From positions 1,228,841 to 1,292,840 of the forward strand of contig NZ_JAMTCH010000003.1 in the NCBI RefSeq assembly GCF_024171735.1: DNA of 64,000 bases, written 5' to 3'. Below the pieces are notes generated by a model that worked only from the letters and a program-made list of their open reading frames with translations, was not told where the DNA came from and ran no database searches. Below are positions 1 to 64,000 of the stretch, in pieces. The DNA is from Prauserella alba. GTDB lineage: Bacteria > Actinomycetota > Actinomycetes > Mycobacteriales > Pseudonocardiaceae. Positions within the stretch are counted from its first letter, which is position 1. Each line of letters starts with the position of its first letter. Made by a program: the position numbers and the translations under genes.

Positions 1-2
1 GC

Positions 3-671
3 AGGCCGCGGGTGATCGACGTCGGCGGTGGCACCGGCGGCTGGGCGGTACCGCTGGCCGGGCAGGGCTGCGACGTGACGGTCGTCGAGCCGAGTCCGGA
101 TGCCGTGGCCACGCTCCGCCGCCGGGCCCGCGAGGTGGGCGCCGACGACCGGATCACGGTCGTGGCCGACGACGTCGACGCGCTGGCCCACCGCCTTCCG
201 GAGGGGGCCGCCGACCTCGTGCTGGCCCACGGGCTGCTCGAGGTGGTCGACGACCCCGCCGCCGCGGTACGCGCCTTCGCCGCGGTGACCGCGCCCGGTG
301 GGGCCGTGTCGGTGCTCGTCGCCAACCGTCACGCCGCGGTGCTGCACCGCGCGCTGGCCGGCCGCATCGCCGAGGCGACCGCCCTGCTCACCGCGCCGGA
401 CGGGGTGTTGTCCGGCGACTCGGAGACGGTGCTGCGGCGGTTCGACACCTCGGGCCTGGAACTGCTGCTGGGCGGCGCGGGTCTGGCCGTGGCGCTGATG
501 CAGGGCGACGGTGTGGTGGCCGACGTGGTGCACCAGCTCGATGCGGACGCCGAGGGTGCGGACGCCGATCGGGAGCGGGAGGTCACCGAGTTCGAGGACC
601 GGGCCGCCGTGACGCCGCCGCTGCGGGACATCGCGAGCAGGCTGCACGTCCTGGCCCGCAGGCCGGTCTGA
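3..671 (+). CDS. SAM-dependent methyltransferase, 5' end missing
   Basis: Class I methyltransferase fold. The glycine-rich SAM-binding motif I (VIDVGGGTGGW) lies at the window edge, followed by the acidic end of strand 2 (VVEPS) and a motif-IV-like LAHGLLEVVDD. In family members motif I usually comes 40-100 residues from the start, so the N-terminus is outside the window; the GTG at 12 is probably internal. The reading frame is open from base 3. The substrate cannot be told. It sits 62 bp upstream of dinB on the same strand. Family certain, function unknown. Confidence 0.8.
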   Translation, partial: RPRVIDVGGGTGGWAVPLAGQGCDVTVVEPSPDAVATLRRRAREVGADDRITVVADDVDALAHRLPEGAADLVLAHGLLEVVDDPAAAVRAFAAVTAPGGAVSVLVANRHAAVLHRALAGRIAEATALLTAPDGVLSGDSETVLRRFDTSGLELLLGGAGLAVALMQGDGVVADVVHQLDADAEGADADREREVTEFEDRAAVTPPLRDIASRLHVLARRPV

Positions 672-721
672 GGCCTCCCGGCGGTCGCGCCGTGACTCCC
701 GTGATCGTCGGTGGTGGCGGC

Positions 722-733
722 TAGTCTGGCGCC
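722..733 (+). promoter_or_regulatory. -10 element of a leaderless dinB promoter
   Basis: TAGTCT at 722-727 fits the actinobacterial TANNNT -10 hexamer. Six bases separate it from the GTG at 734, so transcription would start at or next to the start codon. No Shine-Dalgarno sequence lies in front of that GTG. Confidence 0.45.
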
Positions 734-1987
734 GTGGGACGTAATGCGCAGCTGCCCGGCGGGCACGAGCGGTTCCTGGTGCGGACCGGCACACCGCGTG
801 ACGTGTTGCCGGACGACACCGGGTGCGGGGTGCTGCATGTCGACATGGACGCCTTCTACGCGGCGGTCGAGTTGCGCAGCCGTCCCGATCTCGTCGGCAG
901 GCCGGTCGTCGTGGCCGGTGCCGGCCCGCGGTCGGTGGTGCTGTCGGCCACGTACGAGGCACGGCGTTACGGCGTGCGTTCGGCGATGCCCGCCGCGGCG
1001 GCGCGGAAGCTGTGCCCGGACGCCGTGTGGCTACCGCCCAGCAGGGACGCCTACCGCGAGGTCTCCGACGGGGTCATGGCCCTCTTCCGCGGGATCACGC
1101 CACTGGTGGAGCCGCTCAGCCTCGACGAGGCGTTCCTCGACGTGAGCGGCGCGCTGCGCAGGCTGTCGGCGACACCGGCCGACATCGGTGCGCGGATCCG
1201 CGAGCGGGTGGCCGCCGATCACGGGATCACCTGCTCGGTCGGCATCGGCAGGGCGAAATTCGTCGCCAAGCTCGCGTCCGGCATGGCGAAACCGGACGGC
1301 ATGGTCGTGGTTCCCGCCGCGGAGACCCTGTCGTTCCTGCACCCGCTGCCGGTGTCGGCGCTGTGGGGTGTCGGCAGGCGCACCGAGGAGGCACTCCGCA
1401 GTCACGGGTACGCCACCATCGCCGACGTCGCGGCCGCTCCGGTGGAGCGGCTCCGCCGCAGCGTCGGCGCCGCGGCGGGTGAGCACCTGTACGCATTGGC
1501 CCACGGCCACGACGACCGCACGGTGGTGCCGGAGTCGGAGGAGAAATCGGTCGGGGCCGAGCACACCTTCGACGCCGACGTCCGCGATCTCGGCGCGTGC
1601 GAGCGTGAGCTGCTGCGGTTGTCCCAGCGGGTCGCCGGGACGCTGCGCAGAAAGGGCCTCAAGGGCAGGACGGTGTCGATCAAGGTGCGGTTCTCCGATT
1701 TCCGAACGATCACCAGGGCCCGTACCCTGCCCGCAGCCACCGACGTGGCCCGCGAGGTCCACGCCACCGCGACCGAGCTGATGCGCGAGGCCGTGTCGGG
1801 TGTGGCGGTGCGTCTCGTGGGGGTGCGGGTCGAAGGGCTGGCGGCCGGTGACGCCGCGGAACAGCTCAGTTTCGACGCGCCCGAGCCCCGCTGGCGGGAC
1901 GCCGAGGTCGCGGCCGACGACGCGCGATCGCGATTCGGGGCCGCGGCCGTGCGGCCGGCGTCGCTGTTGTCACCCGATGAGAGGTGA
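734..1987 (+). CDS. dinB: DNA polymerase IV (Y-family translesion polymerase)
   Basis: 417 aa error-prone lesion-bypass polymerase. The palm motif HVDMDAFYAAVE begins near residue 35, with Asp37 as a metal ligand. SLDEAFLDV carries the catalytic Asp131-Glu132. The thumb helix-hairpin-helix region (LWGVGRRTEEALRSHG) and the little-finger domain follow. The protein has about 32 extra N-terminal residues before the first palm strand. The C-terminus lacks an obvious beta-clamp pentapeptide except QLSFD near the end (EQLSFDAPEP), which fits a QLxLF-like clamp motif. The GTG start at 734 is supported by a leaderless -10. All catalytic residues are visible. Confidence 0.95.
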   Translation: MGRNAQLPGGHERFLVRTGTPRDVLPDDTGCGVLHVDMDAFYAAVELRSRPDLVGRPVVVAGAGPRSVVLSATYEARRYGVRSAMPAAAARKLCPDAVWLPPSRDAYREVSDGVMALFRGITPLVEPLSLDEAFLDVSGALRRLSATPADIGARIRERVAADHGITCSVGIGRAKFVAKLASGMAKPDGMVVVPAAETLSFLHPLPVSALWGVGRRTEEALRSHGYATIADVAAAPVERLRRSVGAAAGEHLYALAHGHDDRTVVPESEEKSVGAEHTFDADVRDLGACERELLRLSQRVAGTLRRKGLKGRTVSIKVRFSDFRTITRARTLPAATDVAREVHATATELMREAVSGVAVRLVGVRVEGLAAGDAAEQLSFDAPEPRWRDAEVAADDARSRFGAAAVRPASLLSPDER

Positions 1988-2089
1988 TGCCGGTCGCGTT
2001 CCGTGCCCACCCGGCGACGGCCGGAGGTCGTCGCAGGAAACACTGCGGCCGGAAGGGGAGATCGGGTAGTCGCCGACGCGCGGTGCTCG

Positions 2090-2095
2090 TATCCT
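2090..2095 (+). promoter_or_regulatory. Possible -10 for the DUF3040 gene
   Basis: TATCCT about 100 bp upstream of the DUF3040 start is a plausible -10 hexamer. It would give a leader of roughly 90 nt. No convincing -35 is seen. Confidence 0.25.
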
Positions 2096-2193
2096 GGAGT
2101 CTGACACCCCGACCGGGGCTGTCAGGGTCCACGTTGAAATGCGGTCCGGTGCCGCCAGGTGGCGCCGGGAAGCGCTGTGCCGGAGGAGGAAAG

Positions 2194-2610
2194 ATGCCAC
2201 TCTCCGAGCATGAGCAGCGGCTGCTCGACCAGATCGAGCGCGAGCTCTATGCCGAGGACCCCAAGTTCGCATCGTCGGTACGCGGCGCGAAGGTACGTCG
2301 CCCGAAGCGGGGCAGGCGCTTGCAGGGCGCCGCGCTGTTCGTGGTGGGCATCGGCCTGCTCGTGCTGGGCGTCGTCGTGCCGGTGCGGGTGGCCGAGATA
2401 CCGCTGATCAGCGTGTTCGGCTTCCTGGCGATGTTCTTGGGGGTGGTGCTCGTCGTCACTGCCATGCGAGCAGGTGGGGAGCCGGAGGAGGAATCCGGTA
2501 GCGGTTCCGGGGGATCCGGCGGCGGTTCGTCCGGTGCCGCTCAATCCCGGCGCAGTTCGTTCTCCCAGCGGATGGAGGACCGGCTCCGTCAGCGGTTCGA
2601 CGACCGATGA
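2194..2610 (+). CDS. DUF3040 membrane protein
   Basis: 138 aa. The start MPLSEHEQRLLDQIEREL is the hallmark of DUF3040. The ATG at 2194 has a strong GGAGGAGGA ribosome site at 2182-2190; a longer open frame upstream lacks one. Two hydrophobic helices (about residues 48-66 and 70-88) are followed by a Gly/Ser-rich linker and a charged tail. The family is widespread in actinobacteria near dinB and the mraZ cluster. It has no known biochemical role. Confidence 0.85.
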   Translation: MPLSEHEQRLLDQIERELYAEDPKFASSVRGAKVRRPKRGRRLQGAALFVVGIGLLVLGVVVPVRVAEIPLISVFGFLAMFLGVVLVVTAMRAGGEPEEESGSGSGGSGGGSSGAAQSRRSSFSQRMEDRLRQRFDDR

Positions 2611-3018
2611 CGACGTCCGGTCGGCCCACGTCACACACTCGGGCCGCCGCGGCGCGGTCCGCTGCGCAGGGGTGATTCGTCGGGCGCGGCCGCCGCGCCG
2701 ACCGCACAGACGTTCTCGAGCAGGGCTTCGCAGGCGGAGCCCTGCTTGAGTTGTGTCGACCGATCCCACATGCTCGTGCCGCGGCCTCATTCGTGTCGTT
2801 GTGTTCGTGCGGTTGTCTTGTTCGTGCCGCCGCTTTGCTCGTCGCCGTGGCGCACGCGGTGCCGCCCGTACCGGCTTCTCGCGGTGGCTCGTTTCGCGGG
2901 CGGGCCGAGTCTCGGGTGGGAGCCCACCGGCCTGAGTGGGTGACGGCGCGGCCCGGTGATCACCGTCGCGGGACGAGGTCCCGGGGGAGCGGTCGCAGTG
3001 CGGGGTTCCGTTCCGGGA
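2611..3018. other. Intergenic region, 408 bp
   Basis: Lies between the DUF3040 gene and the convergent transglutaminase gene. It holds the hairpin at 2717-2748. Open frames here have no ribosome site and no recognisable protein. Bases 2750-2880 are rich in short GTG/TTCGTG-like words. No other structure was seen. Confidence 0.5.
2717..2748. terminator. Hairpin terminator between convergent genes
   Basis: Stem of 14 pairs, including two G-T pairs: CGAGCAGGGCTTCG at 2717-2730 against 2735-2748, with a 4-nt loop (CAGG). It has no long T tract, as is usual in high-GC actinobacteria. It lies between convergent DUF3040 and transglutaminase genes and could serve either. Confidence 0.65.
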
Positions 3019-5505
3019 TCAGCGGTCGTGGCGGCGCAGCAGCGACCGCGGCAGCGCCCGTCGCCGCCAGGACAGCGGCGCGCAGCGGGCGAGGCTCTCG
3101 CGCAGCCCGGCGAGGGCGTGGCCCAGCTCCGCGTGCGGTGCGCCGGTGCGATGGTCCGGGGTGGCTGTCCCGGCGGGGCTGTACCAGGCGCGCTCCACGG
3201 CGGTCACGATCGTCTGCAGCTCGCGGCGGCCCGCGTCGTCGAGGTCGAGGCGGTCGCCGATGGTCTCCGCGGCCTGCCGGAGTGTCGCCGCCGGCGGCAG
3301 GTCGAGGCCACGGTCGGCGCATTCGGCCCGCACCTCCCGCCACGCGGCGTCGGGCGACGCCTCCGTCACACGGGAGACCTCGGCGAGTCGCCGCCCGCGG
3401 GCCAGTTCCCGGGCGCACGCGGGGCCGAGCAGGCAGGCGACGACCACGAACACGCCGAGTGCGACCGCCCAGTGCACCAGCCACGCGGCCAGTACCAGCG
3501 TGACCGCCCAGGCGGCGACCACGGCCGAGACCACGGCGACGGGAGTGGCGCGGGCCGTGGTGAGGCGTCGGGCCAACACCACGAGCCCGCCGGTGGTCAG
3601 CGCCAGTAGGCCGCCGGCGAGCCAACCGGGCCACTGCGCCGGCGGTCCGGTGCCGTCACCGCTCTGGGCCTGCTGCTGCGGGGCGTCGGCGGGCTGGGAC
3701 GGTTCCGGGGAAGCGGGTGCCGAGCTGTCCGGGGCCTGCGAGGACTCGGCGGGGTCGCCGGGGGCCGGGTTCTCGTCGGTGTCGAGGTAGTCGGGCGTGT
3801 ATCCGCGGCCGTTGGTGAGCGGGGTGGGGTCGAACGTCACCCAGCCGAGGTCGTCGCCGAAGTACACCTCGACCCACGCGTGGGCGTCCTCCGAGGTGAG
3901 CACGCGTGTGCCCTGGCCGTCGGGGGTGCCCCTGGTGAAGCCGACCGCGACGCGGGACGGCACGTCGAGGGAACGGAGCATGACCGCCATGGCGGAGGCG
4001 TACTGTTCGCAGAATCCGCGTTTGCCGCGCAGGACGAAGTCGGCCAGTGCGTCCGGATCGGACGCCGGTGCGGTCTCGGTGTCGTAGACGAAGCCGTTCG
4101 ACGGGTCGGTGAAGTACCGCCAGAGGGCCCTGGCCTTGCCGAACGTCGTCGGTGCGTCATCGGTGAGGTCTCGGGCGAGGGAACGAACACGCGGATCGAC
4201 CCGGGCGACCTCCCGGTACCGCGGTTCGGGGCCGGCGACGGTACCGGCGGCGCGCAGCTGTTCCTGCGTCGGTTCGGACAGCGACGTCGTCATCGTGTAG
4301 GAGCGTGGTCTGCGCCTGTCCTCGCTGTACACGGCGCCGCTGCCCGGATCGTAGTACCAGTCGCCGGGCGGCGGGTCGAGGCTGCGGATCTTGCCGTAGG
4401 TCGGCAGCCAGACGTCGAACCAGTTGACGGGAGTGACCCGCACCGTGCGTGCCTCCCCGGCGACGGTGTCGCCCGGTACGGACGGCAGCGGCCCGTCGGC
4501 GGGGCGGCCCGCGGGCATCCGGCGGCCGTCCGGCAGTCCCCAGCCCTGGCCGGGTATGTACCGGGACAGGGTGAACGCGCGCATCAGTGGCGCGTTGTCG
4601 CCGAGGCCGTCGACCTCGAACATGCGGGTCGGGGAGCGGTCGCCGAGCATGCCGCGCAGTGAGGTGAACGGTTCGACGCCGAGTCCGCCGGGGGCGGACT
4701 GCTGATCGGGGTCCGATCCCGGCAGGCTGCCTTCGGTGCCGACGGCGGTCAGCGTCGCGCCCGCGAGCAGACCTGCCGCGACCGCGGTGGCGACCAGGCC
4801 GGACGGGGCGGCCATCGATCCCACGCCGCTCTCGGATCCCCGTGCGGGGGCGCGGGTGCGCCACACGCGGTGCCGGTGGCTGCCGTCGACGGCCAGCAGC
4901 GCGGCGTACGCGACGACACCGAGCACGAACGTCCACCACGGCAGCAGTTCCGAGGTGAGCGCCGACGGCACCGCGTAGACGCACAACAGGAGAAGACCGG
5001 TCGCCGCCGGAGCGGCCGCGGTGACCGCCAGCAGGTCGACCACCAGCGCGACGAGTCCGACGGTGATCATGATCAGGCAGCGGATGCCGGCACTGGCCTC
5101 GACCGGAGGGAGTCCGGTGCGGATGTCGGCGAAGCCGGTGGTCAGCACGTGGTGCAATTCGCCGAAGGCCTGCGGCCCGGGGAACAGGCCGAGCACGCCG
5201 CCCGTGGTGAACGAGCCGGTGACGAGCAGGAGGAGTGCTCCCAGTTGGGCGGCGCCGACGAGGAACGGGTGCAGCCGCACGGCGCGCAGCCCGATCCCGG
5301 TCCCCGCGATGAGCAGCGCCGCCGTCACGATGTCGCCGAACCACGACCATCCCTGCACGACGCCGGTCAATGCCGTGGACACGGCGATCGTCGCGAGCGC
5401 GGCCATCAGCGGGCCGACGATGCCGTGCAGGCTTATCAGGGGCCGCCACCGCGGCGGTGCCGACCCGGGCCCCGGCGGCGGCGCGGTCGGTGCGGGCGCG
5501 CTCAC
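3019..5505 (-). CDS. DUF3488/transglutaminase-like membrane protein (TgpA type)
   Basis: 828 aa. The N-terminal half has about six membrane helices (DUF3488). A large extracytoplasmic transglutaminase-core domain follows, with catalytic Cys499 in GFCEQYAS and His and Asp in EDAHAWVEVY and TFDPTP. A Pro/Ser/Gln-rich linker, a further membrane helix and a DUF4129-like cytoplasmic tail come last. The open frame extends farther upstream, but the GTG at 5505 overlaps the DUF58 stop codon (GTGA), which fixes the start. With MoxR and DUF58 it forms a widespread cassette of unproven function. Proteolytic or cross-linking activity is inferred from the Cys-His-Asp triad. Confidence 0.88.
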   Translation of the reverse strand: MSAPAPTAPPPGPGSAPPRWRPLISLHGIVGPLMAALATIAVSTALTGVVQGWSWFGDIVTAALLIAGTGIGLRAVRLHPFLVGAAQLGALLLLVTGSFTTGGVLGLFPGPQAFGELHHVLTTGFADIRTGLPPVEASAGIRCLIMITVGLVALVVDLLAVTAAAPAATGLLLLCVYAVPSALTSELLPWWTFVLGVVAYAALLAVDGSHRHRVWRTRAPARGSESGVGSMAAPSGLVATAVAAGLLAGATLTAVGTEGSLPGSDPDQQSAPGGLGVEPFTSLRGMLGDRSPTRMFEVDGLGDNAPLMRAFTLSRYIPGQGWGLPDGRRMPAGRPADGPLPSVPGDTVAGEARTVRVTPVNWFDVWLPTYGKIRSLDPPPGDWYYDPGSGAVYSEDRRRPRSYTMTTSLSEPTQEQLRAAGTVAGPEPRYREVARVDPRVRSLARDLTDDAPTTFGKARALWRYFTDPSNGFVYDTETAPASDPDALADFVLRGKRGFCEQYASAMAVMLRSLDVPSRVAVGFTRGTPDGQGTRVLTSEDAHAWVEVYFGDDLGWVTFDPTPLTNGRGYTPDYLDTDENPAPGDPAESSQAPDSSAPASPEPSQPADAPQQQAQSGDGTGPPAQWPGWLAGGLLALTTGGLVVLARRLTTARATPVAVVSAVVAAWAVTLVLAAWLVHWAVALGVFVVVACLLGPACARELARGRRLAEVSRVTEASPDAAWREVRAECADRGLDLPPAATLRQAAETIGDRLDLDDAGRRELQTIVTAVERAWYSPAGTATPDHRTGAPHAELGHALAGLRESLARCAPLSWRRRALPRSLLRRHDR

Positions 5506-6890
5506 CGGAAACCACCCGCCCGCGCCGGGGTGGTCGCCGTGGCGCGGCACAGCTGAGCCCAGGTGTCCGCGATGTCCGCGTGCCGGCCCGCGACGACGAC
5601 CCGCCAGCCCGCGGCCCGCAGCAGCGCGGCCGTGTCGGTGACGGCCGCGGCCGGCTTGCCGCCGGGCTGCTGCCACGACGTGGTGTCGACCAGTACGGCG
5701 AGGCTGGGCGCTCCGCGTGGGCGGGTGTGGGTCAGTTCGGCGACGCCTTGGGCGCCGACGGTGCCCAGCACGGCGATCAGCTCGTGGCCCTGCGCGTGCA
5801 CCGGACCGGAGGAGACGGCGAGGTCGCGCCCGTGGGCGGGTTGCAGTGCGGCGAGCGCGTCGAGGACGACACCGCCGCCCGCCGGGCCCGCACCGTCCGC
5901 GAGGTCGGCCAGGACGTGGCCGCGTTCGTCGGCCAGTCGCACCGGGCTGCCGGCCCCGCTCAGGTGCAGGCACACGCTGGCGGCGAATTCGACGGCCCAT
6001 TCGAGACTGCCGTCGGGGTGGCCCACCCCGTGGTGCGCGGCGCCGCGCCGGTCGAGCAAGACGGTGGTGCCGCCCCGCCACGGCCGTTCCTCGACGCGCA
6101 CCATGATCTCGTCGCGGCGTGCGGTGGAGCGCCAGTGGACCTTCCGCATGTCGTCGCCGGTGCGGTACTGGCGCACCATGACGTCCGGGTCGCCCTGGCC
6201 GGCGTGGTGGCGGATGCTGCCGCTGTCGACGCCGCCCGTGCCCGCGCCGTCCGGGCGGCCGCGCAGCGGTGTGACCCGTGGTACGACGACGACCGGCGAC
6301 GGCGGCACCAGATCGCGGTCGACCTCGCAGAGCCCGAACGGATCGGTGATCGTCGCGCGCAGGGTGCCGATGCGGTGGACACCGCGCATGCCGGGCCGGA
6401 TCGGGTAGCGCAACGTGACGGGATGGTGGGGGAGCCGCTCCACCACGAACCGTGGCCGCGGGCCGAGCGGATGTGGCAGGCGGTCTTCGAGCAGGATCTC
6501 CCCGGCGGGCAGCCGTCCGGTGCGCCACAGGTCGAGGCTCACGTCGCCGTCGCCGCCTGCGGGGACACGCTCGGGGGTGACGGTGCGGCGCGCCCCGATA
6601 CGGACCTTCGACGCCGTGGTGAGCGCGGCGGCCAGCAGGGGCAGCGCCACGACGAACGCCGCGACGCGGAGCAGACCGCGCTCGTCGAGGACCACGGCGC
6701 AGACCGCGGCGGCCACGCCCGCGGCGAGCAGGCAGCGGCCGCGAGTGGTCAGCCCGGACAGGGCACGCGGCAGGACCCGTCGGCGCGGTCGCGTCGACGG
6801 GGATGTCGCCGCCCGCTCGGACGGAGCGCCGGCCGTGTCCTGGCCGCCGGGTCTCCGCGGTGCCGGGCCGCCTGCGGCATAGCTGGTCAT
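5502..6890 (-). CDS. DUF58 domain-containing protein
   Basis: 462 aa. Two membrane helices near residues 55-95 are followed by a DUF58 core with the signature GDDMRKVHWRSTARRDEIMVR, part of a vWA-like fold. The start ATG at 6890 lies 13 bp after the moxR stop; the longer frame would overlap moxR heavily. MoxR AAA+ ATPases act as chaperones on vWA-type partners, so this is the likely client. It is coupled to the transglutaminase gene by a GTGA overlap. Confidence 0.88.
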   Translation of the reverse strand: MTSYAAGGPAPRRPGGQDTAGAPSERAATSPSTRPRRRVLPRALSGLTTRGRCLLAAGVAAAVCAVVLDERGLLRVAAFVVALPLLAAALTTASKVRIGARRTVTPERVPAGGDGDVSLDLWRTGRLPAGEILLEDRLPHPLGPRPRFVVERLPHHPVTLRYPIRPGMRGVHRIGTLRATITDPFGLCEVDRDLVPPSPVVVVPRVTPLRGRPDGAGTGGVDSGSIRHHAGQGDPDVMVRQYRTGDDMRKVHWRSTARRDEIMVRVEERPWRGGTTVLLDRRGAAHHGVGHPDGSLEWAVEFAASVCLHLSGAGSPVRLADERGHVLADLADGAGPAGGGVVLDALAALQPAHGRDLAVSSGPVHAQGHELIAVLGTVGAQGVAELTHTRPRGAPSLAVLVDTTSWQQPGGKPAAAVTDTAALLRAAGWRVVVAGRHADIADTWAQLCRATATTPARAGGFR

Positions 6891-6903
6891 GGTCGGATCC
6901 GGC

Positions 6904-8079
6904 TCAGTAGCCGTACGGGCTGCCGTGGCCGTCCGGTGCGCCGGGCTGCCCCGCACCCGGACGGCCGGCGTGGCCGTTGGTGGGGTGGGGTGCCGGCGGG
7001 CGGGTGCCGGCGGGGGCTCCGTTGCCGGCCGCTCCGCCCGTGGGTGCGCCGCGCTGCGGCACGGGAACCCGCTGCAGGACGGTGTGGACGACATCCGAGG
7101 CGGAGCGGCGTGCGGCGAGCGCCTCGGTGGTGAGGACGAGCCGGTGCGCCAGTACGGGTACCGCGACCGCGTGCAGGTCGTCGGGCACGACGAACTCGCG
7201 GCCGGCGAGCGCGGCCTGGGCGCGGGCGGCGCGAACCAACTGCAACGTCGCCCGTGGTGAGGCGCCGAGCCGCAGCTCCGGCAGCTGCCGCGTGGCCGAG
7301 ACCAGGTCGACCGCGTACTGGCGCACGTCCGGCGCGACGTGCAGTTGCTGGACGGCGCGAGCGAGCCGGTGCACCGTCTCGCCGTCCGAGACCGGGGTGA
7401 GGTCGTCGAGCGGATTGTGGCCCGCGTGCTCGTCGACCATCGCCAGTTCCGCCTGCGGATCCGGGTAGCCGACCGAGACGCGCGCCGTGAAGCGGTCACG
7501 CTGGGCCTCCGGCAGGGCGTACGTGCCCTCCATCTCGACCGGGTTCTGCGTGGCGATCACCATGAACGGCGAGTCGAGCGGGTACGTCGTCGTGTCGACG
7601 GTGACCTGCCGCTCCTCCATGCACTCCAACAGCGCGGACTGGGTCTTGGGGGAGGCGCGGTTGATCTCGTCGCCGACGACGATGTTCGCGAACACGGGAC
7701 CGGGGCGGAACTCGAACGTGGCCTGCTGACGGTTGTAGATCGACACGCCGGTGACGTCGCTCGGCATGAGGTCGGGCGTGAACTGGATACGGCTCACGGT
7801 GCAGTCGATGGACCGGCCCAGGGCCTTGGCGAGGGATGTCTTGCCGACGCCGGGGACGTCTTCGACGAGCAGGTGTCCCTCGGACAGCAGGGTGACCAGT
7901 GCGATGCGGACGACGTCGGGTTTGCCGACGAGTACGCGTTCCACGTTGGCGGCGATGCGCTGCGCCGTCTCGTGCAGGTCGCCGAGGCCGACGGGTGGCG
8001 CCGGCGCTCCGGCCGTCGGGTACGCGGGGCGGTCACCGAACGTCTCGGTGGTTGCGGCAGAGTGCCCTCTCGACGTCAC
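6904..8079 (-). CDS. MoxR-family AAA+ ATPase
   Basis: 391 aa. Walker A (GVGKTS) follows LVEDVP, Walker B is IVVGDEINRA, and sensor and arginine-finger regions follow (ALLECMEERQVTV, FMVIATQNPVEMEGTYALPEAQRDRF). The tail is Pro/Gly-rich. The GTG at 8079 has GGAGG four bases upstream; an ATG at 8100 would add seven residues (MHECGGR) but has no ribosome site. First gene of the moxR-DUF58-transglutaminase operon and divergent from the ESX cassette. Confidence 0.92.
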   Translation of the reverse strand: MTSRGHSAATTETFGDRPAYPTAGAPAPPVGLGDLHETAQRIAANVERVLVGKPDVVRIALVTLLSEGHLLVEDVPGVGKTSLAKALGRSIDCTVSRIQFTPDLMPSDVTGVSIYNRQQATFEFRPGPVFANIVVGDEINRASPKTQSALLECMEERQVTVDTTTYPLDSPFMVIATQNPVEMEGTYALPEAQRDRFTARVSVGYPDPQAELAMVDEHAGHNPLDDLTPVSDGETVHRLARAVQQLHVAPDVRQYAVDLVSATRQLPELRLGASPRATLQLVRAARAQAALAGREFVVPDDLHAVAVPVLAHRLVLTTEALAARRSASDVVHTVLQRVPVPQRGAPTGGAAGNGAPAGTRPPAPHPTNGHAGRPGAGQPGAPDGHGSPYGY

Positions 8080-8269
8080 GCGACCTCCACATTCATGCAT
8101 GTGCCCTGCTCCAGGCTCCCACGAAGTGTGTCAAAGACGGGCGAAACGAGGGGATTCACCCCGTGTGGTGGTGTGGTGACACCGGGCACACGGCGGTCGC
8201 GGCCTCCGGCGCACGGCGACGGCGGCCGCACCAGCCGAGCGGAGGACTGGACACCGGCACACGGTCGCC

Positions 8270-8275
8270 TAGGAT
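8270..8275 (+). promoter_or_regulatory. Possible -10 for the ESX-associated cassette
   Basis: TAGGAT sits 40 bp before the start at 8316, which itself has a GAGAGG ribosome site. It would give a leader of about 33 nt. It lies in the 236-bp divergent gap with moxR. Confidence 0.3.
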
Positions 8276-8315
8276 TGCGGGCCGGAACCGTCCGGTTACG
8301 GAGAGGCACCTCGCG

Positions 8316-8711
8316 ATGACCAGTGGTACGCCCGCCCCCGTCACGGGTCCCGTCGACGTACCGGCCGGCACTTTCGCCGTCGCGCCGGAACTGGCCGAGG
8401 ACGCGTTGCAGCGGATCGGCGATCTCCAGGACGTCGTCGGCAGGCTCGTCAGGGAGGCGCAGGTGCTCGGGCGGTCGGTGCCGCTCGGCGGCGGCTACGC
8501 CGGTGAGATCGGCGAGTTCATGGCCCGCTACGGCATCGACCCCGCGGGCGGCGGGGAGCCTGCCTCGGGCGCGGTGTCGGACGCGCTCGTGGCCTTCGGC
8601 AGAGAACTCGCGGATCTGCGGTCCCGGATCACCACCGCACTCGAGCAGTACCGCAGTCAGGACGAGCAGGCCGAGGGCGATCTGAGGGGCGTCGATTGTC
8701 AGGGCGGATGA
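8316..8711 (+). CDS. Small helical protein, first gene of ESX-associated cassette
   Basis: 131 aa with no recognised domain name. Predicted largely helical: ALQRIGDLQDVVGRLVREAQVLG and ALVAFGRELADLRSRITTALEQYRSQ suggest a helical hairpin like the WXG100/ESX substrate class, but no WXG motif is present. GAGAGG at 8301-8306 precedes the ATG. The stop overlaps the next gene (ATGA at 8708-8711). Its position before DUF3558, PPE-like and EspG genes suggests a secreted or partner protein of type VII secretion; this is inference. Confidence 0.7.
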   Translation: MTSGTPAPVTGPVDVPAGTFAVAPELAEDALQRIGDLQDVVGRLVREAQVLGRSVPLGGGYAGEIGEFMARYGIDPAGGGEPASGAVSDALVAFGRELADLRSRITTALEQYRSQDEQAEGDLRGVDCQGG

Positions 8712-9376
8712 ATCGGCGGTTCCGGTGGACCCCTGGTGCCGGTCGCAGAGCCGGTGCCGGCGGCCCTCGCAGCGGCGGTGCCGGCGTGCCGGGGCGGCGC
8801 ACGGGGATCGTGGCGATGTTGTCCGGGGCGGGCCTGCTCGGGGCGTCTGCCTGCGGCGCGATCGGCGGCGACGCCGCGGCGGGTGCGGGCGGTGCGGCGC
8901 CGAACACCCCACCCTCGAACACCGCGCCGTCGGAGACCCCACCGTCGGACACGGCACCGTCGGACGGCACGGCGGCCGATTCCGATCCGTGCGCGTGGCT
9001 GACCCCCGCCGAACGGTCGACGGCGGGACTGACCGTGCCGGGTGAGCGCCGTACGGTCGGCTCGGTCCGCGCATGCGACTACACCGAGCCGGGCGCGGGC
9101 GGCGTCACCGTCACCTTCGACACCACCTCCGCGCTGGCCGACCTGCGGCCGGACGGGCCGGCGAGCCCGCTGCGGATCGCGGGACGCGAGGCGCGGCGTG
9201 TCGCGGATCTCGCCGCCGACGACGGCACCTGCACGGTGCTGCTGGCCGCGGGGGCGACCGCGTCGGTCCACATCGACGTGTCCACGGCGGACTTCCGCGG
9301 CACCCGCGAGTCCTGCGACCGCGCGGCCGCCGTGGCGGAGCTGATCGCACCCGATCTTCCCGGGAGGGCCGGATGA
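8708..9376 (+). CDS. DUF3558 lipoprotein
   Basis: 222 aa. A basic N-terminus, a hydrophobic stretch and a Cys (GLLGASAC) look like a lipoprotein signal, although the -3 residue is Ala rather than Leu. The DUF3558 signature DPCAWLTPAE is followed by RACDYTEPG and CTVLLAAG. DUF3558 proteins are exported actinobacterial lipoproteins often found beside ESX-associated genes. The ATG at 8708 overlaps the upstream stop, and its own stop overlaps the next start at 9373, so translational coupling is expected. Molecular role unknown. Confidence 0.8.
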   Translation: MNRRFRWTPGAGRRAGAGGPRSGGAGVPGRRTGIVAMLSGAGLLGASACGAIGGDAAAGAGGAAPNTPPSNTAPSETPPSDTAPSDGTAADSDPCAWLTPAERSTAGLTVPGERRTVGSVRACDYTEPGAGGVTVTFDTTSALADLRPDGPASPLRIAGREARRVADLAADDGTCTVLLAAGATASVHIDVSTADFRGTRESCDRAAAVAELIAPDLPGRAG

Positions 9377-10011
9377 ACGAGTCGTCACAGGGCGCGTCGC
9401 GACGGGGTGAGTCGTCCCCCGGTGCCGCGGAGACCGGGGACGCGGCCACCACGGCCGGTGCACCGGAACCGGACGTGCGGTACGAGTGGTACAGCCACGA
9501 ACAGCTCAAGGCCATCGCCGACGGTGGCAACGATCCCGAGTCCGCCGGTGAGATCGGCACGGGCTGGCGGAGCCTCGGCCGCACGCTGCAGCAGGCGAGT
9601 GAGCAGCTGGCCGGCACGGCCACCGACTCCGAGGACGTGTGGCAGGGCGAGGCGGGCCGGGCGCTGCGGGCGGCACTGGGCAGGGCCACCGCATGGGCGG
9701 GGCAGGCCGCGGCGACCGCCGACGCCCTGGGTGGTGCCGTGTCGGCGCAGGCGGGAGCGGCGGCGCACGCGCGGTCGGCGATGCCGGATCCGGTCTCCTA
9801 CGACCCGGGCGCGATGATCCGCGATGCGATGGGCACCGGAGACCTCGCGGCCCTGGCGGGCCTGACCGACGCGATGGCCCAGCGGCGCGCCGAGTCCGAG
9901 GAGGCGCGGCGCAGGGCCGTCGACGTGCTGCACGCGCGCGATCTCGCACTGCGCGACGCGGCGCGGGTGTCCTCGTTCCCGGTACCGCCGTCGCTGAGCG
10001 GCCCGGCATGA
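9373..10011 (+). CDS. PPE-like / WXG100-type ESX-associated protein
   Basis: 212 aa. A disordered N-terminus of about 35 residues precedes a helical region with DSEDVWQGEAGRALRAALG, a WxG-type turn between two helices (VWQG) as in PPE/WXG100 proteins, then long Ala-rich helices. EspG chaperones bind PPE proteins, and an espG gene follows directly with an ATGA overlap. The protein is therefore the best candidate for the EspG client of this cassette. Domain assignment is from pattern only. Confidence 0.75.
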   Translation: MNESSQGASRRGESSPGAAETGDAATTAGAPEPDVRYEWYSHEQLKAIADGGNDPESAGEIGTGWRSLGRTLQQASEQLAGTATDSEDVWQGEAGRALRAALGRATAWAGQAAATADALGGAVSAQAGAAAHARSAMPDPVSYDPGAMIRDAMGTGDLAALAGLTDAMAQRRAESEEARRRAVDVLHARDLALRDAARVSSFPVPPSLSGPA

Positions 10012-10793
10012 TCCGGCTCTCGGCCTCGGCGTTCGACGTGCTCTGGTCGGACCTGGAACTGGGTGCGCCGCCGTCCGTGCTCGCCGTGCCGAGTGTCGGC
10101 CGCACCGGCGACGAACGCGCGGGCATCCGCCGGGACGTCTATGCCAACCTCGCCGATCGCGGGCTGTATCCCGGCGAACTGGACGAGACACTGCGCGGCA
10201 GGTTGACCGGCATCGCGGCGGCGGCCGCGGTGATCGAATGTGAGGTGCTGTTCGACGCGGCCGATCCCGAGCCGCTCCGCGGTCTCGTCGCGCAGCTGCC
10301 CGACGGCAGGGGAGTGCTGGCCGTCCAGCCGAACCGCACCGTCGGTCTCGACGCCGTGGCACGCGACCGCAGCTGCGGCGAGGCGGCGGCGATCCTGCCC
10401 GAGGTGGACGCCGGGCCGGGGCACGGCGTGAGCCTGCCCTCGGCGACGCTCGCGACCGCGGCCGATCCGATCTACGAGAGCGGCACCGGCTCGCGCGCCC
10501 ACGATCGGCAGGTGCGCGAGGTGCTGGCCATCCAGGCGCGACCGGTGCTGTCGGCAGGGCAGTTCTCCGTGTACCGCCGCGAGGAGTCGCGGTTCGTGCG
10601 GCAGGGCGGTATCAGCTGGTTCCTCACGGACGTCGGCGCCTACACGGCGGTCACCCGGCCCGGCCCGGCCGGTGACCCCTGGCTGACGGTGGCACCGGCC
10701 GACCGTGAGCGCGTGGCCGCACGTCTCGCCGACCTCCTCGCCGAGGAGCGGACCACGCCGGCGGGCTCCGCGGCCGTGCCCGGCCGCCGCTGA
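10008..10793 (+). CDS. espG: ESX secretion-associated protein EspG family
   Basis: 261 aa. Matches the EspG family in length and layout: an N-terminal LSASAFDVLWSDLELG block, a central duplicated alpha/beta region, and a C-terminal ADRERVAARLADLL helix. EspG is a cytosolic chaperone that binds the tip of PE-PPE dimers before ESX export. It is the last gene of four joined by 4-bp overlaps. No EccA-E core component or ESAT-6 pair is in the window, so the secretion machine must be elsewhere. Confidence 0.85.
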   Translation: MIRLSASAFDVLWSDLELGAPPSVLAVPSVGRTGDERAGIRRDVYANLADRGLYPGELDETLRGRLTGIAAAAAVIECEVLFDAADPEPLRGLVAQLPDGRGVLAVQPNRTVGLDAVARDRSCGEAAAILPEVDAGPGHGVSLPSATLATAADPIYESGTGSRAHDRQVREVLAIQARPVLSAGQFSVYRREESRFVRQGGISWFLTDVGAYTAVTRPGPAGDPWLTVAPADRERVAARLADLLAEERTTPAGSAAVPGRR

Positions 10794-11203
10794 CGACGAG
10801 GGCCGCGGCTTACGAGGAAGGGCCGGGCTTGCGAGGAGGGCCGCGGACGGCGGGCCCTTCCCACCTGTGGTCACCCGCATCGCGCCGGGCCGGCCGGCAT
10901 CCCCACCCGACGGTGCCCGGATCGCGCCCGGCCGGCCGGCATCCCCACCCGGCCCCCACCTGATCCGCGGAGCGCCCCACTCCGCCCCCACGCCGGGGAC
11001 GACGGGTTCCCCACGGCCACCCACCGGTCGCCCCGAACGCCGAAGAACACCGCTGAATCGGGCATAGCGGGCGCCGTGTGGGTGTTCGTGGCGGGGTTGT
11101 ATCCCCCGGGACGGCGATCTTCCCCCACTGCTACCCACTGCTGAACCACGGCTGTGACCTGCGTGAACGCTACTGGTCCGGTCCTGTTTCCCGGCTTTTC
11201 ACG
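10794..11203. other. Intergenic region upstream of mraZ promoter
   Basis: About 410 bp. It holds degenerate tandem units rich in CGAGGAGGGCCGCGG (10794-10850), a possible GAGGGCC/GGCCCTTC hairpin near 10836-10861 that could end the espG transcript, and the long direct repeat at 10879-10951. No protein-like frame with a ribosome site was found. Confidence 0.5.
10879..10951. repeat. 31-bp direct repeat, two copies
   Basis: Copy 1 at 10879-10909 and copy 2 at 10921-10951 start with ATCGCGCC, end with CATCCCCACCCG, and differ at one base. They are 42 bp apart start to start. Each contains the GGCCGGCCGG palindromic core. Function unknown. Confidence 0.7.
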
Positions 11204-11246
11204 TTGACTGTGGGGAGAAGTGGGGTACGGTGGTGTCCAGTGGGGC
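11204..11246 (+). promoter_or_regulatory. mraZ promoter with overlapping MraZ operator
   Basis: TTGACT (11204-11209) and TACGGT (11226-11231) are separated by 16 bp. Overlapping them are four direct repeats starting at 11210, 11220, 11230 and 11240. Three read GTGGGG and the third reads GTGGTG, at an exact 10-bp period. This is the known MraZ site, TGGGN boxes separated by 5 nt, and implies autorepression of the mraZ-rsmH-ftsL-ftsI operon. Confidence 0.8.
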
Positions 11247-11321
11247 GGAAGGGAGCTCCGGGGTCGATGCCGGCAGGTCCGACGGGACGGATTGCGGGCT
11301 CGGCAGGGGAGGTGGAGGCCG

Positions 11322-11753
11322 ATGTTCCTCGGCACTCACACCCCGAAGCTGGACGACAAAGGGCGGCTGACGCTGCCTTCGAAGTTCCGGGAAGCGTTGG
11401 CTGGGGGTCTGATGATCACCAAGGGTCAGGACCACTGCCTCTACGTCTTCCCGCGAGCGGAATTCGAGCAGATGGCCAGGAAGGTCGCGGAGGCTCCGTT
11501 CACGAACGAATCGGTGCGGGCCTATCAGCGGTACCTGTTCGCGGGAACCGATGAACAGCGACCGGACGGCCAGGGCCGGATTCCGATCGCACCCGAGTTG
11601 CGGCGTTATGCCGGGCTCAACAAGGAATGCGTGGTGATCGGGGCGATCACCAGGCTGGAGATCTGGGATTCCGAGGCGTGGCAGTCCTATTTGGACGAGA
11701 ACGAGGACAACTACGCCAAGGCGCAGGAGGAGATCCTGCCCGGTGTCTTCTGA
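11322..11753 (+). CDS. mraZ: Transcriptional regulator MraZ
   Basis: 143 aa, the normal length. It has the two SpoVT/AbrB-like half-domains, each with a DxxxR signature: DDKGRLTLP near residue 10 and [10 protein letters not shown] near residue 87. A purine-rich GGAGGTGGAGG at 11308-11318 precedes the ATG at 11322. MraZ forms ring oligomers that bind TGGGN repeats and represses its own division and cell-wall operon. Four such repeats lie in the promoter just upstream. First gene of the operon. Confidence 0.96.
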
Positions 11754-11951
11754 CGCGGAAGCCGGAGATCCGGTCACGGCGTGCTTCCCGCGTCGTCGGG
11801 GACACGGGAAGCGACGAACGGACGACGTGGGCGCGGATGCCCTCAGGCTGCGGCCCTGATGCACCTTCCCCGGTATCAGGCCCGCAACCTGTAGGCATCC
11901 GCCCCGCGTCGGGGAGGACAGTCCCGGTGGGGCGGGACGGAAGGGGGCGCA

Positions 11952-12911
11952 GTGACCAGTGACTCCGCGCACCTGCCCGTCCTGCTCGACCGGGTCACCG
12001 CGCTGCTGACTCCCGCGGTGGCCGACCGCGACGCCGTGCTCGTCGACACCACGCTGGGTCTGGGCGGTCACGCCGACGCCCTGCTGGCGGCACACCCGCG
12101 GCTGCGGCTCATCGGTCTGGACCGGGACCCGAACGCGCTCGAGCGGGCACGGCAGCGGCTGGCGCGCCACGGGGACCGGGTCGAGTACGTCCACGCGGTG
12201 TACGACGCGCTCCCCGACGTCCTCGACGAACTCGGACTGTCTCATGTGGACGGCGTGCTCATGGACCTGGGCGTCTCCTCGATGCAGCTCGACGTCACCG
12301 ACCGGGGTTTCGCCTACTCGCAGGACGCCCCGCTGGACATGCGGATGGACCAGACCACGGGCCTGCGGGCGGCCGACGTGCTCAACACGTACTCGGTCGC
12401 CGAGCTGACCCGGATCCTGCGTGAGTACGGGGAGGAACGGTTCGCCCAGCGGATCGCGAAGGCGATCGTCGCCGAACGGGAGTCCGAGCCCTTCGACCGC
12501 AGTGAACGGCTCGTCCGGGTGCTCTACGACGCCGTGCCCGCGGCGAGCAGGCGCACCGGCGGCCATCCGGCGAAGCGGACGTTCCAGGCACTGCGGATCG
12601 AGGTGAACCGGGAGCTGGACGTGCTGCGTGCCGCCGTGCCGGCCGCGCTCGACGCGCTCGGTGAGGGCGGCCGGATCGTCGTCGAGGCCTACCACTCGCT
12701 GGAGGACCGCATCGTCAAGCGAGCCCTCGCCGAACGTGCCGCTTCGCGGACACCGGAGGGCCTGCCCGTGGAGCTTCCCGGCCACGGCCCCGAGTTCCGC
12801 CTGCTCACCCGAGGTGCCGAGAAGGCGGGCGAGCAGGAGATCGAGCACAACCCGCGTGCGGCGTCGGTACGTCTGCGCGCGGCCGAGCGGATTGGAGCGG
12901 CTGCCTCATGA
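11952..12911 (+). CDS. rsmH: 16S rRNA (cytosine(1402)-N(4))-methyltransferase
   Basis: 319 aa. Methylates N4 of C1402 in 16S rRNA. The start HLPVLLDRV, the SAM motif [14 protein letters not shown], and the RsmH signatures [14 protein letters not shown] and [15 protein letters not shown] are all present, as is the C-terminal [13 protein letters not shown]. The GTG start at 11952 is 198 bp after mraZ. It overlaps the ftsL-like gene by 4 bp (ATGA). Confidence 0.97.
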
Positions 12912-13750
12912 CTGCACCCGCACGTCCTCGTCCCCAGCCGGTCGAGCGGCCGCGGCAGAATCCGCGCCGTACCGCGAGGCAGGCACCGACATCCGCTCCC
13001 GAGACCGGATCGCCGCGGCGCCGCAGCTCCGCGGCCGAACGCGCCTACGCTCGCCGCGCACAGCGCGCGGAGACACTGCAGCGGCAGACCGAACGCCGCG
13101 AGACGCCCGAGCCGCAGCGGCTGCGGCTGCGGCTGCGCTGGCCGAGGTCCCGGGCGTCGTTCGTGCTGATGCTCATGGCGCTGATGGCCGTGGGGGTGGC
13201 GACGACGCTGTGGCTCTCGACGCAGGCGATCTCCGATTCGTACCGGCTCGAACAACTCCGCGAGAGCAATGCCTCGCTGGCCGAGCGGTCCGAGGAACTC
13301 CAGCGCGAGGTCGCTTCGGCGGGTGCACCCGCACAGCTCGCGGAGCGGGCGAAGGCCCTGGGCATGGTCCCGGGCGGCAACCCGGCCCGACTCGTCGTGC
13401 GTGAGGACGGCACGGTGCGCGTGGTCGGTGAGTCGAAGCGCGCGACCGAACCCGCGCCGCCGCAGGCGCCGCGGCCGCCTGCAGGGAACGGCAACGACGG
13501 CGGCACCGCGGGCGGTGGCAACGCCGGTTCCAACGACGGCCGTACCGCGGGCGACGGGCGGGGCGGCGACGCGGCGGACGACGACGGGCAGGGCGGCCGG
13601 GACGGTCAGCAGCGCGACCGGCAGGCCGGGGCCGACACGCGCGGCGACCGCGGCAACGGCGGTGACGGCCCCGGTGGCGGCGACACTGGGGACGCCGGCT
13701 CCGATGATCGGGCAGCGGAGTCCGGTGGCGGCGAGGAGACGGCCGACTGA
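12908..13750 (+). CDS. ftsL: FtsL-like divisome protein
   Basis: 280 aa. A cytoplasmic basic N-terminus of about 80 residues, one membrane helix (about 83-104, [19 protein letters not shown]), then a leucine-zipper coiled coil ([20 protein letters not shown]) ending in the FtsL/DivIC-type [12 protein letters not shown]. The last 120 residues are Gly/Asp/Asn-rich and low complexity, much longer than in Rv2164c-type homologues. Its place between rsmH and ftsI supports FtsL. The division role is inferred from architecture and synteny, since sequence conservation is low. Confidence 0.82.
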
Positions 13751-13804
13751 CTTCCCGCCCGCCGGAACGGGCGTGGGGTGGTGCGAGCGATCCGGAGGGG
13801 ACCG

Positions 13805-15745
13805 ATGCGACCGAAACGACCGGCGGGGCCGGGGGGCGCGAGCGGGCAGGCGCCGTCGCGGGGGCGCGGCCCGGTGGGACGGACGTACTCGGCGAAAGCG
13901 CGTCGTGCGGGCCGGACCCCGGCCGATCGGGGCACGCGGAGCCGGTTCGTCATCGGCCGGATCGTGCTCGCGGTGGTGCTCGTCGCCACCGGTCTCAAAC
14001 TCGGCTACGTGCAAGGGTTCCAGGCCGAGGCGTTGTCGGCGCGCGCCGAACAGCAGCGCACCACCACGATCGACATCCCGGCCCAGCGCGGCTCCATTGT
14101 GGATCGCAACGGGGCGAAGCTCGCCTTCAGTGTGGAGACCCGCACCCTGTGGGCGAACCTGCGGCTGATGCGGAAGAACTGGGCAGAGGCCGAGAAGAAG
14201 AACCCGGACTCGAAGGAGAGCTACGACACGCGGGTCGCCGAGATCGCGAAGTTCATCGCGCAGAAGGTGCCGGACAAGGCCACCGAGTCCGAACTGCTCG
14301 AGGAATTCCACGACAAGGACTCGAGCTTCACCTACCTCGTCGACGACGTGAAGCCGTCGGTGGCCGACGAGATCCAGGAGAAGTACCCGGAGATCGGCTA
14401 CGAGAAGCGCGCTCGCCGCGAGTACCCGTCGGGCAAGGTCGGTTCGAACATCGTCGGGTTCGCCAATTGGCGTATGGAGGAACCGGACCAGTCCAAACAC
14501 AACATCGAAGGTCTCGCCGGGTTGGAGAGCGCGCGCAACAGTGTGCTGACGGGTGAACCGGGCAGGCAGGTCGTGGATACGGCGCAGGGCACCGACGTGG
14601 TGATCCCGGGTACGGAGCGGGAGGTGCAACCGGCGATCCCCGGTTCGGACCTCGAACTGACCCTCGATTCCGACGTGCAGTACAACCTGCAGCGGATGTT
14701 GTCGGACTATGTGGCGAAGTCAAGGGCCGACGGCGGCAGCGCGGTGGTGCTGGATTCGAAGACCGGTGAGATCTACGGGCTGACGAGTGAGAAGACGCTC
14801 GACCCGAACAATCTCGACCCGGATCTCATGACGGAGAAGGCGGTCACCCAGCCGTTCGAACCGGGCTCGGTGAACAAGGTCATCACCGCGGCGGGTGCGA
14901 TCGAGAACGGCATCACCGGGCCGCGGGACGTCCACCGCGTTCCCGGCTCGATGAAGGTCGCCGACCACACCGTGCGCGATGCGTGGGACCACGGCACGCA
15001 GCCGTTCACCACGACGGGCATCTTCGCCAAGTCGTCGAACGTCGGCACGCTCATGCTCGCCCAGGAGCTCGGCCCGGACCGGTACCTGGACCTGCTGAAG
15101 AAGTTCGGACTCGGCCGGCGCACGGGTGCCGGCCTGCCCGGTGAGAGCCCCGGCTACGTTCCGCCGCGCAACCAGTGGTCGGGCACCACGTTCGGCAACC
15201 TGCCGATCGGCCAGGGCCTGTCGATGACGGTGCTGCAGATGGCCGGGATGTACCAGGCGATCGCGAACGACGGCGTGCGGGTCGAACCGCGCGTGGTCGC
15301 CGCGACCCGCACACCCGACGGCAGGCGGGTGGCCGAACCGGAGCCGGACCGTACGCGCGTCGTGAGTGCGAAGACGGCCCGCACGGTGCGCAACATGCTG
15401 CGGGCGACGACCCAGGACGGTGACCTGTACGAGAGCGGCACCGCACCGCAGGCCGCGATCGAGGGATACCAGATCTCGGGCAAGACCGGAACGGGGCAGC
15501 AGGTCGACCCGGAGACCGGGGCCTACAGCAACGAGCTCTACAACATCACGTTCGCCGGGATCCTGCCCGCCGACGACCCGCGCTTCGTCGTCGGCATCCG
15601 GCTCGACGCCCCGGACACGACGCTGCCCGCGGGCAGTTCGGCCGCACCGCTGTTCAAGCAGATCTCGTCGTATCTGGCGCAGCGGTACCAGATCCCGCTG
15701 TCGGACAAGGAGGCGCCGGTGGTGCCGCTCATCCGGCGGCAGTGA
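13805..15745 (+). CDS. ftsI: Septal peptidoglycan transpeptidase FtsI (PBP3/PBP2-type, class B)
   Basis: 646 aa. A basic N-terminus and one membrane helix (about 47-64) are followed by the class B pedestal beginning at AQRGSIVDRNG and by the transpeptidase domain. Active-site motifs: SxxK with Ser355 (PGSVNK), SxN at 410-412 (SSN), and KTG at 560-562 (SGKTGTG). The ATG at 13805 has GGAGGGG at 13794-13800; an upstream GTG (13778) lacks one. It makes septal cross-links with FtsW, FtsL and FtsQ. Unusually, murE does not follow; the next gene is convergent. Confidence 0.95.
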   Translation: MRPKRPAGPGGASGQAPSRGRGPVGRTYSAKARRAGRTPADRGTRSRFVIGRIVLAVVLVATGLKLGYVQGFQAEALSARAEQQRTTTIDIPAQRGSIVDRNGAKLAFSVETRTLWANLRLMRKNWAEAEKKNPDSKESYDTRVAEIAKFIAQKVPDKATESELLEEFHDKDSSFTYLVDDVKPSVADEIQEKYPEIGYEKRARREYPSGKVGSNIVGFANWRMEEPDQSKHNIEGLAGLESARNSVLTGEPGRQVVDTAQGTDVVIPGTEREVQPAIPGSDLELTLDSDVQYNLQRMLSDYVAKSRADGGSAVVLDSKTGEIYGLTSEKTLDPNNLDPDLMTEKAVTQPFEPGSVNKVITAAGAIENGITGPRDVHRVPGSMKVADHTVRDAWDHGTQPFTTTGIFAKSSNVGTLMLAQELGPDRYLDLLKKFGLGRRTGAGLPGESPGYVPPRNQWSGTTFGNLPIGQGLSMTVLQMAGMYQAIANDGVRVEPRVVAATRTPDGRRVAEPEPDRTRVVSAKTARTVRNMLRATTQDGDLYESGTAPQAAIEGYQISGKTGTGQQVDPETGAYSNELYNITFAGILPADDPRFVVGIRLDAPDTTLPAGSSAAPLFKQISSYLAQRYQIPLSDKEAPVVPLIRRQ

Positions 15746-15941
15746 CCCTCGGCCAGGAGCGTTCGGTGCCGGAGCACTCGGTGCCGGGGTGTTTCGTGCC
15801 AGCGCCCTCGGTCGCACCGTACCCGGATAGCACCGCTCCGGGACCGCACAGCGCCTGCGCCGCAGCCGCCGGGTCGGGACGGCCGGTCGCAGGCGCCGTC
15901 ACGCGGCAACGGGCCGGCGTGGACGGTGACGGCCACGAGAA

Positions 15942-15981
15942 GTGGGAGGGGTGCTCACCGCCGGGTGAGCACCCCTCCCAC
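15942..15981. terminator. Perfect 18-bp hairpin, bidirectional terminator
   Basis: 15942-15959 pairs perfectly with 15964-15981 around a 4-nt loop (GCCG). It lies between the convergent ftsI and acyl-CoA synthetase genes. No T tract, typical of high-GC genomes. Confidence 0.8.
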
Positions 15982-15998
15982 ATGGATCGGGTTCCGGA

Positions 15999-17792
15999 CT
16001 ACTTGGCGTACAGCGAGTCGATGTCGCCTGCGTAGTTCTTGCTGACGACATTGCGCTTGAGCTTCATGCTCGGCGTGACCTCGCCGCCGGCCTCGGTGAA
16101 GTCCCGCGGCAGGATGCTGAACTTCTTGATGGCCTCGGCGTGCGAGACGAGCTTGTTGGCCTCGTCCACGGCGGCCTGCACGTCCGTGCGCAGCTTTTCG
16201 TCACCGGCCAGGTCGGCGACGGTGGCGTCGGCGGGCTTGCCGTGCTGTTCCTTCCACGTCGGGAAGAACTCCTCGTCGATCGTCACCAGCGCGCCGATGA
16301 ACGGACGCTGGTCGCCGACGACCATCGCCTGGCTGATGAGCGGGTGCGCTTTGAGCGCGTCCTCCATCGTCGACGGGGCGACGTTCTTGCCGCCCGCCGT
16401 CACGATGATCTCCTTCTTCCTGCCGGTGATCTTGACGAAGCCCTCGTCATCGACCTCGCCCAGGTCTCCGGTGTGGAACCAGCCGTCCTCGAGGGACTCG
16501 GCGGTGGCCTGTTCGTTGCGCCAGTACTCGCCGAACACCACACCGCCGGCGAGCATGAGTTCCCCGTCCTCGGCCACGCGCACCGAGGTGCCGGCGACCG
16601 GCCTGCCGACGGTGCCGACCTTGAAGGCGTCGCGTGTGTTCACGCAGGCGGCCGCGGTCGTCTCGGTGAGGCCGTAGCCTTCGAACACCGGCACGCCGAT
16701 CCCGCGGAAGAAGTGCGCGAGGCGCGTGCCCAGCGGGGCGCCGCCGGACACGGCCGCGATGCAGCGCCCGCCCAGCGCGGCGTGCAGCTTGCTGTAGACG
16801 AGCTTGGCGAACACCGCGTGCTTGAGCTTGAGGCCCAGGCCGACCTTGCCGGCGTCGGTGGCCTGGCTGTAGGCGATCGCGGTGGCCTCGGCCGCGTCGA
16901 AGATCTTGCCCTTGCCGTCGGCGTGGGCCTTGAGTTTGGCCGAGTTGTAGACCTTCTCGAACACGCGCGGCACGGCGACCACGAACGTCGGCCGGAAGGC
17001 GCCCAGGTCGGCGACCAGGTCGGTGGTGTCGGTGTGGCCGAGTGTGACGCGGGAGGTGAACGCTGTGATGGCGATGGCGCGCGCCAGGATGTGGGCGAGC
17101 GGCAGGAACAGCAGCAGCGAGTTGCCGGACTCCATCAGGTCCGGGAACGCGTCGATGTCGGCGCGCACCTCGGAGAGCAGGTTCCGGTGGGTGAGGGTGA
17201 CGCCCTTCGGCCTGCCCGTCGTGCCGGACGTGTAGCAGATGGTGGCGACGTCGTCGGCCCGCACGGAGCGGCGGCGGGTGTGGAGCTCGTCGTCGGGCCG
17301 GTCGGCGCCGAGCGCGGCCAGCGCGTCGACCGCCGGGTCGTCCCCGTCGATCTGCCAGGCGTGGGCCAGCTCGGGCAGCCGGTCACGGACCTCGCCGAGG
17401 GCCGCCGTGTGCTCGGCGGTCTCGACGATGACGGCCTTGGCGCCCGAGTCGGAGAGGATCCAGTGGACCTGCTCGGCCGAGGACGTCTCGTAGATCGGCA
17501 CGGTGACGCCGCCCGCGGCCCAGATCGCGAAGTCGAACAGGGTCCACTCGTAGCGGGTCTTCGACATCAGGCCGACGCGGTCGCCGTGCTCGAGGCCGGC
17601 CGCGACGAGGCCCTTGGCCGTCGAGAGCACCTCGGCGGCGAAGGTGCGCGCGGTGACGTCCCGCCACGAACCGTCGATCAGACGACGGAAGCTCACGGTG
17701 TCGCCGAACCGCTCGGCGTTGGCCCAGACGACGTCGGAGGCGTTCTCGTCGTCGGCGATGGGCCGTAGTGCTGGGGCGCTGTACTCGCGCAC
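15999..17792 (-). CDS. Long-chain fatty-acid--CoA ligase (FadD15-like)
   Basis: 597 aa ATP-dependent acyl-CoA synthetase that activates fatty acids. AMP-binding motifs: YTSGTTGRPKGVTLTHRN (P-loop-like), GYGLTETTAA, DGWFHTGDLGEVDDEGFVKITGRKKEI, and the catalytic Lys near PSMKLKRN. The GTG at 17792 has GGAGG five bases upstream (giving MREYSAPAL); an ATG at 17822 is possible but has no site. Homologue of M. tuberculosis FadD15 (Rv2187), also next to an Rv2186c-like gene on the opposite strand. Confidence 0.92.
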   Translation of the reverse strand: MREYSAPALRPIADDENASDVVWANAERFGDTVSFRRLIDGSWRDVTARTFAAEVLSTAKGLVAAGLEHGDRVGLMSKTRYEWTLFDFAIWAAGGVTVPIYETSSAEQVHWILSDSGAKAVIVETAEHTAALGEVRDRLPELAHAWQIDGDDPAVDALAALGADRPDDELHTRRRSVRADDVATICYTSGTTGRPKGVTLTHRNLLSEVRADIDAFPDLMESGNSLLLFLPLAHILARAIAITAFTSRVTLGHTDTTDLVADLGAFRPTFVVAVPRVFEKVYNSAKLKAHADGKGKIFDAAEATAIAYSQATDAGKVGLGLKLKHAVFAKLVYSKLHAALGGRCIAAVSGGAPLGTRLAHFFRGIGVPVFEGYGLTETTAAACVNTRDAFKVGTVGRPVAGTSVRVAEDGELMLAGGVVFGEYWRNEQATAESLEDGWFHTGDLGEVDDEGFVKITGRKKEIIVTAGGKNVAPSTMEDALKAHPLISQAMVVGDQRPFIGALVTIDEEFFPTWKEQHGKPADATVADLAGDEKLRTDVQAAVDEANKLVSHAEAIKKFSILPRDFTEAGGEVTPSMKLKRNVVSKNYAGDIDSLYAK

Positions 17793-17817
17793 GTCAACCT
17801 CCGCAGTGGGGATTCCA

Positions 17818-17829
17818 AACAACGTTGTT
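17818..17829. promoter_or_regulatory. 12-bp perfect palindrome upstream of acyl-CoA ligase
   Basis: AACAACGTTGTT lies 26 bp before the ligase start, in the divergent gap with the SRPBCC gene. It looks like a dimeric repressor operator; the cognate regulator is not identifiable here. Confidence 0.4.
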
Positions 17830-17899
17830 ACTCGCCGGTCAACTTAGTCGGTGCCGGTGCCGTTCACCATGGGTGGGTGTGCGCGTGTTGTGAGGCGCA

Positions 17900-17914
17900 T
17901 ACCATTTCGCAACC
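17900..17914 (+). promoter_or_regulatory. -10 element for leaderless SRPBCC gene
   Basis: TACCAT at 17900-17905, nine bases before the GTG at 17915, with no ribosome site. Consistent with a leaderless or nearly leaderless transcript. Confidence 0.35.
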
Positions 17915-18331
17915 GTGACCGGATCCGAATCCGAGCCTGCGCTCGACATCGTCGACGAGACCTTCCTGACCGTGCCCCCGAGCACACTCGCCGCGGTCTT
18001 CGCGGACCCGGCGGCGTGGCGGCGGTACTGGCCCGACCTGCTACTCGAAGTCTATACCGACCGCGGTGAGCAGGGCCTGCGCTGGACCGTGCGGGGCGCG
18101 CTGGTGGGCACGATGGAGGTATGGCTCGAGCCCGTGCTCGACGGCACCCTGCTGCACTACTTCCTGCGCGCCACCCCCGTCACGGGTGAGGGGCAGCGCC
18201 TTTCCGGTGCGCGGTTGCGGCGCGAGTTCGACCGGCGGGCGCGTGCGGCGAAGGCGATCGCGCTGGAGCTGAAGGTGACGCTGGAGGACGGCCGCGCCGC
18301 CGGGACGCCGCCCCGCGCGACGGTAGAATGA
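17915..18331 (+). CDS. SRPBCC / polyketide cyclase-like protein (Rv2186c position)
   Basis: 138 aa START/Bet v1-like fold: DIVDETFLTVPPSTLAAVFADPAAWRRYWPDL is the usual first strand and helices, with LLHYFLRATPV and a C-terminal long helix (RREFDRRARAAKAIALELK). A ligand-binding cavity protein of unknown substrate. Its place between fadD15-like and TB16.3-like genes matches Rv2186c. It ends 4 bp before the metallophosphoesterase start; the next gene's -10 overlaps its stop. Confidence 0.75.
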   Translation: MTGSESEPALDIVDETFLTVPPSTLAAVFADPAAWRRYWPDLLLEVYTDRGEQGLRWTVRGALVGTMEVWLEPVLDGTLLHYFLRATPVTGEGQRLSGARLRREFDRRARAAKAIALELKVTLEDGRAAGTPPRATVE

Positions 18332-18335
18332 TCAC
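18324..18335 (+). promoter_or_regulatory. -10 element for leaderless metallophosphoesterase gene
   Basis: TAGAAT at 18324-18329 overlaps the stop codon of the preceding gene and sits six bases before the GTG at 18336. This suggests an internal promoter with a leaderless transcript. Confidence 0.45.
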
Positions 18336-19124
18336 GTGCGGGTACATGTGGTCTCCGACGTACACGGCAACGCCGAGGCGCTGGCGCGCGCCGGTGACGG
18401 CGCCGACGCGCTGGTCGTGCTCGGCGACCTGATCGACTTCGTCGACTACCACGAACACGGCGGCGGCATCCTCGGTTCGCTGTTCGGCGCCGAGCACGTC
18501 GCCACGTTCGCCACGCTGCGCCGGCAGGGCCGCAGGCGGGAGATGGTCGAGCTGTCGAAACGGTTGTGGGGGAGCCTGGCGGACCCGCGGGCCGCGGTCG
18601 ACGAGGCCGTGCGTGAGCAGTACACGCGCTTGTTCGGCGCGTTGCCCGCACCGACCTACGCCATTCCCGGTAACGTCGACACGCCTGCGCTGTGGCCGGA
18701 GTTCGAGGCGCCCGGGCTGCATTTCGTCGACGGTGAGGTCCGTGACATCGGCGGGCTCCGGTTCGGGTTCGTCGGGGGCGCGGTGCTGCCCGAGAGCGCG
18801 ACGCCGCGGCGTGACCAGGCGTGGCGGCCCTATCTGCGGACCCGTGAGGAGTTCGACAAGGCCGTCGCCGGGCTGAGCGGGGTCGACGTGGTGTGCAGTC
18901 ACGTCCCGCCCGCGCTGCCCGAACTGACCTACGACGTCGTCGCGCGGCGGGGTGAGCTCGGCTCGGAGGCCCTCGCCGATCTGATCGTGCGGGAGCGGCC
19001 CCGGTGCTCGCTGTTCGGCCACGTGCACCAGCCGCTGGCCCGTGCGAAGCGGGTCGGCGTGACCGAGTGCCGCAACGTGGGACATTTCCAGCGCGACCCG
19101 CGGCCCTACGTGCTGCGATGGTGA
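18336..19124 (+). CDS. Calcineurin-like metallophosphoesterase
   Basis: 262 aa. Metal-binding motifs in order: SDVHGNAEA (DxH), VVLGDLIDF (GD), IPGNVDTP (GNxD in place of the usual GNHD), CSHVPPA and LFGHVHQPLA (GHxH). The His of the GNH(D/E) motif is replaced by Val, which may lower the phosphodiesterase activity typical of the class. Substrate unknown. It has no counterpart in the colinear mycobacterial block and appears inserted. Confidence 0.85.
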   Translation: MRVHVVSDVHGNAEALARAGDGADALVVLGDLIDFVDYHEHGGGILGSLFGAEHVATFATLRRQGRRREMVELSKRLWGSLADPRAAVDEAVREQYTRLFGALPAPTYAIPGNVDTPALWPEFEAPGLHFVDGEVRDIGGLRFGFVGGAVLPESATPRRDQAWRPYLRTREEFDKAVAGLSGVDVVCSHVPPALPELTYDVVARRGELGSEALADLIVRERPRCSLFGHVHQPLARAKRVGVTECRNVGHFQRDPRPYVLRW

Positions 19125-19151
19125 AACACTGGACCGCTACGCTCTAGCGCC

Positions 19152-19595
19152 ATGGCCGACCAGTCCACGCAGTCCATCGAGGTCGACGCCCCTCCGGAGC
19201 AGATCATGGCCGTCATCGCCGATCTGCCCGCCTATCCGGAGTGGGCCAAGGCGGTGCAGCAGACCGAGGTGCTGGGCACCGACGAACGGGGCCGGGCCAC
19301 CCAGGTGCGGTTCACGCTCGACTCGGGCCCGGTCAAAGACGTCTACACGCTCGAGTACGACTGGGCCGACGACGGGTTGTCGGTGAGCTGGCATCTGGTG
19401 AAGGGCCAGATGCAGAAGGCCCAGAACGGCCGGTACGAGCTCGAACCGCTCGGTGGCGACCGCACCAAGGTCACCTACACGCTGGCCGTCGAGCTGGCGC
19501 TGCCGATGATCGGGATGCTGCGGCGCAAGGCCGAGAAGATGATCATGGACACTGCTCTGAAGGAACTGAAGAAGCGCGTCGAGGCCGAGGGCTGA
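19152..19595 (+). CDS. SRPBCC family protein (TB16.3/Rv2185c-like)
   Basis: 147 aa. The start STQSIEVDAPPEQIMAVIADLPAYPEWAKAV is the classic START/SRPBCC N-terminus. YELEPLGGDRTKVTYTLAVEL and a C-terminal helix follow. Length and neighbours (ArsA-like ATPase 6 bp downstream) match Rv2185c (TB16.3). A lipid or hydrophobic-ligand role is inferred. A TACGCT hexamer at 19138-19143 lies eight bases before the ATG. Confidence 0.82.
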   Translation: MADQSTQSIEVDAPPEQIMAVIADLPAYPEWAKAVQQTEVLGTDERGRATQVRFTLDSGPVKDVYTLEYDWADDGLSVSWHLVKGQMQKAQNGRYELEPLGGDRTKVTYTLAVELALPMIGMLRRKAEKMIMDTALKELKKRVEAEG

Positions 19596-19600
19596 CGCAC

Positions 19601-20773
19601 GTGCGACTGCTGCTGCTGACCGGGAAGGGCGGTGTCGGCAAGACCACGTTGGCCGCCGCGACCGGTGTCGCGCTGGCGGACCGGGGCGTCGCGACGCTGG
19701 TCGTGTCGACCGATCCGGCGCACTCGCTCGCGGACGCGTTCGCGGTGCCGCTGGGGCACGAGCCGGTGGCGGTGGCCGACGGGCTGTACGGTGCTCAGCT
19801 CGACGTCCGCGGGCTGGCCGACGACGCGTGGGACGGCGTGCGCGAACAGCTGCAGGCGGCGCTGGTGCGCGGCGGCGGGCTGGACGGGCTCGCCGCCGAG
19901 GAGCTGAGTGTCGTTCCCGGCGTCGACGAGCTGCTCGCGCTCGGCGAGGTGCAGCGGCTCGCCGGGACGCGGCAGTGGGACGCCGTCGTCGTCGACTGCG
20001 GTCCGACGGCCGAGACGTTGCGCCTGCTGGCGCTGCCCGAGGCCGTCTCGGGGTATCTGACGCGCATGGCGGGTCCCGTCGCGAAGCGCTCCGGGCTGGC
20101 CCGGTCGATGACCCGGCTGGCCGACCACACCCGGTCGTTGCGCGACCTGCTGACCGATCCCGAGCGCACGAGTGTGCGGCTGGTGTTCACGCCCGAGCGG
20201 GTCGTCGTCGCCGAGACGCGGCGGACGCTCACCTCACTCGCCTTGCGCGGCATCAGGGTCGACGGGATGATCGCGAACCGCGTGATGCCGTCACCGGGCT
20301 GGTGGCGGGGCGCGGCCGCCGCGTGGGTGCGGCAGCGGCGCCGGCAGCAGGACGACGTGCTGGCGGAGCTGTCCCGATCCGGACTGGGCGATGCGGCGGA
20401 GCGGTTGCGCTCGGTCGAGTACCGCGCCGACGAACCGGTCGGCGTGGCCGCGCTGCGCGAGATCGCCACGGAGCTGTACGCCGCGTCGGACCCGCTCGGA
20501 CAGGACGCCACGGCCGGCGGGTCCACCTCGGCCGAGGCCGGCGGCCCGCTGTTGCAGATGTTCGAGGCGGGCGACGGCTATCGGCTCCGGGTGGCGGTGC
20601 CGCTGGCCAGGGACAGCGTGGTGGACCTGGCGCGGGTCGACGACGACCTCGCGATCACGGTCGACGGTGTCCGCAGGCTGATCGCGCTGCCGGAACCACT
20701 GCGCGCCTGCCGGATCACGGATGCCGAGTCCGATCCCCGCGGCGTGCTCGTGCACCTGGAGGGAATCGCGTGA
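19601..20773 (+). CDS. ArsA-like anion-transporting ATPase (Rv2184c-like)
   Basis: 390 aa. Begins MRLLLLTGKGGVGKTTLAAA, the deviant Walker A of ArsA/Get3 ATPases. DCGPTAETLRLLALPE is switch II. The C-terminal 100 residues form an alpha-crystallin-like beta domain (GYRLRVAVPLARDSVVDLARVDDDLAITVDG), as in Rv2184c. The GTG at 19601 is 5 bp after the preceding stop. It overlaps the next gene by GTGA. Whether it is a membrane-protein targeting factor or something else is unknown. Confidence 0.88.
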   Translation: MRLLLLTGKGGVGKTTLAAATGVALADRGVATLVVSTDPAHSLADAFAVPLGHEPVAVADGLYGAQLDVRGLADDAWDGVREQLQAALVRGGGLDGLAAEELSVVPGVDELLALGEVQRLAGTRQWDAVVVDCGPTAETLRLLALPEAVSGYLTRMAGPVAKRSGLARSMTRLADHTRSLRDLLTDPERTSVRLVFTPERVVVAETRRTLTSLALRGIRVDGMIANRVMPSPGWWRGAAAAWVRQRRRQQDDVLAELSRSGLGDAAERLRSVEYRADEPVGVAALREIATELYAASDPLGQDATAGGSTSAEAGGPLLQMFEAGDGYRLRVAVPLARDSVVDLARVDDDLAITVDGVRRLIALPEPLRACRITDAESDPRGVLVHLEGIA

Positions 20774-21381
20774 GCGGCACCGAAGGCCCCGCGGGGCAAC
20801 CGGGAGCCGGGGCCACGGCCGACGGCGCGCGGCTGGCTGAGGAGATCCGGCTGCTGGTCGACCTGGTCACCGAGCGGGCCGAGCCGTGGCTGCGGAGTGT
20901 GTTCGCGGCGGGACACGGCCAGGGCGATCCGGATGCCTGCGACGCGCAGCCGCCGTGGCACGGCGCGGCGCACCCGGGGCCGGAGGCAGCCGGGCACCCG
21001 GACGCGGCCGAGTCCGACGGCGCGGCCGGGGGGCAGGGCGACCGCGCATCGGCGTGTTCGTGGTGCCCGCTCTGCGCCGTCATCGCGATCGTGCGGGGCG
21101 AGACACCGGAGGTCGCCGTGCGGGTGCTCGACCAGGCCGCCGCGCTCATCGCCCTGCTCCGCGCCGTGCTCGCCGACCGGTGGCAACCGGACGAAGGCGT
21201 GCACATGCCCGGGTACCGGCCGTCCTCCCGGCCGGGTCCCGCGCCGGCGGGCTTCACCCCCACGTCCGCGTCGGTGTTCGCCGAACGGCCCGGCCGCGGC
21301 GGTAGCGGACCGGCAGGCTCGTCGCGCCGGGTTCAGCGGGTGCCCGTGCGCCCCCGTGAGAGCTGGGAACCGGGGGAGTAG
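20770..21381 (+). CDS. Hypothetical protein with Cys motif (Rv2183c position)
   Basis: 203 aa. No named domain recognised. An N-terminal helix (LAEEIRLLVDLVTERAEPWL), a disordered Gly/Pro/Asp segment, then ACSWCPLCAVIAIVRGE. That CxxCxxC cluster in front of an amphipathic helix is typical of the Rv2183c-like family next to ArsA-like ATPases. The tail is Pro/Arg-rich. GTG overlaps the ATPase stop, and glucokinase begins 4 bp after its own stop. Metal binding by the cysteines is possible but unproven. Confidence 0.75.
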   Translation: MSGTEGPAGQPGAGATADGARLAEEIRLLVDLVTERAEPWLRSVFAAGHGQGDPDACDAQPPWHGAAHPGPEAAGHPDAAESDGAAGGQGDRASACSWCPLCAVIAIVRGETPEVAVRVLDQAAALIALLRAVLADRWQPDEGVHMPGYRPSSRPGPAPAGFTPTSASVFAERPGRGGSGPAGSSRRVQRVPVRPRESWEPGE

Positions 21382-21384
21382 CGG

Positions 21385-22338
21385 GTGGCCGCGATCGGGA
21401 TCGACGTCGGCGGCACGAGCATCCGCGCCGGTGTCGTCGACGCGACCGGCGACGTGCTCGACACGGCGCGCACCGGAACTCCGCGTGACGAGCCGGCACT
21501 CGAGGAGGCGATCGCCGGTGTCGTGGCCGAACTGCGGAGCAGGCACGAGGTGGCAGCCGTCGGCCTCGCGGTGGCCGGATTCGTCGGGAGCGACCGGACG
21601 TCGGTGATGTTCGCCCCGCACCTGCCATGGCGGACCGCCACGGTGGCCGAGCGGATGAGCGCACGGCTGGGACTGCCGGTGACGCTCGAACACGACGCCA
21701 ACGCGGCGACGTTCGCCGAATACCGGTTCGGTGCGGCACGGGGCGCATCGGTCGGCGTGTTCGTCGCTGTCGGCACCGGCATCGGCGCCGGCCTGCTGCT
21801 CGGCGGCGAGCTGTTCCGTGGTGCGCACGGGGTGGCGCCCGAGCTGGGACACCTGTGCCTGGTGCCGGGTGGACGGCCGTGCCCGTGCGGCAAGTCCGGC
21901 TGCTGGGAGCGGTACTGCAGCGGGACGGCCCTGGCTGCGACGGCGATCGAACTGCTGGCCACTCACCCGGAACATTCGACGGTGCTGGCCAGGGAGGCCG
22001 CCGAGGACCCGGGGGCGCTGACGGGGCGCCGCGTCGCCGGGGCCGCGCGGGACGGCGACCCGCTGGCCCGCAAGGCGATGGCGGAGCTCGCCCGGTGGCT
22101 GGGCGAGGGACTGGCGCTCGTGGCCGACGTCTACGACCCGGAGATCGTCGTCATCGGCGGGGGCGTGTCGGCGTCGGCGCCGCTGTTCCTCGACGATGCC
22201 AGGGAGACGTACCTGCGTGCCGTGACGGGCGGCAAGCACCGTCCGCACGCGCGGATCCGGACGGCGCAGCTGGGAGACGAGGCCGCCATCGTCGGCGCCG
22301 CCACGCTCGCGGCCGAGAGCCGCGGCCCAGTGGTCTGA
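21385..22338 (+). CDS. glkA: ROK-family glucokinase
   Basis: 317 aa, the same length as streptomycete GlkA. It phosphorylates glucose to glucose 6-phosphate with ATP. N-terminal phosphate-binding IGIDVGGTSIRAGVVD; sugar-binding LEHDANAATFAEY; ROK signature with Zn ligands CPCGKSGCWE; second phosphate loop VGTGIGAG. The GTG at 21385 follows GGGGGAGTAGCG. In streptomycetes GlkA is the kinase that mediates glucose repression. Here it is tightly spaced with the upstream ATPase operon. Confidence 0.93.
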   Translation: MAAIGIDVGGTSIRAGVVDATGDVLDTARTGTPRDEPALEEAIAGVVAELRSRHEVAAVGLAVAGFVGSDRTSVMFAPHLPWRTATVAERMSARLGLPVTLEHDANAATFAEYRFGAARGASVGVFVAVGTGIGAGLLLGGELFRGAHGVAPELGHLCLVPGGRPCPCGKSGCWERYCSGTALAATAIELLATHPEHSTVLAREAAEDPGALTGRRVAGAARDGDPLARKAMAELARWLGEGLALVADVYDPEIVVIGGGVSASAPLFLDDARETYLRAVTGGKHRPHARIRTAQLGDEAAIVGAATLAAESRGPVV

Positions 22339-22375
22339 TCCTGTCGGTCACGGGCGTGTCGCGGGCGAGGCGCGC

Positions 22376-22387
22376 TAGATTCGAACG
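22376..22387 (+). promoter_or_regulatory. -10 element of leaderless Nudix gene
   Basis: TAGATT at 22376-22381, six bases before the ATG at 22388. No ribosome site precedes the ATG. Confidence 0.45.
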
Positions 22388-23281
22388 ATGCTGGTCGGCA
22401 ACGGGGACGGGTTCGTCAGCTGCGACTGCGGACGGCGCCACTGGGGACTGTTCGGAGCCGCCGGGCTGCTGCTGAGCGATCCGCACCGCGGCGTGCTGCT
22501 GCAGCACCGTGCGGGCTGGACGCACGAGGGCGGCTCGTGGGCGCTGCCGGGCGGTGCGGTGCAGCCGCACGAGACGTCGGCTCAGGCCGCCGCCAGGGAG
22601 ACGGAGGAGGAGACGGCCGTGCCCGGCGAGGCCTTCCGGGTCCTCGCCCAGCGCACCGACGAACACGGCAGCTGGCGCTACACCACGGTGCTCGCCACCA
22701 CGGTCGGCGACGCGGCGCAGCCGCGAGTGACCAACGCCGAGAGCACGGCCCTGCGCTGGGTCCCGCCCGCCGACGTGGCGGACTATCCGTTGCACAGCGG
22801 GTTCGCCGCGGCCTGGCCGGAGCTGCGCGGTCAGCTCGACCGACGGCTCGTGCTGCTGGTCGACGCCGACACGGTGCTCGGTGCCCAGCCCGGCGGGCGG
22901 GACGCCCGGGCCGGGGCGGTCGCGCGGCTGCGGGACCGGCTGGCCGTGCTCGCCGGAGTCGGCGTCGCCGCGGGCGACCTGGGCCTCGGCGCGGTGGCCG
23001 GTGCCGCGCACTGGACGTGGTGGCCGCACGTGGTACTGGTCGCCGGCGGCCCCGCCGCGGGGAGCGGATCCGGCGCCGGCGTCGGCGTCGAGAAGGCGGA
23101 GACCGGCGGCAGCGGGGACGGCCGGCTCGTGACGGTCGTTCCCGGCACGCGGCCGGCCGAGCCCGGCGATCATCTCGTCGCGGTCACGACCGACGACGGG
23201 CGACGCGGGCAGCTCGGCGCCGACGCGGTCATGGCCCCGGAAGCGCTGTGGCGGCTGCTCGACGCCTGCACACCGGGGTGA
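22388..23281 (+). CDS. Nudix hydrolase
   Basis: 297 aa. An N-terminal Cys-containing stretch (SCDCGRRHWG) is followed by a Nudix fold. The Nudix box starts GGAVQPHE and continues AARETEEETAV; the usual Gly after EExxE is Ala. The C-terminal half (from about residue 150) is an extra alpha/beta domain of unknown role, so the protein is about twice the size of a simple Nudix enzyme. Hydrolysis of a nucleoside-diphosphate-linked substrate is expected; the substrate is unknown. Confidence 0.85.
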   Translation: MLVGNGDGFVSCDCGRRHWGLFGAAGLLLSDPHRGVLLQHRAGWTHEGGSWALPGGAVQPHETSAQAAARETEEETAVPGEAFRVLAQRTDEHGSWRYTTVLATTVGDAAQPRVTNAESTALRWVPPADVADYPLHSGFAAAWPELRGQLDRRLVLLVDADTVLGAQPGGRDARAGAVARLRDRLAVLAGVGVAAGDLGLGAVAGAAHWTWWPHVVLVAGGPAAGSGSGAGVGVEKAETGGSGDGRLVTVVPGTRPAEPGDHLVAVTTDDGRRGQLGADAVMAPEALWRLLDACTPG

Positions 23282-23329
23282 GCACCCAGCCACGGCCAGT
23301 CTCATACCCCGGGTCACGCGCCGCGGTCG

Positions 23330-23369
23330 CGGCCCACAGCCCAGCATCCACGGCCCACAGCCCAGCATC
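23330..23369. repeat. 19-bp tandem direct repeat, two copies
   Basis: CGGCCCACAGCCCAGCATC at 23330-23348 and again at 23351-23369, a 21-bp period, in the gap between the convergent Nudix and membrane-protein genes. Likely slippage or duplication. Confidence 0.7.
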
Positions 23370-23396
23370 ATCAGGCCGGCGACGGACTCCGCACGG

Positions 23397-24002
23397 TCAG
23401 ACCTGGGCCCCGTTGGTCGGGTCGGCACCGTCCGGCGGGCCCTGCCGGACGCGCAACAGCAGCAGCGCGATCCCCGCCGCGAGCGCGAGCATGCCGAGCG
23501 GCGTCGCCACCGCTCCGGACAGGCCGACGATCGACGGCGCGATCAGCAGCAGCAGTCCGAGTACCAGCAGAACCAGCACGACCACGGCGCCCTTGCGCGG
23601 TTTCGGCAGCGGCGGCGGTTCCGGTGGGACGAAGTGGTCGTCGGGATCGTCGTCGTCGCCCGGTGCCGGGCCGAACAACGTCTCGTCCCACGCGATCGGG
23701 CTGTCCCGCCACCCGTCACCGCGCGAGCCCGGCGCGGCCGCCGCCGGACCGCGGCCGTCGTCGTCGCCGTCGCGGCCCTCGGGATCGGGGTCGGGGCGCT
23801 CCGCGAGCGCGCCGCCACCCCGGTCGTCCCCGCCGGGTCCGTCGAACCCCTGCCCGTCGGACCCCTGCCTATCGAAATCCTGCTTGTCGAACCGCTGCTC
23901 GTCGAAACCCGGTTCGTCGAAACCCTGCGCACGGAGGTCCGCGACGATCTCCTCGAACGTCGCGTCGACGTTCTCCGGTCCGTCGGAGCCTGGTCTGCTC
24001 AC
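23397..24002 (-). CDS. Hypothetical membrane protein with acidic N-terminus
   Basis: 201 aa. Residues 1-120 are acidic, with a run of short repeats of the type GFDEPGFDEQRFDKQDFD, then Asp/Gly-rich. A Pro-rich stretch follows, then two hydrophobic helices (VVVLVLLVLGLLLLIAPSIVG and PLGMLALAAGIALLLLRV). The open frame runs farther up, but the GTG at 24002 overlaps the stop of the upstream 78-aa gene (GTGA). No family assigned. Probably a membrane-anchored protein with a disordered cytosolic tail. Confidence 0.7.
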   Translation of the reverse strand: MSRPGSDGPENVDATFEEIVADLRAQGFDEPGFDEQRFDKQDFDRQGSDGQGFDGPGGDDRGGGALAERPDPDPEGRDGDDDGRGPAAAAPGSRGDGWRDSPIAWDETLFGPAPGDDDDPDDHFVPPEPPPLPKPRKGAVVVLVLLVLGLLLLIAPSIVGLSGAVATPLGMLALAAGIALLLLRVRQGPPDGADPTNGAQV

Positions 24003-24235
24003 TTGGTCCCCACCTGCCTGACCGCGGCCGCGAACGCGCTGCCGCGTTCGAAGAGAAGCGGCGCGTCGCCATCGAGGGTGGCGACGCGAAAGCCGTTGTG
24101 CAAGGCGACGTCGGAAGCCCATGCCGGATCGGTACCGACGCCGGCCCGAGGTCCGGTGAACCCGGGAGACCACGGCACCCCGGTGCGTCCGGCCCTGGGG
24201 TTCCGGCACGGTTCGGCGGCGGCAAACACGGGCAT
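23999..24235 (-). CDS. Small hypothetical protein, 78 aa
   Basis: Starts MPVFAAAEPCR and ends GSAFAAAVRQVGTK. AAGGGA lies 8 bp before the ATG at 24235; a longer frame to 24283 has no ribosome site. It is coupled to the following membrane-protein gene by a GTGA overlap. WASDVALHNGFRVATLDGDAPLLFERGSAF looks like a compact alpha/beta domain. No known family. Coding is supported by the overlap and ribosome site. Confidence 0.55.
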   Translation of the reverse strand: MPVFAAAEPCRNPRAGRTGVPWSPGFTGPRAGVGTDPAWASDVALHNGFRVATLDGDAPLLFERGSAFAAAVRQVGTK

Positions 24236-24463
24236 ACCGCAGGTCCCTTCGTCGCCACGGGTGATCGGGTGCCATCGTCGCACGGCGGCCCGGCGCGCGG
24301 GCCGGAAGCGCCGTCACTCCCCGCCGGTGGGGAGAGCCGATGGTCGCGGTGCCGCGGCCGGTGTGAGATAGATGGTGGTTACGACCCCGCGGTTGTGGCG
24401 GTGCACACGGCGTTCGTACTGTGATCGTTTCGGTTGGGTGCGGAGATGAGGAGGCGCGGCCCG

Positions 24464-25240
24464 GTGGTGTATCGGCTGCTCAAATACGTGTTGCTCGGCC
24501 CGCTGCTGCGGCTGCTGTGGCCGACGAAGGTCACCGGCACGGAGAACATCCCGGCCGAGGGCGGCGCCATCATCGCCAGCAACCACCTCGCCGTGGCCGA
24601 TTCCTTCTTCATGCCGGTGCACGTGCGCAGGCGCGTGACGTTCCCCGCCAAGCAGGAGTACTTCACCACGCCCGGCCTCAAGGGGCGCCTCCAGAAGTGG
24701 TTCTTCACCGCGTCCGGGCAGTTCCCGATCGACCGGTCCGGCGCCTCGGCCGCACAGGCCGCGCTCGACACGGGCGTCCGGCTGCTCGCCGAGGGACGGC
24801 TGCTCGGGATCTACCCGGAGGGCACCCGCTCTCCCGACGGGCGGCTGTACAAGGGCAAGACCGGCGTCGCCCGCATCGCACTCGAGGCGCAGGTGCCGGT
24901 CATCCCCGTCGCCATGATCGGCACCGACAAGGTCAACCCCATCGGCTCGAGGATGTGGTGGCCGCGCAGGCTCGAGATCCGGTTCGGGGAGCCGCTCGAC
25001 TTCTCACGCTACGAGGGACTCGCGGGTGACCGGTTCGTCGAACGGTCGATCGCCGACGAGATCATGTACGCGCTGATGGAGCTGTCCGGCCAGGAGTACG
25101 TCGACGTCTACGCCGCCAAGGCCAAGGAGGAACTGGGTGAGGCGGTGCCGCTGCACCCGCAGGCGGGCGACGTCGGCGGACGGGGCCGGTCGCGTGCCGA
25201 CGCGGCCTCGCCGCGGATGTCGGAGAGCCGCGCCGGCTGA
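24464..25240 (+). CDS. 1-acyl-sn-glycerol-3-phosphate acyltransferase (PlsC family)
   Basis: 258 aa. Adds an acyl chain to lysophosphatidate or a related acceptor. Motif I NHLAVADS (HX4D), motif III YPEGTRSPDG and motif IV VPVIPVAMIG are present. The GTG at 24464 follows AGGAGG at 24449-24454 (9-bp spacing). An ATG at 24446 would add six residues. An N-terminal hydrophobic helix (LLKYVLLGPLLRLLW) anchors it to the membrane. Homologue of Rv2182c in the same gene neighbourhood. The end of the gene lies in a 17-bp tandem repeat. Confidence 0.92.
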   Translation: MVYRLLKYVLLGPLLRLLWPTKVTGTENIPAEGGAIIASNHLAVADSFFMPVHVRRRVTFPAKQEYFTTPGLKGRLQKWFFTASGQFPIDRSGASAAQAALDTGVRLLAEGRLLGIYPEGTRSPDGRLYKGKTGVARIALEAQVPVIPVAMIGTDKVNPIGSRMWWPRRLEIRFGEPLDFSRYEGLAGDRFVERSIADEIMYALMELSGQEYVDVYAAKAKEELGEAVPLHPQAGDVGGRGRSRADAASPRMSESRAG

Positions 25241-25285
25241 GCACCTGCGCCGGCTGAGCACCTGCGCCGGCTGAGCACCTGCGCC
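25231..25285. repeat. 17-bp tandem repeat spanning a stop codon
   Basis: Three head-to-tail copies of CGCCGGCTGAGCACCTG at 25231-25247, 25248-25264 and 25265-25281, plus a partial fourth (CGCCG). The acyltransferase TGA (25238-25240) lies within the first copy. A slippage-type repeat; 17 is not a multiple of 3, so copy number changes shift any read-through frame. Confidence 0.85.
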
Positions 25286-25377
25286 GCAGGGGAGGCACGC
25301 CCGGCGCCGCACGGAGCGGCCCCGGTACGGCGCGGACCGCTCCCGGACCGGCTCACGCGTCCCAACGAGCCGCCCGT

Positions 25378-25389
25378 TACGGTGCTGCG
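25378..25389 (+). promoter_or_regulatory. -10 element of leaderless RNase AS gene
   Basis: TACGGT at 25378-25383, six bases before the GTG at 25390; no ribosome site. Confidence 0.45.
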
Positions 25390-25890
25390 GTGCGATTCTT
25401 CTACGACACCGAATTCATCGAGGACGGCGTGACCATCGACCTGGTGTCGATCGGTGTGGTGGACGAATCCGGACGCAGCTTCTACGCGGTCTCGACCGAG
25501 TTCGACCCGGACAAGGCCGGCAAGTGGGTCCGCGAGAACGTGCTGGACAAGCTGCCGTCACCCGCGGACAAGGCCTGGCGCAGCCGCGACCGCATCCGGG
25601 AGGACCTGCTCGAGTTCTTCGGCAAGCCGTCGGACGGTATCGAGCTGTGGGCCTGGTACGCCGCCTACGACCACGTGGCGCTGGCCCAGCTGTGGGGCGC
25701 GATGCCCACGTTGCCGCGGCAACTGCCCCGGTTCACGCGGGACCTGCGCCAGCGCTGGGAGGACGTCGGCAAGCCAACGCTGCCCAAGCAACCGGCCGAC
25801 GCCCACGACGCGCTCGCCGACGCTCGGCACAACCTCGAGCGGTGGAAGGTCATCGAACAGGTGCGCCTGCGCTCCGGCTTCGCCGGTTGA
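25390..25890 (+). CDS. Polyadenylate-specific 3'-exoribonuclease AS
   Basis: 166 aa DEDD-superfamily exoribonuclease, homologue of M. tuberculosis Rv2179c (RNase AS), which degrades adenylate-containing RNA. First motif RFFYDTEFIEDG (D6, E8); second YAAYDHVALAQLWG; third HDALADARHNLERW with the catalytic His and Asp. Length equals the family norm. Shortly downstream is a DAHP synthase gene in the opposite direction; in M. tuberculosis the neighbour is also a DAHP synthase, but class II and codirectional. Confidence 0.92.
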   Translation: MRFFYDTEFIEDGVTIDLVSIGVVDESGRSFYAVSTEFDPDKAGKWVRENVLDKLPSPADKAWRSRDRIREDLLEFFGKPSDGIELWAWYAAYDHVALAQLWGAMPTLPRQLPRFTRDLRQRWEDVGKPTLPKQPADAHDALADARHNLERWKVIEQVRLRSGFAG

Positions 25891-25920
25891 CCGGGCGCGG
25901 GGGACATCGCCCGCGCCCGG
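25891..25920. terminator. Bidirectional hairpin terminator
   Basis: 11-bp perfect stem: 25891-25901 (CCGGGCGCGGG) with 25910-25920, 8-nt loop. It starts directly after the RNase AS stop and lies 26 bp beyond the convergent DAHP synthase stop. Confidence 0.75.
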
Positions 25921-25945
25921 CCGTTCCGGCCTGCCTGCGAGCCGG

Positions 25946-27082
25946 TCAGCCCCGGCGGGTGCGTACCGCTGCGGCGAGATCGTCGAGCAGCGACTCCGTC
26001 GTGGTCCAGTCCAGGCACGCATCGGTGATGCTGCGTCCGTAGTCGAGGTCGGCCGCGCGTCCGAGGGTCAGGTCCTGCCTGCCGTCGGCGAGGAAGCTCT
26101 CCAGCATGAGGCCGGAGATGCCGGGCTCGCCCGCCGCGATCCGCTCGGCCAGCTCCGTCACGACCCCGGCCTGGCGCACGTGGTCCTTACCGCTGTTGCC
26201 GTGGCTGGCGTCCACGACGACGCGTTCGGGCAGCTGGGCCTTCCGCAGGCGGGCGAGCGTGTCTGCGACCGTGTCGGGGTCGTGGTTCGGGCCCGTGCTG
26301 CCGCCGCGGAGGATCACGTGACAGTCCTCGTTGCCCGCCGTGGTCAGCAGCGCGGACACGCCGTCGGTGGTGATGCCGGGGAAGACGTGGCTCGCCGCGG
26401 CGGCCCGGGTGGCGTCGACCGCGACCTGCACGTCGCCTTCGGTGGAGTTCTTGATCCCCACCGGCATCGACAGCCCGCTGCAGAGCTGGCGGTGCACCTG
26501 ACTGGCCGCGGTGCGCGCGCCGACGGAGCCCCACGTCACGACGTCGGCGATGTACTGGGGAATGATCGGGTCGAGGAACTCGCAGCCGACCGGAAGGCCG
26601 AGCGCGGAGACGTCGAGCAGCAACTGGCGTGCGAGGCGCAGGCCCTTGTTGACGGCGAAGCGGCCGTCGAGGTCGGGATCGTTGATCAGGCCCTTCCACC
26701 CGAGCGTGGTGCGGGGCTTCTCGAAGTACACGCGCATCACGATGTGCAGCTCGCCGCTGACCTTCTCGGCGTGCGCGGCGAGTCTCCTGGCGTAGTCGAG
26801 TGCGGCGTCGGCGTCGTGGACCGAACAGGGTCCGGCGACCACCAGCAGGCGGTCGTCACGGCCGGACAGGATGTCGACGGCGGCCTCGCGGCCCGCGGTG
26901 ACCGTGCGGGCGACGGCGTCGTCGACGGGGTGTTCCTGGCGCAGCAGTGCGGGCGACATGAGCGGGCTGACGTGGGTGATGCGATGATCGTCCAGGCCGG
27001 TGCCCGCCTGGGAGGCCGCCGTGGCTGCCGGCATCGTTGCCGCCGTGGGATCGGGGGATGCCGTGGTCGGCAGAGTGGCCAT
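25946..27082 (-). CDS. 3-deoxy-7-phosphoheptulonate (DAHP) synthase, class I (AroFGH type)
   Basis: 378 aa. First enzyme of the shikimate pathway, condensing phosphoenolpyruvate with erythrose 4-phosphate. Class I-alpha signatures: LLVVAGPCSVHD, MRVYFEKPRTTLGWKGLINDP, VGARTAASQVHR, GIKNSTEGD, HVILRGG and VVDASHGNSGKDH. This is the E. coli AroF/G/H type, not the class II enzyme typical of actinobacteria, and the isozyme symbol cannot be assigned from sequence. The ATG at 27082 has AAAGGAAG 8 bp upstream. The first 40 residues are Ala/Thr/Pro-rich and probably flexible. A leader peptide and hairpins upstream suggest attenuation. Confidence 0.94.
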   Translation of the reverse strand: MATLPTTASPDPTAATMPAATAASQAGTGLDDHRITHVSPLMSPALLRQEHPVDDAVARTVTAGREAAVDILSGRDDRLLVVAGPCSVHDADAALDYARRLAAHAEKVSGELHIVMRVYFEKPRTTLGWKGLINDPDLDGRFAVNKGLRLARQLLLDVSALGLPVGCEFLDPIIPQYIADVVTWGSVGARTAASQVHRQLCSGLSMPVGIKNSTEGDVQVAVDATRAAAASHVFPGITTDGVSALLTTAGNEDCHVILRGGSTGPNHDPDTVADTLARLRKAQLPERVVVDASHGNSGKDHVRQAGVVTELAERIAAGEPGISGLMLESFLADGRQDLTLGRAADLDYGRSITDACLDWTTTESLLDDLAAAVRTRRG

Positions 27083-27120
27083 CGGGGTGACTTCCTTTCC
27101 GCAAGCCGCCCCGGAAACCA

Positions 27121-27200
27121 CCGAGCCGGCTCGACGTCCGGCTCGAAGTGGGTGTGGTCAGCGCACGGTCACGCCGACCGGCCCACTCCGGGCCGGCCAG
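27121..27200 (-). promoter_or_regulatory. Candidate transcription attenuator of DAHP synthase gene
   Basis: On the minus strand, hairpin A pairs 27200-27190 with 27184-27174 (11 pairs, two or three G-T). It begins at the last Trp codon of the leader peptide. Hairpin B pairs 27145-27138 (CGAGCCGG) with 27129-27122 and is followed by GGTGGTTT, a short T-bearing end. The distal arm of A (GGGCCGG) can also pair with the distal arm of B with one G-T pair. This gives exclusive structures as in peptide-dependent attenuators. Folding was done by eye. Confidence 0.6.
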
Positions 27201-27235
27201 GTAAACCAGTAATAGCGCTGCATGTCCTGGACCAT
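27158..27235 (-). CDS. Aromatic-rich leader peptide upstream of DAHP synthase
   Basis: 25 codons: starts MVQDMQ, then RYYWFTWP, and ends VGVTVR before TGA at 27160-27158. Five aromatic residues (Tyr, Tyr, Trp, Phe, Trp) fall within six codons (27214-27197), the three end products of the pathway opened by the downstream enzyme. A start at the second Met (27223) is also possible; ribosome sites for both are weak. The gap to the DAHP synthase start is 75 bp and holds a terminator-like hairpin. Too short to be a functional protein; a ribosome-stalling sensor is the natural reading. Confidence 0.7.
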   Translation of the reverse strand: MVQDMQRYYWFTWPARSGPVGVTVR

Positions 27236-27306
27236 AGCAGAGGCTAACCTCGCTTTATCGGTCCAGTGACCCATGTCTACCTCGGACGGGACTGCGCGCC
27301 GGGCAC

Positions 27307-27714
27307 TCAGGAGAAGAGCAGGGCTGTGTCCGTCAGGGTGGCGACAACGACGCTGACCACCAGCAACGCGCTCCGGTGTCGCCACCGCGATGGTAATCGC
27401 CCCGCGCGCATCCCCGCGTGAACGGCGACTCCCAAGCAGCCGACGACGACGGCCGCGCCACCTGCGATCAGCGGGATGCTCGGGCCGGTACACGACACTG
27501 AGTCCGCCGTGCAGGCGCGGAACGGGCCGCCTCGTCCGCTCGCGTCGGAGGATCCTGCGGCCAGCAGCGCGAGCAGGAATCCGAAACCGTGCACCGGAGC
27601 GAGCAGGACCATCAGCGCCACCGTTGTGGTGCCTCCTTTCAGGGGTCGCGGCGTGGCGCCGCGCCGCGGGTCCGCGTATTCGGGCGGTGGGTCGAGAGGC
27701 GGGACATCCGGCAT
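27307..27714 (-). CDS. Small membrane protein, three predicted helices
   Basis: 135 aa. Starts MPDVPPLDPPPEY (ATG at 27714). Helices near TVALMVLLAPVHGFGFLLALLA, SIPLIAGGAAVVVGCLGVAVH and ALLVVSVVVATLTDTALLF. A short loop between the first two holds two Cys (RACTADSVSC), possibly an extracytoplasmic disulfide. A longer frame to 27816 lacks any ribosome site, and the chosen ATG has none either, so the start is uncertain. No family recognised. Confidence 0.6.
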   Translation of the reverse strand: MPDVPPLDPPPEYADPRRGATPRPLKGGTTTVALMVLLAPVHGFGFLLALLAAGSSDASGRGGPFRACTADSVSCTGPSIPLIAGGAAVVVGCLGVAVHAGMRAGRLPSRWRHRSALLVVSVVVATLTDTALLFS

Positions 27715-27848
27715 ACCGCGAAGATCGGCTCGGGAGCGGGTGTCGTTAGCCGCGGCGTATCGATGTCGTTGCCTGCTGCACCGATCCAGTGATGTGTGTC
27801 TATCCTGGGCGCACACAGTGAGGTGCGTACTGCGGAGGGTGGAACTCG

Positions 27849-28874
27849 ATGCGCGTGGGTGTCCTGACCGGTGGCGGCGACTGTCCCGGACTGAACGCGG
27901 TGATCCGCGCGGTGACCCTCAAGGGCACCGGGGAACGGGGCTGGGATGTCGTCGGATTCCGTGACGGCTGGCGTGGCCCGCTCACCGGATCGATGCGCCC
28001 GCTCGGTGTCGACGACGTCGAGCCGATCCTCACCCGCGGCGGCACGATCCTGGGCTCGTCCCGTACCAACCCGTACGCCGACGGAGGCGGAGCGGAACGG
28101 ATCCTGGAGGTGCTGGCCGCGGAGCACGTCGACGCGCTGATCGCCATCGGCGGCGAGGACACGCTCGGAGTCGCGGAACGGCTGTGCCGGGAAGGCGTGA
28201 ACGTGGTCGGCGTCCCGAAGACGATCGACAACGACCTCGGCGCCACCGATTACACGTTCGGCTTCGACACCGCGGTGCACATCGCCACCGAAGCGATCGA
28301 CCGGCTCCACACCACGGCGGAATCACACCACCGGGCCCTGGTCGTCGAGGTGATGGGCAGGCACGCCGGGTGGATCGCACTCCACTCCGGTATGGCGGGC
28401 GGGGCGAGCGTCATCCTCGTGCCGGAACGGCCGTTCTCGATCGAGCAGGTGGCCGGGTGGGTGCAGTCCCGGTTCGAACGTGAGTACGCGCCGATCGTCG
28501 TCGTGGCGGAGGGGGCACAGCCCGCTGACGGGGCCGAGGTGCTGCAGACCGGCGAGAAGGACGCGTTCGGGCACGTGCGGCTCGGCGGCGTCGGCCAGTG
28601 GCTGGCCGACGAGCTCGCCCGGCGGACCGGCAAGGAGTCGCGCGCGGTGGTCCTCGGGCACACCCAGCGCGGCGGCACGCCGACCGCCTACGACCGCGTG
28701 CTCGCCACGCGATTCGGCTTGCACGCCGTGGACGCGGTCGCCGACGGGGATTTCGGCACGATGACGGCTCTGCGCGGCACCGACATCGTCCGCGTGCCGC
28801 TGACGGAGGCCACGGCAGAGCTGAAGACCGTTCCCGCCGAGCGCTACGCCGAGGCGGAGGTCTTCTTCGGCTGA
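27849..28874 (+). CDS. pfkA: 6-phosphofructokinase, predicted pyrophosphate-dependent
   Basis: 341 aa. Phosphorylates fructose 6-phosphate. GVLTGGGDCPGLNAVIR is the phosphate-donor loop. Numbering matches E. coli PfkA: catalytic Asp127 (TIDND), donor-site Asp104 (GGEDT) and Lys124 (PKTIDND). ATP enzymes have Gly104 and usually Gly124; Asp104 with Lys124 is the signature of PPi-dependent enzymes such as that of Amycolatopsis methanolica, of similar length. GGAGGG precedes the ATG. A TATCCT -10 lies at 27801-27806. The reaction may therefore be reversible and serve gluconeogenesis as well. Confidence 0.93.
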   Translation: MRVGVLTGGGDCPGLNAVIRAVTLKGTGERGWDVVGFRDGWRGPLTGSMRPLGVDDVEPILTRGGTILGSSRTNPYADGGGAERILEVLAAEHVDALIAIGGEDTLGVAERLCREGVNVVGVPKTIDNDLGATDYTFGFDTAVHIATEAIDRLHTTAESHHRALVVEVMGRHAGWIALHSGMAGGASVILVPERPFSIEQVAGWVQSRFEREYAPIVVVAEGAQPADGAEVLQTGEKDAFGHVRLGGVGQWLADELARRTGKESRAVVLGHTQRGGTPTAYDRVLATRFGLHAVDAVADGDFGTMTALRGTDIVRVPLTEATAELKTVPAERYAEAEVFFG

Positions 28875-28879
28875 TGCCG

Positions 28880-28907
28880 CCCGCCGGTCCGGACGTGAAC
28901 CGGCGGG
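28880..28907 (+). terminator. Hairpin terminator after pfkA
   Basis: 9-bp perfect stem: 28880-28888 (CCCGCCGGT) with 28899-28907, loop of 10 nt, starting 6 bp after the pfkA stop. Confidence 0.55.
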
Positions 28908-29101
28908 ACGGCGGGGCGGGCGGTTCGGATCGGGTCACGAGCCCGTCCGCGGCGACGGCGGGCCCCATCGGCCGCGGTCGCACGCTGGTCGAGGCGCCGG
29001 CAGATCCTGATCTACGCTGGGCGGGAGGAACCCCCGCAGCTGCCGGCGCGGTGTGCCCGGCCGGGCGCCTCCGAGTCGGGGGCCGGCGACGAGGAGGAGC
29101 G

Positions 29102-29791
29102 GTGTCCGCTGGGAAGCTCCGTACGGATTCGCGTGCCCCGCTGCGCGAGCAGGTGCGCAACACGCTGCACGCACGCATCGCCGAGGGAGAGCTCCGGCCG
29201 GGTGATCGCCTGCTGGAGTACGACCTCGCCGACGAGTTCGGCATCTCCCGGGTTCCGGTGCGCGAGGCGATTCGCATGATGCAGAGCGAGGGACTGCTGG
29301 AGGTGCTCCCTCGCCGGGGCGGCGTGTTCGTCCGGAGTCTGAATCGGCGCGAGATGGAAGAACTCTTCGACGTGCGGGAAGCACTCGAGGTGCTCGCGGC
29401 GCGGCGGGCGGTCGAGCAGACGGGCCCGGAGGGCGCAGCGCGCATGGGCGAACTCGCCGAGCAGGCCCGCGCGGCGCTGCGGGCGGGGGAGACCGAAGAC
29501 ATGTTCCAGGCCAACGCGGCGTTCCACGACGAACTCGTCGCGCTGGCCGGCAACGGACTGCTGATGTCGATGCTGGAACCGCTGCACGGCCGGCTGGCCT
29601 GGTTGTTCCGGTTGAATCTCGAGCCGGAACGCGTGTGCCGCGAGCACGAGGAGTTGCACGCCGCCATCGTTCGGGGCGATGCCGAGGCCGCCGCCGAGGT
29701 CGCTCTGCGGCACGTCCGCTCCAGTCGGCGGATGGTGCTCGACCACATCGTGGACGGTGTCCCGGACGCGCCGGATCCCGGCGGCGTCTGA
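29102..29791 (+). CDS. GntR-family (FadR/FCD subfamily) transcriptional regulator
   Basis: 229 aa. Winged helix at the N-terminus (APLREQVRNTLHARIAEGELRPGDRLLEYDLADEFGISRVPVREAIRMMQSEGLL region) followed by an all-helical FCD effector domain with metal-type residues (FDVREALE, FHDELVALAGN, HEELHAAIVRGD, HVRSSRRM). The GTG at 29102 has GAGGAGGAG just upstream. Convergent with the racemase-transporter operon (29838-32114), whose promoter holds a GTATAC-centred inverted repeat of the kind FCD regulators bind. Control of that operon is inferred. Confidence 0.9.
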   Translation: MSAGKLRTDSRAPLREQVRNTLHARIAEGELRPGDRLLEYDLADEFGISRVPVREAIRMMQSEGLLEVLPRRGGVFVRSLNRREMEELFDVREALEVLAARRAVEQTGPEGAARMGELAEQARAALRAGETEDMFQANAAFHDELVALAGNGLLMSMLEPLHGRLAWLFRLNLEPERVCREHEELHAAIVRGDAEAAAEVALRHVRSSRRMVLDHIVDGVPDAPDPGGV

Positions 29792-29837
29792 GCCGCCACC
29801 GCCGGCCGCACGGGTGCTCACGGCGTGGCCGCGCGCG

Positions 29838-30569
29838 TCACACCTGCTGCTGCGGCGGGGGCCAGCCGGTCATGTTCTTGCCGCGCCGCGGCGCGTACGT
29901 GCGGACCTTCGAGGTGCTCAGTTCGAGGCGCACGAGTGACTCGGCGATCGTGACCGCCGCGGTCACCCCGTCGACGACGGGGGCCCCGGTGCGTTCCACG
30001 ACACGTTCGGCGAGCCCCGACATCCCGCCGCATCCCAGGCAGATGACCTCCGCCCGGTCGTCACGCACCGCGGCGACCGCCTGTTCGGCGATGGCGTCGA
30101 CGGCGGCGTGCGGGTCGCGCTCGAGGTCCAACACGGCCATCCCGCTGGCACGGACCGACGCGCACCGGGCGTCGAGGCCGGCGAGGGTGAGCCGGTCCTC
30201 GATAAGCGGAACGGTGCGGTCCAGGCTGGTCACGACCGAGTAGGTGCGGCCGAGGAACTGGGCGGTGCTCGCGGCCGCTTCGGTGATGTCGACGACGGGG
30301 ACGTCGAACAGTTCCTGCAGGCCCTCGCGGCCGTGCTCGCCGTAGCCGGCCTGGATGATGGCGTCGAACGGCTCGGGGTAGGCCCGAACCCGTTCCATCA
30401 CCGCGATCGCGGCGAGGTGGCTCTCGTAGTTGCCCTCGACCGACTCCGCACCGAAGGACGGCGTCAACGCGACGATCTCGGTGTCGGCCGACGCAGCGGT
30501 CGCCGCCTGCTTTCCGATGGATTCGGTGATCGAGGCAGTGGTGTTGACGTTCACGACAAGAATGCGCAT
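29838..30569 (-). CDS. Hydantoin/allantoin racemase-like protein (Asp/Glu racemase superfamily)
   Basis: 243 aa. Begins MRILVVNVNTTASITESIG, typical of the HyuA/HpxA group. ICLGCGGMSGLAE carries the second catalytic Cys. The first, in canonical enzymes IACFGDPG, is replaced by Gly75 in IIQAGYGEHG, so a two-base racemase mechanism is unlikely unless this subfamily works differently. The ATG at 30569 has GAGGGA 9 bp upstream. 63 bp downstream of an NCS1 transporter gene and surely cotranscribed, suggesting uptake and processing of a hydantoin, ureide or related ring compound. Confidence 0.85.
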   Translation of the reverse strand: MRILVVNVNTTASITESIGKQAATAASADTEIVALTPSFGAESVEGNYESHLAAIAVMERVRAYPEPFDAIIQAGYGEHGREGLQELFDVPVVDITEAAASTAQFLGRTYSVVTSLDRTVPLIEDRLTLAGLDARCASVRASGMAVLDLERDPHAAVDAIAEQAVAAVRDDRAEVICLGCGGMSGLAERVVERTGAPVVDGVTAAVTIAESLVRLELSTSKVRTYAPRRGKNMTGWPPPQQQV

Positions 30570-30632
30570 CGCTGGTTGTCCCTCACGGCTTTCCGGTTTC
30601 GTCGAGGCGGTCACGGTTGGTCGGAGCCGTGG

Positions 30633-32114
30633 CTATTCCGAGGCCACGGCCATGGACTCACCGTCCACGTCGCGCGCATCGGCCTGGCGTTCGCCGATGA
30701 CGACGTAGAAGACCGCACCGAGCAACGCCCCGATGAACCAGGAGAACCCGGAGACGGCACCGAAGACGGGCACCAGCGCCAGCACCACGGCGATCGCCGC
30801 GGACGGGACGAAGGCCCACACCGCCTTGGGGTTGTAGCCGCGCCGATAGTGGTATTCGCCCTGTGCATCCTCGGTGTAGAGATCCGGCACGTTCACGCGG
30901 GTCCTGCGCAGCAGCCAGTAGTCGGCCATGATGACGCCGAAGAGCGGGCCGAGCAGCGCGCCGAGCCCACCGAGGAAGTAGTTCACCACGACGGGGCTGT
31001 TGTAGAGATTCCACGGCAGGATGGCCAGGCCGATGAGCGCGCTGACGAGGCCGGCGCGGCGGAAGTTGAGCTGCCGGGGGAAGAGGTTGACGAGCGTGTA
31101 GATGGGCGCCACGAAGTTGGCGAGCAGGTTCACCGCGATCGTGAGGACGATCAACGCGATCGACGCCGCGGCCAGCAGGAACATGTTGGGGATCGTCTGC
31201 ACGATGTCGGTGGGGCTGGTGATCACGCGTCCGTTCAGCTCGAACTGAGCTCCGCTGAGGACGACCACGATGACCGCGAAGAACAGCATGTTCACCGGGA
31301 TCCCGACCAGGTTCCCGCGGACGATCGAACGGCGGCTCTTGGCCGAGCGCGTGAAGTCGCAGAAGTTCAGCACGAACGTTCCGTAGATCACGACCCAGAG
31401 GGCGGCGCCCTCCAGGATCTGCAGCCACATCGCGCCACCGGTCAGCGGGTCCGACGTCGACAACGACATCGATCCGCCCGCTTCGATGAACAACCAGATC
31501 GCCAGGCCGCACATCGTGATGAGCGTCGTCGGCGCCGCGATCGCCATGTACTGGCGGATCACGTGCATGCCGTAACTGACGATGACGACCTGAATCACCC
31601 AGAGGGCGAGGAAGGTGATCCAGCCGAGCAGTGACAATCCCAGCACCGACTGGTTCTCCAGGGCCTGCATCGCGGGGAACATGGCCACGAGCAGGGTGCT
31701 GAGCACGGCCGAGGCGAGATACGTCTGGATCCCGAACCACGCGATGGCGACCAGCCCGCGGACGGCTGCCGGTATCTGCGCGCCCTTGACCCCGAAGGCG
31801 ATCCGGCTCATGACGGGAAACGGCACGCCGGTCTTGTGCCCCATGTAGCCCGACAGGTTCAGCAGCACGAACAGGAACGCGGACGCGAGGGCGAAGGCCG
31901 CGAGGATGCCCCACACGTTGAGTCCGATCGCGAACAGGCCGATCGCGAAGGTGTAGTTCCCGAGGCTGTGCGCATCGTTGGCCCAGAGCGTGAAAACGTT
32001 GTAGGCGCCCCAGGGGCGGCCTTCCCGTTTCGTCGGGGCGAGATCGTAACTGTACAGGCGGGAGCTGGCGGCTCCGCGGGATTCCGCGGCCGGTTGCTCG
32101 TCCATGGTCGTCAT
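30633..32114 (-). CDS. NCS1-family nucleobase/hydantoin:cation symporter
   Basis: 493 aa with 12 expected membrane helices. The N-terminal LAPTKREGRPWGAYNVFTLWANDAHSLGNYTFAIG is the NCS1 signature; NFCDFTRSAK and AWFGIQTYLA correspond to substrate-site regions. The ATG at 32114 has GGAGG 7 bp upstream. Family members import cytosine, uracil, allantoin or hydantoins with Na+ or H+. Pairing with a racemase-like gene resembles Mhp1/hyu loci. The specific substrate cannot be told. Confidence 0.92.
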   Translation of the reverse strand: MTTMDEQPAAESRGAASSRLYSYDLAPTKREGRPWGAYNVFTLWANDAHSLGNYTFAIGLFAIGLNVWGILAAFALASAFLFVLLNLSGYMGHKTGVPFPVMSRIAFGVKGAQIPAAVRGLVAIAWFGIQTYLASAVLSTLLVAMFPAMQALENQSVLGLSLLGWITFLALWVIQVVIVSYGMHVIRQYMAIAAPTTLITMCGLAIWLFIEAGGSMSLSTSDPLTGGAMWLQILEGAALWVVIYGTFVLNFCDFTRSAKSRRSIVRGNLVGIPVNMLFFAVIVVVLSGAQFELNGRVITSPTDIVQTIPNMFLLAAASIALIVLTIAVNLLANFVAPIYTLVNLFPRQLNFRRAGLVSALIGLAILPWNLYNSPVVVNYFLGGLGALLGPLFGVIMADYWLLRRTRVNVPDLYTEDAQGEYHYRRGYNPKAVWAFVPSAAIAVVLALVPVFGAVSGFSWFIGALLGAVFYVVIGERQADARDVDGESMAVASE

Positions 32115-32293
32115 TGACCTGCCTCCAAGTTTCCGCTGGGCAGTGTTCGGTCCACTCGTCGTCGGCGCAGTTCGGCGGGCTCGCCGCGCGGGTGGCGGAA
32201 GGCCGCTCGTGCCTGGCGGTTCGGAGGCCGAGTCGGGTCTCGCCGCTGCGAGCAGCGGGTAGGGCCGGGATGTGGCAGAGTATTTCGTTATGC

Positions 32294-32307
32294 GGAAGTA
32301 TACTTTC
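32294..32307. promoter_or_regulatory. Candidate GntR operator over a -10 element
   Basis: GGAAGTATACTTTC, an imperfect 14-bp inverted repeat around GTATAC (one mismatched pair), about 180 bp upstream of the NCS1 start. TATACT occurs on both strands here, so the site would cover a -10 hexamer. A likely target of the FCD regulator at 29102. The remaining 269-bp gap shows no other clear feature. Confidence 0.45.
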
Positions 32308-32370
32308 GTAGTACGCGGGGGACGCTAGCCATGCCGGCCAGCCGCGTCAAGACTGGGCATCGGCGTGATC

Positions 32371-32383
32371 TAGGTTCGGTTCC
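32371..32383 (+). promoter_or_regulatory. -10 element of leaderless DUF2461 gene
   Basis: TAGGTT at 32371-32376, seven bases before the GTG at 32384; no ribosome site. Confidence 0.45.
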
Positions 32384-33046
32384 GTGGCGTTCACGGGATT
32401 CGGCGAGTACGCGATCGACTTCTACGACGGCCTGGTGGCCGACAACTCGAAGCCGTACTGGAACGCCAACGTCGAGATCTACCGCCGCGACGTGCGCGGG
32501 CCGATGGAGGACCTGCTCGCCGAGCTGGCCGACGAGTTCTCCGACCTGGGCGAGCCGAAGGTGTTCCGCCCGTACCGTGACGTGCGGTTCGCCAAGGACA
32601 AGACGCCCTACAAGACCCATTGCGGCGGCGTGATCGAAGCGGGCCGCGGTGGGGGCGCCTGCTACGTCGAGGTCGGGCCCGCCGGTCTGCGGGCCGGCGG
32701 CGGGTGTTTCCACCTCGCCCCCGACCAACTGGCCCGGTTCCGACGGGCGGCCGACACCGACGCGGCAGGCCGTGCGCTCGAGCGCATCCTCGACGAGCTG
32801 CGTGGGAAAGGCTGGCAGATAGCCGGGGAGACCCTCCGGACCCGTCCGCGCGGCGTGCCGGCCGACCATCCTCGCCTCGACCTCCTGCGGCATCGCAGGT
32901 TGTACGCGATCCACACGTGGGAACCGGACGACACGCTCCACGAACCGGACTGTCTCGACCGGGTGCGCCGCGCATGGCGGCAGGTGCGGCCGCTCAACGA
33001 GTGGGCGCGCGATCACGTCGGGGTGAGTACGCAGCCGCGCCGCTGA
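32384..33046 (+). CDS. DUF2461 family protein
   Basis: 220 aa. DUF2461 (TIGR02453-type) signatures: FYDGLVADNSKPYWNANVEIY near the start, KVFRPYRDVRFAKDKTPYKTH, CYVEVGPAGLRAGGG and a C-terminal RPLNEWARDHV. Conserved basic residues RDVRF and KDKTPYK suggest an anionic ligand. The biochemical function is not known. It lies immediately before pyk, from which it is separated by a pyk-specific -10. Confidence 0.9.
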   Translation: MAFTGFGEYAIDFYDGLVADNSKPYWNANVEIYRRDVRGPMEDLLAELADEFSDLGEPKVFRPYRDVRFAKDKTPYKTHCGGVIEAGRGGGACYVEVGPAGLRAGGGCFHLAPDQLARFRRAADTDAAGRALERILDELRGKGWQIAGETLRTRPRGVPADHPRLDLLRHRRLYAIHTWEPDDTLHEPDCLDRVRRAWRQVRPLNEWARDHVGVSTQPRR

Positions 33047-33123
33047 CCGGCGTGTGAGCGGGCACGCCACGCGCCGCGGCACGCGGAGACCGGATCGGTC
33101 AAGACGAGACGGCGGCGACCGTC

Positions 33124-33137
33124 TAGGCTGTGCAGGC
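33124..33137 (+). promoter_or_regulatory. -10 element of leaderless pyk
   Basis: TAGGCT at 33124-33129, eight bases before the GTG at 33138; no ribosome site. Confidence 0.45.
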
Positions 33138-34562
33138 GTGAGCCGACGAGCGAAGATCGTATGCACCCTGGGCCCCGCAACGGCGACGGCGGAGAAGGTC
33201 CGAGACCTCGTCGAATCGGGGATGGATGTCGCCCGGATGAACTTCAGTCACGGCGACCACGACGACCACAAGCAGGTCTACGACCTCGTCCGTTCCGCCG
33301 GGGCCGAGACCGGCAGGGCCGTCGGTATCCTCGCCGACCTGCAGGGCCCGAAGATCCGGCTCGGCACGTTCGCCAGTGGCCCCGTCGAATGGCGCACCGG
33401 CGACACGGTCCGCATCACCGTCGAGGACGTGGTCGGTACCCACGACCGCGTGTCCACGACGTACAAGGGCCTGGCCGAGGATGCGAAGCAGGGCGACCGG
33501 CTGCTGGTCGACGACGGCAAGGTCGGCCTGACGGTCGACGAGGTCGACGGGTCGGACGTGGTGTGCACCGTGACCGAGGGCGGCACGGTCAGCAACAACA
33601 AGGGCGTGTCCCTGCCGGGCATGGCCGTGTCGGTGCCCGCGCTGTCCGACAAGGACGTGGCGGACCTGGAGTTCGCACTCGAACTGGGCGTCGACTTCAT
33701 CGCGCTGTCGTTCGTCCGTTCGCCTGCCGACATCGACCTCGTCCACCAGGTGATGGACCGGGTCGGCAAGGGCAGGGTGCCGGTGATCGCCAAGCTGGAG
33801 AAGCCGGAGGCGGTCTACAACCTCGAGGCGATCGTGCTGGCCTTCGACGGCCTCATGGTGGCGCGCGGCGACCTCGGCGTGGAACTGCCGCTCGAACAGG
33901 TGCCGCTGGTGCAGAAGCGGGCCATCCAGATCGCGCGGGAGAACGCCAAGCCGGTCATCGTCGCGACGCAGATGCTGGACTCCATGATCGGCAACTCCCG
34001 GCCGACCCGTGCCGAGGCCTCCGACGTCGCGAACGCGGTGCTCGACGGCGCGGACGCGGTCATGCTCTCGGGCGAGACGAGCGTCGGCCGGTACCCGATC
34101 GAGACGGTGCAGACCATGTCGCGGATCGTCGAGGCGGTCGAATCGGATCTGCCCGCGGTGCCGCCGCTGTCGCACGTACCGCGCACCAAGCGGGGCGTGA
34201 TCTCGTACGCGGCCCGCGACATCGGCGAGCGGCTCAACGCGAAGGCGCTCGTGGCCTTCACCCAGTCCGGCGACACGATGCGCAGGCTCGCGCGACTGCA
34301 CACCCGGTTGCCGCTGCTGGCGTTCACCCCGTTGGAGAGTGTGCGCAGCCAGCTGGCGCTGACCTGGGGCACCCACACGCAGCTCGTGCCGAAGGCCGAC
34401 TCGACGGACCGGATGATCCAGCAGTGCGATCGGGCGATGATCGAGACCGGCCGGTATCAGCCGGGCGACCTGGTGGTCATCGTCGCCGGTTCGCCGCCGG
34501 GAACGGTCGGATCGACCAACCTCATCCGGGTCCACCGGCTCGGTGAGGACGACCACGCCTGA
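33138..34562 (+). CDS. pyk: Pyruvate kinase
   Basis: 474 aa. Transfers phosphate from phosphoenolpyruvate to ADP, the last step of glycolysis. Motifs: RAKIVCTLGPAT, DVARMNFSHG, DLQGPKIR, the active-site block VIAKLEKPEAV, VARGDLGVELPLE and SGETSVGRYP. The C-terminal allosteric domain (KALVAFTQSGDTMRRLA) is complete. The GTG at 33138 follows a leaderless -10. With the PPi-PFK 5 kb away this gives an irreversible step downstream of a possibly reversible one. Confidence 0.97.
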   Translation: MSRRAKIVCTLGPATATAEKVRDLVESGMDVARMNFSHGDHDDHKQVYDLVRSAGAETGRAVGILADLQGPKIRLGTFASGPVEWRTGDTVRITVEDVVGTHDRVSTTYKGLAEDAKQGDRLLVDDGKVGLTVDEVDGSDVVCTVTEGGTVSNNKGVSLPGMAVSVPALSDKDVADLEFALELGVDFIALSFVRSPADIDLVHQVMDRVGKGRVPVIAKLEKPEAVYNLEAIVLAFDGLMVARGDLGVELPLEQVPLVQKRAIQIARENAKPVIVATQMLDSMIGNSRPTRAEASDVANAVLDGADAVMLSGETSVGRYPIETVQTMSRIVEAVESDLPAVPPLSHVPRTKRGVISYAARDIGERLNAKALVAFTQSGDTMRRLARLHTRLPLLAFTPLESVRSQLALTWGTHTQLVPKADSTDRMIQQCDRAMIETGRYQPGDLVVIVAGSPPGTVGSTNLIRVHRLGEDDHA

Positions 34563-34608
34563 CCGTGTCCGGCAGCTCGCGCGTCGGCGGCGGTGAAAGA
34601 ATCGGGCC

Positions 34609-35511
34609 ATGACGGAACTGGCGCGCGCGGCGGCATCGGAACCCGGCGACGACTCGGGCGGCGGTCAGCCGGTGCTGGACCGGCTGGTGAATCTCCTCGA
34701 CCTCGAGAAGATCGAGGAGAACATCTTCCGCGGCGTGAGCCCGCCGAACTCGCCGACTCGCGTGTTCGGCGGGCAGGTCGCGGGTCAGGCCCTCGTCGCC
34801 GCGGGCCGCACGGTGCCGTCCGAGCGACACGTGCACTCGCTGCACGCCTACTTCATCCGCGGCGGTGATCCGGCAGTCCCGATCGTGTACGAGGTCGACC
34901 GCGTGCGCGACGGCCGGTCGTTCACCACCCGGCGGGTCACCGCGGTCCAGCACGGCAAGGCGATCTTCACCTTGTCGGCGTCGTTCCAGCTGGCCGAGGA
35001 CGGTGTCGAGCACGCGGGGGAGATGCCGGACGTGCCGGCTCCGGAGACCTTGCCGACGCTCGCCGAGCGGGTCGCGCCCTACGCCGACACCCTCGCGATG
35101 CGTGCCGGCCCCCGGCCGCTGGACATGCGGTACGTCAACGAGCCGCCGTGGGTGACCCGCGAGACCGGCGGTTGGGAGGGCCGCAACCGGGTGTGGATGA
35201 AGGCCGACGGCGTGCTTCCGGACGACCCGCTGCTGCACGTGTGCGTGCTGACCTACGCCTCGGACCTCACGCTGCTGGACTCCGTGCTCGCCGAACACGA
35301 CGTGTACTGGGAGTTCGACCGGGTGCTCGGAGCGAGTCTCGACCACGCGCTGTGGTTTCACCGGCCGTTCCGGGCCGACGAATGGTTCCTCTACGACAGC
35401 ACCTCGCCGACCGCGTCCGGCGCACGCGGCCTGGCCACGGGGCGGTTCTTCGCCCGCGACGGCGGCCACATCGCCACCGTCGTGCAGGAGGGTCTGGTCC
35501 GCGTCCTGTAG
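34609..35511 (+). CDS. tesB: Acyl-CoA thioesterase II
   Basis: 300 aa, double-hotdog thioesterase. N-terminal hotdog begins NLLDLEKIEENIFRG with FGGQVAGQALVAAG. The second carries ASLDHALWFHRPFRADEWFLYDSTSP, holding the family's catalytic Asp and Thr, and the C-terminal ARDGGHIATVVQEGLVR holds the Gln. It hydrolyses medium to long acyl-CoAs. AAGAAT, ending six bases before the ATG, may be a weak leaderless -10. Confidence 0.95.
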   Translation: MTELARAAASEPGDDSGGGQPVLDRLVNLLDLEKIEENIFRGVSPPNSPTRVFGGQVAGQALVAAGRTVPSERHVHSLHAYFIRGGDPAVPIVYEVDRVRDGRSFTTRRVTAVQHGKAIFTLSASFQLAEDGVEHAGEMPDVPAPETLPTLAERVAPYADTLAMRAGPRPLDMRYVNEPPWVTRETGGWEGRNRVWMKADGVLPDDPLLHVCVLTYASDLTLLDSVLAEHDVYWEFDRVLGASLDHALWFHRPFRADEWFLYDSTSPTASGARGLATGRFFARDGGHIATVVQEGLVRVL

Positions 35512-35737
35512 GCCCGTGTTCCATAGGCCCGCGCCGTCGGCTCGTCGGCGGTCGGCTCCGGGGTGGCCACGTTTCGCGCGGTGCGACGGCGGACCGCCGT
35601 TCCCCGCGCCATTCGCAGGAATGCAATTTGCAGTTCTGCGAATGGTGTGATCCTTCGTCGCCGATGTGATTCACCGGCACCTACTTTTCGCGCGCTCGGT
35701 GGTTAGATGGGGCGCGGCGACGAGGTGGAGGTGAGTG

Positions 35738-36598
35738 ATGACGCGTGGTCAGGGACCGACCGTGCGCCGCCGCAGGCTGGCCGGGGAACTGCGCAGGCTG
35801 CGGGAGGCCGCGGACCTGACGATCGACGACGTGGCCGAGCGGCTGGAGTGCTCGGCGTCGAAGGTGAGCCGGGTCGAGACCGGCAACGTCGGCGTGACGC
35901 CGCGGGACGCGCGGGACATGCTGGGGGTGTACGGCGTCACGGGCGAGGAGGCCGACGCGCTCGTCCAGCTGGCGCGGGAGGCACGGAAACGCGGCTGGTG
36001 GCACGCCTACAACGAGGTCTTCACCGGTACGTTCGTCGGGCTCGAAGCGGACGCCGCCTCGCTGCGGGCGTACCAGGCGCTGCTCGTCCCCGGCCTGCTG
36101 CAGACGCGCCGGTACGCCCGTGCGGTGATCCGCGCGATGCGGCCCGACGCCACCGAGAGCGAGGTCGATCGCAGGGTCGAGGCGCGGCTGGAACGGCAGG
36201 CGCTGCTGCAGGACGCCCATCCGCCCGAGTACTGGGCCGTGATGGACGAGGCCGTGCTGCATCGCGCCGTCGGCGGCGTGGAGGTGATGGCCGAGCAGCT
36301 GTGGCGGATGCTCGACGTCGCGGCGTTGCCGCACGCGACGATTCAGGTCGTGCCGTTCGACGGTGGCGCCCATCCGGGAATGGAGGGACCGTTTCTCATT
36401 CTCGGTTTTCCGGAACAGGCGGATCAGGACGTCGTCTACGTCGACAGCACGAATGGCGGGCTGTATCTCGAGGACGGTGCCGAGGTGCATCGCTACGCGC
36501 TCATGTTCGACCATTTGCGCGCCGCGGCCGCCAAGCCCGATGATTCGCTCGACATGATCGAGGCCGCCGCGCGGCGGTTCGAGAAGCACGACAACTGA
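35738..36598 (+). CDS. Helix-turn-helix regulator with DUF5753 domain
   Basis: 286 aa. XRE-type helix-turn-helix near residues 12-65 (LRRLREAADLTIDDVAERLECSASKVSRVETG). A DUF5753 domain fills the rest (LVPGLLQTRRYARAVIRAM, PPEYWAVMDEAVLHR, IQVVPFDGGAHPGMEGPF). The ATG at 35738 has GGAGG 6 bp upstream; an adjacent GTG at 35735 is less well spaced. A DUF397 gene follows 22 bp on. Such pairs are abundant in streptomycetes and relatives (BldB/WhiJ-like systems) and affect development or antibiotic production. Confidence 0.92.
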   Translation: MTRGQGPTVRRRRLAGELRRLREAADLTIDDVAERLECSASKVSRVETGNVGVTPRDARDMLGVYGVTGEEADALVQLAREARKRGWWHAYNEVFTGTFVGLEADAASLRAYQALLVPGLLQTRRYARAVIRAMRPDATESEVDRRVEARLERQALLQDAHPPEYWAVMDEAVLHRAVGGVEVMAEQLWRMLDVAALPHATIQVVPFDGGAHPGMEGPFLILGFPEQADQDVVYVDSTNGGLYLEDGAEVHRYALMFDHLRAAAAKPDDSLDMIEAAARRFEKHDN

Positions 36599-36620
36599 AC
36601 CGGATCGACAAGGAGAACAC

Positions 36621-36866
36621 ATGGCCAGCGCCCTGTCCCACGCCAGCGGGCCGGACAGCTCGCACCGGATCGACCCCGGCGCGCTCGCATGGCGCAAGAG
36701 CAGCTACAGCGGTGGCGGCAACGACTGTGTCGAAGTGGCGTTCACTCCCGGCGGAACGGCGGTGCGGGATTCGAAGAATCCCGCGGGCGGCATGCTGCGC
36801 ATGACGGCGTCCGAGTGGGACGTGCTGTTGACGGCCGCACGCAGCGGCATCCTCGACCGCCGGTGA
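36621..36866 (+). CDS. DUF397 small protein
   Basis: 81 aa. Signature WRKSSYSGGGNDCVEVAF and AVRDSKNPAGGMLRMTASEWDVLL. AAGGAG at 36610-36615 precedes the ATG. The partner of the DUF5753 regulator directly upstream; in known pairs the small protein modulates or binds the helix-turn-helix protein. An operon of two genes closed by a hairpin. Confidence 0.93.
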   Translation: MASALSHASGPDSSHRIDPGALAWRKSSYSGGGNDCVEVAFTPGGTAVRDSKNPAGGMLRMTASEWDVLLTAARSGILDRR

Positions 36867-36868
36867 AC

Positions 36869-36896
36869 CCTTACCCGCAGCGGTCCGGGTAAGGGG
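36869..36896 (+). terminator. Terminator hairpin after DUF397 gene
   Basis: 10-bp perfect stem CCCTTACCCG (36869-36878) with 36887-36896, loop 8 nt. A second GGGTAAGGG copy at 36899-36907 could pair with the same left arm. Confidence 0.65.
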
Positions 36897-37008
36897 CGGG
36901 TAAGGGCCCGCGGGGGCGGCGATCCGACGTGATCGCCCGATGCCGCGGGCCCGGCCTTACGGCGATCGTCTCGTTCACAGTCACCCGTGAACGAGGGAGT
37001 ACCGCATC

Positions 37009-37167
37009 ATGACCCGCAACCGTGCCCACGAACCCCGGTTCGACCCGATCCGCGCGGAGACCGACTACCGCGCGGAACAGCTCTGCCGCGCGCGGATCCG
37101 CACCAGCCGCCGGACGCCGCGCCGGCCCCGGTGGCCGCGCCGGGCAGCCCGCGCGGCGCGAGCGTGA
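37009..37167 (+). CDS. Small basic protein, 52 aa
   Basis: ATG at 37009 preceded by GAGGGAG with 9-bp spacing; TGA at 37165. Starts MTRNRAHEPRFDPIRAETDY and ends in an Arg-rich tail (RTPRRPRWPRRAAR). About 16 Arg residues. It lies upstream of the LuxR regulator gene on the same strand. No known family. The ribosome site supports translation. Confidence 0.45.
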   Translation: MTRNRAHEPRFDPIRAETDYRAEQLCRARIRTSRRTPRRPRWPRRAARAARA

Positions 37168-37245
37168 ACGGTCCCGCCGATGCGCGGAACCGGCTGCGAC
37201 GGTGATCTGGACCCCCACGGCGGCGCCGTGCGCGAGAATGCCTCC

Positions 37246-40200
37246 GTGTCTCGTCCGGGTACGTCGGTTCCACTCATCGGCCGCGACGCCGAGCTGTCCC
37301 TGCTGCGCGCCGCCTTCGACAGGGCGTGCGAGGGCGACGCCGGTGCGGTCCTGGTGGCCGGGGACGCCGGGGTGGGCAAGACCCGGCTGCTGGCCGAGCT
37401 CACCGACCACGTGACCGGGGCCGGTGCGCTCGTCCTGCCGGGCCGCTGCCTCGACCTGCAGTCCGGCGGCCTGCCGTACCTGCCGGTCGTCGAGGCCCTC
37501 GGCCGGCTGATCGGTGACGACGCGGCCGAGCCCGCGCTGCGGAGCAGGCCCGCACTCGGCCGGCTCCTGTCGTGGCTGTCCGACTCGGCGGCGCCGGTCC
37601 TGACCCCGGCCTCGGCGCCCGGTGACGATCTCGCCGGCATCTTCGGCTCGTCCGCGGCGGGCGACGTCGGCCAGCTGCAGTTGTTCGAGGCCGTGCTCGG
37701 GCTGCTGGGTGAACTCGCGGCCGCGCGGCCGGTGGTGCTGGTCCTCGAAGATCTGCACTGGGCCGACGCCTCGACCCGCAAACTGGTGTCGTTCCTGGCG
37801 TCGCGGCTGCGCGGGCAGCGGTTGCTCGTGACGGTCAGCTATCGGGGCGAGGACGTCCACCGCAGGCATCCGCTCCGCGGGGTGCTCGCCGAGCTGGCGC
37901 GCCTGCCGCAGGTCGAGCGCCTGGACCTGGGCCCGCTCGAGCCCGGTGACGCGCGTGCGTTCGTCACGGCGCTGGCAGGCGAGCAGGTGCCGCCCGCGGT
38001 CGTGGACGAACTGGTTGCACGGTCGGAGGGCAACGCGTTCTTCGCCGAGGAACTGGTCGCGGCGGGCGGCCCGTCGGGTGAGATCCCCGTCGGCCTGGCT
38101 GACCTGTTGCTGGCGAGGGTCGAACGGCTGGGATCGGGCACCCGCCGCGTGCTGCGGTGTGCGGCGGTCGCCGGCGACGGGATCGGCCACGCCGCGCTCG
38201 CCGCCCTCGCAGGCAGCGGGCAGGAGGACATCGAGGAGGCGTTGCGCGAGGCCGTGCACCATCACGTTCTCGTGGCGGGGGACGGCACCTACCGGTTCCG
38301 GCACGCGCTGCTGCAGGAAGCGGTCTACGCCGATCTGCTGCCGGGGGAGCGGAGCAGGCTGCACGCCGCCTACGCCGCGTGGCTCGGCGAGTGCGAGAGC
38401 CCCTGGCGGGGCCGGGACGCCGCCCTGGCGCACCACAGCCTGCGGGCGAAGGACTTCCCGCTCGCGTTGAACGCGGCGGTGCGCGCCGCCGACGAGGCCG
38501 AGCGGCTCGGTGCCCCCGGCAGCGCACTGCGGCACCTCGAACAGGCGCTGGACGTGCTGGACGTCGTTCCGGTGGCGCAGCGTCCCGACGTGGCCGAGTC
38601 CACGTTGCTGGCCCGCGCGTCCGCGTGCGCCTCGGTGTCGGGGGAGCCGGACAGGGCGATCGCGTTCGCCCGCGAAGCCGTCGACCGGTTGCCCTCCGAC
38701 GCCGTGCCTGCGCGGGCGGTGCTCGCATGGCACCGGCTCGCGGAGGCGTCCGCGGCGCTGGACAGCACGTTCGACGAGGCCGTCTCGGCGATCGAGACGG
38801 CGGGGCGGCTGCTCGCCGAGGGCGGCGACGCCGTGCCTGCGCGGGACCGGGCGGCGGTACTGGAGACGAGGGCCCGGTTGCTGCGTGTCTACGACCGGCA
38901 CGACGAGGCGCGGGTCAGTGCGGAAGAGGCGCTCGACTGTGCCCGCCGCGCGGGGGCGGAGGCCGTCGAACTCTCGGCGCTGGTCGTGCTCGGCGCGCTC
39001 GCCGACACCGCGGGAGACCCGGCCGAGGCGAGGACGAGGCTCGCCGAGGCGAGGCGGCGGGCCGGCGTTCTCGGGGCGGCCGACGTCGAGGCGCGCGCCG
39101 GGTATCTGCTCGCCCTCAGCCATGAGGACGCCGGTGACCTCGAACCGGCGCGGGAGTTGTACGGCGACTGCCTGGCCCGCGCCGAGGACGCCGGTCTGGC
39201 CTGGAGCGGGCTGGGGATGAGCCTGCGGGTCCGGTACCTGGCCATGCGGTTCACGACGGGACGGTGGCCCGCCGACGACGACGTCCGGGACGGCGGCGGG
39301 AAGGACGGCGGCGGGAGGGACGGCACGGCCCCCTCGACGACCGCGGAGGCGTTCGTGGGTGCCGGGCAGGTCGACCTCGACGTGGCACGGGGACGGTTCG
39401 CCGAAGCGGCCGAACTGGTGGAGCGGCTCCGCCGGCACCGGCGGTCGGACCTGTGGATCACGCTGTCGGCGGCGGCGGGAGGGGCCACGCTCGCGTACTG
39501 GCAGGGCGATCATGCCGACGCGGCCGCCCGCGCACGGGAGGGCCTCGACTGGCTCGACGAGGACTTCCCGTGGTCGCCGGCCGGCTTCCGCGTGGGCGCG
39601 CTCGGGGTCGAGGCCTGCGCCGCGTGGGCGGCGACGGCGCGCAGGAACGGCGAGGATCCGGCCCCCGCCGTCGCCGAAGGGGAGGCACTGCTCGCGCGGG
39701 TGCGGGCGTCTCGCGCACGTGCCGTCCCGCGTTCGGTGTCACTCGGACCGGAAGGCCGGGCGTGGCTGGCCCGTGCCGACGCGGCCGCCACCGGGCTCGT
39801 GGGCCCTGCCGATCCGGAGGCGTGGCGCGAGACCGTGGCCGCGCACGACTACGGCGCGGTCTACGACCGGGCCGTGTGCCGGCTGCACCTCGCCGAGGCG
39901 TTGCTCGCCGCCGACCACAGGGACGGGGCGGCGGCCGAGCTGACGGCGGCCCACGAGGTCGCGTCGGAACTCGGGGCGATCGCGCTGCGGGACGCGCTCC
40001 GTGCCCTGGCCCGGCGCGGTGGCCTGGCCGTCTCCGGTCTCCCGGCCGCCTCGCCCGCCGGGGTGCTCACCGGCAGGGAACGGGCCGTGCTCGACCTCGT
40101 CGCCCTCGGCCGGACCAACCGGCAGATCGGCGAGGAGCTCTACATCAGCGAGAAGACCGTGAGCGTGCACCTGTCCCGCGCCATGGCCAAGCTCGGGGTC

Positions 40201-40263
40201 CGGCGCCGGGCCGAGGCCGTGGCCGCCGCCTACGGCCGCGGGTTGTTGGGAGAGCCCGGCTGA
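37246..40263 (+). CDS. LuxR-family regulator with AAA ATPase domain (LAL type)
   Basis: 1005 aa. N-terminal STAND-like ATPase with Walker A AGDAGVGKTRLL and Walker B VVLVLEDLHWADAS. A long TPR-like Ala-rich helical middle follows (about residues 300-930), then a C-terminal LuxR helix-turn-helix (LTGRERAVLDLVALGRTNRQIGEELYISEKTVSVHLSRAMAKLG region). A GGGKDGGGRDG low-complexity insert sits near residue 685. The GTG at 37246 is preceded by GAGAAT, 6 bp away, a weak leaderless -10; GTGs upstream are possible. LAL regulators are large activators, often of secondary metabolism or sugar use. The target is not evident. Confidence 0.9.
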   Translation: MSRPGTSVPLIGRDAELSLLRAAFDRACEGDAGAVLVAGDAGVGKTRLLAELTDHVTGAGALVLPGRCLDLQSGGLPYLPVVEALGRLIGDDAAEPALRSRPALGRLLSWLSDSAAPVLTPASAPGDDLAGIFGSSAAGDVGQLQLFEAVLGLLGELAAARPVVLVLEDLHWADASTRKLVSFLASRLRGQRLLVTVSYRGEDVHRRHPLRGVLAELARLPQVERLDLGPLEPGDARAFVTALAGEQVPPAVVDELVARSEGNAFFAEELVAAGGPSGEIPVGLADLLLARVERLGSGTRRVLRCAAVAGDGIGHAALAALAGSGQEDIEEALREAVHHHVLVAGDGTYRFRHALLQEAVYADLLPGERSRLHAAYAAWLGECESPWRGRDAALAHHSLRAKDFPLALNAAVRAADEAERLGAPGSALRHLEQALDVLDVVPVAQRPDVAESTLLARASACASVSGEPDRAIAFAREAVDRLPSDAVPARAVLAWHRLAEASAALDSTFDEAVSAIETAGRLLAEGGDAVPARDRAAVLETRARLLRVYDRHDEARVSAEEALDCARRAGAEAVELSALVVLGALADTAGDPAEARTRLAEARRRAGVLGAADVEARAGYLLALSHEDAGDLEPARELYGDCLARAEDAGLAWSGLGMSLRVRYLAMRFTTGRWPADDDVRDGGGKDGGGRDGTAPSTTAEAFVGAGQVDLDVARGRFAEAAELVERLRRHRRSDLWITLSAAAGGATLAYWQGDHADAAARAREGLDWLDEDFPWSPAGFRVGALGVEACAAWAATARRNGEDPAPAVAEGEALLARVRASRARAVPRSVSLGPEGRAWLARADAAATGLVGPADPEAWRETVAAHDYGAVYDRAVCRLHLAEALLAADHRDGAAAELTAAHEVASELGAIALRDALRALARRGGLAVSGLPAASPAGVLTGRERAVLDLVALGRTNRQIGEELYISEKTVSVHLSRAMAKLGVRRRAEAVAAAYGRGLLGEPG

Positions 40264-40294
40264 GGCGAGCGCACCGGGCGCGTGCGGGCGCGCG

Positions 40295-41917
40295 TCAGCG
40301 GCGCGGGAGCCGCCGCAACGCCGCGATACCGGCCGACATGGCCTTGGCCCACAGCCGCGGCGGCATCCCGCGGAACGGGCGCAGCCGCAGGCCGCGCTGC
40401 ACGGCGACCGCCTGGGCCTCGGTGTACTTGAGCAGCCCCTCGGCGCTGTTGCGCCTGCCGACGCCGGACTCCTTCATCCCGCCCATCGGCACCCCGACCG
40501 TGCCGAACGTGGCGGCGTAGCCCTCGTTGACGTTCACCGTGCCCGCCTTGATCCGGCGGGCGACCTCCTCACCGCGGCGGGCGTCGCGCGTCCACACGCT
40601 CGCGTTGAGGCCGAACTCGGTGTCGTTGGCGCGCGCTACCGCCTCGTCGACGTCCGAGTAGGGGTACACGGCCACGACCGGGCCGAATGTCTCCTCGCGG
40701 AACAGCGTCGCCCGCTCGGTGACGCCGGTGAGCACGGTCGGTTCGTAGAACAGCGGACCCAGGTCGGGCCGCGGCCTGCCGCCCGCGACGACGGTCGCTC
40801 CGGCCGCGCGCGCGTCGTCCACGTGCGCCTGCACGGTGGTCAGCTGGTCCTGCGAGGTGAGTGAGCCCATGCCGGCGTGGTAGTCGAGGCCCGCGCCGAG
40901 TGTGAGTGCCTCGGTCCGTTCGGCCAGGGCGCGGACGAAGTCGTCGTGGATGCTCTCGTGCACGTAGATCCGCTCGACCGACACGCACAGCTGGCCCGCC
41001 GACGAGAAGCACGCGGTGACGGCTCCGGCGGCGGCCGTGCGGACGTCGGCGTCCGGGAGTACCACCATCGGGTTCTTGCCGCCGAGTTCGAGCGAGTAGC
41101 CGGTGAGCCGCTCGGCGACCTGCCCGGCCAGCCGCTTGCCCGTGGGCGTCGAACCGGTGAAGCACACGTAGTCCGACTCCTCGACGATCGCGTCGCCGAT
41201 GGCCGAGCCCCGTCCCAGCACGATCTGCCAGACGTCGGCGGGCAGCCCCGCCTGTTCGGCGAGTTCGTGCAGCCACAGCGCCGACAGTGCGGTCTGGTTG
41301 TCGGGCTTCTGCACGATCGCGTTGCCTGCGGCGAGGGCGGGCAGCACGTCCATCGCCGTCAGCGCGAGCGGATAGTTCCACGGTGAGACGATCCCGACGA
41401 CGCCCTTGGGGTGCCGGATCTCGGAGGCCTTCGTCAGTACCGGCAGTGCACCCGCGGCACGGCGCGGCGCGAGCAGCCGCGCGCTGTGCTTGCCGTAGTA
41501 GGAGGCGACCAGCGCGGTCGCGCTCACCTCGTCGAACGCGTCGATCCGCGCCTTACCCGCCTCGACCTGCACCAGGTCGAGCACCTCTTCCTGGTGGGAG
41601 AGCACCAGGTCGGCCAGCCGCAACAGCACGCGCTGGCGTTCCCGCGCGGGCCATTCGGCCCACGACGGCTGCACCTCGCGTGCCCGGGTGTACACGCGCC
41701 GGACCTCGGCGTCGGCCGCCTGTGGCAGCGGCGCGACGGGCATCCCGGTGAACGGTGCCGACATCGTCACCGGTGCCGCGTCCATTCCGGTGGCGACCCT
41801 GCGGGTCAGCTGTTCGGCACGCCGCCGGGCGGGCGCTCCGGAAACCCCGCCGATGGGGTCGGCGGGTCCGGCCGTGGGGCCGGGCTGGCTGGGCGTGTTC
41901 GGCACGGTGCTGGTCAC
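40295..41917 (-). CDS. Aldehyde dehydrogenase, succinate-semialdehyde dehydrogenase type (GabD2-like)
   Basis: 540 aa NAD(P)+-dependent aldehyde dehydrogenase. Cofactor and active-site motifs: GIVSPWNYPL, VQKPDNQTAL, FTGSTPTGK, catalytic Glu in LELGGKNPM and catalytic Cys in SSAGQLCVSVERI. The GTG at 41917 has CGGAGG 5-6 bp upstream; the open frame extends farther but without a site. Sequence style matches mycobacterial GabD2 and related broad semialdehyde dehydrogenases. A 14-bp palindrome covers its promoter region. Downstream of and codirectional with a TetR gene. Confidence 0.9.
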   Translation of the reverse strand: MTSTVPNTPSQPGPTAGPADPIGGVSGAPARRRAEQLTRRVATGMDAAPVTMSAPFTGMPVAPLPQAADAEVRRVYTRAREVQPSWAEWPARERQRVLLRLADLVLSHQEEVLDLVQVEAGKARIDAFDEVSATALVASYYGKHSARLLAPRRAAGALPVLTKASEIRHPKGVVGIVSPWNYPLALTAMDVLPALAAGNAIVQKPDNQTALSALWLHELAEQAGLPADVWQIVLGRGSAIGDAIVEESDYVCFTGSTPTGKRLAGQVAERLTGYSLELGGKNPMVVLPDADVRTAAAGAVTACFSSAGQLCVSVERIYVHESIHDDFVRALAERTEALTLGAGLDYHAGMGSLTSQDQLTTVQAHVDDARAAGATVVAGGRPRPDLGPLFYEPTVLTGVTERATLFREETFGPVVAVYPYSDVDEAVARANDTEFGLNASVWTRDARRGEEVARRIKAGTVNVNEGYAATFGTVGVPMGGMKESGVGRRNSAEGLLKYTEAQAVAVQRGLRLRPFRGMPPRLWAKAMSAGIAALRRLPRR

Positions 41918-41943
41918 GGGAGCCTCCGGAGAGCCAAAAACTG

Positions 41944-41957
41944 TTACTCGCGAGTAA
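41944..41957. promoter_or_regulatory. 14-bp perfect palindrome, probable TetR-type operator
   Basis: TTACTCGCGAGTAA lies 27 bp upstream of the aldehyde dehydrogenase start. It is symmetric without gap, the form many TetR proteins bind. It differs from the ATTCC-GGAAT sites beside the neighbouring TetR gene, so a different regulator may act here. Confidence 0.5.
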
Positions 41958-42048
41958 TACCCTACCGTCGGGTGCAACCCCCCGCAGTGCGGTGGGGGAA
42001 TCGCAGGGACGTCACCCGCCGGAGCCGCGGTGTCACCCGCGGCGTCCG

Positions 42049-42693
42049 TCACTCGCCGAAGTGCAGGGTCGCGATGCGTTTCCACTCGTCGAGCAGTTGT
42101 TGCCGGCGGCGCGGATCACCGCCGAGTTCGGCGTCGAGTGCCAGCCCCCGGGTGAGGTTCACGGTCAGCCAGAACAGCGTCTGCATCCGCTCCTCGGGCA
42201 GGTCGCCGGACAGTCCCGTCAGCAGTTCCAGTGTCGACCGGCCGAGCGCGCGGTCGACGGGCCGGATCGCGCGCCGCAGCTCCGGGTCGGTGCGCGCGGC
42301 GATCCAGAGTTCCATCGCGGCCGTGGCCAGGGTGCCGGAGTAGGAGTCCCACAGCAGGTCGATCGCGGCGGCGATGCGGTCCGGCCCTTCGGGCAGGTCC
42401 CTGGCCTCCGGCGCACTCCTGCGCTGCAGCCGGATCGTCAGCTGCTCCACGGCGGAGGCCATCAGATCGGATTTCGCGGCGAAGTGGTGCTGGAACGCGC
42501 CTTTCGAGACCCCGGCGCGGGCGCAGATCTCCTGCATCGACGTGCGCGGGTACCCCAGCTCCACGAGGCATTCGATCGTGGCGTCGAGCAGGGCCGCGCG
42601 GGTCTGTGCGCGCCGCTCCGCCTGGGTGCGGTGCGAGCGCGCGGACGAGGGCGGTGTCGACGACGACGGCGGTGTCGGTGGCGTCGTGGTCAT
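42049..42693 (-). CDS. TetR-family transcriptional regulator
   Basis: 214 aa. N-terminal helix-turn-helix (AALLDATIECLVELGYPRTSMQEICARAGVSKGAFQHHFAAKSDLM region) followed by a helical ligand-binding domain with DSYSGTLATAAMELWIAARTDPELR. The ATG at 42693 has AGGTGA upstream. Divergent from an acyl-CoA dehydrogenase-CaiB operon, with two inverted repeats between them. Acyl-CoA-responsive control of that operon is the simplest inference. Confidence 0.9.
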   Translation of the reverse strand: MTTTPPTPPSSSTPPSSARSHRTQAERRAQTRAALLDATIECLVELGYPRTSMQEICARAGVSKGAFQHHFAAKSDLMASAVEQLTIRLQRRSAPEARDLPEGPDRIAAAIDLLWDSYSGTLATAAMELWIAARTDPELRRAIRPVDRALGRSTLELLTGLSGDLPEERMQTLFWLTVNLTRGLALDAELGGDPRRRQQLLDEWKRIATLHFGE

Positions 42694-42741
42694 GAGCGCG
42701 TCACCTGTGGCCCCTTTACCGGCTGGGACGGTGGTTGTAGA

Positions 42742-42774
42742 TTCCGCCCGGAACTTACATTCCAGCCGGAATGT
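42742..42774. promoter_or_regulatory. Two inverted-repeat operators in TetR/acyl-CoA dehydrogenase divergon
   Basis: Site 1: TTCC-GCCC-GGAA at 42742-42753. Site 2: ACATTCC-AGCC-GGAATGT at 42757-42774. Centres are 18 bp apart, with the same core and 4-bp spacer. They lie 48 bp from the TetR start and 37 bp from the dehydrogenase start, as expected for autoregulation plus control of the operon. Confidence 0.65.
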
Positions 42775-42811
42775 TTTCCACCCCAGTGCCAGGTGATCAA
42801 GGAGGCCCGCC

Positions 42812-43969
42812 GTGCCGCTGCAACTGCCCAGGAGTCCGTGGCTGACCGAGGAGCTCGACGACTTCCGCGAGATGGCGCGGTCGTTCTGCCAGAAGGAGCT
42901 CACGCCGCATCAGGACCGGTGGATCGAGAACAAGCAGATCGACCGCGAGGTCTGGACCAAGGCCGGCGAGGTGGGGCTGCTGTGCCTGTCCGTTCCCGAG
43001 GAGTACGGCGGCGGGGGTGGCAGCTTCGCGCACGAGACGGTGCTCTACGAGGAGCAGGCCCGCAGCGGTGACAGCGCGTGGGGCGTGTCCGTGCACAACG
43101 GCATCGTGGCCCACTACCTTCTCGCGTACGCGGCGGAGGAACGCAAGCGCGAGTGGCTGCCGAAGCTCGCGAGCGGGGAGTGGATCGGCGCGATCGCCAT
43201 GACCGAGCCGGGCACCGGGTCGGACCTGCAGGGCATCAAGACGCGCGCGGTGCGCGACGGCGACGAGTACGTCATCAACGGCGCGAAGACGTTCATCACC
43301 AACGGCGCGATGGCCGACTTCGTCGTCGTGGCCTGCAAGACCGATCCCGATCCCGATGCCGGGGCCAAGGGGATGTCACTGATCGCCGTCCCGACGTCGG
43401 TGGCGGGTTTCCGCCGCGGACGCGTGCTCGACAAGATCGGGATGAAGGGCCAGGACACGGCCGAGCTGTTCTTCGACGACGTCCGGGTGCCCGCCACCAA
43501 CCTGCTCGGGGACCAGGAGGGGCTGGGCTTCTTCCAGCTGATGCAGCAGTTGCCGCAGGAGCGCCTGCTGATCGCCGTCACCGCGGTCGCGGGCATGGAG
43601 GCGGCGGTGGACCAGACCATTGCCTACACCCACGAGCGTGAGGCGTTCGGCAGGCCGCTGTCGAAGTTCCAGAACACCAAGTTCACCCTCGCCGACGCCG
43701 CCACCGAGGTGGCCGTGTCCCGCGCGTTCCTGGACCAGTGCATCGAACGGCACCTGAAGGGCGAGCTCGACGTGCAGGGCGCCGCGATGGCGAAGCTGTG
43801 GACCACCGAACGGGCCAATCGCGTCATCGACGACTGCGTACAGCTGTTCGGCGGCTACGGCTACATGACGGAGTACCCCGTCGCACGCGCCTGGGCCGAC
43901 ATGCGTATCTCGCGGATCTTCGGCGGGACCAGCGAGATCATGAAGGACATCATCTCCAGGACGCTGTGA
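42812..43969 (+). CDS. Acyl-CoA dehydrogenase
   Basis: 385 aa FAD enzyme that introduces a trans-2 double bond into acyl-CoA. Motifs: WGVSVHNGIVAHYLL, IAMTEPGTGSDLQGI, the flavin-contact VINGAKTFITNG, ERLLIAVTAVAGME, the EAFGRPLSKFQNTKF block, and QLFGGYGYMTEYPVARAWADMRISRIFGGTSEIMK region with the C-terminal catalytic area. GGAGG precedes the GTG at 42812. First gene of an operon with the CoA transferase 28 bp downstream. Confidence 0.94.
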   Translation: MPLQLPRSPWLTEELDDFREMARSFCQKELTPHQDRWIENKQIDREVWTKAGEVGLLCLSVPEEYGGGGGSFAHETVLYEEQARSGDSAWGVSVHNGIVAHYLLAYAAEERKREWLPKLASGEWIGAIAMTEPGTGSDLQGIKTRAVRDGDEYVINGAKTFITNGAMADFVVVACKTDPDPDAGAKGMSLIAVPTSVAGFRRGRVLDKIGMKGQDTAELFFDDVRVPATNLLGDQEGLGFFQLMQQLPQERLLIAVTAVAGMEAAVDQTIAYTHEREAFGRPLSKFQNTKFTLADAATEVAVSRAFLDQCIERHLKGELDVQGAAMAKLWTTERANRVIDDCVQLFGGYGYMTEYPVARAWADMRISRIFGGTSEIMKDIISRTL

Positions 43970-43997
43970 CCCGGCCCGGGGCGGAAAGGTGACATCC

Positions 43998-45140
43998 ATG
44001 AACGCTGGACCTCTCGGCGGCCTGACGGTGATCGAACTGGCGGGCCTCGCGCCGGCCCCGTTCGCGGCCACGATGCTGGCCGACCTCGGCGCGGACGTCG
44101 TGCGCGTGGACAGGGCGAGTCCGGGCGCGGACGTACTCGGCATTCCGAACGACCCGCTCACGCGGAGCCGCCGCACCATCGGCGTCGACACGAAGACGCC
44201 CGGCGGCGTCGAGGTGGTGTTGTCGCTGGCGGAGCAGGCGGACGTGCTCATCGAGGGCTTCCGGCCCGGTGTGGCCGAGCGCATGGGGCTCGGGCCCGAA
44301 CAGGTGCACGCGCGCAACCCACGTCTGGTGTACGGGCGCATCACCGGCTGGGGCCAGGACGGCCCGCTCGCACCGGTGGCAGGCCACGACATCAACTACA
44401 TCGGACTCTCCGGCGCCCTGGCCACCATCGGCAGGGCGGGCGAGAAGCCGGTGGCGCCGGTGAACTACCTCGGCGATTTCGGCGGCGGTGGGCTGTACCT
44501 CGCGATGGGCGTGCTCGCGGCGCTCTACGAACGCATGTCCTCCGGTACGGGGCAGGTCGTCGACGCGTCGATGGTCGACGGGTCGGCGCTGCTGACCACG
44601 CAGCTGTACGGCATGAAGGCGGCCGGTGCGTGGAGTGGCGAGCGGGGTGAGAACCTCCTCGACGGGGGTGCGCCCTTCTACGACACCTACGCCTGCGCCG
44701 ACGGCCGGTACGTGGCCGTCGGTGCGATCGAGATGCGGTTCTGGTCGGCGCTGGTGGAGGTGCTGGAACTGGACGCGGAGTCGTTGCCGCTGCACCTGGA
44801 CCAGTCGCAGTGGCCGAAGCTCAGGGAGATCCTGTCCGAGGCGATCGGGAAGTACACGCGTGACGAGCTGGTCGCGAAGGCCGCGGGCACCGATGCGTGC
44901 CTGACGCCGGTGCTCACACCGGAGGAGGCCGCCGACCATCCGCACAACGTCGCCCGCGGAACGTTCGCCGAGGTCGGCGGGACGGTGCAGCCCGCGCCGG
45001 GGCCGAAGTTCGATCGCACGCCCGCGCCGCAGCCGCAGGCGCCGCATCCCGCGGGGGCCGACACGGCCGAGGTGCTCGGCGAGTTCGGCTACGACGCCGC
45101 CGCCGTCGCCGCGCTGCGGGAGGCCGGCGAGGTCGCGTGA
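43998..45140 (+). CDS. CaiB/BaiF family CoA transferase (alpha-methylacyl-CoA racemase-like)
   Basis: 380 aa. The start LGGLTVIELAGLAPAPFAATMLADLGADVVRV is typical of the alpha-methylacyl-CoA racemase branch. YGRITGWGQDGP and GHDINYIGLSG contain the family's catalytic His/Asp region, with Asp131. The ATG at 43998 has GAAAGG 8 bp upstream; a GTG at 43989 adds three residues. Cotranscribed with the acyl-CoA dehydrogenase, it would epimerise 2-methyl-branched acyl-CoAs so that beta-oxidation can proceed. CoA transfer is the alternative. Confidence 0.92.
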   Translation: MNAGPLGGLTVIELAGLAPAPFAATMLADLGADVVRVDRASPGADVLGIPNDPLTRSRRTIGVDTKTPGGVEVVLSLAEQADVLIEGFRPGVAERMGLGPEQVHARNPRLVYGRITGWGQDGPLAPVAGHDINYIGLSGALATIGRAGEKPVAPVNYLGDFGGGGLYLAMGVLAALYERMSSGTGQVVDASMVDGSALLTTQLYGMKAAGAWSGERGENLLDGGAPFYDTYACADGRYVAVGAIEMRFWSALVEVLELDAESLPLHLDQSQWPKLREILSEAIGKYTRDELVAKAAGTDACLTPVLTPEEAADHPHNVARGTFAEVGGTVQPAPGPKFDRTPAPQPQAPHPAGADTAEVLGEFGYDAAAVAALREAGEVA

Positions 45141-45148
45141 GGCAGTGA

Positions 45149-45180
45149 GCCGCGCCCGCGCCCTGCGGCGCGGGCGCGGT
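45149..45180 (+). terminator. Strong hairpin terminator after CaiB gene
   Basis: 13-bp perfect stem, 45150-45162 with 45167-45179, 4-nt loop CTGC; a G-T pair extends it by one. All G/C. Begins about 9 bp after the stop codon. Confidence 0.75.
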
Positions 45181-45509
45181 GTCAGGTGCGGGCCCACCGT
45201 GCAGCGCGGGCGCAGCCGGATCGCACCGACGGTGGTGACGGCCGCGGCGTGTCGGTCCGCGGCGGCAGGACTCTGCCCCTCTAGGGTGCCACCCGGACGT
45301 GTCACCTGTGGGCGCGTTCCGTAACCGAGTTCCGCCGTTCGTGTGGGAACCGGTCGGGCGGCCCATGGCCCGCTGACGATGATGTTGAATGAGCCGCGTG
45401 AACGCGCCGGCCCACCGGCGTTCATCGGGCCGTCACCGCACCCGGCCCCCGGCGCGGCGGAACGGCGGGAGACCCGACCGGCCGTCGACGTGAAGAATTG
45501 AGTGGAGCG
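45181..45509. other. Intergenic region, about 330 bp
   Basis: Lies between the CaiB terminator and the 55-aa membrane-protein gene. No frame with a ribosome site. TAGGGT near 45282 is a conceivable -10. Nothing else recognised. Confidence 0.4.
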
Positions 45510-45677
45510 ATGTCACCGGGACTCAAGAAATTCCTCATCTTCGGCGTCGTCGCTCTCGTCCTGTTCCTGTTGATCAGCAAACCCACCGAGTCGGCCGACG
45601 CCGTGCAGACCGCCCTGAGCTGGTTGGGAGACGGCGCCCAGGCGCTCGTCACCTTCGTGGAGCGACTCTTTTCCTGA
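45510..45677 (+). CDS. Small single-pass membrane protein, 55 aa
   Basis: MSPGLKKFLIFGVVALVLFL opens with a basic start and one hydrophobic helix (residues 8-24), then ISKPTESADAVQTALSWLGD and an amphipathic C-terminal helix ending FVERLFS. GTGGAG is close to the ATG (short spacing). Composition, helix pattern and a following hairpin support a real gene. No named family. Similar short proteins with one helix and an amphipathic tail occur widely in actinobacteria. Confidence 0.65.
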   Translation: MSPGLKKFLIFGVVALVLFLLISKPTESADAVQTALSWLGDGAQALVTFVERLFS

Positions 45678-45717
45678 CGGTTACGCCGCAGTTTCCACAT
45701 CATGGACATCGCGCCGT

Positions 45718-45742
45718 CCGGTGCCCGAAACCCGGGCACCGG
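45718..45742 (+). terminator. Hairpin terminator after 55-aa gene
   Basis: 10-bp stem, 45718-45727 (CCGGTGCCCG) with 45733-45742, loop AAACC, 40 bp after the stop. Confidence 0.55.
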
Positions 45743-46038
45743 CGAAACGTCGTGACCGCGGAAAGAATGCGATTACACTGCGTGTATCCACCGCGTTTTC
45801 GGGCCGCGGACTGGACCATCCGGGTGGATTCCGGGGTCTAAAGCGCAGGTCACCGAATCTGTCGCCGAGAGGGTCTGGCGTGGAGCCGAGTCGCTCTCCT
45901 ACGGTGCTCACATTGCGTGATCGGGCCGATCCGATGATCGCCCGGCGGCGGTTCGAACAGCGTTGCTCTGGCGAGAACGTTGCTCTCGGGCAGTCTTTCC
46001 GCAAGCGACTCCGATGTGCGTTGCAGAAGGAGGCAGGG
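45743..46038. other. Intergenic region upstream of the 167-aa gene
   Basis: About 300 bp and less G+C-rich than its surroundings. Holds a 13-bp inverted repeat, TACAC-TGC-GTGTA at 45774-45786, possibly an operator or promoter region. An open frame continues into the next gene, but its ribosome site lies only at 46027-46033. Confidence 0.4.
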
Positions 46039-46542
46039 ATGCACGATCCCGGCGTTGACGCGGTCATCCAGCAGTGGACCTCTGAGCGTGAACAGAGCGC
46101 CGAGGAGGTCGAGGCGCACCGCATCGCCACGTCCTGGCTCGCAGAGGCCCCGCAGGCCTCACCGGCGGCCTCGCAGGCCCCCGGGATTCCGGGACAGCGG
46201 GGTGCGGCCGGTGCCGGCGCATGGGCGGCGCTCGACAGCGCCGACACCACGTATCTGGATGCCATGCGGCAGCGGCTGCCCGACGCCCCCGACGAACTCC
46301 TCGTGGCCGCGGCGGGCTGGTGGCAGATGCTCGGCGACGTGCGCGAGGCCGAGGCGTGGTGGGACGCCGGCATCAGCCCGCTGGACCAGCGGGCGCTCGA
46401 CTACCGTGCGGCCGGGCTGAACCCGGACGACCTCGCCAAGTGGCTCGGCCCCCTCACGGTCCTCGAACACCTCCGCCGGGGCAGCGCGCCCGCCTGGTGC
46501 GTGGCACGCCTATCGCGGCAGCGCCGCGACGCCGCGAGCTGA
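46039..46542 (+). CDS. Hypothetical protein, 167 aa
   Basis: AAGGAGG at 46027-46033 places the start at the ATG at 46039. Sequence begins MHDPGVDAVIQQWTSERE; a linker rich in Ala/Gly/Pro is followed by a helical C-terminal domain (YLDAMRQRLPDAPDELLVAAAGWWQMLGDVREAEAWWDAG, then LDYRAAGLNPDDLAKWLG). The last part resembles a degenerate tetratricopeptide or small DNA-binding helical domain, but no family is recognised. Confidence 0.65.
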   Translation: MHDPGVDAVIQQWTSEREQSAEEVEAHRIATSWLAEAPQASPAASQAPGIPGQRGAAGAGAWAALDSADTTYLDAMRQRLPDAPDELLVAAAGWWQMLGDVREAEAWWDAGISPLDQRALDYRAAGLNPDDLAKWLGPLTVLEHLRRGSAPAWCVARLSRQRRDAAS

Positions 46543-46655
46543 CGTCCCCACCGCCGCCTGCGGCCGCCGGGACGCCCGCAGGCGGCGATGTCTCCAGGCT
46601 GTCGTGTCCGGCACGGGATGATCCGTTCGGCGTGCCGTCGTCATCACCGGACGGG

Positions 46656-46667
46656 CGTAACGTTACG
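46656..46667. promoter_or_regulatory. 12-bp palindrome upstream of transglycosylase gene
   Basis: CGTAACGTTACG, a gapless palindrome 54 bp before the transglycosylase start. A plausible operator; regulator unknown. Confidence 0.35.
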
Positions 46668-46720
46668 GTGCCTCCGTTCGTTAGCCCCACGGGTGAATCG
46701 GTGGACGGAAAGGCCAGGCG

Positions 46721-47599
46721 GTGCGCACAGCGGGAACCGGGGACGGTGGGCAGCACCGTGACGGCATGTTGCCGGCATTGCGGCCCGTGGCGGCGCGACT
46801 CGGCCTCGTCCTGCTCGTACTCGCCGTCGGCGCGGGCGGTGTCTGGTTGGCGGCCGGCGCGGCGACGCCGGAGGCGAGTCCGACGACGACCGACGTGCCG
46901 GCGCGTGACATCGAACCGGCGAGCGTGACGCCCGGCTCCGCCGCTCCGGCCGAGCAGGCGTCGGTGGCACCCGACAGGGAGCAGGCCCCGGGGGCGAGCA
47001 GCGGCGGTGGCAGTCGGCGCCCCGTGGATTCACTCGACACCTGGGCCGAACGCACCGCGGCGGCCACCGGCGTGCCCGCCCGCGCACTGCGGGCCTACGG
47101 CCACGCGGAACTCGCGATGCGCGAGCACGCGCCTGCGTGCCGCGTCTCCTGGGCCACGCTGGCCGGTATCGGCCGCGTCGAATCCGACCACGGCCGCTAC
47201 GGCGGCGTCACACTCCAGCAGGACGGCAGGCCCTCGGCCCCGATCATCGGCGTACCCCTCAACGGAAACCCGGGTGTCCGCAGCATCACCGACACCGACG
47301 GTGGCCGGCTCGACGGGGACCGTCGGCACGACCGGGCCGTCGGCCCGATGCAGTTCATCCCGAGCACCTGGATGCGCTACGCCAGTGACGGCAACGGCGA
47401 CGGGCGGGCCGATCCCCAGCAGATCGACGACGCCGCCGTCAGCGCGGCGCGGTACCTGTGCGTGGGCGGCAGGGACATGTCCGGGGCCGACGGCTGGTGG
47501 GCCGGGATCATGTCCTACAACAACTCGGTCGAGTACGCGCAGAAGGTCTTCGGCCTGGCCGACGGCTACGCCGCACAGGCCGCGGGCGCCCGGGGCTGA
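46721..47599 (+). CDS. Lytic murein transglycosylase
   Basis: 292 aa exported peptidoglycan hydrolase. A hydrophobic N-terminal helix (residues 25-47, LGLVLLVLAVGAGGVWLAAG) serves as signal or anchor, then a Thr/Pro/Ala-rich linker. The catalytic domain contains LAGIGRVESDHGRYGG with the catalytic Glu, VGPMQFIPSTWMRYASDGNGDG and the C-terminal AARYLCVGG. Two Cys (ACRVSW and YLCVGG) may form a disulfide. The GTG at 46721 has a weak site; an ATG at 46766 (MLPALRP) is an alternative start. Confidence 0.9.
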   Translation: MRTAGTGDGGQHRDGMLPALRPVAARLGLVLLVLAVGAGGVWLAAGAATPEASPTTTDVPARDIEPASVTPGSAAPAEQASVAPDREQAPGASSGGGSRRPVDSLDTWAERTAAATGVPARALRAYGHAELAMREHAPACRVSWATLAGIGRVESDHGRYGGVTLQQDGRPSAPIIGVPLNGNPGVRSITDTDGGRLDGDRRHDRAVGPMQFIPSTWMRYASDGNGDGRADPQQIDDAAVSAARYLCVGGRDMSGADGWWAGIMSYNNSVEYAQKVFGLADGYAAQAAGARG

Positions 47600-47680
47600 C
47601 CGCCCGGTCTCGCCGTGTGGGGTGCAATCGACCCTGCGCGGTGCGGGGGTGTGTGACCGCGGTCGCGGCCGTGGGAGTGC

Positions 47681-47693
47681 TAGCGTCGGAGGC
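47681..47693 (+). promoter_or_regulatory. -10 element of leaderless membrane-protein gene
   Basis: TAGCGT at 47681-47686, seven bases before the GTG at 47694. Confidence 0.4.
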
Positions 47694-48152
47694 GTGAACC
47701 CCCGCTCCATCACCGGCCGCGCCGTGGGCATCACGCTGCTGTGCGTCGCGGCCATGGTGGTGTGTTCCGGGCTGGCATGGTGGCAGTGGGACCGGTTCTC
47801 CTCGGCGGGCGGAACGTTCCAGAATCTCGGTTACGTCCTGCAATGGCCGCTGTTCGGGCTGTTCCCTGCCTTCATGGTCTGGCGGTGGCGAGTACTCAGC
47901 CGTCGCAGGGCCGGCGAGGACACCGCTGGGCTCGGCGACGAGCGGAGCGGCGCCACGGCTGCGGCCCGCGAGCCGTCCGCTCCGGTGGCCGATTCCCGCG
48001 AACCCGCCCGGTGGCGCGCCCCGAAACCGCGCCGGGCCGACAGCGACGATCGCGGCGAACGCGGCGATCGCGAGGACCCCGCCGACGCCGAACTCGCCGC
48101 GTACAACCGGTACCTGGCCGAACTCAACGCACATGACCAAGAGGTGACGTGA
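47694..48152 (+). CDS. Hypothetical two-helix membrane protein
   Basis: 152 aa. Two hydrophobic helices (GITLLCVAAMVVCSGLAWW; GYVLQWPLFGLFPAFMVW), a charged disordered middle rich in Arg/Asp/Glu, and the C-terminal AELAAYNRYLAELNAHD. The tail resembles a short motif seen in many actinobacterial two-helix proteins next to DUF3817 genes. It starts with GTG and ends 4 bp before the DUF3817 start. Function unknown; cotranscription is likely. Confidence 0.75.
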   Translation: MNPRSITGRAVGITLLCVAAMVVCSGLAWWQWDRFSSAGGTFQNLGYVLQWPLFGLFPAFMVWRWRVLSRRRAGEDTAGLGDERSGATAAAREPSAPVADSREPARWRAPKPRRADSDDRGERGDREDPADAELAAYNRYLAELNAHDQEVT

Positions 48153-48156
48153 CGAC

Positions 48157-48537
48157 ATGGTGACGACCGACCGCGACGCCGACGGCGGGAACGCCGCGGC
48201 ACCGACCGCCGCGGGCGGCCAGGCTCCGGGACCGCTGCGCGGCCCACTGGCCCGGTTCCGCGTCGCCGCCTTCGCCACCGGTATCGGACTGCTGGGGCTG
48301 GTGGCCGTGATGGTGATCCGCTACGGCTTCGACAACGCAGGCCCCTCGGCGGTGTACTCGCCGATCCACGGCGTCGTCTACATGATCTACCTGGTGTTGG
48401 CGGTGGACCTTGCGCTCAAGGCCCGCTGGTCCGTGAAGGGCACGGTCGGCGTGCTGCTGGCCGGATGTGTGCCCCTGCTGTCGTTCTGGGTCGAGCGCAA
48501 GGTCCACCAGCGCGTCACCGCGGGGCAGAAACTCTGA
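48157..48537 (+). CDS. DUF3817 membrane protein
   Basis: 126 aa. The DUF3817 core RFRVAAFATGIGLLGLVAVMV, then HGVVYMIYLVLAVDLALK, and a final hydrophobic stretch with PLLSFWVERKV. Three membrane helices. The family is common in actinobacteria, with no established function. Its last 23 bp overlap the 3' end of the convergent aminopropyltransferase gene, so no intergenic terminator exists between them. Confidence 0.88.
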   Translation: MVTTDRDADGGNAAAPTAAGGQAPGPLRGPLARFRVAAFATGIGLLGLVAVMVIRYGFDNAGPSAVYSPIHGVVYMIYLVLAVDLALKARWSVKGTVGVLLAGCVPLLSFWVERKVHQRVTAGQKL

Positions 48538-49435
48538 CCGACGTCCGCACCGCGTGCGGGGGCACGGTGCCCGCCCGCAGCGCCTCGGCGTCGATCGATG
48601 CGGGGCGATAGCCCGCGCCGTCGCTCGTCACGGCTGCCAGCCGGTCCTGCATGGTGGTCACCGGGTCGCCGAGCCGGTCGAGCCTGCCCGACAGGAACGC
48701 CCACTCGTGCTCGTCGGATCCGTAGTAGACGGCGGTGCCGAACAACTCCGTGAACCGCTGCCACGCTGCCACGAGCGTCCGGTTGCGCCACATCGTGGGG
48801 CAACCGCCCTGGCAGGTCACCACGCCGCCCTCGGTGAGCAGCCGCGCGCATCGGCGCAGGAAGTCGGCCTCGTAGAGGCGGTTGTGCTGGGCCTGCGGGT
48901 CTTCGCTCTCGTCGGGCAGGTCGATCAGCACGACGTCGTAGCGGGTTCCCGCGGACTCGGCAGCGGCCAGGAAGTCGAAGCCGTCGCGGTAGTGCACCCG
49001 CACCGGCCCCTGGTGCGCCTCGGCCGCGGCCAGCTCGTCCTCGGTGTAGCCGTAGGGCAGGTGCCGGGCGGACAGCCGCACGGTCTCGGCGTCGATGTCG
49101 ACGTGGTCCACCGTCGTCGCTCCGTGTGCCAGGGCCATCCCGCTCACCACGCCCTCGCTCGAACCGATGATCAGCACGGAACGGATCTGGTCGGCCAGCA
49201 GCAGCGGTGGCACGGCCAGCGCCTCGTGGTAGACGAGCTGGCTCGCCTCGCTGCTCTGGCGTTCGTCGTCGCAGAACAGGGTGAGGCCGTGGGCGGTGCG
49301 GCCGATCAGGACGTGCTGGAAGGCCGTCGTCGTGTCGACCACCACCTCGTCGACGCGCCAGGTGCGCGTCATGCCGTCGGCGAGCGGTTCGACGATCTCG
49401 GCCCCGGTGGCGGACCCGATGTTGGCGGGGGACAC
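48515..49435 (-). CDS. speE: Spermidine synthase-like aminopropyltransferase
   Basis: 306 aa, Rossmann-like. The SAM-binding loop reads VLIIGSSEGVVSGMAL instead of the usual GGGDGG, with HVDIDAETVRLS as strand 2 and VLIDLPDESEDP in place of DSxDP. The fold is clear, but the donor- and amine-binding loops are divergent, so substrate choice may differ from classical SpeE. EHEWAFLSG near the C-terminus is conserved. Third gene of the decarboxylase-speH-speE operon; only 3 bp separate it from speH. It would move an aminopropyl group from decarboxylated SAM to putrescine or another amine. Confidence 0.82.
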   Translation of the reverse strand: MSPANIGSATGAEIVEPLADGMTRTWRVDEVVVDTTTAFQHVLIGRTAHGLTLFCDDERQSSEASQLVYHEALAVPPLLLADQIRSVLIIGSSEGVVSGMALAHGATTVDHVDIDAETVRLSARHLPYGYTEDELAAAEAHQGPVRVHYRDGFDFLAAAESAGTRYDVVLIDLPDESEDPQAQHNRLYEADFLRRCARLLTEGGVVTCQGGCPTMWRNRTLVAAWQRFTELFGTAVYYGSDEHEWAFLSGRLDRLGDPVTTMQDRLAAVTSDGAGYRPASIDAEALRAGTVPPHAVRTSVRVSAPR

Positions 49436-49438
49436 GCG

Positions 49439-49837
49439 TCATCCTCCTGTCACGGTCGTGTGCCGGGCGGGCTGGCCGCGCCGGACGGTTGACATGGTCA
49501 CCGGACCGCTGCCCAGGGCGTCGCCGAGCAGCTGGACGGCATGAGCGGGGTCGGCGCGGTCGCCGCACGTGAACACGTCCACGAACGCCGCTCCGACCTC
49601 CGGGTACGTATGCACCGACGCGTGGGACTCGGCGAGCATCGCCAGCACGGTCACGCCCTGTGGTTGGAACCGGTGGGCGATGACGTCGCAGACCGTCGCG
49701 CCGGCATCGGTGAGCGTGCGCGCCAGCGCGGCGCGCAGGAACGTCTCGTCGTCGAGCAGCCGTGGGTCGACACCGTCCAGCTCGGCGAGCACGTGCGTTC
49801 CCGAGAACACACCGACGTCGCTGCGGTCAGTCGGCAC
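49439..49837 (-). CDS. speH: S-adenosylmethionine decarboxylase proenzyme
   Basis: 132 aa, prokaryotic class 1B size. It self-cleaves between Glu70 and Ser71 (LAESHASVHTYPE) to make the pyruvoyl group; His76 and the Cys of FTCGDR are the processing and catalytic residues. It yields the aminopropyl donor. The GTG at 49837 has GGGAGG 7 bp upstream and lies inside the last 11 bp of the preceding decarboxylase gene, so translation is probably coupled. Confidence 0.93.
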   Translation of the reverse strand: MPTDRSDVGVFSGTHVLAELDGVDPRLLDDETFLRAALARTLTDAGATVCDVIAHRFQPQGVTVLAMLAESHASVHTYPEVGAAFVDVFTCGDRADPAHAVQLLGDALGSGPVTMSTVRRGQPARHTTVTGG

Positions 49838-51014
49838 CGGTTGGCCTCCCTTCGCGGATGCAGTAGGTACGGAGTGGCGGAATGCCGTTGAACGCCACGG
49901 ACGAGTAACTCGCCGTGTACGCGCCGGCGGCAAGGATGTCGATCCGGTCCCCGGCGCGCAAGGACTCGGGTAGCCGGTACGGCGTCCGCTGATACAGCAC
50001 GTCGTCGCCGTCACACGTGGGGCCCGCCAGGATCACCGGGCCGTCGGGGCCGCCACGCGGGTCGACGGGCTCGACGGGGTAGGTGATCGCCTCGTTCTCG
50101 GTCTCGGCGAGCCCGTTGTAGCGGCCGATGTCGAGGTACACCCAGCGGTGGTCGTCACCGGGGTCCTTGCGGCTGATCAGCACCACCTCGGCGCGGATCA
50201 GACCGGCATCGGCAACGACCGCGCGGCCGGGTTCGACGACCAGTTCCGGCTGCTCGCCGGGGAACCGGGCGCGCAGGGCTCCGGTGATCGCGGCGGCGTA
50301 GTCGGCCGGTTCCGGCGCCGGGCGCCGGTAGCCCGTGGCCAGGCCGCCGCCGATGTTGAGCCTGCGCAGGTGGACGCCGTGGGCGGCCGCCGCGCCGAAC
50401 ACGGAGGCCGCCGTCGCGATCGCGCCGTCCCATGCATGGGGGTCCCGTTGCTGTGAGCCGACGTGCATGCTGACGCCGACCGGGTCCAGCCCCAGCGCGG
50501 CGGCCTCGACGAGAAGGTCCGTGGCGACTGCGGGGCTGCAGCCGAACTTGCGCCCGAACGGTGTCGCCGAGTCCGGCGGGTCGACGAGGAGCCGCACCGA
50601 CACCTGCGCCCCCGGGGCGTGGGCGGCGATGGCGTGGAGATCGCCGTCGGCCTCGCAGGTGTACTCGGTCACGCCGGCGGCATGGGCGCGGGCGATGTCG
50701 GCCGGCTTCTTGACGGTGTTGCCGTAGGACAGCGTGCGGCCGTCGGATCCCGCGGCCAGGCACAGCTCGATCTCGGCCGGACTGGCGACGTCGAACCAGG
50801 CGCCCTCCTCCGCCAGGACGCGCACGACGTCGTGGGCGGGATTGGCCTTGACGGCGTACTGGATGCGGGCCTGCGGGAACGCGGCCGCGAGGGTCCGGTA
50901 CCGCGCGACGACGGTGTCGGTGTCCACGACGAGGCACGGCGTCGGCGGGTCGTGCTCGGCCAGGAACCGGCGCAGCGCCGGGGGCGGTACCGGGATGTGG
51001 TCACGGTGGTTCAC
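49827..51014 (-). CDS. Group IV PLP-dependent decarboxylase, probably ornithine decarboxylase
   Basis: 395 aa alanine-racemase-fold enzyme. PLP lysine Lys56 (YAVKANP), HVGSQQRD, phosphate loop GGGLATGY, EPGRAVVADAG, and the dimer-site Cys-Asp in GPTCDGDDVL. These are the ornithine/lysine decarboxylase signatures; diaminopimelate decarboxylase normally has a different loop. Next to AdoMet decarboxylase and an aminopropyltransferase, ornithine to putrescine is the likely reaction. The GTG at 51014 has no clear ribosome site; an ATG at 51113 would add 33 unconserved-looking residues. Confidence 0.9.
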   Translation of the reverse strand: MNHRDHIPVPPPALRRFLAEHDPPTPCLVVDTDTVVARYRTLAAAFPQARIQYAVKANPAHDVVRVLAEEGAWFDVASPAEIELCLAAGSDGRTLSYGNTVKKPADIARAHAAGVTEYTCEADGDLHAIAAHAPGAQVSVRLLVDPPDSATPFGRKFGCSPAVATDLLVEAAALGLDPVGVSMHVGSQQRDPHAWDGAIATAASVFGAAAAHGVHLRRLNIGGGLATGYRRPAPEPADYAAAITGALRARFPGEQPELVVEPGRAVVADAGLIRAEVVLISRKDPGDDHRWVYLDIGRYNGLAETENEAITYPVEPVDPRGGPDGPVILAGPTCDGDDVLYQRTPYRLPESLRAGDRIDILAAGAYTASYSSVAFNGIPPLRTYCIREGRPTGAD

Positions 51015-51284
51015 GAGGGTGAGATTGGCAGGTCCGGACCCCGGCCGCGGGGCCTGGGCCCGGCCGGTGTGCGGCGTGCAACTTGAGCCTCGGTGCGGGT
51101 GCCGGTTCACCAACCCGGCACGTCACGCGTGAAACTGTCGCCCGCCGCGAATTCCGTGATCGGAGGGTACGGCCGCCCTGTCATTTCTGTCCGCATTGCG
51201 GCAGATGGCATGAAAACCGTGTGCAATTGTGCTCTCCGTTTTCCGTGGAACCGCGAAAGCCGCTGAATCGGGTGACGTGCATCG

Positions 51285-51299
51285 GACTTGACCACGACG
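51285..51299. repeat. Direct repeat copy 1 (GACTTGACCACGACG)
   Basis: An exact 15-bp copy of the sequence at 51571-51585, on the same strand. AGTGATCA follows at 51316-51323, mirrored by AGTAATCA after copy 2. Contains TTGACC, a -35-like hexamer. Confidence 0.6.
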
Positions 51300-51570
51300 T
51301 CTCGTCGCAGCGTGTAGTGATCATGTGGTGGATGTGCCGCCCACTGGCGCGGGAGCGGCGGCGGAGCGAGGTCCGCGGACGGGGGAACCGGTCGGCATCC
51401 GGTTGGCGGCACGGAGGACTGGACCACCGGTTCGAGGGACGCCGGCCGGGTAGGTGCATCCGAGGTACACCACAAGATCGTGGACTCTTTGAACGCGCTG
51501 CGTAGTCAGCTACGTGGTCAGGGTGGTTCCTTCGAGGGGGTCAACGCCGATGTCTGCGCCATGTGGGTGA

Positions 51571-51585
51571 GACTTGACCACGACG
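51571..51585. repeat. Direct repeat copy 2 (GACTTGACCACGACG)
   Basis: Exact second copy, 286 bp downstream of the first, followed by AGTAATCA at 51599-51606. See copy 1. Confidence 0.6.
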
Positions 51586-51702
51586 CTGCTGCGACTTCAG
51601 TAATCAAATTCCCACGCCGTGTTCCCGGAAAACGGAAACCGAGTGCCGCCGAGTCGGGTGAATGGCGATTTCCGCTGGTCATGCTGCGCCTCTCGAGATC
51701 AT

Positions 51703-51730
51703 TTGGTGGCAACCCGATTGGCTGTACGAT
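51703..51730 (+). promoter_or_regulatory. Candidate promoter of the conservon operon
   Basis: TTGGTG (51703-51708), 16-bp spacer, TACGAT (51725-51730). It would leave a leader of about 420 nt before the kinase start. Speculative. Confidence 0.3.
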
Positions 51731-52158
51731 TTCTGGCGCCCCGGCCAAGCGAATTGAGTGCCACGGCACGGATCTGTGGTTTCAACCTGCAGATCGCAAC
51801 TCGCGGCCGGCGTCTGTGGGGGAGAGGACGGCACGGCCGGGGCGGACGGAAGCGACAGCGGCGACCGGGCCGACGGGCCGGGTGGCGACAGCGTCGGTGA
51901 CGCCTGCGGTCCCCGGGCCCGCGGCGTCGCGGCGGCGGTGTCCGGCACGGGCCGGGCGTATCCGGCGCCCGTCCCGGAGCAGCCGGATACGGAGGAACGA
52001 CCAGACATGCGGTACAGCGCGCGGTGCACGGGCCGGGTTCTCGCAGGCCCGTCCGGGACGGCACGCCCGTCCGGGCATCCGGACCGGGCCGTGGCCCCGC
52101 GCCGTACCGGGCCGGAGATCGTCGTGGCCGTGAGCGAGCCGGAGAGGGAGTCACGTAC

Positions 52159-55100
52159 GTGACCGTTGCAGGAGAAGGCCGAGTGCCCGTGGGGCAGCTT
52201 CTCGGAGAGGGCGCCCCGAAGCCGTCCCCGTGGAAGGCTCTGGCGCGCTGGCGGGACTGGAAACTGCCAGCCAAGCTCGGAGCCGTCACCCTGATTCCCA
52301 TCGTCATCGCGTTGGTGCTGGGTGGACTGACGCTCGCGACCCAGCTCGACCGTGCGGATCGGTACGACCGCGTGGCCGAGCTGGCAGAACTCAACTCCGC
52401 GTCCCGCACGCTGCTCGATGCCCTCCAGCAGGAGCGCACCGCCACCGCGGCCGCGCTGACCCGGGGCAACGGTGTCGATTCGGCACAGCTGAACGAACTC
52501 CGCGACGAGGTCGACCGCGCGGTGGGGCCGGTGCGGGCCGCACTCGGCACGGAGGGCGCCGAGCTCGACGCGCTCACCGAGCCCCGCGCCGAACTGAACG
52601 AGCAGCTCGACCGCCTCTCGTCGCTGCGGGAACGGGTTCGCACCGGTCAGCTCGGCGCGATCCAGGCGGCACAGTCGTACTCGGTCATCACGTCCTCGCT
52701 GCTGACGGTGGACGTCGCCGCGGTGTCGGGCATGGGCGACCGTGCCATCGGCGGCACGCCCACGGCGTTGCACGACGCGCTGGCCGCCCGTGAGGAGGTG
52801 TCGATCCAGCAGGCGCTGGTGGCCCACGGCATCGACCGCGGCGGGCTCGCCCCGAGCGAGTTCGACCAGCTCCGGACCTCGGCCGTGCGACTGGAGGACC
52901 GGCTGACCGAGTTCGGCGGCGCGGCCACCGTCGAGCAGCGTGCCGCTTTCAACGAGACCGTGCGCGGTGAGACGTTCGACGATCGTGAACAGGCCATGCG
53001 CGGACTGCTCGCCGGGCAGGACGCCGACGCCGCGTTCGGCGAGGTCCCGGCCGGCCAGTGGCAGGACGCGTCCGGCGGCGTGTTCGCGTCGATGGGACAG
53101 TTCGCGGGCCAACTCGGCGACGAGATCCAGACCAGCGCCGATGACGCCGCGAGCGGCGCACATGCGGCGGTGGTCTGGCTGGCCGTACTGTTCGTCCTGG
53201 CGCTGGCACTGGCAGGCGTCGTGGTGTTCGTGATCACCCGGCAGCTGCTGCGCTCGTTGAACGTGCTGCGCACCGCCGCGCTGGACGTCGCGGACCGGGC
53301 GCTGCCCGAAGCCGTGCGGTCGATCCAGGACGGCCAGTCGCAGAACCCCGTCGTGCGCCCGGTCCCGGTGTCCACCGACGACGAGATCGGGCAGGTCGCC
53401 CGCGCGTTCGACGCGGTGCACAGCCAGGCGTTGCGTCTCGCGGTCGAACAGGCCGGTATGCGGGCAGGGTTCGCGGGCGTGTTCGTCAACCTGTCCCGGC
53501 GGAGTCAGAGCCTCGTGCAGCGGCAGCTGCAGCTCATCGAACGCCTGGAGCGCGACGAGGAGGACGCCGACCAGCTGGCGACGCTGTTCCAGCTCGACCA
53601 TCTCGCCACGCGGATGCGGCGCAACAACGAGAACCTCATGGTGCTGTCCGGTGACGAGCCGGGCAGGAGGTCCGGTCGGCCGGTGTCGGCGACCGACGTG
53701 CTCCGTGCGGCCGTCTCGGAGATCGAGCAGTACCAGCGTGTCGTGGTGAACACCCCGCCGTCGGCGCGCGTCGTCGGCTACGCGGCGGGCGACCTCGTCC
53801 GACTGGTCGCCGAGTTGCTCGACAACGCGGCGGCGTTCTCCGCGCCCGAGACGAGGGTCACGCTCTCCAGCAGGCTCCTCGAGGACGGTGCGCTGCAGGT
53901 CGACATCTCCGACCGCGGCATCGGGATGAACGACGCCGAGCTGGAGGAGGCGAACGGCCGGCTTCGCGACGTCGGCCCCGTCGACATCGCGACCTCACGG
54001 CGAATGGGCCTGTTCGTGGTCGGCCGACTGGCCGAGCGGCACGGCTTCCGCGTCGTACTGCAGAGCGGGCCGGACGCGACCGGTGTCACGGCGGTCGTGA
54101 CCGTCCCCTCGGAAGTCGTCATCGTCGAGCAGCAGGCGCCGACAGAGGTGCTCGCGCAGACCGCTCCCGGGGACCCGGCTCGCGGGGACATCGCACGCCC
54201 CGCCGGTACGCCCGGATCGGCGACCGGTGGCAGGTCGGCCACCGCGCACGGCTCGCCCACTGCGAACGGCACGGCACCCACCGATGACGGCGGGACGGGC
54301 AACGGGCTGCCGCAGCGGCGCGGCTCCGGCTCGGCGCTGCCGACGTCCTTCGCGCCGCTGACCCAGGGCGGCGACGCGCCGTCGGGAACCGAGGTGTCCG
54401 GTACGGCGCTGTTCAGCCCGATCACCGGTGACGACCGCCAGGGCGGTGACACGAGCCGACCGGCTTCCGGGACCGATGACGGGGCGGGTTCGGGCCCGGT
54501 CGGCCGCGACCGGAACGGGAGCTCCACGGCGAACGGGGGCGGGCTGCCGATCCCGCAGCAGGGCGGCCCGGCCGACGAACCAGGTCCGGGAGCGCAGCAC
54601 GATGCAGCTGCTCCGGCCGATGCACCTGCTCCGGTCGATGAGGCACCCCGGGACGACGAGGCCGCCGGCGGCTCGCAGGGCGACGAGACGGGCTCCGGCG
54701 ACGAGTCGGGCTCCGGCGACGAGTCGGGCTCCGGCGACGAGTCGGGCTCCGGAGCGAGGAACGGCGCCAAGCCGAATCTGCCGCGTCGCAAGCCGGGCGC
54801 GAGCCGCACCTCCCGCGACGGCGGGTCGCGGTCCGGCGGATCGGCCGGCACCGGTGCCGAGGCGGGAGCCGCCGGTACGACGGACGGCGTCGCCGATCCG
54901 AACGCGGACCGGACCGCCTCGGCCGCGCCGAGTTCGGACCTCGGCGGGTCGGCGCTGTTCGCCGTGCCGGACACCGAGGTAACCGACTGGTGGAACGCCG
55001 CGACGTCGGCCAAACAGCCGCCTGCGCCCGAACCGACACCCAAGCAGAAGGACGGCTCCGAAGGCACGCCGATCTTCAACGACATGCTGTCGGCGTGGTT

Positions 55101-56373
55101 CCGCAGTGCCTCGGACGAGGAGCACGACCAGGGTTGGGGTTCCTCGACGCCGGGGGACCCGCAGCGCCGGTCGGGCGGTGACGAACCCGCGGGGTACACG
55201 TCGGCGGGCCTGCCCCGGCGGGAGCGGGGCCGGAAGTTGATGCCGGGCAACGCGTCGGGTGCCTCCGGCAGCGGTGCCGTGAACGGCGTCTCGCACGAGG
55301 CGCCGAAGCCGCCGCGCGACGCCACGGGGGTGCGCAGCCGCCTGAGCAGTTTCCAGCAGGGCGTCAGCCGCGGCAGGAGCCGGAAGGACCCGGAGGGCCC
55401 GGCCGACGCCACGACGGCAGCCGAGACGCCCGTGAACGGCGCGGCCGCACCTGCCGACCGGACGGCCGCCGGCCCTGGCGCCACGACTCCCGACACGGCC
55501 GCCCCGGACACGGAGACACAGGACACGGCGACGGCGGGACGGGGCTCGTCCCAGCAGCAGGTCCAGGAGGACTCCCCATCGCAGCCTGCCGCGTCGCAGG
55601 CGGCGTCGGAGAGCACGGCGGTGGAGGGCACCACTCCGCAGGGTGCCGAGTCGGTCGATGCGACGTCGGTGGATACGGAGTCGGCGGATGCGGAGTCGGA
55701 GGGCTCACCGCCGGCCGCATCCCGCGAACGGGGCCCGCAGCCCCGGCGATCCGGGGCCGACACGCCGAAGACGGCGGCAGGCCTGCCGCAGCGGCGGCGT
55801 AAGCCGCGACCCGCCCCTGCGCCGACTCCGCAGCCGCGGGCGAACCCGGTGGCCGGCGGTACCCCGTCGGCGAGCGGCGCCCCTGCGGACTCGACGCAGG
55901 CCGACGCGGACGCGGCGGCCACCGAGACCGCGAGCGCCGAGGCCGTGCCCGCGGAGTCCGCGGCCAGCGAGACCGCGGCCACCGAGACCGTCACTCGCGA
56001 GGCGGCCGCCGACACGACCACCGCGGACACCCCGTCCACGGAAGCCGCGACGGCTGAGGGGGTGTCGGACGCGGCCGAGGCCACGTCCGACTGGATGTTC
56101 GCCGCCGACGAGCGGTGGCGGACGGTGGAATCGGCGTCGGAGGCGGCGCCGACCGGCTACACCCCGGCCGGGCTGCCCCGCCGCCAACGTGGTCAGCAGC
56201 TCATGCCGGGCAGTGCGACGTCGACGGGACCGGGGAACGGCCGGCCGCGGCGCGAGCGTGACCCCGCCGACGTGCAGGGCAGGCTCAGCAGTTTCCAGCA
56301 GGGAATTCGCCGAGGCCGGCATCGGACCGCTCAGGCGAGCGACAGCAGTGAACAGAAAGTGGAGGGTGAATGA
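52159..56373 (+). CDS. Conservon sensor kinase with nitrate/nitrite-sensing domain (CvnA type)
   Basis: 1404 aa. Membrane helix about 42-62, an extracytoplasmic helical NIT-type domain (about 65-330), a second helix about 337-358, HAMP, a dimerisation region with His481 (LDHLATRMRRNNENL), and a HATPase domain (N box ELLDNAAAFS from 552; G1 box DRGIGM at 585-590). After about residue 670 it is a 730-residue low-complexity tail with GSGDES tandem units and two copies of a 60-residue module (from 1012 and 1333). The GTG at 52159 has GAGAGGGAG 8 bp upstream. First gene of four. Confidence 0.92.
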   Translation: MTVAGEGRVPVGQLLGEGAPKPSPWKALARWRDWKLPAKLGAVTLIPIVIALVLGGLTLATQLDRADRYDRVAELAELNSASRTLLDALQQERTATAAALTRGNGVDSAQLNELRDEVDRAVGPVRAALGTEGAELDALTEPRAELNEQLDRLSSLRERVRTGQLGAIQAAQSYSVITSSLLTVDVAAVSGMGDRAIGGTPTALHDALAAREEVSIQQALVAHGIDRGGLAPSEFDQLRTSAVRLEDRLTEFGGAATVEQRAAFNETVRGETFDDREQAMRGLLAGQDADAAFGEVPAGQWQDASGGVFASMGQFAGQLGDEIQTSADDAASGAHAAVVWLAVLFVLALALAGVVVFVITRQLLRSLNVLRTAALDVADRALPEAVRSIQDGQSQNPVVRPVPVSTDDEIGQVARAFDAVHSQALRLAVEQAGMRAGFAGVFVNLSRRSQSLVQRQLQLIERLERDEEDADQLATLFQLDHLATRMRRNNENLMVLSGDEPGRRSGRPVSATDVLRAAVSEIEQYQRVVVNTPPSARVVGYAAGDLVRLVAELLDNAAAFSAPETRVTLSSRLLEDGALQVDISDRGIGMNDAELEEANGRLRDVGPVDIATSRRMGLFVVGRLAERHGFRVVLQSGPDATGVTAVVTVPSEVVIVEQQAPTEVLAQTAPGDPARGDIARPAGTPGSATGGRSATAHGSPTANGTAPTDDGGTGNGLPQRRGSGSALPTSFAPLTQGGDAPSGTEVSGTALFSPITGDDRQGGDTSRPASGTDDGAGSGPVGRDRNGSSTANGGGLPIPQQGGPADEPGPGAQHDAAAPADAPAPVDEAPRDDEAAGGSQGDETGSGDESGSGDESGSGDESGSGARNGAKPNLPRRKPGASRTSRDGGSRSGGSAGTGAEAGAAGTTDGVADPNADRTASAAPSSDLGGSALFAVPDTEVTDWWNAATSAKQPPAPEPTPKQKDGSEGTPIFNDMLSAWFRSASDEEHDQGWGSSTPGDPQRRSGGDEPAGYTSAGLPRRERGRKLMPGNASGASGSGAVNGVSHEAPKPPRDATGVRSRLSSFQQGVSRGRSRKDPEGPADATTAAETPVNGAAAPADRTAAGPGATTPDTAAPDTETQDTATAGRGSSQQQVQEDSPSQPAASQAASESTAVEGTTPQGAESVDATSVDTESADAESEGSPPAASRERGPQPRRSGADTPKTAAGLPQRRRKPRPAPAPTPQPRANPVAGGTPSASGAPADSTQADADAAATETASAEAVPAESAASETAATETVTREAAADTTTADTPSTEAATAEGVSDAAEATSDWMFAADERWRTVESASEAAPTGYTPAGLPRRQRGQQLMPGSATSTGPGNGRPRRERDPADVQGRLSSFQQGIRRGRHRTAQASDSSEQKVEGE
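54684..54756 (+). repeat. 18-bp tandem repeat inside the kinase gene
   Basis: About four copies of GGCTCCGGCGACGAGTCG encode a GDESGS repeat in the disordered tail. In frame, so copy number can vary without breaking the protein. Confidence 0.75.
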
Positions 56374-56822
56374 CCGCGCCGGATCGGGCTCAGCCCCAAC
56401 AGAACCAGTTCGGATGGCTGGTGAACGACTTCGCCGAGCGAGTGCCGGGCGTCGCGCATGCCGTCGTCGTGTCGGCGGATGGGCTGTTGCTCACCGCGTC
56501 GAACCGGTTGCCGCTCGACCGCGCCGACCAGCTCGCCGCCGTCGCCTCCGGTCTGATCAGCCTGACCCAGGGTGCCGCCCGTTGCTTCGAGGCGGGAGCC
56601 GTGAACGAGACGGTCGTCGAGATGGAACTCGGCATCATGGTGCTGATGTCCATCAGTGACGGTTCGTGTCTGGCCGTGCTGGCCGCGCCGAACTGCGATA
56701 TCGGTCAGGTGGCGTACGAGATGACGCTGCTCGTCGACCGGGTCGGGCAGATCCTGACGCCCGAGCTGCGTGCGCAGCTCCAGGGCGCGGGTGGCCCGCT
56801 GGTCGGCGGATCGGTGGGATGA
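56370..56822 (+). CDS. Roadblock/LC7 domain protein (CvnB type)
   Basis: 150 aa. Single roadblock/LC7 domain: FGWLVNDFAERVPGVAHAVVVSADGLLL, ASGLISLTQGAARCF, and VLMSISDGSCLAVLA. Such proteins bind and regulate the small GTPase of the same conservon and may link it to the kinase. ATGA overlap with the kinase stop; ATGA overlap with the next gene. Confidence 0.95.
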   Translation: MTAPDRAQPQQNQFGWLVNDFAERVPGVAHAVVVSADGLLLTASNRLPLDRADQLAAVASGLISLTQGAARCFEAGAVNETVVEMELGIMVLMSISDGSCLAVLAAPNCDIGQVAYEMTLLVDRVGQILTPELRAQLQGAGGPLVGGSVG

Positions 56823-57481
56823 CCGTAGCGATGAGCACTGACTCCGGATTCGGGAGCGGGAACGACGAGGGCGCGATCTCCGACGTGCTCAACGGCTTCG
56901 CGCTCACGTCCGGACTGCGCCGCCGGAAGCGCGGCAAGCGCAGGGACGAGCCCGACGACGACGGTCGGGACGCAACCGGCGAGCCCGACAGCCGGGAAGC
57001 ACCGTCGTCCTCACCGGCCGAACCCACGGACGTGGTGTGGCCCGGTGAGGAGGACCATGACCGGTCTTGGACCGGAGAGGAGCAGTTTGTGTCGGCCGAA
57101 CCCATCCCCGTCGAGCCGGTGGCACCGCCGTCGGCGGCTGAGGAAACCGGTTTCGTCCGTCCTTACGCCATCACCGGCGGCCGGACGAAAGCGAACTACC
57201 CGCTGGAACTCGAGACGCTGATCTCGACGCGTGATGCCGCGGTCCTTCCGGTCCCCGATCAGCTCGAGCATCAGGTCATCATGGAAGAATGCCGGACTCC
57301 GCGTTCGGTGGCCGAGATCGCAGCGGTTCTCCAGGTGCCGCTCGGGGTGGCGCGAGTGCTGATCAGCGACGCGGCGGACACGGGGTTGGTGACCGTGCAC
57401 CGCACCGTGGCGGGCAGCGAGAACGCCGAAGCGCATTTTATGTTGATGGAAAGGGTGTTGAGTGGACTCCGTCGGCTTTAA
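56819..57481 (+). CDS. DUF742 protein (CvnC type)
   Basis: 220 aa. A disordered, charged N-terminal half of about 110 residues (longer than the usual 120-aa family members) precedes the DUF742 core: FVRPYAITGGRTKANYPLELETLIS, then a winged-helix-like VIMEECRTPRSVAEIAAVLQVPLGVARVLISDAADTGLV region. The DUF742 fold is compatible with nucleic-acid or protein contact. It starts by ATGA overlap and overlaps the GTPase gene by 20 bp. Confidence 0.92.
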   Translation: MTVAMSTDSGFGSGNDEGAISDVLNGFALTSGLRRRKRGKRRDEPDDDGRDATGEPDSREAPSSSPAEPTDVVWPGEEDHDRSWTGEEQFVSAEPIPVEPVAPPSAAEETGFVRPYAITGGRTKANYPLELETLISTRDAAVLPVPDQLEHQVIMEECRTPRSVAEIAAVLQVPLGVARVLISDAADTGLVTVHRTVAGSENAEAHFMLMERVLSGLRRL

Positions 57482-58085
57482 GGCACCGCGCCAGGCGGCG
57501 CCGCAGACGATGACCTCGGCGAAGATCGTCGTGGCAGGCGGATTCGGCGCGGGCAAGACAACGTTCGTCGGTTCGGTGTCCGAGATCGTGCCGTTGACGA
57601 CCGAGGCGATGATGACGGACGCGAGCACCGGCATCGACGACACGGCGGCGACGCCGAACAAGTCCACCACCACGGTGGCCATGGATTTCGGTCGCGTCTC
57701 GCTCGACGAGGACCTGATCCTGTACCTGTTCGGCACGCCCGGCCAGGAACGCTTCTGGTTCATGTGGGACGACCTCGTGCGCGGCGCGATCGGTGCGGTC
57801 GTGCTGGCCGACACCCGCCGGCTCGCGGACTCGTTCGCACCCATCGACTTCTTCGAGGACAGGGGCCTGCCGTACATCGTCGGCGTCAACACGTTCGACG
57901 GCGTGCTCCAGCACGATCTGAACGATGTGCGTGAGGCACTGTCGATCGACGAGAGCATCCCGCTGGTGCGCTGCGACGCCCGGCAACGCGAATCGACGAA
58001 GCAGACGTTGATCACGATGGTCGAGTACGCGATGCAGCAGTGGTTGGCGGTGCGGGGCGCCGCGGCTCCGAAGCCCGTCGGCTGA
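57462..58085 (+). CDS. Small Ras-like GTPase (CvnD/MglA type)
   Basis: 207 aa. P-loop VVAGGFGAGKTTFVGS, switch I region TPNKSTTTVAMDFG, Walker B and switch II LFGTPGQERFWFMW, and VGVNTFDG in place of NKxD. The missing canonical NKxD is normal for this bacterial group. The output switch of the conservon; cycling is probably controlled by the roadblock protein. The GTG start lies inside the DUF742 gene. Confidence 0.95.
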   Translation: MDSVGFKAPRQAAPQTMTSAKIVVAGGFGAGKTTFVGSVSEIVPLTTEAMMTDASTGIDDTAATPNKSTTTVAMDFGRVSLDEDLILYLFGTPGQERFWFMWDDLVRGAIGAVVLADTRRLADSFAPIDFFEDRGLPYIVGVNTFDGVLQHDLNDVREALSIDESIPLVRCDARQRESTKQTLITMVEYAMQQWLAVRGAAAPKPVG

Positions 58086-58193
58086 GGCGGGCGGCCGCAG
58101 CGGCGGTAGCTCCGCGGCGATGCCGCCGGGAGAGACCGTCGTCACGGTGGACCGCGTCTTTGAATTAGTAGGAAGTCCAAGTATTTTGGTGGC

Positions 58194-61100
58194 ATGACCA
58201 CCGAGCTGCACCAGCCTGTGCATCCCGTCCGGTTCGTCACGGCGGCGAGCCTGTTCGACGGACACGATGCCTCGATCAACATCATGCGGCGCATCCTGCA
58301 GGCGCAGGGTGCGGAGGTGATCCACCTCGGGCACAACCGGTCCGTCGACGAGGTGGTGACGGCCGCGATCGCCGAGGACGCGCAGGGTGTGGCGATCAGT
58401 GCCTACCAGGGCGGGCACGTCGAGTACTTCTCGTACCTGGTCGAGCTGCTCCGGGAACGCGGGGCGGGCCACGTGAAGGTGTTCGGCGGTGGCGGCGGTG
58501 TCATCGTCCAGGACGAGATCGACCTGCTGCACTCGCGTGGCGTCGCGCGGATCTTCTCGCCGGAGGACGGGCTGGAGCTCGGCCTGCCGGGCATGATCAA
58601 CCACATGGTCCGGGAGTGCGACGTCGACCTGGCGCGGGAGTGGGCCGGCGACCTGGACCAGCTGCTCGCGGGCGACACGCGGACGCTGTCCCGGACGATC
58701 TCGCAGTTGCAGCAGGACATTTTGCCCGGCGAGTGGCACACCGCCGTCCGGGAAGCGGCGCAGGCGAGAACGGTGCCCGTGCTCGGCATCACCGGAACCG
58801 GTGGTTCCGGCAAGTCTTCGCTGACCGACGAACTGGTGCGCCGGTTCCGCAACGATCAGGAGGACAAGCTCCGGATCGCGGTGCTCGCGGTCGACCCGAG
58901 CCGTCGCCGCGGCGGTGGTGCACTGCTCGGTGACCGCATCCGGATGAACTGCCTGGACGGCGACCGGGTGTTCTTCCGTTCGTTGGCCACCCGGACGACC
59001 AGCGGGGAGATCCCGCAGGGGCTCGACGAGACCGTGCTCGCGTGCAAGGCGGCTGGCTTCGACCTCGTCATCGTCGAGACTCCCGGTATCGGTCAGGGCG
59101 ATGCGGGCATCGTGGACCACGTCGACCATTCGCTGTACGTCATGACGCCCGAGTTCGGCGCGGCCTCACAGCTCGAGAAGATCGACATGCTCGACTTCGC
59201 CGACGTCGTGGCGATCAACAAGTTCGAACGCCGCGGCGCCGAGGACGCGCGCCGTGACGTCGCGCGCCAGCTGGTGCGCAACCGGGAGGCATTCGGCTCC
59301 GACCCCGAGGACATGCCGGTCTACGGCACGAGCGCGGCCACGTTCAACGACGACGGCGTCACCGCGCTGTACCAGCAGCTGCGTGACATGCTCGCCGACG
59401 GCGGACTGTCGGTGTCGGCGGGGACGCTGGCGCCCGTCGAGGGGAAGGTCTCGACGCAGACGGCGACGATCATCCCGCAGCACCGGGTCCGGTACCTGGC
59501 CGAGATCGCCGAGACCGTGCGCGGCTACCACGCGGAGACCGAGCGGCAGGCGGACGCGGTGCGCATGCGCGAGCATCTGACCGCCGCCAGGGAGGCACTC
59601 GCGGCCGATGGGGGCGACGCCGGCACGCTGGACGGGCTCGTCGAACGCGCCGAATCCGGTGTGGAGGCGGAGACGGCGCAGCTGCTGGCGCGCTGGGAGG
59701 AGCTGTCCGAGTCGTACCGCGGTGAGGAGCTCGCGTTCACGGTGCGGGACAAGGAGATCCGCACCGAGCTGTGGCGGGACACGCTCTCCGGGAGCAGGAT
59801 TCCGCGGGTCGCGCTCCCGCGGTACAAGGACAAGGGCGAGCTCGTGTCGTTCCTGCGGCGGGAGAACCTGCCCGGCTACTTCCCGTACACCGCGGGTGTC
59901 TTCCCGTTCAAACGCGACGGTGAGGACCCGGCGCGGATGTTCGCGGGCGAAGGGGATGCGTTCCGCACGAACCGGCGTTTCAAGTACCTGTCGGCCGACT
60001 CGGAGGCCAAGCGGCTGTCGACGGCGTTCGACTCGGTGACGCTGTACGGCTTCGACCCGGACACCCGGCCGGACATCTACGGCAAGGTGGGCACGTCGGG
60101 CGTCTCGATCGCGACGCTCGACGACATGAAGGTGCTCTACGACGGTTTCGACCTCACCGCGCCGTCGACGTCGGTGTCGATGACGATCAACGGTCCGGCT
60201 CCGACGATTCTGGCGTTCTTCCTGAACACGGCGATCGACCAGCGGATGGACGCCTTCCGCTCCGAGCACGGCCGCGAACCGGACGCCGACGAGGCCGCCG
60301 AGATTCGCGCGTGGACACTGCGGCAGGTACGCGGCACGGTGCAGGCCGACATCCTCAAGGAGGATCAGGGCCAGAACACCTGCATCTTCTCCACGGAGTT
60401 CAGCCTCCGGATGATGTCGGACATCCAGGAGTGGTTCATCGAGCACGGGGTGCGGAACTTCTACTCGGTGTCCATTTCGGGCTATCACATCGCCGAGGCC
60501 GGGGCGAACCCGATCTCGCAGCTCGCCTTCACGCTGGCGAACGGATTGACCTACGTCGAGTCCTATTTGGCCAGGGGCATGGACATCGACGAGTTCGCTC
60601 CCAGCCTGTCGTTCTTCTTCTCCAACGGCATGGATGCCGAGTACTCGGTGCTGGGCCGGGTGGCGCGCCGGATCTGGGCCGTGGCGATGCGGGAACGCTA
60701 CGGCGCGGGGGAGCGGTCGCAGAAGCTCAAGTACCACGTGCAGACCTCTGGGCGATCGCTGCATGCACAGGAGATGAACTTCAACGACATCCGCACGACG
60801 CTGCAGGCCCTGTGCGCGCTGTACGACAACGCGAACTCGTTGCACACCAACGCCTACGACGAGGCGATCACGACGCCGAGCGAGAGCTCGGTACGTCGTG
60901 CCATGGCGATCCAGATGATCATCAACAAGGAATGGGGCCTGGCGAAGAACGAGAACCCGCTGCAGGGCTCGTTCATCATCGACGAGCTCACCGACCTCGT
61001 GGAGGAGGCGGTGCTGACCGAGTTCGAGCGCATCTCCGAACGCGGCGGTGTGCTGGGCGCGATGGAGACCGGCTACCAGCGCGGCAAGATCCAGGACGAG

Positions 61101-61430
61101 TCGATCACCTACGAGCGGCTCAAGCACAGTGGTGAGCTGCCGATCGTCGGGGTGAACACGTTCCGCAACCCGGACGTGGACGAGCAGGAGGGCGAGGTCG
61201 AACTCGCCCGCGCCACCGAGGACGAGAAACGCTCGCAGTTGCAGCGGCTCGACGATTTCCAGACCAGGAATCACGCCGAGGCGCAGACCCAGCTGGCGCG
61301 GTTGCGGGAGGCGGCGGCGCGGGGCGAGAACGTGTTCGCCGTGCTCATGGACGCGGCGCGGGTGTGCTCGCTCGGCCAGATCACCGAGGCGTTCTTCGAG
61401 GTGGGCGGTCAGTACCGGCGCAACGTCTGA
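58194..61430 (+). CDS. icmF: Fused isobutyryl-CoA mutase (IcmF)
   Basis: 1078 aa. Domains in order: B12-binding Rossmann (about 10-140, with the Co-ligand His24 in DGHDAS); MeaB-like G-protein chaperone (about 195-420, P-loop GITGTGGSGKSS with Lys207); linker; and the TIM-barrel mutase (about 555-1078, RFKYLSADSEAKRLSTAFDSVTLYG, YHIAEAGANPISQLAFTLANG). It interconverts isobutyryl-CoA and n-butyryl-CoA, or pivalyl/isovaleryl-CoA in some, with adenosylcobalamin. The G domain guards the cofactor. An A+T-rich stretch at 58160-58190 likely holds its promoter. Confidence 0.97.
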   Translation: MTTELHQPVHPVRFVTAASLFDGHDASINIMRRILQAQGAEVIHLGHNRSVDEVVTAAIAEDAQGVAISAYQGGHVEYFSYLVELLRERGAGHVKVFGGGGGVIVQDEIDLLHSRGVARIFSPEDGLELGLPGMINHMVRECDVDLAREWAGDLDQLLAGDTRTLSRTISQLQQDILPGEWHTAVREAAQARTVPVLGITGTGGSGKSSLTDELVRRFRNDQEDKLRIAVLAVDPSRRRGGGALLGDRIRMNCLDGDRVFFRSLATRTTSGEIPQGLDETVLACKAAGFDLVIVETPGIGQGDAGIVDHVDHSLYVMTPEFGAASQLEKIDMLDFADVVAINKFERRGAEDARRDVARQLVRNREAFGSDPEDMPVYGTSAATFNDDGVTALYQQLRDMLADGGLSVSAGTLAPVEGKVSTQTATIIPQHRVRYLAEIAETVRGYHAETERQADAVRMREHLTAAREALAADGGDAGTLDGLVERAESGVEAETAQLLARWEELSESYRGEELAFTVRDKEIRTELWRDTLSGSRIPRVALPRYKDKGELVSFLRRENLPGYFPYTAGVFPFKRDGEDPARMFAGEGDAFRTNRRFKYLSADSEAKRLSTAFDSVTLYGFDPDTRPDIYGKVGTSGVSIATLDDMKVLYDGFDLTAPSTSVSMTINGPAPTILAFFLNTAIDQRMDAFRSEHGREPDADEAAEIRAWTLRQVRGTVQADILKEDQGQNTCIFSTEFSLRMMSDIQEWFIEHGVRNFYSVSISGYHIAEAGANPISQLAFTLANGLTYVESYLARGMDIDEFAPSLSFFFSNGMDAEYSVLGRVARRIWAVAMRERYGAGERSQKLKYHVQTSGRSLHAQEMNFNDIRTTLQALCALYDNANSLHTNAYDEAITTPSESSVRRAMAIQMIINKEWGLAKNENPLQGSFIIDELTDLVEEAVLTEFERISERGGVLGAMETGYQRGKIQDESITYERLKHSGELPIVGVNTFRNPDVDEQEGEVELARATEDEKRSQLQRLDDFQTRNHAEAQTQLARLREAAARGENVFAVLMDAARVCSLGQITEAFFEVGGQYRRNV

Positions 61431-61440
61431 CCGGCCGCCC

Positions 61441-61479
61441 GCCGGGCACCGCCTCGCCACGGAGCGAGCGGTGCCCGGC
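61441..61479 (+). terminator. Hairpin terminator after icmF
   Basis: 12-bp perfect stem: 61441-61452 (GCCGGGCACCGC) with 61468-61479, and a structured 15-nt loop. Confidence 0.7.
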
Positions 61480-61530
61480 TCGGTCACGGCTGCGGGAATG
61501 CACGCCGCCCGCAGCCGGTTGCGCATGGAT

Positions 61531-62364
61531 ATGAAGTTCGGTGTTTCGACGTTCGTGACCGACGAGGGAATCCGGCCGGGGCCACTGGGTACGGCGCTGG
61601 AGGAGCGGGGCCTGAGCTCGCTGTTCCTCGCCGAGCATTCCCACATCCCCGTCAGCAGGGAGTCGCCGTATCCCGGCGGGGGCGACCTGCCGCACCAGTA
61701 CTACCGCACGCTCGACCCGTTCGTGGCGCTCACGGCGGCCGCTGCGACGACGCGGGAACTGACCGTGGGTACGGGGATCGCCCTGTTGCCGCAGCGTGAC
61801 CTGATCCACACCGCCAACGAGGGGGCGAGCCTGGATCTGGTGTCGGGCGGCCGGTTCGTGCTCGGCGTCGGTGTGGGCTGGAATCGCGAGGAGATGCGCA
61901 ACCACGGTGTGGACCCGGCCACTCGCGGCGCGCTGATGAACGAGCAGCTGGAGGCGCTGACGCGGCTGTGGACCGAGGAGCAGGCGGAGTTCCACGGCAG
62001 GTATGTGGATTTCGACCCGGTCTACGCGTGGCCGAAACCGGTCGCCACGCCGCATCCGCCGATCTATGTGGGCGGGGAGAGTCCGGCCGCGTTGCGGCGG
62101 ACCGTCGCCTTCGGTGATGGCTGGTTGCCGCGTCCGCACACCACGCCGGAGGAGATTCGGCAGGCACAGGACTGGTTCGCCGAGCAGGGGAAGCCGGACG
62201 TGCCGATGGCGATCTTCGGCGCGCCCGTCGACGAGAAGGTCATCGAGGGGTGGGCCGAGGCGGGCGTCGACCACGTGACGTTCATGCTGGCGACCGCACC
62301 GGAATCCGACACGCTGCGGGAACTCGACGAGTTCGCCGCCTTCGTCGCGCGTTACGGCGGCTGA
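61531..62364 (+). CDS. LLM-class F420-dependent oxidoreductase
   Basis: 277 aa luciferase-like monooxygenase-fold protein. MKFGVSTFVTDEG at the start, DPFVALTAAAATTRELTVGTGI, LDLVSGGRFVLGVGVGWNREEM, and PPIYVGGESPAALRR are the typical F420-binding subgroup motifs. Several in-frame starts exist (61471 GTG, 61498, 61525); the ATG at 61531 fits the family's first residues best, though no ribosome site is evident. The substrate is unknown; location beside kstR suggests lipid or sterol use but does not show it. Confidence 0.88.
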   Translation: MKFGVSTFVTDEGIRPGPLGTALEERGLSSLFLAEHSHIPVSRESPYPGGGDLPHQYYRTLDPFVALTAAAATTRELTVGTGIALLPQRDLIHTANEGASLDLVSGGRFVLGVGVGWNREEMRNHGVDPATRGALMNEQLEALTRLWTEEQAEFHGRYVDFDPVYAWPKPVATPHPPIYVGGESPAALRRTVAFGDGWLPRPHTTPEEIRQAQDWFAEQGKPDVPMAIFGAPVDEKVIEGWAEAGVDHVTFMLATAPESDTLRELDEFAAFVARYGG

Positions 62365-62377
62365 CGGTCCGCCGGAT

Positions 62378-62425
62378 CGCACCGGGCGTTCCCCGGGGCC
62401 GTGGCTCAGGGGAACGCCCGGTGCG
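62378..62425. terminator. 17-bp bidirectional hairpin terminator
   Basis: 62378-62394 pairs perfectly with 62409-62425 around a 14-nt loop, between the convergent oxidoreductase and kstR genes. The right arm ends 3 bp from the kstR stop. Confidence 0.8.
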
Positions 62426-62427
62426 GT

Positions 62428-63072
62428 TCAGTCGAGCAGCAGGTGCACCGACAGTTCGAGGCGCTTGGCGACGTCGGCGGCGGACGCGCGGCGCGTGACC
62501 CAGGCGACGAGGTTGGCCATCCAGACGTCGGCGATCACGTGGAAGACGTCACGGTCGTGGTCGGTGGGCTCGTCGATGCCCATCGCCTTCGCGAACATGT
62601 TCTCCATCATGGCGCCGACCTGCTCCACCTCGGCCGCCGCCGTGGTGTCGGCGAACATGAATGCCCGCACCATCGCCTCGGTGAGGTGCGGGTCCCGCTG
62701 CATCATGCGGGTGTTGCGGCCCAGGACGACGAGCAGGCGCTCGGTGGACGTCTCGCCGGGGATGCTGCCGCGGTCGAGCTTGTCCTGTGCCCGCTCGAAC
62801 TCGCGCGCGAGTCCGGACACCAGCAGATGGATCTTGGACGGGAAGTAGCGGTAGAGGGTGCCGAGGGCGACGTCGGCGCGTTCGGCCACGGTGCGCATCT
62901 GAACCGCGTCGTAGCCGCCTTTCGCCGCGAGGGCGAGCGTCGCGTCGAGGATGCGCTTGCGCCGGTCGCGCTGGGCCGCCGTTCCGGGCTCGTCCCCGCC
63001 CATCGGGCCGAGAGCGGTGGAGCTCCGGGACGCCGTCTTCGACGAGGCCGGCGCCTTGGGCTTGCTTGCCAT
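62428..63072 (-). CDS. kstR: KstR, TetR-family repressor of sterol catabolism
   Basis: 214 aa. Helix-turn-helix RILDATLALAAKGGYDAVQMRTVAERADVALGTLYRYFPSK region, then LLTEAM-type PHLTEAMVRAFMFADTTAAAEVEQV and the diagnostic C-terminal DVWMANLVAWVTRRASAADVAKRLELSV. This closely follows mycobacterial KstR, which is released from DNA by a CoA thioester of cholesterol-derived acid. The ATG at 63072 has AGGAG 8 bp upstream; the ATG at 63078 is too close to it. A KstR box lies just upstream, indicating autoregulation. Confidence 0.93.
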   Translation of the reverse strand: MASKPKAPASSKTASRSSTALGPMGGDEPGTAAQRDRRKRILDATLALAAKGGYDAVQMRTVAERADVALGTLYRYFPSKIHLLVSGLAREFERAQDKLDRGSIPGETSTERLLVVLGRNTRMMQRDPHLTEAMVRAFMFADTTAAAEVEQVGAMMENMFAKAMGIDEPTDHDRDVFHVIADVWMANLVAWVTRRASAADVAKRLELSVHLLLD

Positions 63073-63090
63073 CGGCATCTCTCCTGATTC

Positions 63091-63104
63091 AAGAACCTGT
63101 TCCA
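63091..63104. promoter_or_regulatory. KstR box 1 (kstR autoregulation)
   Basis: AAGAACCTGTTCCA matches the core AACNNGTT of the KstR motif TNNAACNNGTTNNA, with A instead of T at the first position. It lies a few bases downstream of a minus-strand -10 (TAGACT, 63122-63117), where it could block kstR transcription. Confidence 0.65.
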
Positions 63105-63166
63105 GTCCTGATGTGCAGTCTACCCAACATCGGCTGAAAGCGATGCTCGGGTTACGCCCGGTTAAG

Positions 63167-63180
63167 TGAAACATGTTCTA
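63167..63180. promoter_or_regulatory. KstR box 2 over the fadE promoter
   Basis: TGAAACATGTTCTA matches TNNAACNNGTTNNA at every fixed position. It overlaps the first two bases of TACAAT (63179-63184), the -10 whose expected start point is the GTG at 63192. Confidence 0.8.
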
Positions 63181-63191
63181 CAATCGCGCTC

Positions 63192-64000
63192 GTGGGTATC
63201 GCGATGACGGACGAGCAACGAGCACTGGCCGACGCCGTGCGGGCTGCGGCGCAATCCCCCGACCCGGCCGCGGCGATCGGCGGCATCGGGTTGCCGTCGG
63301 TCGCCCTGCCGGAATCGCTCGGCGGGGCGGGCGGTGGTGTCACGGACCTGGTGGCCGGTGTCGCGGCCGCGGCGGGCGAGCTGGCGGGCGGTGCCGGTCT
63401 CGGCTCGGCTCTCGCCGGGCTCGCGTGGGCGCAGCGGCCCGCGTCCGCGGTGGCCCTGCGGTACGCGCCCGCCGTGGCCGCGGGCACCGTACGGGCGGCG
63501 GTGGCGTTCGAGCCGGGAGACCTCGTCGCACGGCCGGGCCGGGACGGCGGCGTCGTCGTCGACGGCACCACGCCGGTGCTGCCGGACGGTCCCGATGCCG
63601 ACGTGCTGCTGCTCGCCGCGCGCACCGGCGCCGACGGGGCGGCGGCCGCACCTGCGGGGAGCGAGAGTGCCGCCGACACGGTGTGGTTCGCGGTCGAGGC
63701 CGCGCGGGTGCGCGTTGCCGAACACGAATCCTTCGATCCGAGCCGCCGGATGGCTACTGCCGAGCTGCGGGCGGTGGCCGTGCCGGGCGACGACGTGCTG
63801 GGCAGCGTCGCCGTCCCGGAGCTGGCAGCCACGCTGGCGGCCGCGGAGGCCGCGGGGGTGGCGGAGTGGTGTGTGCGCACGGCGAGTGAGTACGCGCGGG
63901 TCCGCGAGCAGTTCGGCCGTCCCATCGGTGCGTTCCAGGCGGTGCAGCATCTGTGTGCGGAGATGCTGTGCCGGTCGGAGTCGGCGGCGGCTCTCGCGTG
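63192..64000 (+). CDS. Acyl-CoA dehydrogenase, FadE34-like, 3' end beyond window
   Basis: 269 residues visible and open at the window end. Begins MGIAMTDEQRALADAVRAAA; LPSVALPESLGGAGGGVTDLVAG is the acyl-CoA dehydrogenase N-terminal domain, and SEYARVREQFGRPIGAFQAVQHL is the helical C-terminal signature. TACAAT ends seven bases before the GTG, so the mRNA is probably leaderless; an ATG at 63204 is the alternative. Divergent from kstR, like fadE34 (Rv3573c) in mycobacteria, where the enzyme acts on sterol side-chain CoA esters. Whether a second dehydrogenase half follows cannot be seen. Confidence 0.85.
   Translation, partial: MGIAMTDEQRALADAVRAAAQSPDPAAAIGGIGLPSVALPESLGGAGGGVTDLVAGVAAAAGELAGGAGLGSALAGLAWAQRPASAVALRYAPAVAAGTVRAAVAFEPGDLVARPGRDGGVVVDGTTPVLPDGPDADVLLLAARTGADGAAAAPAGSESAADTVWFAVEAARVRVAEHESFDPSRRMATAELRAVAVPGDDVLGSVAVPELAATLAAAEAAGVAEWCVRTASEYARVREQFGRPIGAFQAVQHLCAEMLCRSESAAALA

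Follow-up and report, generated by a model that had tools for sequence, protein, structure and literature searches.

In the window, by which we mean the whole stretch of 64,000 nucleotides that was analysed, the class I DAHP synthase gene has upstream of it a short frame containing Tyr, Trp and Phe codons. Sequence comparison indicates that this frame is a real and conserved leader peptide gene that starts at 27223 and is probably read from a leaderless mRNA. The leader is a Trp-containing variant of the known AroR-type attenuator. We judge it quite probable that it acts as a ribosome-controlled attenuator of this type for class I DAHP synthase, with a helix between the leader (region 1) and the stretch after its stop codon (region 3) as the switch, whatever the output may be.

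The DAHP synthase reads from an ATG at 27082 on the minus strand and was the single class I match in its own genome (E 0.001), which also carries two class II DAHP synthases (C1:741197-742483 and 89203-90483). The next gene downstream, RNase AS (25390-25890, plus strand), is convergent. Upstream, a 169-aa frame (27307-27816, minus strand) ends 70 nt before the -10 box of the leader on the same strand, and Pfam and NCBIfam searches gave nothing for it at E 0.001. Further neighbours are Phosphofructokinase (27849-28874, plus), a GntR/FCD regulator (28598-29791, plus) and an Asp/Glu/hydantoin racemase (29838-30614, minus). The features of the region are collected in the table.

Table. Features of the leader region and the class I DAHP synthase gene in the window
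Feature	Coordinates	Strand	Remarks
-10 box TATGGT, extended TGCTATGGT	27231..27236	(-)	7 nt before leader start
Leader peptide gene MQRYYWFTWPARSGPVGVTVR*, 21 codons, probably leaderless	27158..27223	(-)	conserved start, second ATG
Aromatic codons TAT TAC TGG TTT	27203..27214	(-)	Tyr4 Tyr5 Trp6 Phe7
Hairpin 1:2, 5' arm GGCCGGCCC	27190..27198	(-)	overlaps switch region 1
Hairpin 1:2, 3' arm GGGCCGGTC	27176..27184	(-)	
Switch region 1 CCGGCCCGGAGTGGG	27182..27196	(-)	computed pairing with 27152-27138, ribosome held at Trp6
Region 3 CCCACTTCGAGCCGG	27138..27152	(-)	after leader stop; partner is region 1, or region 4 by its 3' half
Region 4 CCGGCTCG	27122..27129	(-)	3' arm of hairpin 3:4; also able to pair with region 5
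Region 5 CCGGGGCGGCTTGCG	27100..27114	(-)	pairs with region 4 or with 27093-27083
Hairpin holding Shine-Dalgarno GGAAAGGAAG (27100-27091)	27083..27113	(-)	
Class I DAHP synthase, 378 aa	25946..27082	(-)	TIGR00034 476.7 bits; PF00793

A conserved aromatic leader and its start

The minus-strand frame MVQDMQRYYWFTWPARSGPVGVTVR* runs from 27235 to 27158 and ends 75 nt before the DAHP synthase ATG. An earlier note had read it as a 25-codon peptide with Tyr-Tyr-Trp-Phe-Thr-Trp; the aromatic run is present, but the start at 27235 gives way to the conserved one at the second ATG. The ATG at 27235 is not the leader start since it lies inside TATGGT (27236-27231), at the site of the TAnnnT box of relatives. 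In these a TGnTAnnnT box stands ahead of the leader start codon at a nearly fixed distance, the spacing from the TAnnnT box being 7 nt in 115 of the 145 leaders compared, 6 nt in 22 and 8 nt in 4, and T[AG]nnnT with a spacing of 6-8 nt occurred in 141 of the 145. Among up to 87 leaders of the first set described below, the frequencies were 77% for T at -13, 76% for A at -12, 86% for T at -8 and 94% for C at -1. With the first ATG within the -10 box and the distance from box to start fixed in relatives, the leader mRNA is probably leaderless, and we infer that the promoter is used and that transcription starts at or close beside 27223. A promoter search for a two-hexamer promoter gave no match at the leader of the window. 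Leaderless leader peptides are known from Streptomyces lividans, as the accessible text of PMC8079986 describes. Near the leader start CAGCGC (27220-27215) can pair with GCGCTG at the stop (27164-27159) and so close the whole leader, a pairing nearly invariant in class A (defined below; 96.4% of cells, five outer pairs).

The first set comprised 98 loci (28 actinobacterial ones among 80 named loci, plus 70 places, the 30 best and 40 picked below them), or 97 without L148, which had no match. Leaders were present in 87 of the 97; they were required to contain PA or AP, and the conservation of this dipeptide is thus partly due to selection. Those without a leader were L014, L016, L034, L054, L090, L109, L111, L127, L131 and L150, with the motif of L090 and L127 there but inside a longer frame. 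The peptide took the form [VM]QR-Y(F/Y)WF(S/T)xPAxGG...R in Amycolatopsis, Pseudonocardia, Rhodococcus, Antrihabitans and the window's own family, YWRFxxAPGGA in Mycobacterium, Dietzia and Williamsia, SYRWFRQPA in Micromonospora, WYWRFTPAP in Isoptericola and SYWRFFEWPA in Kribbella. Leaders with GAGCC(G/A)G and CGGCTC within 25 nt were assigned to class A, to which the window belongs. This class held 66 of the 87, namely 56 of the 63 from the window's family and ten named ones from Amycolatopsis, Pseudonocardia, Rhodococcus, Antrihabitans and Actinomycetospora. Outside it in the window's family were L133, L136, L139, L141, L143, L144 and L147, with a terminator in L141 and L143. A covariance model (R1) of 51 class A sequences gave one hit in the window's own genome at E 2.9e-18 and the next at 0.31; no other gene of that genome was thus found to carry the element upstream.

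A class-wide draw covered 394 genomes of the class, of which 78 carried a class I DAHP synthase at E 1e-60, and 76 new loci were taken. Model R1 gave at least 10 hits in the 394 genomes; sampling was instead led by the protein, with 760 nt searched per locus. A leader with Tyr, Trp and Phe codons preceded class I DAHP synthase in 46 of the 76 loci, distributed by family as f2 20/20, f22 17/20, f3 2/2, f39 2/2, f6 2/2, f29 1/3, f47 1/1 and f48 1/1, with none in f19 (0/23), f21 (0/1) and f4 (0/1). In the genus of G573, taken as Corynebacterium from a C. glutamicum primer match, 12 of 14 class I loci had the leader.

Tyr, Trp and Phe occurred together in 122 of the 145 leaders, as proposed for this one peptide, while 19 had Tyr and Phe, three Trp and Phe and one Tyr and Trp. 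A few genomes are represented twice among the 145 (L003/L095, L064/L230 and L019/L206 are examples); L252 (no leader) and L253 (a weak frame) were not counted as leaders, and L256 and L257 stand outside the number. TTT and TAT would be expected to be rare in such GC-rich genomes. The control codons of the 145 leaders (27214-27203 in the window) were mostly TTT (155 vs 75 TTC) and TAT (146 vs 21 TAC), and the codon of Phe7 was TTT in 51 of 51 class A leaders.

General family collections yielded no family for the leader. Rfam gave no match above the gathering score in the window and one, a tRNA, in 14 related loci, and at E up to 10 no score on the leader region came near the cut-off of any family. 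NCBIfam and Pfam profiles matched none of 6 leader peptides at E up to 10. Aromatic leader frames were also seen before class I DAHP synthase in 13 of 56 other named loci (L041, L062, L032, L055, L052, L056, L073, L074, L059, L080, L035, L057 and L049), the hosts being Xanthomonas, Dyella, Burkholderia, Devosia, other Proteobacteria and one Chloroflexi-type MAG. In 8 of the 9 of these loci that were read closely, a GGCGG-like piece of the leader, in many cases CTGGCGG, appears by eye to match the 5' arm of a T-run terminator hairpin as its complement.

Alternative helices and their comparative support

Both hairpins of the earlier note were recovered. The first, at the last Trp codon, has 11 pairs in the fold of a 140-nt stretch and 9 when folded alone, and the second (27145-27122) is present as described and corresponds to hairpin 3:4. 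The 140-nt stretch folds better than its shuffles (z -4.4, 0/200), and the region of the second hairpin alone gave z -2.0 (9/200 shuffles).

Pairing was compared across 42 dissimilar leaders by a swap test, in which each leader was paired with its own downstream stretch or with a foreign one under 5000 shuffles; for 1:3, region 1 was taken as the 30 nt after the last aromatic codon and set against the 60 nt after the stop. The mean stem of helix 1:3 was 9.26 with the own and 7.28 with the foreign stretch (0/5000 shuffles), that of 3:4 was 6.90 and 6.01 (0/5000) and that of 1:2 was 5.10 and 4.80 (102/5000). The pairing of the two distal arms (2:4), which had been put forward as the antiterminator, was 5.88 with the own and 5.99 with the foreign partner, with 3724 of 5000 shuffles at least as high, and was rejected for want of comparative support. 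Helix 1:3, between the leader after its aromatic codons and the stretch after its stop, reads CGGAGTGGG:CCCACTTCG in the window and was found with changed but still matching pairs as GGCTCCGGGTG:CACCCGGAGCC, GGCTCTGGAGG:CCTTCAGAGCC, GCTCCAGG:CCTGGAGC, GGCTTCGGC:GCCGAAGCC and AAGGCTTGCGG:CCGCAAGCCTT. For 11 of the 42 leaders the best partner lay farther downstream, beginning over 21 nt past the stop; in L243 this was the leader's own region 3, whereas nine class A leaders and L133 had it in region 4 or 5. Assignment of region 3 by eye also disagreed with the best stem in L015 and L251.

Within class A (51 sequences) the helices 1:2, 3:4 and CAGCG:CGCTG hardly vary, and no covariation signal above shuffles was obtained. 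As these helices are nearly invariant there is no covariation to count in the class, and the 1:3 signal comes mainly from other families. Further downstream, the 24 distinct combinations of 4:5 in class A had 59 of 96 cells paired vs 51.5 by shuffling (19/5000), the signal lying in the first two positions, and for region 5 against the nucleotides that follow the Shine-Dalgarno sequence (5:6) 15 of 44 had at least 5 pairs vs 6.4 shuffled (0/2000). Five of the 56 class A sequences folded below, those without a clear region 5, were omitted from the counts of 4:5, 5:6 and Shine-Dalgarno access.

At the level of sequence, then, the leader, its start and the helices 1:3 and 3:4 are shown by comparison. 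The first-set, class-wide and swap-test comparisons together bear out the claim that this class I DAHP synthase gene has in front of it an aromatic leader that is conserved and can form alternative hairpins. As anatomy the opposition of 1:3 and 3:4 is well supported, which does not extend to its readout.

Predicted switching and candidate outputs

Ribosome states were represented by keeping the nucleotides under the ribosome single-stranded during folding. The leader RNA of the window folded into 1:2 and 3:4 both when free of ribosomes and when a ribosome stood at the stop. With the A site on Trp6 it formed 1:3 and no 3:4, followed by 4:5 and a partly opened Shine-Dalgarno stretch. Stalling at Phe7 kept 3:4 wholly or partly and at Trp9 wholly, while Tyr4 and Tyr5 gave 1:3 in two of three folding runs with an outcome that depended on the transcript end. 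These results lend no support to stalling being equally effective on any aromatic codon, as Trp6 was best, Tyr4 and Tyr5 varied with the transcript end, Phe7 acted partly or not and Trp9 did not. In 56 class A leaders the mean 1:3 pairing was 1.3 in the free state, 0.3 with a ribosome at the stop and 7.2-8.4 on stalling. Hairpin 3:4 was missing in 4 of the 56 without a ribosome and in 3 with one at the stop, and was lost in 19, 10, 12 and 0 on stalling at codons -3, -2, -1 and 0 from Phe. A choice between two hairpins by ribosome position, the hallmark of trp-type attenuators, was computed for Trp6 of the window and, by loss of 3:4, for 0 to 19 of the 56 in class A depending on the codon. The ribosome-dependent switch in the window is thus a predicted one, computed only; stalling itself, and the direction and kind of output, we infer.

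The predicted relay to the gene varied with transcript length. When the transcript reached 6 nt past the start codon, 4:5 formed in 35 of 51 sequences with region 3 taken and in 8 with region 3 free; in shorter transcripts it formed in 51 of 51 with region 3 taken vs 32 and 39 with region 3 free. With 6 nt of the gene included, Shine-Dalgarno access rose from 0.47 to 0.59 (higher in 27 of 51, lower in 2), and with region 5 shuffled as a control the change was -0.007. With 15 nt of the gene access moved from 0.48 to 0.52 and with 30 nt from 0.50 to 0.51; at equilibrium the effect on translation thus fades in longer transcripts. For the window itself access went from 0.29 to 0.45 with 6 nt and was unchanged with 15 or 30.

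We propose that RNA polymerase would begin on the leader start codon (27223) or immediately beside it, with ribosomes loading on the leaderless end. When charged aromatic tRNAs are plentiful a ribosome would reach the leader stop and cover the start of region 3, hairpins 1:2 and 3:4 would form and the gene would be held down. A ribosome waiting on the aromatic codons, above all Trp6, would let 1:3 pair and block 3:4, and expression would rise. In the window the freed region 4 might then take region 5 from the Shine-Dalgarno hairpin, so that translation initiation would be controlled. Such control is the somewhat likelier output in the window's class, a weakly supported suggestion to which we give rather less than an even chance.

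The same sensor could instead work by classical transcription attenuation, with 3:4 as a terminator that has an imperfect T tail (GGTGGTTTCC) and is prevented by stalling via 1:3. This is consistent with the GC-rich stem of 3:4 and its competition with 1:3 in the window, and with the many other families that have intrinsic terminators at the matching place, a T-run hairpin (e.g. GGCAG...CTGCC-TTT) between regions 3 and 4. A lax terminator script, which misses near forms readable by eye, the Corynebacterium ones among them, found a site in 35 of the 145 leaders including the window's own 3:4 (tail TGGTTTCC). The description of this hairpin as terminator-like finds backing there, but apart from this marginal site the script found no terminator in class A, and the matching hairpin of the sister species (L082-L086) was not accepted. 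A terminator search found no intrinsic terminator in 26950-27450, and 3:4 has no T run; the second hairpin is unsupported as an intrinsic terminator in this genome. Folding of 12 terminator-bearing leaders gave the terminator in every ribosome state, with 1:3 formed in 9 of 12 without a ribosome and in 11 of 12 with one at the stop. The same held for the leader of L256, which resembles that of C. glutamicum. Relief of such terminators by stalling is thus unexplained by folding, a point against the main proposal. We regard transcription attenuation in the window as rather unlikely. In L028, L170, L176, L183 and L242 the helix of regions 3 and 4 encloses the terminator hairpin; in these five the polymerase comes to region 4 later than to the terminator, and the conservation of region 4 is explained only if it acts in read-through mRNA.

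A Rho-dependent output of the same sensor would account for the missing T run. A ribosome that has finished would leave the C-rich stretch CCACACCCAC after the stop exposed to Rho, and a stalled one would let 1:3 hide it. Class A sequences do show a stretch rich in C and poor in G between the end of the leader and 3:4, but at about 12-20 nt it is short, and we consider this output distinctly improbable. The very similar peptides of Pseudonocardiaceae and Rhodococcus might suggest that the conserved peptide itself arrests the ribosome in response to an aromatic compound. Against this, four codons of the tail (CCG, GCC, GGG and the final CGC) were each identical in 51 of 51 class A leaders, third base included, with R, P or L as the residue between them (PA was a selection requirement, its codons were not). 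Wobble bases that stay invariant while an inner residue varies point to a constraint on the nucleotides, as in RNA pairing, and not on the peptide. In other families the tail residues change with the RNA pairing (PAPGG, APGGA, LALEG). We consider peptide arrest very improbable. Short frames are common in this GC-rich stretch of the window, and the leader could in principle be a chance frame in a GC-rich intergenic region. Among 414 control windows of 660 nt each, taken from sequence flanking 23 named loci, 2 contained a frame of this kind together with a -10 box (16 when the box was not required) vs the 46 of 76 loci of the class-wide draw, and with the covariation this comparison refutes chance, to which we assign practically no probability.

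Relation to known attenuators and implications

The AroR leader of aroF (cg1129) in Corynebacterium glutamicum was reportedly first described by Neshat et al. in 2014. In the accessible portions of PMC4046766 and PMC11802643 AroR is a Phe-Tyr-Phe leader upstream of aroF, whose transcription goes up under Phe limitation with no effect of Tyr. L256, from a genome with the published aroR primer site, carries MFAARFYFMSGSGASPRQLAISCAT, the box TTAAGGT, the pairing GGCTCCGG:CCGGAGTC and a terminator with six T. Shared with the window are the class I DAHP synthase with a short aromatic frame directly upstream, the -10 box just before the start (a TAnnnT-like box with the start 6-8 nt after it) and a region 1 in the leader that matches region 3 after the stop. 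AroR differs in Phe-Tyr-Phe without Trp and in the six-T terminator directly after region 3, whereas the window has Tyr-Tyr-Trp-Phe, no T run and the Shine-Dalgarno hairpin. The terminator hairpin with a T run that marks both AroR-type and trp-type attenuators was not found in 26950-27450, so that the window has a variant that falls short of the complete C. glutamicum form. Some leaders of the Corynebacterium genus (5 of 12) have Trp before RFYF. The combined sensor had been called unusual, a claim that the existence of AroR before aroF weakens.

In the E. coli trp leader a stall masks region 1 and region 2 is freed for region 3. A stalled ribosome would select between alternative hairpins in the window as well, with the difference that here the part of the leader following the control codons is itself the partner of the sequence beyond the stop. 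Leader attenuators of trp, ilv, leu and cys in Actinobacteria were surveyed by Seliverstov et al. 2005 (PMC1262725), and in the accessible part of that survey they share with the window a leader peptide with end-product codons, some being without clear terminators. The same part reports no conserved RNA structures upstream of phenylalanine and tyrosine operons and does not contain the terms aroF, aroG or DAHP. No description of the Pseudonocardiaceae leader was recognised in the literature searched, in which subscription journals were thinly covered, nor did the searches turn up expression data for a class A genome. The accessible parts of two papers, one on Chlamydia and one on mycobacterial EPSPS, contained nothing on such leaders.

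DAHP synthase is the committing step through which carbon reaches every aromatic amino acid as well as many of the antibiotics made by these genera. If the proposal is true, a conserved leader that reads all three end products via the charging of tRNAs would account for the adjustment of a single enzyme gene to three products. The leader would also be a target for engineering, and replacement of aroR is already in use in C. glutamicum according to the accessible text of PMC7356990. It is conceivable, as a tentative view that we hold at less than even confidence, that an old leader family senses Tyr, Trp and Phe over much of the Actinomycetes with 1:3 as its one switch helix and that its output was exchanged in evolution, being a terminator in Mycobacterium, Micromonospora, Kribbella and Corynebacterium vs a Shine-Dalgarno relay of 3:4, 4:5 and 5:6 in Rhodococcus and most Pseudonocardiaceae. 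These leaders may thereby offer a natural series in which the sensor stays constant while the output module changes.
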